NCBI GenBank assembly: GCA_027037615.1
Contig: JALVZN010000041.1
Coordinates: forward strand, 5,636-38,833
Source: Caldifarciminota bacterium
GTDB lineage: Bacteria > Hydrothermota > Hydrothermia > B15-G9
Direction: 5' to 3'
DNA: 33,198 bases
Each line of letters opens with the position of its first letter. The stretch's first letter is position 1. Of the stretch, positions 1 through 33,198 are shown one piece after another. Below the pieces are notes generated by a model that made no database searches, was not told where the DNA came from, and saw only the letters and a program-made list of their open reading frames with translations. Both the position numbers and the translations under genes were made by a program.

Positions 1-1955
1 CAAAGGAGCTCATCCAACAGTTCGGTTCGCTGGAAGACATCTATCGGAATTTGAATTCGATAAAACGGACATCCACAAGGCGCTCGCTCGAACTGCACAG
101 AGACAAGGCCTTTGGCTCGAAAACATTGACTGTTCTCAAAAAAGATGTCCCGATCGAAATCGATTGGGACGAATTCAAACGGCGAGAGCCTGAACGGGCG
201 CGCCTGTTCGCCATATTCAGGGACCTCGAATTCACATCTCTCATGAAACAGGTGGCTTCCCAGCCGCCGAAGGTCGAAATTGTGAAGGCAGACGATTTCA
301 AGCCGAAAGACGGGTTCGCTGTCGCTGTTAGGGAACGCAGTTTTCTTGTAGCTGAAGGCAAGAGCTCGAAAATTTTGAATATCCCCGTGAAATCAGCCCA
401 CTCCGATGACCTCTTTTCCGCCGCGAAACCGCTGCCCGATGGGCTTGTATCCGCACTTGGTGATCCAGATCGCAAGAAATGGGTGTTTTCGGCCAAGGAG
501 CTTCACAGGAAGGGGATCGAAGAAAAGTTCGAGGTGCATGGCGTCGAGTTCGACATGTCGATAGCTGCATACCTCGTCGATCCAGCCAAGCCGGGATACG
601 ATCTCGAACGGCTCGCCCTCGAATACGCAGGGTTTAAACTCCATGACGACCCTCTGCTTCGGGGAGCGGATGAGCTGTTGGTTGTGCTGGAGACGCGCGA
701 AATGCTCCTCGACGAGCTTGAGGAGAACGAACTCGGCAGGTTGTATCGCGAGATCGAACTGCCTTTGACGAAAGTGTTGGCTTACATGGAACACTATGGC
801 GTGCCTGTGGATATCAAATTCCTCAAAGAACTTGGGACGGAGATCGAGCGGAAGATCGAAGATGTGCGGAAGAAAATCTTTGAGATCGCAGGCGAGCCCT
901 TCAACCTGAACTCGCCCCGCCAACTCGCACATATCCTTTTCGAGAAGTTAGGCCTGCCGCCGATAAAACGCACCAAGACAGGTTACTCGACCAACGCAGA
1001 GGTGCTCGCAAAACTCGCCATGCAGCACGAACTCCCGAGACTGATTTTGGAATACAGAGAGCTGTTCAAGGTGAAATCCACTTACATCGACGCACTTATC
1101 CAGTCGGTTAACCCGAACACCGGCCGAATTCACCCGACATTTCATCAGACCGGCACGGTGACCGGCCGCCTATCATGCTCTGATCCAAACCTTCAGAACA
1201 TCCCAATCCGATCCGACATAGGTCGAGAGCTCAGGCGCGCATTTGCGGCTCCCAGAGGCAAATTCATAGTATCAGCCGATTACTCTCAGATCGAGCTAAG
1301 GCTCCTTGCACACATCACAGGCGACGAGAACCTGATCAGGGCGTTCAAGGAAGGTGCAGACATCCATGCGGCCACGGCATCGGCCATATTCGGGAAGCCT
1401 CCTGAGATGGTGGATTCTCTGGAGCGGAGAAAAGCCAAGGTCGTGAATTTCGGCATAACTTACGGCATGAGCCCGTTCGGACTTGCGAAAGAGCTCAACA
1501 TATCGCCTGAGGAGGCCGCTCTGATCATTTTCAACTACTTTGCGACATATCCCGGCGTCCAGAAGTGGATCGAGAGAACGCTTGAACAGGCCAGAATTAA
1601 GGGATATGTGACCACGATTTTCGGCCGCAGGCGATACATCCCTGAACTCAATGTGCCGAACCGTCAGGTCAGAGAGATGGCGGAACGCACAGCGATAAAC
1701 GCTCCAATTCAGGGCTCAGCCGCTGACATCATCAAGAAGACGATGGTCGAGGTGCAGGAAGCAATTTTGTCCCAAAAGCTTAACTCGATGATGATCCTTC
1801 AGATACACGATGAGCTCCTGTTTGAAGTCCCTGAAAGTGAGATTGAAACCATGAAGCGTTTAATTCGTGAGATCATGGAAAATGTTGTGCAGCTGAAGGT
1901 TCCACTTGTCGTTGACATAGGCGTGGGCAGGAACTGGCTTGAGGCACACGAGTGA
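1..1955 (+). CDS. polA: DNA polymerase I, 5'-truncated by the window edge (frame open from nt 3: KELIQQFGSLEDIYRNLNSIK...)
   Basis: The upstream in-frame residues match the helix-hairpin-helix end of the 5' nuclease domain. Family A polymerase motifs are present: DPNLQNIPIR, VSADYSQIELRLLAHITGD, RRKAKVVNFGITYGMSPFGL, QIHDELLFEVP. Confidence 0.96.
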   Translation, partial: KELIQQFGSLEDIYRNLNSIKRTSTRRSLELHRDKAFGSKTLTVLKKDVPIEIDWDEFKRREPERARLFAIFRDLEFTSLMKQVASQPPKVEIVKADDFKPKDGFAVAVRERSFLVAEGKSSKILNIPVKSAHSDDLFSAAKPLPDGLVSALGDPDRKKWVFSAKELHRKGIEEKFEVHGVEFDMSIAAYLVDPAKPGYDLERLALEYAGFKLHDDPLLRGADELLVVLETREMLLDELEENELGRLYREIELPLTKVLAYMEHYGVPVDIKFLKELGTEIERKIEDVRKKIFEIAGEPFNLNSPRQLAHILFEKLGLPPIKRTKTGYSTNAEVLAKLAMQHELPRLILEYRELFKVKSTYIDALIQSVNPNTGRIHPTFHQTGTVTGRLSCSDPNLQNIPIRSDIGRELRRAFAAPRGKFIVSADYSQIELRLLAHITGDENLIRAFKEGADIHAATASAIFGKPPEMVDSLERRKAKVVNFGITYGMSPFGLAKELNISPEEAALIIFNYFATYPGVQKWIERTLEQARIKGYVTTIFGRRRYIPELNVPNRQVREMAERTAINAPIQGSAADIIKKTMVEVQEAILSQKLNSMMILQIHDELLFEVPESEIETMKRLIREIMENVVQLKVPLVVDIGVGRNWLEAHE

Positions 1956-2001
1956 GACAAAACCCGCAATTGGGCCAAACTGAAAGCTTTATAATTTTGA
2001 C

Positions 2002-3384
2002 ATGGCACTGAAGATATACAACACGCTTGGCAGAGAGAAACAACCGTTTGTGCCGGTCAACGAAGGCCGGGTCGGTATGTATTTTTGCGGCATGACCGTG
2101 CAGGACAGGCCACATGTCGGCCACATGAGGGCATTCATAACCGGCGACATAATCCGCAGATATCTGGAATACAAGGGATTTGAGGTTACATACCTGACCA
2201 ATTTCACAGATATCGACGATAAGATCATTGCGAGAGCGCATCGCGAAAACACTGACTGGCGCATGATAGCTGACCGCTACATCAACGAGTATTTTCAGGT
2301 GGCGGACGCGATGAACATCAAGCGCGCAACGCATTACCCACGCGCCACCATCCATGTTCAGGAGATAATCGAGATGATTCAGGCCATCCTGCAGAACGGA
2401 CACGGCTATGTCACCTCCAACGGAAGCGTCTATTTCCATGTCCCATCTTTTCCTGAATACGGCAAGCTATCGGGCAAAAAACTCGAAGACCTGATCGCGG
2501 GCGCAAGGGTTGAGCCCGATCCTGAGAAGAGACATCCTGCGGATTTTGCACTCTGGAAGGCGTGGAAGGAAGGCGAGCCGTATTGGTATTCGCCATGGGG
2601 CATAGGCCGGCCGGGCTGGCACATCGAATGTTCCGCAATGACAACCCACTATCTCGGACAGCCGTTTGACATTCACGGCGGCGGTACCGACCTCATCTTC
2701 CCGCATCATGAAAACGAGATCGCACAGGCAGAGGCGGCTTACGGCAAGAAATTCGTCAACTACTGGGTGCACAACGGGCCGGTCAGGTTGAAAGGCGAAA
2801 AAATGTCGAAATCGACGGGGCTTTACTTTGCCGTCCTTGATGTGCTTCAGGACTATCATCCGAACGAGCTGCGCCTGTATCTCCTGAAAACACATTACAG
2901 GACGCCGATCGATTACTCCTTCGAGCGGCTCAACGAGGCAAAATCGGCATGGCAGAACTTCAGTTCGTTTTTCGGACAGTTGAACGAGCTGCCAGAACCG
3001 AACATGTCCAACCCTGAGGTTGCCAGGTGGATAAAGGAGTTCGAGGCGGCGATGGACGATGATTTCAACACGCCCAAAGCGCTCGCTGTGGCGTTCGAGC
3101 TTCTGGCGGAGGCACGGAAAAAGCTAAATCAGGGCGATAAATCCGCATCGGAACTGGCTGCTGCACTGTTGATAATTCTGAAAGTGCTCGGTTTCAAGGT
3201 GGAGAAAAGCGCAAGGAAGATGGAAGGCATCGTCGATGACCTCATTCAGCTCCTTGTCGAGGTCAGGGGCGAGCTCAGGAAAGAACGCAACTTTGCCCTG
3301 GCCGATAAGATCAGGGATCGCCTCGGTTCGCTTGGTGTGCTGTTAGAAGACACGCCTCAGGGCACCAGATACAGAATTGTTTGA
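2002..3384 (+). CDS. cysS: Cysteinyl-tRNA synthetase
   Basis: YFCGMTVQDRPHVGHMRAFITGDIIRRYL, YLTNFTDIDDKII, GWHIECSAM, HGGGTDLIFPHHENEIAQ, KMSKS. 460 aa, full length. Confidence 0.97.
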   Translation: MALKIYNTLGREKQPFVPVNEGRVGMYFCGMTVQDRPHVGHMRAFITGDIIRRYLEYKGFEVTYLTNFTDIDDKIIARAHRENTDWRMIADRYINEYFQVADAMNIKRATHYPRATIHVQEIIEMIQAILQNGHGYVTSNGSVYFHVPSFPEYGKLSGKKLEDLIAGARVEPDPEKRHPADFALWKAWKEGEPYWYSPWGIGRPGWHIECSAMTTHYLGQPFDIHGGGTDLIFPHHENEIAQAEAAYGKKFVNYWVHNGPVRLKGEKMSKSTGLYFAVLDVLQDYHPNELRLYLLKTHYRTPIDYSFERLNEAKSAWQNFSSFFGQLNELPEPNMSNPEVARWIKEFEAAMDDDFNTPKALAVAFELLAEARKKLNQGDKSASELAAALLIILKVLGFKVEKSARKMEGIVDDLIQLLVEVRGELRKERNFALADKIRDRLGSLGVLLEDTPQGTRYRIV

Positions 3385-3773
3385 TGGATTGGAAGTCACA
3401 AAAGGGCGCCTACATCCTTTTCTTGAAAGTCAAAACCCACACGGAGATCGAAGTAGGCAGGATCGGGCATATCGAGCTCAATCCCGGGATTTACCTCTAT
3501 GTCGGCAGCGCAATGGGCGGCTTCGGCAAAAGGCTCCCGCGATATTTGCGAGAAACGAGAAAAAAACACTGGCACATCGACTACCTGCTTGATGCGGCTG
3601 AACTTGTCGGGATACTGTTGTTTCCATCTAATGAGCCTATTGAGGACATAATCGCTGACCGTCTTGCAGGCACAGATGGGGTTCAACCGGTCGCTGACGG
3701 CTTTGGCGCCAGCGACTCCCGCAACAGGACACACCTGTTCAGAGTGACGAAACCGGATGAAAAACAACTCTAA
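3384..3773 (+). CDS. DUF123 / GIY-YIG-like domain protein
   Basis: GAYILFLKV...GRIGHIELNPGIYLYVGSAMGG...RLPRYLRETRKKHWHIDYLL matches the DUF123 pattern. The ATG overlaps the cysS stop (TGATG). Confidence 0.8.
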   Translation: MDWKSQKGAYILFLKVKTHTEIEVGRIGHIELNPGIYLYVGSAMGGFGKRLPRYLRETRKKHWHIDYLLDAAELVGILLFPSNEPIEDIIADRLAGTDGVQPVADGFGASDSRNRTHLFRVTKPDEKQL

Positions 3774-3789
3774 GGATCTCTTACGCTGC

Positions 3790-4203
3790 TTATATCTTCA
3801 CAAGCTGAAGTTTGATCTTCCCCTGCAACGCATCATTCAAAGTGTTGAGGAGTTCTATCGCCTTAATTCTATCTTCCATGGTGTCCACCTGGCTCGGAAT
3901 TAGGAAGAATATGCTCACTGCTTTACCTTTGCCCTCTTCTTCCATTTTGGTCCTGTTTATCTGGCTCCCATGTCTCCCTCAATGCTTCCACATCTCCCTT
4001 TGTGTATTTGTTCTTGCGGCCACGATGGGGTCCGGATTGGAGTTGCCTGATGTGTATCTCCGCAATCGCCTTATTAGATACGACCTGTTAAAACCGGTTA
4101 TCTCCTCGAGAGAGTCCAGTATGGCACTCTTCTCCTTCTTCGTGGCGTTACGATACTTCCTTGCCATCTTTGCCGGAACGTACATTGGAGGCTCTCCTTT
4201 CAT
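3790..4203 (-). pseudogene. Frameshifted, internally deleted transposase remnant (HTH N-terminus)
   Basis: Minus-strand ORF 3979-4203 reads KMARKYRNATKKEKSAILDSLEEITGFNRSYLIRRLRR. Homology-like sequence continues in another frame (GRKNKYTKGDVEALRETWE) past an apparent frameshift near nt 4020. A further short minus ORF (3790-3945) follows. No catalytic domain is visible. Related to the fragment at 9966-10226. Confidence 0.65.
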
Positions 4204-4389
4204 GGGTGAGACCTCCTTCCTTTGGGTTTTTAAAGTGGATATTTTCCTGCCCGAAGGAAGGGGAGCTTAACATTTTCAAGCCTTTTTCGAATACCCCAAT
4301 TTGTAGTTCCTCCTTTCCGTTTCGCGTACTTTTTTGTGATGCTTCTCGATCTATTGAAGTATCTCTGCATTGGTCTTAAAATTCGCAAA

Positions 4390-5979
4390 ATGAGAATCAC
4401 AATTTTTGTCATACTTATGTTTTCAAGTGGATTTTCGGGGACCATACCCATGAAAAAGGGGAATTTTGCGACAGGATGTTCCCATCCCGATAGTGAGGAA
4501 CTTCAATGGCTTCGTAATTTTGATCTCATTCAGATTGGCGGTGTTGAAGACGAGTCACCGGACTCTGTGATAAATTGCCTTCATTCATCGGGTGTTAAGC
4601 TACTTAGCTATGAGTGGATGCCGGCAGGGTATCATTATACCGACGGCTCGCCAGATAACCCCTTTATGGCCTGGGTCTATCCACGTAGAGATTCGCTCAC
4701 GCTCAACCCCAACGGCCCTTTCCCCCATTGCAGGGATGCCGGCTACAACTGGTGTGAGGATTATTACTATGATCTCGCTATACCTTCACTTGTCTCGAGA
4801 CGAATTGATTATTTGATGACATCCATCAACAACTATGATGGTCTCTTTTTTGACTGGGCCAGTGGAGGTTTTATTGACGGTGAGGAATACACTCCAATGA
4901 GGGACACCTTTTACACCCGACATCCGGGGCTGGTTTATTCTGCTGTTGTTGGTGAATTTTATAGAAATCTAAAATCCGCTGATTCTTCAAAACTTATAAT
5001 GACTAACCAGGGGTTTAGGAGATGTGAATACATATTGCCTGTAGTTGATTATGACATGACGGAAAGTTACGCCACTACATGCGAGTATTTTGGAGATGTT
5101 CTGTATATCGAAGGTATCGGCCTTCGGGAGGTGCCGAGAACGATCTATTATCCTGTGAGCGAGGATTATAGGACGGGTCACATTGAAGATCATATCCATT
5201 ATCTCCATGTTCTGAAACTATGTGCTGATGATTATGGTGGGCCAAATTTCAAGAACTATGTGTATATGAACTACGCATCGCCCGATTTCGTGCCGACGGG
5301 GGATACTGTGAATGGTTACGCAGTTTATCGCCCTGAAATACCAAGAAACGCTATCTATTTTGCCTATGTTATACCGAAGCTCGTAAATTTTATGGTGTAT
5401 ACAGAAACACCATGGGATCACAGGTATGAGCGTGATAGTGTGTATTTTTATGATCTCGGAGAGCCATTGGGGAACTCCTATGATAGCCTTGGAGATCATG
5501 TTTTTGTCAGATATTACACGCGCGGTTTTGTTATAGCCGGAGAATGGCAGGACACGACACAGGTTCACCTTGAATCACCGTATATGCCCTCAAACATACC
5601 CTTCTATGATGTTTATGAACAGCAATGGGATACAACTGGAGTAAACAGTGTTGATTTCGTGGTCAGGCCGAAATATGACAGCCTTATAGGCAGAATGGCA
5701 CCATCCGGGCGCATTTTCCTTTACGATATGGATTATAGTGGCATCGACGAATCAGGTATCCCATCCCTTTTAGTCAGAGATGAGCTTTATATAGGTTTTG
5801 AAGGAGTGAAAATGGTGGAACTTTTTGATATCTCGGGAAGAGTGGTATTTAAATCAAATGTGCCATTTGATAGGCGAGTTCCGATACCTTATAAATTAAG
5901 AAACGGCATATTTTTTGCTGAATTCCTTGGTAGCGACGGACGGGTAATTGCGAAGCGAAAAATAATAGTCATAAGATAA
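4390..5979 (+). CDS. Secreted TIM-barrel glycoside-hydrolase-like protein with C-terminal sorting-like domain
   Basis: Signal-like N-terminus MRITIFVILMFSSGFSG. INNYDGLFFDWASGGF resembles the barrel acidic motif of putative glycosidases. The C-terminus VELFDISGRVVFKSN...LRNGIFFAEFLGSDGRVIAKRKIIVIR resembles type A sorting / FlgD-Ig-like tails. The listed ORF starts at 4336, but the ATG at 4390 fits the signal peptide better. Confidence 0.6.
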   Translation: MRITIFVILMFSSGFSGTIPMKKGNFATGCSHPDSEELQWLRNFDLIQIGGVEDESPDSVINCLHSSGVKLLSYEWMPAGYHYTDGSPDNPFMAWVYPRRDSLTLNPNGPFPHCRDAGYNWCEDYYYDLAIPSLVSRRIDYLMTSINNYDGLFFDWASGGFIDGEEYTPMRDTFYTRHPGLVYSAVVGEFYRNLKSADSSKLIMTNQGFRRCEYILPVVDYDMTESYATTCEYFGDVLYIEGIGLREVPRTIYYPVSEDYRTGHIEDHIHYLHVLKLCADDYGGPNFKNYVYMNYASPDFVPTGDTVNGYAVYRPEIPRNAIYFAYVIPKLVNFMVYTETPWDHRYERDSVYFYDLGEPLGNSYDSLGDHVFVRYYTRGFVIAGEWQDTTQVHLESPYMPSNIPFYDVYEQQWDTTGVNSVDFVVRPKYDSLIGRMAPSGRIFLYDMDYSGIDESGIPSLLVRDELYIGFEGVKMVELFDISGRVVFKSNVPFDRRVPIPYKLRNGIFFAEFLGSDGRVIAKRKIIVIR

Positions 5980-6064
5980 GCTTTTACTGTTCAAATGACA
6001 TGAATTGTAATAAATGTTGCTATTTGCCATCACGGTGCTCATTAAGTATTAAGGAGGTGAGACA

Positions 6065-8470
6065 ATGCGCAGATTTGCAATTAAGTTTGTAACGGTTGCC
6101 CTCGTTTTGGGAGTTAACGCCTTTGCTGACGGCGTGATCATCCCGGACATTCCCCTTGAAGAGACTTTCCAATTTAATTTCCGTCAGGATTTTTATTATG
6201 GGGCGCCTATCTATTTCAGCATGCCATACCACAGGGTAAAAGTTAATATAACCAACAATGTCGCACAGGTTAGCGTGATGGAAGCCTTTTACAACAAGCA
6301 TGATTTCCCCGTTGAAGGAGACTACATTTTCCCGCTTCCGTCTGACGCCGCAATCTCGAATTTTGCGATCGTTACGGACATCATGGAGATCGAAGGCCAG
6401 GTAATGGACAGAGAGGAGGCAAGAGAGCTGTTCACGGAGTATCTGAGGCGAGGGGTCGATCCAGCTCTACTCGAATACTTTGGGAATAACCTCTTCAGAG
6501 CGAAGATATTCCCGATAGGTTCGGGAGAAAAGGTTGACTTTAAAATCGACTATGAGCATGTCATGCCAGTTACAGGTGGACTTTTCAAATTCGAATACCC
6601 TTTGAAAATAGACGCACTCATAGATGGCAAAATAGATTCGATAGAAATTTCAATCACCATCAAGAGTGATAGAGCTATAACAACTGTGTTTTCACCAACT
6701 CACAAAATATCCACTACATGGTTAAATAACAGAAAGGTTGAGGTCAGGTTTTCCGACAGGGGCTATTTGCCCGAAAGCGATTTTGTCCTCTACTACGGGG
6801 TTTCGGACAGGCCTTTCGACATGTCGCTCGTCACATACAAAGAGCATGACGACGGATACTTCATGTTGAACATATTTCCGGGCAAACCTCCATCCAGCAA
6901 ACCTGTTCCAAAGGACATAATCTTTGTGCTGGATGTTTCCGGAAGCATGTCAGGGGAGAAATTAAAACAGGCTAAAGAAGGCCTGTTCTTCATGCTTGAT
7001 CACCTCAACGAGGGAGACAGGTTTGATATTATAGCCTTCAACGATGAGCTTAAAGAGTTTAGTTCCGATGGCCTCGTGAACGCTAACGCCTTTAACATCA
7101 AGAAAGCAAGGAAGTTTGCGAAATCATTTTATGCTCTGGGAGCAACCGACATAAACCTCGCTTTGACAACAGCTTTGAAGAAACTTTCATCTCATGGAGG
7201 AGGAATAAGGGCGAAATACATCCTGTTTTTGACCGATGGGAGACCGACCGCTGGGGTTGTGGAGGTCGGAGCCATAACGAGGAACATAAGGGCTAAACTC
7301 GGCAAGGCGAGGATATTCGTTTTCGGTGTCGGATACGATGTCAACACGATGTTGCTCGATAAAATCGCCGAGATGTCTAACGGTTATGTTGAGTATCTTG
7401 AACAGGGCAAGGACATCGAGAGAGCCATAACCGCCTTGTATCAAGCCATTCAGGCACCGGCACTTATCGATGTGCGGCTGACCATCGACGGGGTCGAGAC
7501 ATATCAGGTGTATCCCCGTAAGATGCCCGACCTCTACTACGGCACGCAGACGATCGTGACCGGCAGGTATAAGGACGGGGGCGAGGCTACAATCAGGATT
7601 GTCGGGAAAGACGCGAACGGACAGGGGCGCACCTACACTAAATCGGTTTGGTTCCCGAGGTCCGCCACCAACACGGATACGGATATATGTCTTCCGAAGT
7701 CAGCCAAGAACACGGATACGGTGGTATTCTCATGGCTTCCGGAGTCGGACACGGGCATCTATACGGATCTGTTGTTCTGGTCCTCGGAGTCAGACACGAA
7801 CACGGATACGGAATCATCGTCATGGGTTACGGAGTCAGACACGGGCACGGATATGAAGTTCGTTAGCCGCCTATGGGCGCGACGGCGCATCGCCGACCTG
7901 CTTGCCTACATCGACGAGCATGGCGAAGATGAGGAAGTCGTCGATGAGATCAAAAGGCTCGGCAAAAAGTATGGTATAGTGACACCTTACACCTCGTTTT
8001 TTATCAGAGAACAGGATGACCCATTCTACTTCTCGTACACAGCACCCACCTTCTCTAATGGCTCAGGTTCAAAGTCAAGAATAAGGAGTCAGTTTTCATT
8101 AGGTGCAACTCGAATGCACCTACTTTCCTCCGGGGCTGAGCAGAATTCAAACGCAGTGCAAAGCTTTCGCCGTTCTCAGATAAAGGCCAAATATCGCTAC
8201 AACCAGCAGGTAGCTCAACCGGAATTTTCATATGCGGAGAGGCGCATCAAGACGGCCGGAGATAAAACCTTTTTCTATGATTCGGATACTGGTTTCTGGA
8301 TCGACACGGAATACGATGAGGACAAATGCACGAATACCAGAGTTGTGACCTACGGTTCCGATGAGTTTATCGATCTTGTGAATTCCAGCAAAAAACTTGC
8401 AGTTTACCTTTCGATAGGTAAAAATGTTATAGTCGTCGTGGACGGTGTGTGTTACAAAATAAAGGGGTGA
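6065..8470 (+). CDS. VIT domain + von Willebrand factor A domain secreted protein
   Basis: Signal peptide. VIT-like region with VEGDYIFPLPSDAAISNFAIVTD...GQVMDREEARELF. VWA MIDAS in DIIFVLDVSGSMSGEKLKQAKEG, plus FLTDGRPTAGV. Terminal RLWARRRIADLLAYIDEHG...YGIVTPYTSFFI is typical of VIT/VWA proteins. RBS aaggaggtga is upstream. Confidence 0.92.
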   Translation: MRRFAIKFVTVALVLGVNAFADGVIIPDIPLEETFQFNFRQDFYYGAPIYFSMPYHRVKVNITNNVAQVSVMEAFYNKHDFPVEGDYIFPLPSDAAISNFAIVTDIMEIEGQVMDREEARELFTEYLRRGVDPALLEYFGNNLFRAKIFPIGSGEKVDFKIDYEHVMPVTGGLFKFEYPLKIDALIDGKIDSIEISITIKSDRAITTVFSPTHKISTTWLNNRKVEVRFSDRGYLPESDFVLYYGVSDRPFDMSLVTYKEHDDGYFMLNIFPGKPPSSKPVPKDIIFVLDVSGSMSGEKLKQAKEGLFFMLDHLNEGDRFDIIAFNDELKEFSSDGLVNANAFNIKKARKFAKSFYALGATDINLALTTALKKLSSHGGGIRAKYILFLTDGRPTAGVVEVGAITRNIRAKLGKARIFVFGVGYDVNTMLLDKIAEMSNGYVEYLEQGKDIERAITALYQAIQAPALIDVRLTIDGVETYQVYPRKMPDLYYGTQTIVTGRYKDGGEATIRIVGKDANGQGRTYTKSVWFPRSATNTDTDICLPKSAKNTDTVVFSWLPESDTGIYTDLLFWSSESDTNTDTESSSWVTESDTGTDMKFVSRLWARRRIADLLAYIDEHGEDEEVVDEIKRLGKKYGIVTPYTSFFIREQDDPFYFSYTAPTFSNGSGSKSRIRSQFSLGATRMHLLSSGAEQNSNAVQSFRRSQIKAKYRYNQQVAQPEFSYAERRIKTAGDKTFFYDSDTGFWIDTEYDEDKCTNTRVVTYGSDEFIDLVNSSKKLAVYLSIGKNVIVVVDGVCYKIKG
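7651..7866 (+). repeat. ~45-bp tandem repeat (about 5 units) inside the VIT/VWA gene
   Basis: Units at about 7651-7689 (short), 7690-7734, 7735-7779, 7780-7824 and 7825-7866, with core GGAGTCAGACACGGGCACGGATACGG. Open in all three forward frames (ORFs 6065-8470, 7599-7856, 7648-7866) and in one reverse frame (7638-7823). Confidence 0.9.
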
Positions 8471-8475
8471 AAGAG

Positions 8476-8895
8476 ATGCCTTACAAACTTATAGACCACA
8501 CAGCTGATCTGGGGGTGGAGGTGTGGGCCGATTCGCTTGAAGGCCTCTTTGTGGAGGCCGCAAAAGCTATGTTTTCGGAGATTTCCGGAGATCTCGACGG
8601 GATTGAAGCCAAAGATGAGGTTATTTTGCGCATTTCTGGTGAAACGCTGGAGGATCTCCTTGTGGAATGGCTGTCTGACCTACTGTTCTACTTCGACACG
8701 GCAGGGTTCCTTTTCAGCAAATTTGAGGTGACCATTAACTCCGACATGAAATCGCTTGAGGGCAAAGCGATTGGCGAAAGGCTCGATCCTGAAAAGCACA
8801 AGATAAAAAGCCATATCAAGGCCGTGACATACCATCAAATGAACATCAAAGAAGAAGGCGGTAAGTGGAAAACCGAGATCATTTTCGACACATGA
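8476..8895 (+). CDS. Archease (RtcB RNA ligase activator family)
   Basis: MPYKLIDHTADLGVEVWADSLEGLFVEAAKAMF...DLLVEWLSDLLFYFDTAGFLFSKFEV...KAVTYHQMNIKEEGGKWKTEIIFDT matches the archease pattern throughout. Confidence 0.93.
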   Translation: MPYKLIDHTADLGVEVWADSLEGLFVEAAKAMFSEISGDLDGIEAKDEVILRISGETLEDLLVEWLSDLLFYFDTAGFLFSKFEVTINSDMKSLEGKAIGERLDPEKHKIKSHIKAVTYHQMNIKEEGGKWKTEIIFDT

Positions 8896-9260
8896 AATTC
8901 CTGATATCAAAAGAGTTTAAGTTCGATGCGGCTCATAACCTCACGAGATACAAAGGCAAATGTGAGAAATTGCACGGGCATACTTATCGGCTAAAGGTGA
9001 CCCTGAGCGGGGACATCGGGCAGGACGACATGGTGGTGGATTTCGGGGACATAAAGGAGATCGTCAACCGACTTGTGATCTCAAAGCTGGATCATGCCTA
9101 TCTCAACGAACTCATCGACAACCCTACTGCGGAAAACATTGCGGTCTGGGTCTGGAACCAGCTGAAAGACGCCTTTCAGGGGCCAAATTACAGGCTGTAT
9201 TCGATCACCGTCTGGGAGACTGAGACGAGTTATGTCGAGCTTGTAGAGACATTGTCATAA
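8892..9260 (+). CDS. queD: 6-carboxytetrahydropterin synthase / 6-pyruvoyl-tetrahydropterin synthase family
   Basis: FDAAHNLTRYKGKCEKLHGHTYRLKVTLSG (zinc His plus CxxxHGH), VVDFGDIKEIV, LDHAYLNELIDNPTAENIAVWVW. The start overlaps the archease stop (ATGA). Confidence 0.92.
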   Translation: MKFLISKEFKFDAAHNLTRYKGKCEKLHGHTYRLKVTLSGDIGQDDMVVDFGDIKEIVNRLVISKLDHAYLNELIDNPTAENIAVWVWNQLKDAFQGPNYRLYSITVWETETSYVELVETLS

Positions 9261-9379
9261 AAAATTTCGGATTAAAATTTAAGGCGACCTTTATGTTTGG
9301 ATTTGCGAAACCTTTTGCGCCTTAGTGATGAGGCAGAGTTCTTTGTTAGCTTATTTCAATGAGTGTTCTGTTCATAGCG

Positions 9380-9411
9380 GGGGAAGGTTGAAACCTTCCC
9401 CTTGATTTTTT
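9380..9411 (+). terminator. Rho-independent terminator downstream of queD
   Basis: ggggaaggtt-ga-aaccttcccc perfect inverted repeat (effective loop TGAA), followed by ttgatttttt. Confidence 0.85.
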
Positions 9412-9458
9412 AAGGAATCGGTTCCTTGAACATCCTAAGCTTGTGGGTGGTAACACGC

Positions 9459-9830
9459 TCAGTGTGCGTGTTCCTGACTTTCGTGGCAGGGCTCGGCTTT
9501 GCCCTGTAATTTCCCGCTCAAAAATTCCTTTATGACATCTTTGATGGTGCCGCTTACCCCTGTGACGACTTCGATCCCCATGTCCCTGAAAAACTCTATC
9601 GCGCGTTGGCCCATGCCGCCGGTCAGAACCACATCGGCACCGTGCGATTTGACCCATGATGGGATCTCACCCGGGCCGTGCCCCTCAAAATTAACCTCTT
9701 CGATCTCTATCGCGACCGGGTCGCCCTCCTCATCTATCTCGATGAAGGTGTAAATCCTTGCCCTTCCGAAATGTTCCTCCACCTCTGCGAAAAGTCCTTC
9801 TGTCGTTTTGCTCGGAATTGCGATCTTCAT
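9459..9830 (-). CDS. Dinitrogenase iron-molybdenum cofactor biosynthesis (NifX / NifB C-terminal-like) family protein
   Basis: MKIAIPSKTTEGLFAEVEEHFGRARIYTFIEIDEEG...VNFEGHGPGEIPSWVKSHGADVVLTGGMGQRAIEFFRDMGIEVVTGVSGTIKDVIKEFLSG. GGAGG-type RBS precedes the internal ATG at 9830. Confidence 0.9.
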   Translation of the reverse strand: MKIAIPSKTTEGLFAEVEEHFGRARIYTFIEIDEEGDPVAIEIEEVNFEGHGPGEIPSWVKSHGADVVLTGGMGQRAIEFFRDMGIEVVTGVSGTIKDVIKEFLSGKLQGKAEPCHESQEHAH

Positions 9831-9906
9831 CTTTCCCTCCTTCGTGAGCCAGTCCAAAATAAGGCAAACAACAGAGCTGTTCAACAGTCCGTTATCACTC
9901 ATTTAA

Positions 9907-10370
9907 AATGTTACCGAAATGAAACCGCTCACCAAATGATAATGTTACCAAAATGGAGGTAAAATATGCACAAAAAGCTACCTATGAGTTTCTCGGAAAG
10001 GCACAAATATTTGCTCCTGATGAAATCTCGCTACAAAAAGGCCCCTAAGAAAGAAAAACATATCCTCCTCAATGAGATGCAACAGGTCACAGGTCTCCAC
10101 CGTAAATCAATCATCCGCCTGATGAATGCCCCTTCTCTCACCACTGAGTGCAGACCTCGCGCTCTCCACAAGGACGACAATAATTTGTGTGGCAGAAGAT
10201 CGGCTTTCCTGTTAGCTCCTGCATAAGCTGTTACTTCCATGAAGCTTTAGCTTAAATAGTATTTCGTGGAGGCAGGTATTAGAGTGTTTTTCTATCGTCT
10301 TACAGAAAAGCGGCAAGGGAAAATGTTTTTCTCCGAATTCAGGCGTGTCCTCAATTTTGGGAGTTACCTA
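9907..10370 (+). mobile_element. Insertion-sequence relic with transposase N-terminal fragment (ORF 9966-10226)
   Basis: RYKKAPKKEKHILLNEMQQVTGLHRKSIIRLM resembles the fragment at 3979-4203. Left flank has AATGTTACCRAAATG twice (9907-9921, 9941-9955). CCAAAATGGAGG (9948-9959) and CCTCAATTTTGG (10349-10360) form an 11/12 inverted pair. No catalytic domain. Confidence 0.6.
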
Positions 10371-10546
10371 CAACACTTTTCTATTTGGCAAGCACGCGAC
10401 ACCAAAACGCTGGAATGTAAATTGCTCGCAGGTGGGACTTTTGGGGCAAAATGGCTTGATATGCGTTGATTTCATGAAATTTTTGCTTTACTTTTCTAAA
10501 GCTTGATAAGCTTAAAGTATTGCCAAAATCAAATAGGAGGTAGAGG

Positions 10547-10960
10547 ATGGTTTATAAAGAGCACAGTGGTTTGATAGTGATTAGACTTGATGATGGGGAA
10601 ATCTTTCCAGATGAATCGAAATCCATATTTGACGATATACCATACATGGAGAGTGGAGTTGTTTTGTCTGCGCTTGGGATGTTGAGCGATTTTGAGCTCG
10701 GATACTTTCGGGACGGGGAATATCACAGAGACAGATTTGATGTGCCGATGGAGCTGATAGCGATAAGCGGTAGCATTAGTCGCAACGCTGAGCCATGGTA
10801 TCATCTTCATGCGGCCCTCGCTAATGAAGACAAATCGGTAGTAGGCGGACACTTGTTTCGGGGCAGGGTATGGGGAACTCTGGAAATCTTCTTGCTGAGC
10901 TCAGAGCTGAAGTTGTATCGCGTGCCCAAAGGCAACCTTAAAGTCCTTGACATAATCTGA
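10547..10960 (+). CDS. PPC/DUF296 domain protein
   Basis: LIVIRLDDGEIFPDE...GVVLSALGMLSDFELGYFRDGEYHRDRFDVPMELIAISGSISRNAEPWYHLHAALANEDKSVVGGHLFRGRVWGTLEIFLL matches the PPC/DUF296 pattern, including HLHA and GGHL. Confidence 0.88.
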   Translation: MVYKEHSGLIVIRLDDGEIFPDESKSIFDDIPYMESGVVLSALGMLSDFELGYFRDGEYHRDRFDVPMELIAISGSISRNAEPWYHLHAALANEDKSVVGGHLFRGRVWGTLEIFLLSSELKLYRVPKGNLKVLDII

Positions 10961-10972
10961 GGAGGGGGAAAA

Positions 10973-11563
10973 TTGATAGTTAGCATAGCAGACAGGCTAA
11001 TAAAGATGAAGGTTTTATATTATGGGCCCCAAGGTTCAGGCAAAGCTACCAATCTGGCTTTTATAAGCGAAAAATACAGCGGGAAGAAGTCTGAACTCCG
11101 GGAGATTGAGACTATAGGACACAAACACTTCTCAATCACAATAGCTCCGATAGGATTTGAGCGATTGCATTCATTTAACATCTGGATAGAGCTCCTGACT
11201 GTGCCCGGCAAGCCAGAGTATCAGTCTGCCAGACGGGTGTTGCTCAGGGACACCGATGCTGTGGTTTTCGTGGCTGATTCCCAGATAGAGAGGACCAATG
11301 AGAATTTTCAGATGATAGTGGATTTGAAAAGCAACATGAGATTTTACAACATGACCATGAGGGACATCTTTCTGGTGATGCAGTATAACAAGCGCGACCT
11401 GCCGGACGCAGCACCGGTCCCTTACCTACAAAGGGTTTTAAATAGTAGTTTTAATGCTCCCTACATGGAAGCCATAGCGATACAGGGGGTCGGTGTAATG
11501 GAAACGCTTAACCAAGTACTTGAGAGTCTTATAAATACACTCAAAGCTAAATACGGCTCATAA
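10973..11563 (+). CDS. MglA-like small GTPase with substituted catalytic motifs (putative pseudo-GTPase)
   Basis: KMKVLYYGPQGSGKATNLAFI, LLTVPGKPEYQSARRVLLRDTDAVVFVADSQIERTNENFQ, VMQYNKRDLP. TTG start with ggaggggg RBS. Confidence 0.88.
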   Translation: MIVSIADRLIKMKVLYYGPQGSGKATNLAFISEKYSGKKSELREIETIGHKHFSITIAPIGFERLHSFNIWIELLTVPGKPEYQSARRVLLRDTDAVVFVADSQIERTNENFQMIVDLKSNMRFYNMTMRDIFLVMQYNKRDLPDAAPVPYLQRVLNSSFNAPYMEAIAIQGVGVMETLNQVLESLINTLKAKYGS

Positions 11564-11567
11564 CGCA

Positions 11568-12359
11568 TCATATACCGTGTTTCGAGAGCAAGGCATCCAT
11601 ATCTTTTTTGAATTTGTCTCTTGAATCTTCAGGGACTTCATTAGCAAGTAGGTCGATAAGCTGTCTCACTTTATTGCGCGGGAATTCGCTTTCTTTTTCG
11701 CCGAGCTGCATGATCTTCTCGCTGACGATAATGCCTGAGATTGGACCTATGTATTCGGTAAACTTCTTGATTATCTCATCCATTACGCTCTTATCAAGCA
11801 CCTCGTCTGGAGAGATAGTCTTTTTGACCCTGACAAGCCCATGAGAGATGAGGTTTTTCACAGCTTTGAAAACCTCGATCTCGCTTATTCCGAGATTAGC
11901 CGCAATGTCCTTAATCCTCGATTTCCCGTTTATCTGAGCGAGAATTTTCCACTCTACTGCGCTGAGTTTCAGCTCCTCATTTGAAGGTGTAGACTCCGTA
12001 AAGACAGGTATCGCAAACGGATCAAGCGCATCTTTTATGTCCTGCAGCTCGTCCAGTTTAACGGATAGGTCGAGAATGATGCTTTCAATATCTTCTTCTA
12101 TGGTTCTTTTAGGAGCTTCCTCATTAGGATAGAACTCAAAATCCCCCTCGTTCCAAAGATATGTAAGGAAAAGAGCATCTTTCCCTTCTACGGTTCCAGT
12201 TGTAGCGTGGATCACATTTCCCTTTTCAAAATAGATCTCGCCTCTGTCTTCTCCATGCCGCAACTCCAGTCGTCCCGTTAAACGGGAATGATGGATAAGC
12301 TCCAGTATATCAATGAGCTTTATATCCGCTAAATTTCCTGTAATTACCGGCATATTCAC
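11568..12359 (-). CDS. DUF4388 (PATAN-like) domain protein with central winged-helix-like segment
   Basis: MPVITGNLADIKLIDILELIHHSRLTGRLELRHGEDRGEIYFEKGNVIHATTGTVEGKDALFLTYLWNEGDFEF matches DUF4388. SAVEWKILAQINGKSRIKDIAANLGISEIEVFKAVKNLISHGLVRVKK is HTH-like. Confidence 0.85.
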   Translation of the reverse strand: MNMPVITGNLADIKLIDILELIHHSRLTGRLELRHGEDRGEIYFEKGNVIHATTGTVEGKDALFLTYLWNEGDFEFYPNEEAPKRTIEEDIESIILDLSVKLDELQDIKDALDPFAIPVFTESTPSNEELKLSAVEWKILAQINGKSRIKDIAANLGISEIEVFKAVKNLISHGLVRVKKTISPDEVLDKSVMDEIIKKFTEYIGPISGIIVSEKIMQLGEKESEFPRNKVRQLIDLLANEVPEDSRDKFKKDMDALLSKHGI

Positions 12360-12374
12360 CTCATTGTTTTTAAT

Positions 12375-13550
12375 TTACTTGACAATTACTGACTTCCCAT
12401 TTACTACGCGAGCAAGATAGATTTTCCTTATAGCATCACCTCTGGCATCGAATGTTATAGTTCCGGTAACCCCTTGGTAAGGTGGAAGTCCCCGTCCCAC
12501 TATTGACAGGTATCTCCTGACAGATTCACGAGATATCCCGCGCTCCTGAAGGGCTTTTATTATTAAATTTGCTGCATCGTACGCAAACGCGGCCCAAGGA
12601 CATGGCTCGTATCCGTATTTATCCTTGTAATCCCTGGCAAACTGTTTGTAAGAGATAGAGTTCGGGTTAAAGAATTCAGAGTGATACACGCCTTCGGCAT
12701 GCTTCCCAGCAAATTTCTTAAAGCTTTGCGGCATGCATCCATCGCCACAAAGCTTGGTAACATTTCTGAGCCCAACTGAGTCAACTGCGGCAAATACTGC
12801 TGCTGCTGAGTGGGGTATACAGGCTGCAAATATGAGATCAGGGTTCTGGCTTTTTAAAGCGGCTAGTGTATGGCCGAGATTTGTTACTCCAGCCATGTAA
12901 GGTATTCTTGCCAATACCTTGCCTCCACGAGCTGTAAATGTTCTAACAAAGAAGTAGGAGAGGCCTCTTCCATAGTCGTCGTTGTCATAAATCACAATTG
13001 CCCTTCTCGCATGGAGGTATGATATCGCCTGACCGGCGAGGATCCTTCCCTGCTGGGCATCACTTGGCACAACGCGGAATACATATCTACCTGCCTGACT
13101 GAGCCTTGGACTTGTGGCACTCGGAGAGATTGCCACAAGACGATAACGGTTATACATGAGGGCACCTGCGAGTGTCGTGCTGCTGTTGTAATGTCCGACA
13201 ACGCCCATGACTGCTGGATCTCTGCCAAACATGCGGGCAACTGAGAGAGCCTTGTTTCTGTTTGCCCCGTCATCACCTTTCACGAGCAGGATGTTGACAT
13301 TCGGTATCTCTCCCTTGAGGTTGAAGTTATCAACTGCCATTCGAACACCATCATAAATATGTTGTGGTTCAGGAGCCATAGCCTGAACGCTGAACGGAGC
13401 TGCTACCCCGATTTTTATCATGCGTAACCGTCCGGTCTGGGTCGGCACCTGATTGCTCAAAACGCCGATAGGGTCGGCGTTCGAGAGCGTCACAGCAAAG
13501 ATCGTTATTAACAAACCTGATATTACGGCAAAACTTATTTTCTTCATCAT
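12375..13550 (-). CDS. Leu/Ile/Val-type periplasmic ligand-binding protein (Peripla_BP_6-like)
   Basis: Signal peptide. IKIGVAAPFSVQ...GVRMAVDNFN...NILLVKGDDGANRNKALSVARMFGRDPAVMGVVGHYNSSTTLAGALMYNRYRLVAISPSATSPRLSQAGRYVFRVVPSDAQQGRILAGQAI. Confidence 0.92.
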   Translation of the reverse strand: MMKKISFAVISGLLITIFAVTLSNADPIGVLSNQVPTQTGRLRMIKIGVAAPFSVQAMAPEPQHIYDGVRMAVDNFNLKGEIPNVNILLVKGDDGANRNKALSVARMFGRDPAVMGVVGHYNSSTTLAGALMYNRYRLVAISPSATSPRLSQAGRYVFRVVPSDAQQGRILAGQAISYLHARRAIVIYDNDDYGRGLSYFFVRTFTARGGKVLARIPYMAGVTNLGHTLAALKSQNPDLIFAACIPHSAAAVFAAVDSVGLRNVTKLCGDGCMPQSFKKFAGKHAEGVYHSEFFNPNSISYKQFARDYKDKYGYEPCPWAAFAYDAANLIIKALQERGISRESVRRYLSIVGRGLPPYQGVTGTITFDARGDAIRKIYLARVVNGKSVIVK

Positions 13551-13573
13551 GGCTTACCTCCGTGATTAAATTT

Positions 13574-14299
13574 TTACCTGCGAAGCCTTTCTATTGCAAG
13601 TTTCAAGCTTCTTGACATCCTTTCAATGGCCTGTGCCAGCTCACCGATCTCGTCGTTCGATTTCACATCAATCTTAACATCGAAGTCCCCCATACTCAAT
13701 TTGTTTGCGACTTCCGTCAGGTGCACTATCGGGTTGACGATACTGTTAGCGAATATGATCGCCATTGCAATTCCTCCAAGGAGCACTATGACCACGATGA
13801 CGAACAGGGATTTCAGAATTTTGTTGACCTCTCGTTTAACCCGCAAGAGTGAGATGCCGATCCTGAATGTTCCCAGCTCACCGCCGAGAATTGGCACGCC
13901 TATGTCCATGTAAGGAACTTTGTTAAAGATGATTGTTTTGATGCTTAGAGTGTCGCTTCTTACAAGGTTGGCTTTGAGAAATTTCTCTGGCAGATTCTCG
14001 ACCTCAAATGTATGCGCCAGAAGATTGCCAGCATCATCTGTTACGAGGGCGTAATCGACATCACCAGCGCTTTTTACCCTGTCGCATATTTCAAAAAGTG
14101 ATGCGCTATCGCCGTTGATTATTGGCTCCTCTGACTCCTTAGCAGCCTGAATTGCAAAGATAACACCTTGTTTCTGTAGTTGCTGTGTAAAAAAACCTCG
14201 AACAAAACTATTTATGTATATTGCAATAATGGCGGAAAGAGCTACAATTAGGGCAACTACCATCCCAAGTACTTTCCATCTTAAGCTTATTTTCTTCAT
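13574..14299 (-). CDS. Membrane sensor protein with extracytoplasmic domain and terminal HAMP domain (no output domain)
   Basis: Two TM segments (VLGMVVALIVALSAIIAIYI; SLFVIVVIVLLGGIAMAIIFANSIV) followed by HAMP PIVHLTEVANKLSMGDFDVKIDVKSNDEIGELAQAIERMSRSLKLAIERL, then stop. Confidence 0.9.
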   Translation of the reverse strand: MKKISLRWKVLGMVVALIVALSAIIAIYINSFVRGFFTQQLQKQGVIFAIQAAKESEEPIINGDSASLFEICDRVKSAGDVDYALVTDDAGNLLAHTFEVENLPEKFLKANLVRSDTLSIKTIIFNKVPYMDIGVPILGGELGTFRIGISLLRVKREVNKILKSLFVIVVIVLLGGIAMAIIFANSIVNPIVHLTEVANKLSMGDFDVKIDVKSNDEIGELAQAIERMSRSLKLAIERLRR

Positions 14300-14389
14300 C
14301 GTGCCCTCCTTTTGTTGCCAAAGTTTAAGGTTACTCAAATTTTAAGTCAATCAAACCAGCATAGCTCTAACGAAATTGGCATCCAATAT

Positions 14390-14419
14390 AGTATAGATAA
14401 ATTTTTGCTGTTATTTCAA
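14390..14419 (-). promoter_or_regulatory. Putative sigma70-type promoter for the HAMP/SBP/DUF4388 operon
   Basis: Minus strand reads TTGAAA-(18 nt)-TATACT (5/6 matches to each consensus hexamer), about 90 bp upstream of the ATG at 14299. Confidence 0.55.
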
Positions 14420-14447
14420 TACACCTGTTGTCCCTGTGCATCCTATA

Positions 14448-15938
14448 TCACTTGATATGAATTATTTTAAAGGTTTTGAGTGGGGTTTTATCAGGTGCGA
14501 TTAGATCGAGCAGATAGACTCCGTATGGAAGCCCTTGTATCGTTATCTCATACTCGTTGTTGCCCGCATTCAGGGATGGGGCGAGGAAGTCCCTGACCTG
14601 TCTGCCGCTCACATCGAACAGTTTCAGGTGGTAATCCCCGTCTATCGGGGCATAAAAATAGACCTTCATCCTGTCTTGAGCCGCTCCCGTGACCTTTCTG
14701 GGGCGCAATCTGACAGTTACATCTGTCCTCGTGCCCTGGTCTATGCGCACGGTTGTCGTCTCCGGGAGGTAACCGGCGGCAGAGATTGCGAGCGTGTAGG
14801 TGCCCGGCGATTGGATCAACCTGAAATGCGTGCCTGTCCTCACATCGGTTAGCCTGTGGAGCGGAAAGACATCGAATGTGTCTATCTCCAAAATCCTGAT
14901 GTCGGCAAGAAGAGGCTGCCCGGTGACGGAATCCAGCACGGTAACCCCGATGGAGGTCGAAAGCATGCGTTCGATAAGCCAGAAAATGCCTCTCTGGTTG
15001 TGTTCTATGACACCAGGGACCTCGTCGGGCGGAATTTGAACGCGCCTCGAACACACCTCCGGCGTCAGGGCGATTATGCCGTAAGTCGAATACATCCAGT
15101 TCCTTGCGTTTGGCATCCTCGCATCGCCATAAACGGCCGTGTAGCTTCCGGTTCCATCATCCATAGGTATGTTGAACGCCATGTTGAGCGCTATCTCCCT
15201 TATGAGGTTGAAGTCCACGGGAAACGGAGGGTTGTGGTCGGGCCAATGCCACGGAAAGTAAATCTTTTCGCCCATGCTGTATGACGGGCTGTGGTAGTTC
15301 ACCACGACGACGAACTTTTCCCTGCGGCAGAACTCCGCCATCGCCCTCGTTTCAGCCTCTGAAAACGGGGCAGGGCCTTTGTAAAAGTAATCCGAAGGCG
15401 TGGTGTCGGCACGCTCGACGGCATCATACCAGTGGAATCCGTAGTTTCTGTTGAGGTCAACACCGTCGTAATCGGTATCGAAACGCCCGTTTCCGTTGTT
15501 GTCGCGCGCATTTTTGCGCCATCCCGTGTCCACAACCGAGGTCACGATGTTGTGTCCATCCGGGTTGAGCACCGGCAGGAACCAGATCTGGAGCGAATCC
15601 ACGAATCGTCGGCAGGTGTCGTTGCCGTTTTCGTAGCCGTTCAAAAGCCGCCACATCGTTGACATAATGATTTCAGCACCAAGCACTTCTTCGGCATGAT
15701 GCACTCCGTCAAAAAGGATGGACGGCTCAGGTTCGGCGAGATGCGCATTGTCCGAAATCTTCACGGCTATGATCGGCTGATGCCACTCCTGTGAGTATCC
15801 GATCGTATCTACCATGACCAGCTCAGGATAAGTCCTTGCCATGGAATCGACTTCCTGAAGGATCTCGTTGTATGTGTGGTAGATAGGTGCCTCTATGTAA
15901 TGGGTTTGGGCTATAAACACAAACAAAAGTTTAATCAT
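14448..15938 (-). CDS. Secreted M14-family zinc carboxypeptidase with carboxypeptidase-regulatory-like and sorting-like C-terminal domains
   Basis: ILFDGVHHAEEVLGAEI (HxxE), FLPVLNPDGHNIV, GVDLNRNYGFHW, NYHSPSYSMG, IIALTPEVCSRR (catalytic Glu). C-terminus LKLFDVSGRQVRDFL...LPYGVYLLDLIAPDKTPLKTFKIIHIK. Confidence 0.93.
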   Translation of the reverse strand: MIKLLFVFIAQTHYIEAPIYHTYNEILQEVDSMARTYPELVMVDTIGYSQEWHQPIIAVKISDNAHLAEPEPSILFDGVHHAEEVLGAEIIMSTMWRLLNGYENGNDTCRRFVDSLQIWFLPVLNPDGHNIVTSVVDTGWRKNARDNNGNGRFDTDYDGVDLNRNYGFHWYDAVERADTTPSDYFYKGPAPFSEAETRAMAEFCRREKFVVVVNYHSPSYSMGEKIYFPWHWPDHNPPFPVDFNLIREIALNMAFNIPMDDGTGSYTAVYGDARMPNARNWMYSTYGIIALTPEVCSRRVQIPPDEVPGVIEHNQRGIFWLIERMLSTSIGVTVLDSVTGQPLLADIRILEIDTFDVFPLHRLTDVRTGTHFRLIQSPGTYTLAISAAGYLPETTTVRIDQGTRTDVTVRLRPRKVTGAAQDRMKVYFYAPIDGDYHLKLFDVSGRQVRDFLAPSLNAGNNEYEITIQGLPYGVYLLDLIAPDKTPLKTFKIIHIK

Positions 15939-15957
15939 CTTCGGCCTCCGTCTGATT

Positions 15958-18654
15958 TCACTGAGATTTTAAGGTTTCGAGCTCTTTGCGTGCCACATCC
16001 GAGAACTGGCTCGTGGGGCCTGCGAGCTTGATGACCTTCTGGTAGAGTGCGATCGCCCTGCCTTTTTCCCCGATGATGGCGTAAATCTTGGCTGCCTTCA
16101 GCATGGCTATGATTTTCCATTCCGATTTTGTATCCGAATTGGCTACCATGAGGTAGTAATTGAGGGCCTCGCGGCTCCTGTTCAGGGCAAAAAGCGCCTC
16201 AGCTTTCCAGTATTTGAGCTCGATCTCGTCGGAGAAGTTCTTGAGCTCACCCTCGATATCGTTCCAGTAATCGAGCGCATCCTCGTTTTTTCCCATGTCC
16301 TGAAGCATGTAAGCGAGCGCATCCTCCGCATCGAGCGAAATTTCCATGTATCCGTAGTCTTTCATGACCTTTTTGTAGTAGAAAATGGCTGAATCCTTCT
16401 TCCTGAGCGTCTTAAATGCCGCAGCGAGGTTGTAAAGGGCGATGGGACGAAGCGAATCGTCTTTCATGGCCATCTGGTAGTATTTCACAGCTTCAAGCGC
16501 CAGATCCTGAGAGTAATAGACCGTGCCGAGCTTGAAGGCGGCTTTGAGCATGCCGCCCTCATCGAGCGCTTTGCGCAGGTATGCCCTGGCCGAATCGAGC
16601 ATCCCATGCCGCATGTAGAAGACCCCTATGCGGTAGAATGTCAGAGGGGTGGCTGCGTTCTCTTTTGCAGCGTCTATCTCGTTGTTTTTAAGCGCTTTTA
16701 TGACAGCTATTTCGCCCTTGACGATGTAGGAGACGCCGACGGAGTCGGCGAGCGCCATCGCATAATCCGGGTCAGAATCGGCTATCGCAATCAGGTATTC
16801 ACGCAGAAGTATTTTGTCCACCGGTGGATTGAGCGATTTGAGCCATTCCACATCGCCGGTCTTGATCGCGCACCGCACGGCGACATCGTTGGATACCCCT
16901 TTAATCCCCTTGACGCGATCCGCATAACCGAGTTTCATGAGCGAGATCGCAATCCCATCGGCGGCAGACTCATCGCCCAACGGATACAGGGTTTTGAGGG
17001 CATCATGGTAATTGCCGAGCGCTATGTAGGAGAGGCCAACATACAGCCACAGGCTATCTTCCACCGCAAATGACGCATAGCTGTCCCTTGAGTTTTGAAA
17101 CTCGTTCACGACTCGCTCGAACTTGCCCAATCGGTAGCCGATTATCTCCCTGAGGACGAAGGCGTCGTGGTCGAGTTTGAACCCTTTGATGGGGATGAGG
17201 CCGAGCACGCCATAAGCCTGTGCAGTATCTCCTTTGGCCAGAAAGCCTTTTGCTATGTCGAAAAGGAGGTCGTATCGGTCGAGATCCACGATCTTGAACG
17301 CCTCCTCAAACCTGCCGTCCGTGATCATGGCTTTAATTCGCTCGGTGAGGGTATCTGAACGCACTTCCGGAAGCGTGGCCTCCAGCTTCCTTGCGTTGTC
17401 CAGAAATGTGGAATCACCGGTCGCCTGAAAGAGCCGTTTGAACGCATCTATCTGCTTTTGAAGCTGATCCATTGCCGATGTATCGATAGGCACGCCAAAC
17501 CGTTCCATCTCGACCTCAAGGTTTGCCGCCCTGCCGTAATCTCCCAGCGCAATGTAGCATCTGTGGAGGCTGCTCAGAAGGCTATCGAGCGGGTAATAGG
17601 TGCCGTGCGAATAGATGAGTTCCAGAATTGGCAGGGCCTCATGGGGATATCTCATGTTTATGAGCTTGTTGGCAAAGTCCACGATGTAATTCGTGAACGG
17701 CGGGATGAGTGGCATGGAATCGATGATGGACAATGCTGAATCCAGCTGCTCCGACAGGATGTAAAACCTGAAATTCAAAAGCATCCTGTAAGGTTTTTCT
17801 TCATCGTCATGGAACAGTGAAATTCCGCCGAGTTTGAAGACCGTGTCCGCCTTGCCCATGTTTATCATCATCACTGACCACGCTTTTTTGAGCTCCAACG
17901 GCCAGTGGTCGAAATCGACATCGATCTTTTTGGAGATCTCCATTGCCCGGCTGCTCGCCTGAATCTCGTTGAGGAGGCTTATCTCGTTCGCCATGCATTT
18001 GAGACATTTTCCTGTGTCGTCGTGGCCGAGTGCCAGCGCCAACCCTGTATCGCCCAGCGTCGCATAAGCCCTGCTGATGACATAGTGTGAAAGTGGGACA
18101 CTGTCTAAGTGGCGTTTTGATAGGAGGATGCCGCGGTTAGGATTGCCCGTCTCGATGCGCAGCTCCCCAATTCTGACCTGAACGCTATCCCTGCCGTTCG
18201 GATAATCGGCGGATAGCCTTTTCAGAGCCATCATGGCGGAGTCTGGCATGTTCAGGAACAGGAACAGGTTGACGAGGTTCCAGATGGCAGCCTCCCTTCT
18301 GCTTGCGAAAGGATACTTGTTGATGAATTCGGAAAGGAGTTTGGCTTTCTCCTTGGGGTCAGATGTCAGTTTGAGCAGTATCGAGTAGGTGGTATCAGCG
18401 ACCTCGTTGCTGAGCTGAATCCTCCTCATGCTGTTGAGGATAGTCACCGACCGTCCATCATCTCCGATCTGCATGAAGATGTCGGCCTTCAGCAGCAACG
18501 CCTGACCTTCAAGCGGGGTGCCCCTCGCCGAATCGATGATGTGATCCAGCAAAGCCACAGCTGAATCTATCGAGACCTCTTTGGCTACCCTTTTGGCCAT
18601 GTTGAGTGGGTTACTCGCCACTATGCTGAAAACAAGTAAAATTCCGCTCATCAT
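15958..18654 (-). CDS. Large tetratricopeptide-repeat secreted/lipid-anchored-type protein
   Basis: Signal-like MMSGILLVFSIVASNP. Many TPR-like helices, e.g. ALYNLAAAFKTLRKKDSAIFYYKKVMKDYG and AKIYAIIGEKGRAIALYQKVIKLAG. The listed ORF begins at 18720, but the ATG at 18654 fits the signal peptide. Confidence 0.85.
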   Translation of the reverse strand: MMSGILLVFSIVASNPLNMAKRVAKEVSIDSAVALLDHIIDSARGTPLEGQALLLKADIFMQIGDDGRSVTILNSMRRIQLSNEVADTTYSILLKLTSDPKEKAKLLSEFINKYPFASRREAAIWNLVNLFLFLNMPDSAMMALKRLSADYPNGRDSVQVRIGELRIETGNPNRGILLSKRHLDSVPLSHYVISRAYATLGDTGLALALGHDDTGKCLKCMANEISLLNEIQASSRAMEISKKIDVDFDHWPLELKKAWSVMMINMGKADTVFKLGGISLFHDDEEKPYRMLLNFRFYILSEQLDSALSIIDSMPLIPPFTNYIVDFANKLINMRYPHEALPILELIYSHGTYYPLDSLLSSLHRCYIALGDYGRAANLEVEMERFGVPIDTSAMDQLQKQIDAFKRLFQATGDSTFLDNARKLEATLPEVRSDTLTERIKAMITDGRFEEAFKIVDLDRYDLLFDIAKGFLAKGDTAQAYGVLGLIPIKGFKLDHDAFVLREIIGYRLGKFERVVNEFQNSRDSYASFAVEDSLWLYVGLSYIALGNYHDALKTLYPLGDESAADGIAISLMKLGYADRVKGIKGVSNDVAVRCAIKTGDVEWLKSLNPPVDKILLREYLIAIADSDPDYAMALADSVGVSYIVKGEIAVIKALKNNEIDAAKENAATPLTFYRIGVFYMRHGMLDSARAYLRKALDEGGMLKAAFKLGTVYYSQDLALEAVKYYQMAMKDDSLRPIALYNLAAAFKTLRKKDSAIFYYKKVMKDYGYMEISLDAEDALAYMLQDMGKNEDALDYWNDIEGELKNFSDEIELKYWKAEALFALNRSREALNYYLMVANSDTKSEWKIIAMLKAAKIYAIIGEKGRAIALYQKVIKLAGPTSQFSDVARKELETLKSQ

Positions 18655-18806
18655 TTTCTCCCTGTTATTTTTGGGGTGTATTTTAACGCATGTTGGTAAA
18701 AGTGACCGCCCCGTCTGCAAATCAATTGTCCCTGTTTTGAAACCCTTTCATTGCCTGAAAATTGCAGTTGATTTAAACTTATCCCAAAACTCACGGAGGT
18801 AATTAA

Positions 18807-19997
18807 ATGGGCAAATTCTTTACAGCAAGTGACGATGAGATACTTAATGGCAGGACGACCGACATTTATTTCATCAGGACAAAAGAGATACTGAAAAGCA
18901 AGGGCATTCACAAACATGTCAGGGCCGAATTCACCGTTTCAAAACTGCCTTCCGGTTACAACTGGGCTGTTTTCGCGGGGCTTGAAGAGGCTCTCAGGCT
19001 GCTTGAAGGGAAACCCATTGATGTTTATGCACTTCCAGAGGGGACGATATTCACGGCGCGCGATGTGAAAGGCATCCCGATACCTGTGATGTTTATCGAG
19101 GGCGATTACATGGAGTTTGCCATTTACGAGACGCCCACATTGGGTTTTCTGTGCCAATCGTCGGGGATAGCCACCAAATCAGCCCGCGTCCGTGTGGCTG
19201 CCGGCGATTCGACGGTGTTGTCCTTCGGCATAAGGCGCATGCACCCGGCGATAGCGCCGTTGATAGACCGTAACGCTTACATAGGTGGCTGCGACGGTGT
19301 TTCGAGCATAGTTGGCGCCGAGACGATAGGTCAGCCCCCAAAAGGCACTATGCCGCACGCACTTATGATAACGATGGGCGAGGAGGAAGCGTGGAAGGCT
19401 TACGATGAGGTGCTGCCACCTGATGTGCCGAGAATTGTGCTGATCGACACATTCGGCGACGAGAAATGGGAAGCGATCAAAGCTGCTCAGATCGTCAAGG
19501 ACATCATGGGCATTAGGCTGGACACTCCGGGCTCGAGAAAAGGCAACTTCCCCGACATCATCAGGGAAGTAAGGTGGGAGCTTGACATCAGAGGGTTCAA
19601 GCATGTCCAGCTTTTCATCTCAGGTGGGCTCGATGAGCATTCGATACCGCCTTTGAAGGAAGCGGGCGCCACCGGTTTCGGCGTCGGGACATCGATATCG
19701 AACGCCCCGACCATCGACTACGCAATGGACATCGTTGCCGTTGAGGGCAAACCGCTTGCCAAAAAGGGCAAATTTGGCGGCATTAAGCATGTGAAAAGGT
19801 GCCAGAAGTGCGGCAGATACCATGTCTTCCCGGAAGGCGAAGCTGGTGACACATGCTCCGTATGTGGCGGCGAACTTGTTGATGTGCACAGGAAATTCAT
19901 CGAGAACGGGAAACTCATCACCGAACTGCCATCGGTCGAGCAAATTCGCAGTTATGTGCTTGAGCAGATCTCAAAATTTGAGCTAACGATAGAGTGA
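18807..19997 (+). CDS. Nicotinate phosphoribosyltransferase (archaeal/TA1145-like short form with C-terminal zinc ribbon)
   Basis: GIPIPVMFIEGDYMEFAIYETPTLGFLCQSSGIATKSARVR, GIRRMHPAIAPLIDRNAYIGGCDGVSSIVGAE, GVGTSISNAPTIDYAMDIVAVEGKPLAKKGKFGG, CQKCGRYHVF...CSVCGGEL. Confidence 0.9.
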   Translation: MGKFFTASDDEILNGRTTDIYFIRTKEILKSKGIHKHVRAEFTVSKLPSGYNWAVFAGLEEALRLLEGKPIDVYALPEGTIFTARDVKGIPIPVMFIEGDYMEFAIYETPTLGFLCQSSGIATKSARVRVAAGDSTVLSFGIRRMHPAIAPLIDRNAYIGGCDGVSSIVGAETIGQPPKGTMPHALMITMGEEEAWKAYDEVLPPDVPRIVLIDTFGDEKWEAIKAAQIVKDIMGIRLDTPGSRKGNFPDIIREVRWELDIRGFKHVQLFISGGLDEHSIPPLKEAGATGFGVGTSISNAPTIDYAMDIVAVEGKPLAKKGKFGGIKHVKRCQKCGRYHVFPEGEAGDTCSVCGGELVDVHRKFIENGKLITELPSVEQIRSYVLEQISKFELTIE

Positions 19998-20001
19998 TCC
20001 C

Positions 20002-21048
20002 ATGAGACGGATAGTGGTTCTTGCCGAAGGGGCATTTGGGCCGCACACCTCGAAGACGGCGACAGGGCTGATTCGGTTCAGCCGTTTGCCGATCGTCGCT
20101 GTCATAGACTCGACGAAGGCCGGCCACAAAGCCTCGGATTACATCGGCATAGGCGAAGACATCCCGATAGTGGCCTCCATTGAGGAGGCGATGCAGTTTG
20201 AACCGACCACCCTCATACTCGGCACATCCCCGATGGGCGGCATGATTCCCGATGAGTGGCGAAAGATCGTCGTGGATGCGATAACTCACGGTCTCGATGT
20301 CGAGTCCGGCATGCATCAATTCCTGTCTGACGACCCGGAATTTGTTGAGTTGAGCAAAAAATACGGCACGCGCCTCGTGGATTACCGTAAAGTGCCGCCA
20401 GAATACAACAGGATACCCGACATGCAGGACACGGACGGATTTGTCGTTCTTATTGCGGGACTGGATTCCAACATCGGGAAGATGACGACCGCTGTGGAGC
20501 TCATTCGCGCGGCCGAGCGGCTCGGCAGGGACGATGTCGTGATGGCTCCAACGGGCCAGACCGGCATCATGCTGGAGGGATGGGGAATCGCAATCGACCA
20601 TGTGCTCAGCGATTTCCTCGCAGGTGCCGTCGAACTGCTGGTCAGAAAGGCTGTCACCGAGCATCATGGCAAAATCGTGCTCGTCGAAGGGCAGGGCTCG
20701 CTCTACCACCCGGCTTATTCCGGTGTGGCGCTTGGCTTGATGCACGGCTCAAGGCCAGACGGCATGATACTCGTCCACAATCCCAATCGGAAAGCCATCA
20801 GGAAGTTCGAGTCCGTCCATCTCCCGCCGCTCAAAGAAGCGGTCTATCATCACGAGCTGATCGCATCTTTCATAAAGCCGTCGAAAGTCATTGGCATTTC
20901 AGTCGATACTTCCGATATGGATCGCGGTGAGGCGGAGAAGCTTCTGAAAGAACTTGAGGTTGAGCTCGGCATTCCGGTATCCGACCCCATTCGGGATGGC
21001 GGTGAGAAACTGTTGAAGGCCATCATTCAGGAGGCTGAAAAGAAGTGA
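20002..21048 (+). CDS. DUF1611 family protein (P-loop; DgcN-like)
   Basis: VIDSTKAGHKASDYIGIGEDIPIVASIEEA, GLDSNIGKMTTAVELIRAAERLG, MAPTGQTGIMLEGWGIAIDHVLSDFLAGAVE, VEGQGSLYHPAYSGVALGLMHGSRPDGMILVHNP. Confidence 0.9.
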   Translation: MRRIVVLAEGAFGPHTSKTATGLIRFSRLPIVAVIDSTKAGHKASDYIGIGEDIPIVASIEEAMQFEPTTLILGTSPMGGMIPDEWRKIVVDAITHGLDVESGMHQFLSDDPEFVELSKKYGTRLVDYRKVPPEYNRIPDMQDTDGFVVLIAGLDSNIGKMTTAVELIRAAERLGRDDVVMAPTGQTGIMLEGWGIAIDHVLSDFLAGAVELLVRKAVTEHHGKIVLVEGQGSLYHPAYSGVALGLMHGSRPDGMILVHNPNRKAIRKFESVHLPPLKEAVYHHELIASFIKPSKVIGISVDTSDMDRGEAEKLLKELEVELGIPVSDPIRDGGEKLLKAIIQEAEKK

Positions 21049-21530
21049 AGTTCTACACGCTTGGACATTCAAATCGAGAATTCGATGAGTTCTGCAAAAT
21101 CCTCAGGGAGTTCGGGATAGCGCTGGTCATTGATGTGCGCAGGTTCCCTCAATCTCAAAAATTTCCGCATTTCAACAGGGAGAACCTCGAAAGGGAGCTT
21201 TCGGAATGCGGTATAAACTACATGTATCTCGGGGATTTGCTCGGCGGCTACCGCGAGGGCGGATATGAGGAGTATATGAAGACGGACGAGTTCAATCTGG
21301 GTCTCGGCAAGCTGCTTTTCTGGGGCATAGATGGCAAAACCGTCATCCTGTGCGCTGAAAAACTCTGGTTTAAGTGTCACAGGAGGTTCATTGCCGACAG
21401 ACTTGTTGAGCTCGGCCACGAGGTGATTCATATCATCGACAAGGACAAAATCCAGAAACACACGCTGTCCCAACCTGAAATCGGTCTTTTTGAACCCTCA
21501 GACGAAAGAGGTGAAGAGGGGCAGGAATAG
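21045..21530 (+). CDS. DUF488 family protein
   Basis: KFYTLGHSNREFDEFCKILREFGIALVIDVRRFPQSQKFPHFNRENLERELSECGINYMYLGDLLGGYRE, VILCAEKLWFKCHRRFIADRL. The GTG start overlaps the DUF1611 stop. Confidence 0.92.
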   Translation: MKFYTLGHSNREFDEFCKILREFGIALVIDVRRFPQSQKFPHFNRENLERELSECGINYMYLGDLLGGYREGGYEEYMKTDEFNLGLGKLLFWGIDGKTVILCAEKLWFKCHRRFIADRLVELGHEVIHIIDKDKIQKHTLSQPEIGLFEPSDERGEEGQE

Positions 21531-21539
21531 CCCTTCAAC

Positions 21540-21564
21540 GGCCTGAAATCGGACATCTCAGGCC
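21540..21564. repeat. Inverted repeat GGCCTGA-(11 nt)-TCAGGCC between DUF488 and endonuclease V genes
   Basis: Perfect 7-bp arms in a 54-bp intergenic gap. No T-tract follows. Confidence 0.5.
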
Positions 21565-21584
21565 AGAATGCAGGATGGTCATCG

Positions 21585-22235
21585 ATGAATCTTGATGAAT
21601 TGAAGGCCATACAGTTGGAATTGTCTCAAAGAGTGCGTCTCACGCCTTTTAGCGGGCCAGTCAGGCATGTGGCGGGTTGCGATGTGTCCTACAACCGCAT
21701 TAAAAACGAGATGACGGCTGTCGTCGCCGTCCTGGAGTATCCGTCCCTGCGGCTGATCGAAATCGCATCTCACACCGCAAGGGTGGAGTTCCCCTACATC
21801 CCGACATTCCTTTCGTTCAGGGAGTTGCCATCTTTGCTTGAGGCGTTCAAGAAGGTCAAGATCAAGCCTGAGCTGATAGTGGTCGATGGGCAGGGCATCG
21901 CTCATCCTCGAAAGTTGGGCATAGCCGCACATTTCGGCGTCACGGTTGGCATTCCGACGATCGGATGTGCCAAATCCCATCTTTTCGGAAAGTATGTCAT
22001 GCCGGGCGAGAAGCGAGGGGAATGGAAGCCGCTGCTGGATAAAAACGGCGATGTCATAGGCGCAGTTGTCAGGACGAGGGACAGGGTCAAACCCGTTTTC
22101 ATTTCGCCTGGACACTTGATTGATGTCAAATCGAGTGTAGAATGGATATTAAAACTGACAAAAGGGTTCAAGCTGCCCGAACCCATAAGGTTTGCAGATT
22201 CCATATCAAGGAGGATTTCACATGAAGGAATTTGA
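21585..22235 (+). CDS. nfi: Endonuclease V
   Basis: VAGCDVSYNR, FPYIPTFLSFRELPSLLEAF, LIVVDGQGIAHPRKLGIAAHFGV, IGCAKSHLFG. Catalytic D/E/D positions are present. Confidence 0.95.
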   Translation: MNLDELKAIQLELSQRVRLTPFSGPVRHVAGCDVSYNRIKNEMTAVVAVLEYPSLRLIEIASHTARVEFPYIPTFLSFRELPSLLEAFKKVKIKPELIVVDGQGIAHPRKLGIAAHFGVTVGIPTIGCAKSHLFGKYVMPGEKRGEWKPLLDKNGDVIGAVVRTRDRVKPVFISPGHLIDVKSSVEWILKLTKGFKLPEPIRFADSISRRISHEGI

Positions 22236-22962
22236 CAGCAAGGTAGCCATTGTGACAGGTGCGAGTCGCGGGATAGGCAGGGCGATAGCTCTGAAAATGG
22301 CCTCGGAAGGCGCAAGGGTGGCCGCAATTGCCAGAAATGCGGAGCTGCTCAAGGAGGTCGTCGATGAGATAAAATCGAGCGGCGGCGAGGCCGTGGCCAT
22401 CCCGATGGATGTGACTGATTTCAATGCGGTTAACGATGCCGTTTCCGAAGTGATAGGACATTGGGGACGGGTCGATTTCCTGATCAACAATGCGGGCATA
22501 ACGCGCGATACACTCCTGATGAGGATGAAGGAAGCGGATTGGGATGCGGTCATATCCGTCAACCTGAAGGGGGCGTTTAACTTCTCAAAAGCTGTTGTGC
22601 GCCAGATGATGAAGCAGCGCAGCGGCGTGATAGTGAACATATCGTCCGTCGTTGGCATAATCGGGAACGCCGGTCAGACGAACTATGCGGCCTCCAAAGC
22701 TGGCCTGATAGCTTTCACGAAATCGCTCGCCAAGGAGCTTGGCCCGCGCAATGTCAGGGTCGTTGCGGTCGCTCCGGGATTTATTGAGACGGATATGACA
22801 TCCAAACTGCCGGAAGCCATCAAAAAGACATACTTTGACAACATACCTCTGAGGAGGTTCGGTAAGCCTGAGGATGTGGCGGAGCTCGTCGCTTTCCTCT
22901 GTTCTGACAAAGCGGCTTACATAACTGGTCAAACCTATATAATAGATGGCGGACTGACATAA
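22222..22962 (+). CDS. fabG: 3-oxoacyl-[acyl-carrier-protein] reductase (SDR)
   Basis: VAIVTGASRGIGRAIA, DFLINNAGITRD, NISSVVG, YAASKAGLIAFTKSLAKEL, VAPGFIETDM, YITGQTYIIDGGL. Starts inside the end of nfi. Confidence 0.95.
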   Translation: MKEFDSKVAIVTGASRGIGRAIALKMASEGARVAAIARNAELLKEVVDEIKSSGGEAVAIPMDVTDFNAVNDAVSEVIGHWGRVDFLINNAGITRDTLLMRMKEADWDAVISVNLKGAFNFSKAVVRQMMKQRSGVIVNISSVVGIIGNAGQTNYAASKAGLIAFTKSLAKELGPRNVRVVAVAPGFIETDMTSKLPEAIKKTYFDNIPLRRFGKPEDVAELVAFLCSDKAAYITGQTYIIDGGLT

Positions 22963-22985
22963 ACATTGCAGGGAGGTCGATAAGA

Positions 22986-24686
22986 GTGGATGATCGGAGG
23001 CTTTTGACAGCCCTTTTAAAAGCCAATGTAATAACCAGAGAGCAGGCTCAAATGCTGCTCGAAGAAAGGAAAACATCAAATCTCAGCCTTGTGAAATTAA
23101 TTCCAAAGATGGGGATTGCGAGCGAGGACGATGTTATAAGGACAGTCGGTGATGTTTACAGAATTCCAGTGGTTGATCCCACAACAGAAGATGTTGATCC
23201 ACAGGTTTTTAAATACATTCCAGTTGAGATAGCCCGAAAATACAAGATTTTCCCGCTTAGGAGGAGAGGCAGAACTCTCGTCGTGGCGATGAGCGACCCG
23301 ACCGATTACACGATCGTGGACAACCTGAAATTCATCACCGGATACGAGATCGAGCCTGTTCTCTCCACAGAAACATCCATAATGAGGGCGATAGACCAGT
23401 ATTATGGTGCCGAAGATAAGCTCAAGGAGATACTGGAATCCCTGAAGGAGGCAGAGGGCAACCTTGAGGTGATGGAGGAAGAAGAAACCTCTCCCGAGAC
23501 GGCTGCCGCGCTTGTGGAAGAAGCCCCTGTTGTGAAATTGGTCAACGGGATAATCATCGAGGCGGTCAAGAGACGTGCCAGCGATATTCATATCGAGCCT
23601 TACGAGAGATTTGTTAGGGTGAGGTTCAGGATCGACGGCGTGTTGCATGAGGTTATGCCAATCCCGCCGAGGTATCGTGACGCCGTGGTCTCGAGGATAA
23701 AGATCATGTCGAGATTGGACATAGCCGAGAGGAGATTGCCTCAGGACGGCCATATCAAGATGAAATTGCAGGATGGGCGTGTGATTGACCTTCGTGTCTC
23801 GACATTGCCGACCTTGTTTGGCGAAAAGGTGGTTATGCGTATCCTGGATAAGAGCAACCTGAAGTTCGACCTTGCGAAGCTCGGCATGGAGCAGCAGGCG
23901 CTGAAGCTGTTCCTCGAAGCGATACAGAGACCTTACGGCATCATCCTGGTTACAGGGCCAACGGGAAGCGGTAAAACGACGACTTTGTATTCGGCAATTT
24001 CGAGGTTGAACAAGCCTGAAGTCAACATCATGACCGCCGAGGACCCGGTCGAATACGACTTCCCGGGCGTCAATCAGGTTCAGATCAGGGAAGACATCGG
24101 ATTGACATTTGCGGTGGCACTAAGGGCGTTCCTTCGTCAGGACCCTGACATCATCCTTGTCGGAGAGATTCGTGACCAGGAGACCGCTGAAATAGCTATC
24201 AGGGCAGCACTTACAGGTCACCTTGTGCTTTCAACATTGCACACGAACGACGCGCCAAGCACGGTCAGCAGGTTGATAGACATGGGCATTCCGCCGTATC
24301 TCGTCGCTGCCTCCCTTAATCTTATTGTAGCTCAACGACTTGTTAAAAGGATCTGTCCAAAATGTAAAACGCCGTATCATCCAACAAAAGAGGATCTTTT
24401 GAAGCTTAATCTGAGCGAGAAGGAAGTTAAAGGCGTTACGCTTTACTATGGAAAAGGATGTGGTGCTTGCAATAACACAGGGTATTCAGGGCGTGAGGGA
24501 CTTTACGAGGTCATGAAAATCACGCCCGAAATCAGGGAGCTCATCCTTAAAAACGCCCCTACCCATGTCCTGAAAGAAAAAGCCATAGAGCAGGGGATGG
24601 TAACCCTGCGTGAGGCTGGCATAAAGAAATTATTTGCTGGAAAGACAACAATTCAAGAAGTATTGAGGGCAACAGTGGAGGATTGA
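22986..24686 (+). CDS. pilB: Type IV pilus assembly / type II secretion ATPase PilB/GspE family
   Basis: N-terminal GspE domain, GPTGSGKTTTLYSAI, MTAEDPVEYDFPGVNQVQI, RAFLRQDPDIILVGEIRDQETAEIAIRAALTGHLVLSTLHTNDA, zinc module CPKCKTPYHP...CGACNNTGYSGREGLYEV. GTG start. Confidence 0.95.
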   Translation: MDDRRLLTALLKANVITREQAQMLLEERKTSNLSLVKLIPKMGIASEDDVIRTVGDVYRIPVVDPTTEDVDPQVFKYIPVEIARKYKIFPLRRRGRTLVVAMSDPTDYTIVDNLKFITGYEIEPVLSTETSIMRAIDQYYGAEDKLKEILESLKEAEGNLEVMEEEETSPETAAALVEEAPVVKLVNGIIIEAVKRRASDIHIEPYERFVRVRFRIDGVLHEVMPIPPRYRDAVVSRIKIMSRLDIAERRLPQDGHIKMKLQDGRVIDLRVSTLPTLFGEKVVMRILDKSNLKFDLAKLGMEQQALKLFLEAIQRPYGIILVTGPTGSGKTTTLYSAISRLNKPEVNIMTAEDPVEYDFPGVNQVQIREDIGLTFAVALRAFLRQDPDIILVGEIRDQETAEIAIRAALTGHLVLSTLHTNDAPSTVSRLIDMGIPPYLVAASLNLIVAQRLVKRICPKCKTPYHPTKEDLLKLNLSEKEVKGVTLYYGKGCGACNNTGYSGREGLYEVMKITPEIRELILKNAPTHVLKEKAIEQGMVTLREAGIKKLFAGKTTIQEVLRATVED

Positions 24687-24687
24687 T

Positions 24688-25767
24688 ATGCCATACACAA
24701 TGGAACAGCTTTTAAGGATCACTGTGGATCAGAGAGCCACAGACCTTCACATAATTGCGGGCATGCCGCCTTTTCTCAGGATAGACAAGAAATTGGTTCC
24801 ACTTGGGAACCAGCCTTTAACGGCAGCGGAAACAAGGACATTGATTTACAGCATGTTAAACGACCAGCAGAAGCTCAGGTTTGAGAATGAGCTGGAGCTG
24901 GACTTTGCTATTTCTGTTGCCGGGTTGAGCCGGTTCAGGGCCAACGCGTACTGGCAGCAGGGCAGTGTTGCCGCCGCTATTAGGCGCATTCCTGTCAGGA
25001 TACCGACGCCTGAAGCCCTTAACCTGCCGCCTGTGGTTATCGGGCTTACTCAGAAATCTCAGGGACTCGTCCTTGTAACAGGTCCTACCGGAAGTGGAAA
25101 ATCGACGACGCTGGCTTCCTTGCTCAACAAGATCAATAATGACCGGGCGGAACATATCCTAACAGTCGAAGACCCTATCGAGTATGTGTATCAGCCAAAG
25201 CTGTCGATAATCTCGCAGCGAGAGCTTGATCAGGACACCAAATCGTTCGCAAACGCACTTAAGTATGCACTCAGACAGGATCCTGACGTTATAATGGTCG
25301 GTGAGATGCGCGATAAGGAGACGATCGCACTCGCTCTGACGGCGGCTGAAACTGGCCACCTCGTTTTCGCAACGCTGCACACCTATTCGGCGATCGAGTC
25401 GATAAACCGTATAATTGATGTGTTCCCTGCCCACCAGCAATCTCAAGTTAGGGCTCAACTGGCTCAGGTTCTTGAAGCTACTATAGCGCAGAGACTTTTG
25501 CCTCGCGCTGGTGGTAAAGGTCTTGTCCTTGCGATGGAAATTATGATATCAACACCTGCTGTAAGGACACTTATCCGCGAGGCCAGAAACCATGAAATTT
25601 ACGGCGTCATACAGACAAGCCAGCGCTACGGCATGAGAACGATGAACATGTCCTTGATCGAACTTTTAAAGAAAAATTTGATAACATGGCAGACGGCCAT
25701 GCTTGCATCGCCCAATCCGGAGGAGCTTAAGCGGATGGCACGAGAAGCAGGCCTGATATTTGTGTAG
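24688..25767 (+). CDS. pilT: Type IV pilus twitching motility ATPase PilT
   Basis: DLHIIAGMPPFLRID, GPTGSGKSTTLASLL, ILTVEDPIEYVYQPKLSIISQRE, LRQDPDVIMVGEMRDKETI, ATLHTYSAIESINRIIDVFPAHQQSQVRAQLAQVL. Confidence 0.96.
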   Translation: MPYTMEQLLRITVDQRATDLHIIAGMPPFLRIDKKLVPLGNQPLTAAETRTLIYSMLNDQQKLRFENELELDFAISVAGLSRFRANAYWQQGSVAAAIRRIPVRIPTPEALNLPPVVIGLTQKSQGLVLVTGPTGSGKSTTLASLLNKINNDRAEHILTVEDPIEYVYQPKLSIISQRELDQDTKSFANALKYALRQDPDVIMVGEMRDKETIALALTAAETGHLVFATLHTYSAIESINRIIDVFPAHQQSQVRAQLAQVLEATIAQRLLPRAGGKGLVLAMEIMISTPAVRTLIREARNHEIYGVIQTSQRYGMRTMNMSLIELLKKNLITWQTAMLASPNPEELKRMAREAGLIFV

Positions 25768-25787
25768 TCTCAGGGGGGTGGTGATAG

Positions 25788-26990
25788 ATGGCAACTTTTG
25801 AATGGACTGGCAGACTAAATCGGCAGCCTGTGAGTGGTAAGATCAAAGCCGGCAGCCTCGAGGAAGCTGTCAAAAGGCTCAGGGAGCAGGGAGTTGTCAT
25901 AGAGTCGATAAACGAGACTAAGGGAGGCTTCTCTTTCAAGCTGTTCCAGAGCGTTACTGCCAAGGACCTCGCTCTCATAAGCCGACAGTTCGCCACCATG
26001 ATCAACGCTGGAATACCTGCGGTGCAGGCTCTTGGAATCTTGGCTGAGCAGGCCTCAAAAGAGAAGCTCAGGGAGGCACTCGCCGACGTTAAGCGTGAAG
26101 TTGAAGGTGGTAAAACGCTCGGCGATGCATTGAGGAAATATCATAGGATGTTCGGCGACTTCTTCATAAGCATGGTGGATGTTGGCGAGGCTGGCGGCTC
26201 GCTCGGTTCCACCCTTGAGCGCGTGGCCGAGTATTACGAAAAGATAACCGCATTGCAGGGTAAAGTTAAATCCGCAATGGCTTATCCCATGGTTGTTTTG
26301 ATTGTAACAATAGGTGTTATACTGCTGATGCTGGTGAAACTCGTCCCCACATTTGCATCGTTGTATGCCGACGTTGGAAGCAAATTGCCTGGCCCAACTC
26401 AGCTCCTGTTGAATGTCAGCCAGTTTATGCAAAGGTATTTCTTTCACATAGTCGGCGGCACGATTGGCCTGGTAATTCTCATCAACAGGATTATGAAAAT
26501 CCCGTCCGTCAGTTATCAATGGGACAAGATAGTCCTGAAAATCCCGATAATCGGGCCTCTCATCCAGAAAACATCTTTGACTCGATTTGCTCGCACTTTG
26601 AGCATCCTCATCCGTAACGGTGTGCCGATACTCGAAAGCCTTGACATCACCTCAAGGGTGGTGGGCAACAAGATCATCGAAGAGGCCATAATGAACGCCA
26701 AGAGAAACATCGGCGAGGGTAGGAGTCTTGCAGCACCTCTGCGTGATAGCGGTATTTTTCCCCCTCTGGTCATCCATCTGATAACCGTCGGCGAGCAGAC
26801 AGGTAAGTTGAGCGACATGCTTGAAAAAGTGGCAGATTTCTACGAGGAAGAGGTCGATACCGCCGTTGAGGCTCTTTCCTCAATCATAGAGCCTGTGATG
26901 CTTGTCTTCCTTGGTGGGTTTGTGGGCGGAATGCTGATCGCCCTTTACCTCCCGATATTCGGACTCGCAGGCACCATCCAGACCGACTGA
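25788..26990 (+). CDS. pilC: Type IV pilus inner-membrane platform protein PilC/GspF family
   Basis: FEWTGRLNRQPVSGKIKAGS, ISRQFATMINAGIPAVQALGIL, GGSLGSTLERVAEYYEK, LSILIRNGVPILESLDI, GEQTGKLSDMLEKVADFYEEEVDTAVEALSSIIEPVMLVFLG. Confidence 0.96.
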   Translation: MATFEWTGRLNRQPVSGKIKAGSLEEAVKRLREQGVVIESINETKGGFSFKLFQSVTAKDLALISRQFATMINAGIPAVQALGILAEQASKEKLREALADVKREVEGGKTLGDALRKYHRMFGDFFISMVDVGEAGGSLGSTLERVAEYYEKITALQGKVKSAMAYPMVVLIVTIGVILLMLVKLVPTFASLYADVGSKLPGPTQLLLNVSQFMQRYFFHIVGGTIGLVILINRIMKIPSVSYQWDKIVLKIPIIGPLIQKTSLTRFARTLSILIRNGVPILESLDITSRVVGNKIIEEAIMNAKRNIGEGRSLAAPLRDSGIFPPLVIHLITVGEQTGKLSDMLEKVADFYEEEVDTAVEALSSIIEPVMLVFLGGFVGGMLIALYLPIFGLAGTIQTD

Positions 26991-28636
26991 TGTACGAAAA
27001 AAGTTACAAGTGGCTGTCCATACTCAGGATATCATCTGTTACCGCTATATTGGGCTCTGCGGTCTATTACCTTAAAGACATTTTCGGACTGGTTTTTGCC
27101 GTCCATCTCGCACTCCTCATCTTCCTGATATACGCAATTACGCTCGCTTTGTGGTCATACATAAAGCGCAAAAGGCCCAGAATTGTCTTTGCATACCTCC
27201 TTTTTGCCCTCGACATTACGATTTACACGCTCATCATCTTTACAACTGGCGGATTGGACAGCTCATTTTTGTTCCTCTATGCGATAGCGGTCATAGCGGC
27301 TGCGATAGTGCTTTCTACGCGCGGCGCATTTTTCGCGGCAACCTACTCAAGCCTGATGCTTTTCTTCATGGCGTTTCTGATCTATCGGAACATAGTCCCG
27401 CCGACTGAATTTTTCGATAAGGCTGACAATTTGCAGGTGTATGACAGCGACCTCTTCTTTCAGGCTTTCTTTCAATCCCTTTTCCTATTCCTGATCGCTG
27501 CCTTTTCAAGCTACTTCACTGAGGCCATAAAGTCGAAGACCATAGAGCTCGGCAAGCTTCGAGAATCGCTGATGCGCGCAAGGATGGACACCTCGGCCAT
27601 ACTTCAAAACATACCTTCGGGCGTGATTGTGGCCGATAAAAATGGGAAGATCCATTACATAAACGATGCTGCCAGACAGATTTTGAATTTAAACGGGGAA
27701 AAGATATCGAATTTGAGGCAGATCGGGGGACAGTGGCCTCAGGTTTACAGCGATTTTGAGCGGTATGTCAGCCGTTCGGAGGTCGGATCGGCACCTTTCA
27801 AAAGCGAGATCAGCAGAGAGGACAAAAGTTACATCGTCACACTCTCCAGATTTAGTGATTCTGACAGGTATATCCTCACGATAGAGGACATAACCGAGCA
27901 GAGACGGCTTCAGGAGAAGCTGCGCGAACAGGAGCGATATGCGTTGCTGGGGCAACAGATGGCGGAAATGGTTCATTCTCTGGGCAATCCGGTCGCCGCT
28001 CTCAAGGGCGTGGCTCAAATCCTCCAGTCAGGCACATCTCAGGAGAACATGCAGAAGTTGTTGAAGATAATGGAACAGGAGCTTTCGAGGGTGTCGTCTA
28101 TATTGCACCGATACCGCCAGTTTTCAGGCGTCCACGCCATATTCCCTCAGCCGATAAAACTGCGAGAATTCTTCAGTTCGTTGGTGCGTAAGGTCAGGTA
28201 TATGAGCGAAAGCGGTGGCGTAGAGATAGTGCTGGGGTTCAGAAATTCGCCTGAGATCGCTGAATTCGACGCCGAGAAGTTAGAGGAAGCGCTCGTCAAC
28301 ATGGTGAGGAACAGCATTGAGGCTCTGCATGAAGGCGGCACGATAAAGATATCCGTGTGTGGCCCGGAAGAAAGCATCGAGGGCTTCAGAAAACACTGGA
28401 AGATCCCGACAGGACAGTGGGGGGTGTGCATTTCCGACAATGGGACAGGTATTTCCAGAGAGGCCGTCAACAAAATTTTTACGCCATCGTTCACAACCAA
28501 GGCTCAGGGCCTTGGGCTCGGCCTCGCCATAACCAAGCGGATAATCGAGGTGCATGGCGGCTCGATAGATTTTGATACGGAACAGGGTAAAGGGACAATT
28601 TTTGTTGTAACATTGCCTTTAAAAGTAAGGAGTTGA
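26990..28636 (+). CDS. pilS: PilS-like membrane sensor histidine kinase (PAS domain)
   Basis: Multiple TM helices, PAS-like ILQNIPSGVIVADKNGKIHYINDAARQIL, H-box EMVHSLGNPVAALKGVAQIL, N box EEALVNMVRNSIEAL, G boxes ISDNGTGIS and GLGLGLAITKRIIEVHGG. Confidence 0.88.
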   Translation: MYEKSYKWLSILRISSVTAILGSAVYYLKDIFGLVFAVHLALLIFLIYAITLALWSYIKRKRPRIVFAYLLFALDITIYTLIIFTTGGLDSSFLFLYAIAVIAAAIVLSTRGAFFAATYSSLMLFFMAFLIYRNIVPPTEFFDKADNLQVYDSDLFFQAFFQSLFLFLIAAFSSYFTEAIKSKTIELGKLRESLMRARMDTSAILQNIPSGVIVADKNGKIHYINDAARQILNLNGEKISNLRQIGGQWPQVYSDFERYVSRSEVGSAPFKSEISREDKSYIVTLSRFSDSDRYILTIEDITEQRRLQEKLREQERYALLGQQMAEMVHSLGNPVAALKGVAQILQSGTSQENMQKLLKIMEQELSRVSSILHRYRQFSGVHAIFPQPIKLREFFSSLVRKVRYMSESGGVEIVLGFRNSPEIAEFDAEKLEEALVNMVRNSIEALHEGGTIKISVCGPEESIEGFRKHWKIPTGQWGVCISDNGTGISREAVNKIFTPSFTTKAQGLGLGLAITKRIIEVHGGSIDFDTEQGKGTIFVVTLPLKVRS

Positions 28637-28640
28637 AGGT

Positions 28641-30014
28641 ATGGGGAGGATACTCGTTGTGGATGATGAGGTTGGGATAGCCAACATGCTGCAGATAGCT
28701 CTCTCTCAGGAGGGCCATGATGTGGATGTCGCATATTCCGCCAGAGAAGCGCTTGAAAAGGCTACGGATAACCCACCGGATGTCGCTGTAATCGACATAA
28801 GGATGGAAGGGATGAGCGGGTTGGATTTGCTCTCGGCGCTCAGGAACATCGGCGATGTAACCGTAATAATGATGACGGCTTACGCATCCGTTGAGTCAGC
28901 GGTGGAATCTCTCAGAAAAGGCGCTTTCGACTACATCATGAAGCCGTTTGACATCGATGAGATGAAGGTCGTGGTTGATAGGGCGTTTGAATATCGGAAG
29001 TTGATGAAGGAGAACCGCAAGCTTCGTGAGGAGATCAGGAAATATCGCCGATATGAAAAGCTGATCGGGGAGCATCCAGCGTTCCGTGCCGTGCTGGAAA
29101 AAGTCAGAATTATCGCCAAAACGGATTCGACAGTGATGATTTACGGGGAGAGCGGCACAGGTAAGGAGCTTGTAGCCCGCGAATTGCACTCTTTGAGCAA
29201 CAGGGCAAACGGCCCGTTCGTGGCAATTAACATGGCCTCGATCCCTGAGGATCTGCTTGAGAGCGAGCTGTTCGGCCATAAGAAGGGGGCTTTCACCGGT
29301 GCATCGTACGACAAAAAGGGACTTTTCGTGGCTGCAAACGGCGGGACCCTTTTCCTTGATGAGATAAGCGAGACCTCTCCGAAGCTTCAGGCGAAATTGC
29401 TGCGGGCCATCGAATCGAAAGAAATCACACCGCTCGGAGCCACAAAGCCCATAAAAGTGGATGTTCGCATAGTTGCAGCCACTAACAAGAACTTAAAACG
29501 GCTTGTCGAGGAGAAGAAGTTTCGGGAAGACCTGTTCTATCGACTGAATGTGATAACTATCAGGATTCCGCCTTTGAGGAAGCGAAAAAGCGATATCCCG
29601 CTGCTCGTTGACTACTTCCTCAACAAGTATTCCGTCCGTCACGGGCTGCCGAACAAGAAGATAACGCGTGAGGCGCTGGATATCCTCACGAAATACTCGT
29701 GGCCCGGCAATGTGAGGGAGCTTGAGCATGTTATCGAACAGGCCCTCATACTGTCTCAAGGGGATACGATCGATGTCGATGATCTGCCAAATGAGATCAA
29801 AAATGCGGTCAAGCGTGACAAATCAAGCCGTTCCTTCATGGGGCTTCTGGAGCAGGAAGGCCTGATTTCTCTTGAGGAGTTGGAGGAAAAATACATCCAG
29901 ATGGTGCTGAACGATACCGGATGGGACAAACGGCGTGCTGCGGCGATACTCGGGATCGATCTCTCAACGCTTTACCGCAAGATTACCAAATACAACATCA
30001 AAAAGGAGGACTGA
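28641..30014 (+). CDS. pilR: PilR/NtrC-family sigma54-dependent response regulator
   Basis: Receiver RILVVDDE...VAVIDIRMEGMSGLDLL; AAA+ GESGTGKELVARELH, GHKKGAFTGA, GGTLFLDEISE; C-terminal Fis-type HTH GWDKRRAAAILGIDLSTLYRKI. Confidence 0.93.
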   Translation: MGRILVVDDEVGIANMLQIALSQEGHDVDVAYSAREALEKATDNPPDVAVIDIRMEGMSGLDLLSALRNIGDVTVIMMTAYASVESAVESLRKGAFDYIMKPFDIDEMKVVVDRAFEYRKLMKENRKLREEIRKYRRYEKLIGEHPAFRAVLEKVRIIAKTDSTVMIYGESGTGKELVARELHSLSNRANGPFVAINMASIPEDLLESELFGHKKGAFTGASYDKKGLFVAANGGTLFLDEISETSPKLQAKLLRAIESKEITPLGATKPIKVDVRIVAATNKNLKRLVEEKKFREDLFYRLNVITIRIPPLRKRKSDIPLLVDYFLNKYSVRHGLPNKKITREALDILTKYSWPGNVRELEHVIEQALILSQGDTIDVDDLPNEIKNAVKRDKSSRSFMGLLEQEGLISLEELEEKYIQMVLNDTGWDKRRAAAILGIDLSTLYRKITKYNIKKED

Positions 30015-30018
30015 GAGG

Positions 30019-31323
30019 ATGGTTCAGAGGTATCTTTTGCCGGAAATGGCGGAGTTGTGGTCGGAAGAGACCATGTATAGGAGCTGGCTCGATGTTGAGC
30101 TTGCCGTTGCAGAGGCGGAAGCCGAGGAGGGGATAATTCCTGCCGAAGTCCCGAAAAAACTTTCGGAGACGATAGATCGCCTCGACATCCTATCTTTTAT
30201 CAAAAGGGCAAAGGAGATTGAGAAATCAGTTGATCACAATGTGATAGCCTTCCTGATGGCTCTCGAGGAGGAGATGGGCGAACTGTCGCGGTTCGTCCAT
30301 TACGGACTTACCTCAAGCGATGTGGTTGATACGGCTCAGATGCTGGTTCTCCGCCAGGCACTTAACCTTATTCTCGACAAGCTTGAACATGTTTGCCTGC
30401 TCCTCGCTGAAAAGGCGAAATCCTTCAAATACCAGCCGATCATGGGCAGGACGCACGGCGTTTTTGCTGAGCCGACATCGCTCGGCCTGAAGTTTCTCGG
30501 CTATTACTCCGAGGCATTGAGGAACATGGGGAGGCTTGAGACCGCCATCGAGCATGTGTCCTACGGGAAAATCTCAGGTGCTGTCGGAAATTACAGCTTC
30601 ATCTCACCGCTCGTGGAACAGAAAGCCCTCGAGAAACTCGGTTTAAAGCCAGAGCCTGTGTCCACGCAGATCGTGCCCAGAGACCGACATGCCTTTGCGC
30701 TGTCGGTGGTTGCGCTGGTTGCCGAGATGATCGAGAGGTTCGCTCTGGAGCTCCGTCTTTTGCAGAGGACGGAGGTTCAGGAGATGTTTGAGCCGTTCGG
30801 AAGGGCGCAAAGGGGCTCGTCTGCGATGCCTCACAAACGCAATCCCATAAAGTCCGAAAGGCTTGACGGCCTGACGCGTGTGATTCGTGGGGCGATGCTC
30901 ACTTCTCACGAAAATGTAGCCCTATGGCATGAGAGGGACATTTCTCACTCTTCTGCCGAGCGTTACATACTGCCGGATGCGACATCGACGCTCTTCTTCA
31001 TGCTCGATCAGTTCATCAAAATTCTGAGAGGCCTTGAAGTGAGAACCGAAAGGATAGACCACAACTTGATCCAATTCGGAGATTTCTACCTCTCGGAGCC
31101 GCTACTCCTCGCCCTCGTTCAAAAGGGTGTCATGCGCTCCGTGGCTTACAAATGGGTTAAAGAGGTGGCTCACAATGCATTTGAGAAAAACCTATCGTTT
31201 TCGGAGGAGGCAAAGAAACATCCCGAAATACGGAAAGTGCTGTCCGAACAGGAGATAGACAAAGCGCTTGGCCACGACTACCTCAGGTGGGTTGACGAGA
31301 TTTTTGAGCGGTTTGACTTGTGA
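30019..31323 (+). CDS. purB: Adenylosuccinate lyase
   Basis: VDHNVIAFLMALEEEMGELSRFVHYGLTSSDVVDTAQ, MGRTHGVFAEPTSLGLK, RGSSAMPHKRNPIKSE. RBS aggagg precedes the ATG at 30019. Confidence 0.95.
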   Translation: MVQRYLLPEMAELWSEETMYRSWLDVELAVAEAEAEEGIIPAEVPKKLSETIDRLDILSFIKRAKEIEKSVDHNVIAFLMALEEEMGELSRFVHYGLTSSDVVDTAQMLVLRQALNLILDKLEHVCLLLAEKAKSFKYQPIMGRTHGVFAEPTSLGLKFLGYYSEALRNMGRLETAIEHVSYGKISGAVGNYSFISPLVEQKALEKLGLKPEPVSTQIVPRDRHAFALSVVALVAEMIERFALELRLLQRTEVQEMFEPFGRAQRGSSAMPHKRNPIKSERLDGLTRVIRGAMLTSHENVALWHERDISHSSAERYILPDATSTLFFMLDQFIKILRGLEVRTERIDHNLIQFGDFYLSEPLLLALVQKGVMRSVAYKWVKEVAHNAFEKNLSFSEEAKKHPEIRKVLSEQEIDKALGHDYLRWVDEIFERFDL

Positions 31324-31584
31324 CGGGAGCTAATTAGCCGGAGATGACTCAATAACTGGCAGTTAGAGTGAGTAATTTCATCCAGTTCGGTATGAGTCGA
31401 TTTAAGATTTTAGCAGCGTTTAAGGTGGTAATTGGGGAATCGGGTTTTGTATTTCCACTATGAATGTGGATGGAAGCAGGATGTATGATAGTTTTCCAGT
31501 CCTTTTTCGCATCGAGATAAACCCCGTGATATATCATCCCATAGCATATAATTCAAGCCCTTAAACTTTCACGGGAGCAAGATT

Positions 31585-32883
31585 ATGGCTGAAAAAAAGA
31601 AATACCCTCAGGTTGCGATCGTCGGAAGGGTAAATGTCGGGAAATCAACACTTTTTAACAGGATTGTCGGGAAACCGTTAGCTGTGGTCGATTCCACGCC
31701 GGGCGTGACTCGCGACAGGATCAGGAAACCTGTCGAATGGGACGGCATCCTGTTTGAAGTCATTGATACAGGCGGGCTTTTCCCTCCAGATGAGGACGCA
31801 ATCTGGCCCGTTGTCAGAAAACACATCGAGAAGGCGGTCGATGAGGCCGAGATCGTGCTGTTTGTCGTTGACGCAAAATCCGGACTGACGCCTTACGATG
31901 AGGAAATCGCCGACTGGCTGAGGACAAAGGACAAAGATGTCATTCTGGTGGCCAACAAGACCGAAGGCAAAAGCAAGGCCGTCGAGGAGTTCTATTCGCT
32001 TGGCATGGGTGAGCCGATCGAGATATCGGCAGCTCATGGATACGGCGTGGGCGACCTCCTCGATCGGGTTGCTGAGATATTGAGGGACAAAGGCTTTACG
32101 CCGTCCGATGAGGAAAGCCGCGACCGCATCAAGGTCTCAATTCTCGGGCGCCCAAATGTCGGGAAATCGTCGCTCCTGAACGCCATCGTCGGGCAGGAGA
32201 TCAGCGTGGTGTCCGAGGTGCCGGGCACAACACGCGACTCGGTTGACATCGAGACCGATGATTTCATCTTCGTCGATACGGCCGGCCTCAAGCGGAAATA
32301 CAAAGATGAGATCGAATACTTCGCACACCTCAGGAGCATGCGTTCCCTGCATTTCGGCGAGGTCATAATCGTCGTCATGGACATATCCACGCCCATAACG
32401 CGCATGGACAAGCGGATACTCGGCACGGTGCTCGAAGAAGGCAAAGCGGCGATAGTCGCGCTCAACAAAGCCGATCTGGTTAGCGGCACGAAACGCAAGG
32501 AGCTCTTCCCGCACATCCAGTCCGAGCTGATTTTCGCTCAGTTCGTGCCTAAAATCTTCACTTCAGCGGTCACAGGCGAAAATCTGGACTACCTCAAAGT
32601 CCTCATCAAAAAGGTCTATGAGGAGTGGGGGCGCAGGGTCGATCGCGAGAAGCTGCTCGATGTGGTCGGCAAGGCCGTCGATCGATACAACCCGCCCTAT
32701 CAGATATTCGATGTCAGGCAGGTAAAGGTTCGGCCGCCGCATTTCAAGTTAATTGTGGAAAAGGAGTTGCCTGTCCATTACATCAGGTATCTTGAGCGGC
32801 ACATACGCGACAACTTCGGGTTCCTCGGAACGCCGATATTCTGGGAACAGGTCGAGAAACGCAAGCGGAAAAAGAGGCGCTGA
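31585..32883 (+). CDS. der: Ribosome biogenesis GTPase Der (EngA)
   Basis: Two tandem G domains: GRVNVGKSTLFNRIVG...DSTPGVTRDR...DTGGL and GRPNVGKSSLLNAIVG...PGTTRDSVD...DTAGLKRK, plus C-terminal KH-like domain. Confidence 0.96.
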   Translation: MAEKKKYPQVAIVGRVNVGKSTLFNRIVGKPLAVVDSTPGVTRDRIRKPVEWDGILFEVIDTGGLFPPDEDAIWPVVRKHIEKAVDEAEIVLFVVDAKSGLTPYDEEIADWLRTKDKDVILVANKTEGKSKAVEEFYSLGMGEPIEISAAHGYGVGDLLDRVAEILRDKGFTPSDEESRDRIKVSILGRPNVGKSSLLNAIVGQEISVVSEVPGTTRDSVDIETDDFIFVDTAGLKRKYKDEIEYFAHLRSMRSLHFGEVIIVVMDISTPITRMDKRILGTVLEEGKAAIVALNKADLVSGTKRKELFPHIQSELIFAQFVPKIFTSAVTGENLDYLKVLIKKVYEEWGRRVDREKLLDVVGKAVDRYNPPYQIFDVRQVKVRPPHFKLIVEKELPVHYIRYLERHIRDNFGFLGTPIFWEQVEKRKRKKRR

Positions 32884-32887
32884 GCCG

Positions 32888-33198
32888 TCAAACCTCTATC
32901 TCAGGCAGCGTCTCCCTCACGAATTTGATGGCCTTCTGGATATCCTGCTGGTAGTTCCTGTCATGTTCTATGTAAGGGATTTCTTCGCGCGCCATCGAGT
33001 GGATTTCCTTCAGGATCGGCGATGTCTTATCCGCTCCTCTGAGGTCGAGCGCCTGCAACGCCGAGAGGAATTCGATTGCGATCACCTTCTCGGTGTTCTC
33101 CACTATCTGGTATGCCTTGAGCGCAGCGGTCATGCTCATCGAGACATAATCTTCCTGATCCGCAGAGGTGGGAATTGAATCGACGGATGCCGGATGGG
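32888..33198 (-). CDS. hutH: Histidine ammonia-lyase C-terminal part (5' end outside window)
   Basis: The minus frame open to the window edge reads HPASVDSIPTSADQEDYVSMSMTAALKAYQIVENTEKVIAIEFLSALQALDLRG, matching the HAL C-terminal pattern (PxSVDSIPTSxxQEDxVSM). Confidence 0.9.
   Translation of the reverse strand, partial: HPASVDSIPTSADQEDYVSMSMTAALKAYQIVENTEKVIAIEFLSALQALDLRGADKTSPILKEIHSMAREEIPYIEHDRNYQQDIQKAIKFVRETLPEIEV

Follow-up and report, generated by a model that had tools for sequence, protein, structure and literature searches.

A WOR-3 gene cassette points to kinase-free sensing through a HAMP-only receptor, a STAC adaptor and possibly an MglA-derived pseudo-GTPase

What does a membrane receptor signal to when HAMP is its sole cytoplasmic part? 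For Af1503, a standard model for HAMP signalling, the cytoplasmic target is unproven, and the same question is raised by five adjacent genes of an uncultured WOR-3 bacterium. The genes lie within a 33,198-nucleotide stretch of DNA (the window), in which gene calls and coordinates were confirmed. Two plus-strand genes are followed, after a gap of 4 bp, by three minus-strand genes in convergent arrangement:

10547..10960, plus strand: PCC/DUF296 protein, 137 aa (Pfam PF03479, E=8.6e-22), peripheral
10973..11563, plus strand: MglA-like pseudo-GTPase, 196 aa (Pfam Ras/Arf; clade of four, support 100/99)
11568..12359, minus strand: adaptor composed of DUF4388, winged helix and predicted STAC domain, 263 aa (Pfam DUF4388 E=1.1e-22, HTH_27 E=4.9e-5)
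12375..13550, minus strand: LIV-type periplasmic binding protein with signal peptide, 391 aa (Peripla_BP_6, E=9e-48)
13574..14299, minus strand: Af1503-like Cache-HAMP receptor without output domain, 241 aa (sCache_3_2 and HAMP)

The receptor starts at an ATG with a good RBS (14299), its ORF opening upstream at TTG 14338, and the adaptor at GTG 12359 or ATG 12353. Gene content, convergent layout, the end directly after HAMP and the missing transporter, all described in the initial annotation, hold in the window; the Cache sensor domain of the HAMP protein and the winged helix and C-terminal STAC of the DUF4388 protein had been overlooked there. Two close relatives (G001 and G002) keep all five genes and a third (G003) keeps four, and since the block is retained while the flanking genes compared, those on the PCC/GTPase side, are different in all three, the five-gene association is more than chance. 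Our reading, at a probability of roughly 0.65, is that the cassette senses across the membrane without phosphotransfer, through a pathway whose basis is a receptor-STAC pair of the Af1503/Af1502 type.

The HAMP domain of the receptor stops about 8 residues ahead of the stop codon. This end point is identical in two other families at 33–37% identity, and a truncated histidine kinase was rejected on this basis. Among solved structures (PDB), the receptor finds its eight best matches in entries for Af1503 or variants of it (best E=5e-7), and on sequence grounds we take the HAMP-only protein to be a bacterial relative of this archaeal orphan receptor. The likeness extends to the C-terminal tail:

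13583..13609, minus strand: receptor C-terminal tail SLKLAIERL, candidate STAC contact (pattern count; matches the tail of Af1503)

The tail signature common to STAC-linked receptors, S-L-K/R-x-A-M/I-x-R-L, is found in 27 of 33 HAMP-only proteins versus 1 of 80 HAMP-plus-output proteins. The putative counterpart of this tail lies at the end of the adaptor:

11574..11804, minus strand: predicted STAC domain of the adaptor, residues about 186-262 (Af1502 at rank 1 of the PDB profile search and at Foldseek ranks 1-2)
11742-11747, minus strand: G-P motif of STAC, between the first two helices

The original STAC paper reportedly appeared in J Mol Biol in 2015. Pfam gave no call for the domain in the adaptor. 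Profile searching of the PDB returned Af1502 as the top match at an E of 0.096, borderline by sequence alone; Af1502 has itself been described as a singleton in sequence searches (PMC4834066). The fragment model consists of four helices (8-22, 26-36, 46-57 and 62-78; pLDDT 94.6) with G23-P24 between the first two, and both top ranks in Foldseek are held by Af1502. As modelled, the "DUF4388" protein thus ends in a STAC domain. The full-length adaptor (AF2 model, pLDDT 85) gave GATOR1 chains as best fold hits (E 1e-4), which at an rmsd near 19 Å we treat as a lead only, and kinship of its winged helix with the DUF742 of CvnC was rejected (E=0.15, one homologue only). Collinear homologues of the DUF4388-winged helix-STAC adaptor exist in Deltaproteobacteria.

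Receptor and STAC protein share one operon in the window, and this pairing recurs. Among 36 STAC genes, nearly all collected without reference to HAMP, 21 directly adjoin a HAMP-only receptor gene, all on the same strand, and among 147 WOR-3 genomes the same 9 carry both (9/9), linkage counts that are inflated by related genomes. Three WOR-3 families share the trio of binding protein, HAMP receptor and DUF4388 protein, and deltaproteobacterial genomes hold the same trio with a different binding-protein family. The earlier proposal that binding protein and HAMP transmit to DUF4388 is borne out by this recurring trio insofar as the three belong together; the signal contact, judged from homology, is most likely one of HAMP to STAC, as in an Af1503/Af1502-type pair, rather than of HAMP to DUF4388. 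In the Archaeoglobus fulgidus pair (PMC4834066; PDB 4gn0, 5a1q), a HAMP-only membrane receptor is likewise encoded with STAC, HAMP being homologous including its C-terminal tail and the STAC fold and G-P motif being alike, whereas the window is bacterial, joins STAC to DUF4388 and a winged helix in one protein, and adds a binding protein and a Ras-like protein.

The Ras-like protein departs from MglA at three sites:

11024..11047, plus strand: P-loop GPQGSGKA, Thr26 replaced by Ala (sequence, alignment)
11123..11128, plus strand: switch I Lys-His replacing catalytic Arg53 and Mg-coordinating Thr54 (alignment)
11210..11212, plus strand: Lys replacing Gln82 of the TVPGQ motif (alignment)

In MglA, Arg-53 is catalytic and Thr-54 coordinates Mg (PMC11016934). 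By alignment, Arg53, Thr54 and Gln82 are missing from the GTPase in all four family genomes; where MglA Group 1 has Arg (G2) and TVPGQ (G3), the four members show K/K/K/E and K/K/N/R, outside the Group 1 definition, and the guanine-binding NKxD motif is kept as NKRD in 4/4. The protein thus appears related by descent to MglA Group 1 as a non-canonical member. P-loop position 26 is Ser in G002 and Thr in G003, so that GKA, confined to the two closest species, was rejected as a conserved trait; the family-wide losses of Arg53, Thr54 and Gln82 would be older than the GKA change. A canonical MglA/MglB operon with PATAN-type (DUF4388) neighbours is present in the same genome (L031), while no MglB lies beside the window GTPase and no roadblock protein in the window; roadblock-like proteins of family f17 are weak matches (E 0.026-0.046). 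Four further lineages (f30, L132, L208 and L209) carry MglA/MglB genes close to STAC and HAMP-only genes. Since f17 and most STAC loci, and likewise most deltaproteobacterial loci, have no such GTPase, the case for its role depends on linkage in a single family and a few other lineages, and we regard the protein as one possible, non-obligatory partner. The ligand sensing without classical phosphotransfer put forward in the initial annotation is supported, as are the togetherness of binding protein, HAMP and DUF4388 and the MglA association; DUF296 as core and pilus control are not.

The convergent layout and degenerate GTPase motifs would also suit a chance meeting of two unrelated operons in which the GTPase is decaying, as would its protein changing faster than the canonical paralogue (dN 0.027 vs 0.005). 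Yet the reading frame is open in all four genomes, dN/dS is 0.058, NKRD is intact and the linkage persists while neighbouring genes change; the pseudo-GTPase is under purifying selection despite its lost catalytic residues, and we find such a chance meeting hardly probable at all. Also unlikely, in our estimate, is a receptor-STAC module with transcriptional output, the receptor capturing or releasing a DNA-binding winged helix and the PCC-GTPase pair acting separately as a neighbour. The adaptor winged helix does resemble MarR-type regulators (E=0.0022) and matches HTH_27, and most deltaproteobacterial DUF4388-winged helix-STAC loci are without GTPase, but the convergent GTPase remains with the operon despite flank changes, also in another genus, and in the nearest analogue, the conservons, the CvnC homologue MfpC is a GEF and no known DNA binder (PMC13343842).

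The binding protein bears on a further alternative. Its nearest solved structures are 4mlc and 3td9, and no permease or ATPase is found near it. Neither the draft genome itself nor its three closest relatives (G000-G003) contain PF02653, the LIV permease family, and the same is true of G082 and G045; 12 of 14 control genomes have it, this test covering draft genomes and one family. With no PF02653 permease in G000-G003, a complete LIV-type ABC transporter (LivH/M) was rejected. That receptor and STAC tune a transporter of the binding protein's ligand, as proposed for SLC5-kinase STAC proteins, has in its favour that STAC is named for transport-linked receptors and that Af1503-like receptors, described as an archaeal family, often lie near transport genes (PMC4834066); we consider it very unlikely given the missing permease, and related binding proteins bear LysM or TonB_C domains instead. 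A permease-less binding protein often comes after the receptor, with NMT1-LysM in 13 of the 14 deltaproteobacterial loci tested.

Returning to phosphotransfer-free sensing, we infer contacts, direction of signal flow, ligand delivery and final output as follows. The LIV-type binding protein, serving no LIV transporter, would hand its ligand to the receptor, a Cache-HAMP dimer, whose HAMP output helix and conserved tail would touch the STAC domain of the adaptor; the adaptor would relay this state via its DUF4388 and winged-helix parts. In the window lineage, the MglA-derived pseudo-GTPase may serve as a non-hydrolysing partner, replacing the MglA/MglB switch pair that some related loci have nearby. 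The output after the adaptor is best read as pseudo-GTPase or winged helix, without phosphotransfer. More tentatively, and short of even odds, output-less HAMP receptors of both bacteria and archaea may generally use STAC as their cytoplasmic receiver, the effectors being exchangeable. In WOR-3, a phosphotransfer-free path would then lead from a receptor fed by a binding protein to a Ras-like small GTPase, which in a derived version has become a selected, non-hydrolysing pseudo-GTPase. The cassette thereby offers a testable answer to the question of the partner of "output-less" receptors, long known from an archaeon: recurrent bacterial receptor-STAC pairs with fused effectors hint at the target of the signal, and the common HAMP tail can be mutated. 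It also suggests a kinase-free route from environmental input to MglA-type Ras-like proteins, and provides natural stages between an intact MglA and a pseudo-GTPase under selection.

Known systems share parts of this design. Conservons CvnA-D (PMC13343842, PMC4316618) likewise encode a membrane sensor, a winged-helix/regulator protein and an MglA-type GTPase together, but have a histidine-kinase-like CvnA and a roadblock CvnB; the window cassette has neither, with STAC as candidate link, and is not a member. MglA/MglB systems with PATAN-type (DUF4388) proteins (PMC4316618; Makarova et al. 2006 cited there) have MglA kinship and DUF4388 neighbours in common with the window, whose GTPase differs in the three lost residues and in lacking an adjacent MglB. 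In GlnH-GlnX-PknG of Corynebacterium glutamicum (PMC9769921), a separate cytoplasmic effector, a Ser/Thr kinase, is controlled by a periplasmic binding protein together with GlnX, a membrane protein that has four TM helices and no kinase part; the likeness would be one of function, not membership.

The PCC/DUF296 gene lies beside the GTPase in G000, G001 and G002 and is alone elsewhere. DUF296 homologues occur in 44 of 100 relatives, with the other parts absent nearby at six loci checked outside the genus, and DUF296, linked to the block only within the genus, loses the core role once given to it. Pilus or motility control had been suggested as output; the pilB-T-C-S-R operon is confirmed at 22986-30011, and linkage to pil could be shown in no relative. 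Candidate effectors fused or linked to STAC comprise DUF4388-winged helix, roadblock/MglA, an ExeA-like AAA ATPase and a Ser/Thr kinase.

The five genes described in the initial annotation were confirmed as a convergent block, with minor corrections, as follows.

10547-10960, plus strand: PCC/DUF296 protein, first of the plus pair
10973-11563, plus strand: MglA-like protein, second of the plus pair
ATG at 14299, stop at 13574, minus strand: sCache_3-HAMP receptor, first gene of the minus operon
13550-12375, minus strand: LIV-type binding protein, second gene of the minus operon
12359-11568, minus strand: DUF4388 protein, last gene of the minus operon

Four bases separate the end of the MglA-like gene from that of the minus operon, within which the gaps are 23 bp (receptor to binding protein) and 15 bp (binding protein to DUF4388 gene). 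For the binding protein, annotated as having no permease, no partner of LIV type was found: PF02653, the LIV permease family, is missing from this draft genome and from those of its three closest relatives. DUF4388 and PATAN are names for overlapping domains. Beyond DUF4388 itself, the last protein of the minus operon contains a winged helix at about residues 132-180 and, at about 186-262, a C-terminal domain that matches no Pfam family.

This C-terminal domain, previously missed, is by predicted fold a STAC domain, its sequence profile agreeing at a borderline E-value. Scanning the GTDB genome collection with the receptor revealed, in other phyla, HAMP-only receptors adjoining proteins whose C-terminus is this domain too, complete with a conserved G-P motif. 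Af1503 is an archaeal orphan HAMP receptor; according to PMC4834066, Af1503-like receptors are often paired with short STAC proteins carrying an LGPx(x)A motif. Among 177,635 PDB sequences the top match of the domain profile is Af1502, the STAC protein encoded beside Af1503 (E=0.096, one of three with E below 10). AF2 predicts a four-helix bundle (pLDDT 94.6), for which Foldseek places Af1502 at ranks 1 and 2 (probability 1.00 and 0.99; next match 0.33). The eight best PDB matches of the window receptor are Af1503 or engineered variants of it, the alignment running through the tail (IERMSRSLKLAIERLR vs IERLRRSLKVAMESLE). For the full-length adaptor model (11568-12359, minus strand), the best PDB folds (E 1e-4) come from GATOR1-type complexes, which regulate Rag GTPases; with an rmsd near 19 Å, the match can hold for no more than a portion of the chain.

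Alignment of HAMP-only receptor C-termini on the DEIG motif as anchor uncovered a common R-M-x-x-S-L-K/R-x-A-M/I-x-R-L directly before the stop. A simple form of this pattern occurs in 27/33 HAMP-only versus 1/80 HAMP-plus-output proteins and is missing from all three HAMP-only proteins (L168, L172, L179) that have no STAC gene nearby; this tail is, we infer, the probable site of contact with STAC.

Strong STAC matches occur in 9 of 147 WOR-3 genomes, exactly the nine with a HAMP-only receptor (Fisher 1.5e-14, phylogeny ignored). With a STAC model built from WOR-3 only, a STAC gene was found at 4/8 HAMP-only versus 0/71 HAMP-plus-output loci of the first scan outside WOR-3 (p=4.7e-5). A STAC-only search of the hit genomes and 145 genomes of one deltaproteobacterial class yielded new loci: 21 of 36 STAC genes, related loci each counted separately and including a region (L208) that the receptor scan had met only via another HAMP gene, adjoin a HAMP-only receptor, always on the same strand and with gaps of -46 to 143 bp. 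The DUF4388-winged helix-STAC architecture recurs in 10 of these genes, 9 of them beside a receptor, while other STAC proteins carry an ExeA-like AAA domain (AAA_22 in 14/23). At L207, L215, L217, L222, L224, L227-L229 and L231, the gene immediately before the HAMP-only receptor encodes STAC behind a large N-terminal region, which in most of the scanned cases is an ExeA-like AAA ATPase; some of these receptors are followed by an NMT1-LysM binding protein. Such STAC proteins would represent another type of effector for these receptors. In 13 of 14 tested loci, L128 among them, the receptor gene is followed by one for a LysM-bearing, NMT1-like binding protein. In the cyanobacterium Hassallia byssoidea (L146, 9419-12733), a HAMP-only receptor adjoins a Ser/Thr kinase with C-terminal STAC and a phosphonate-type periplasmic binding protein. 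With LIV, NMT1 and phosphonate-type proteins all seen, binding proteins of unrelated families accompany the receptor.

The five-gene block is a unit. The window's genome, which belongs to the WOR-3 phylum, and those compared with it are metagenome-derived drafts, some loci being cut by contig ends. The co-occurrence proposed as a check held for the full set in two close relatives, G001 (GTPase 94% identical) and G002 (66%), and in G003, of another genus, for four genes in the same convergent layout, the PCC gene not being found where the contig ends close by. In none of these three genomes do the flanking genes compared on the PCC/GTPase side match those of the window; on the receptor side G003 differs and G001 has those of the window. 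At the synteny break upstream of the PCC gene lies an 86-aa ORF (9966-10226, plus strand), resembling a transposase remnant by eye, with no Pfam match. The sensor part recurs in two distant WOR-3 families, f30 (G082, G094) and f17 (G045, G070, G078), with HAMP-only receptor, binding protein (TonB_C-fused in some), DUF4388 proteins and, by weak matches, roadblock-like proteins; here STAC either stands on its own or is joined to a roadblock-like part. MglB and canonical MglA adjoin the module in G082, and no MglA match was found in the three f17 genomes.

The four MglA-like family members form one clade against 80 other WOR-3 MglA proteins (support 100/99, long stem 1.57). They read K/K/K/E at Arg53 (kept in 73/80 others), H/H/H/V at Thr54 (80/80), K/K/N/R at Gln82 (78/80) and A/A/S/T at Thr26 (80/80). 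The catalytic residue Arg-53 is followed in MglA by Thr-54, which completes the coordination of Mg (PMC11016934); Myxococcus MglA T26N abolishes motility, the mutant protein being undetected in cells (PMC3000849). With NKRD intact, guanine binding may persist. With a dN/dS of 0.058 between the window's genome and G001 (canonical paralogue: 0.017), the gene is not a pseudogene. Since Arg53, Thr54 and Gln82 are gone, the protein is probably a fixed-state partner, not a GTP-controlled switch, which would place switching in the STAC contact. An intact receiver-DUF4388, MglB, MglA operon (L031) lies away from the block in the same genome, which therefore has a working MglA system alongside the pseudo-GTPase. 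In another WOR-3 family, four MglA paralogues lie in tandem (L037, G075:C2, 8586-11542), two of which read TVPTHV and TVPIHV and so no longer have the TVPGQ Gly-Gln; catalysis was lost independently here.

MglA and MglB lie near HAMP-only and STAC genes in WOR-3 f30, L132 (Pseudomonadota), L208 (Desulfamplus) and L209 (Caldithrix), the last three from searches without MglA as query. The majority of other STAC loci lack MglA; the receptor-STAC pair is therefore the core, with the Ras-like module as one among several outputs. PATAN proteins in mglA neighbourhoods are already known (PMC4316618); our literature search found no STAC or HAMP-only receptors in an mglA/PATAN setting.

Building on the observed homology, linkage, residue loss, selection and LIV permease absence, we propose that the ligand-loaded binding protein would act on the receptor's Cache domain, that the HAMP helices would change state, that the receptor tail and HAMP surface would bind or release STAC, and that the adaptor's DUF4388-winged helix part would engage the MglA-like protein. 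The chief rival places the output at DNA, bound by that same winged helix.

The pilB, pilT, pilC, pilS and pilR genes noted earlier were confirmed by Pfam at 22986-30011 (plus strand). A VIT-VWA protein (6065-8470, plus strand) has, around residues 535-610, an irregular repeat in which (E/K)S(D/A)T.TDT motifs abound.
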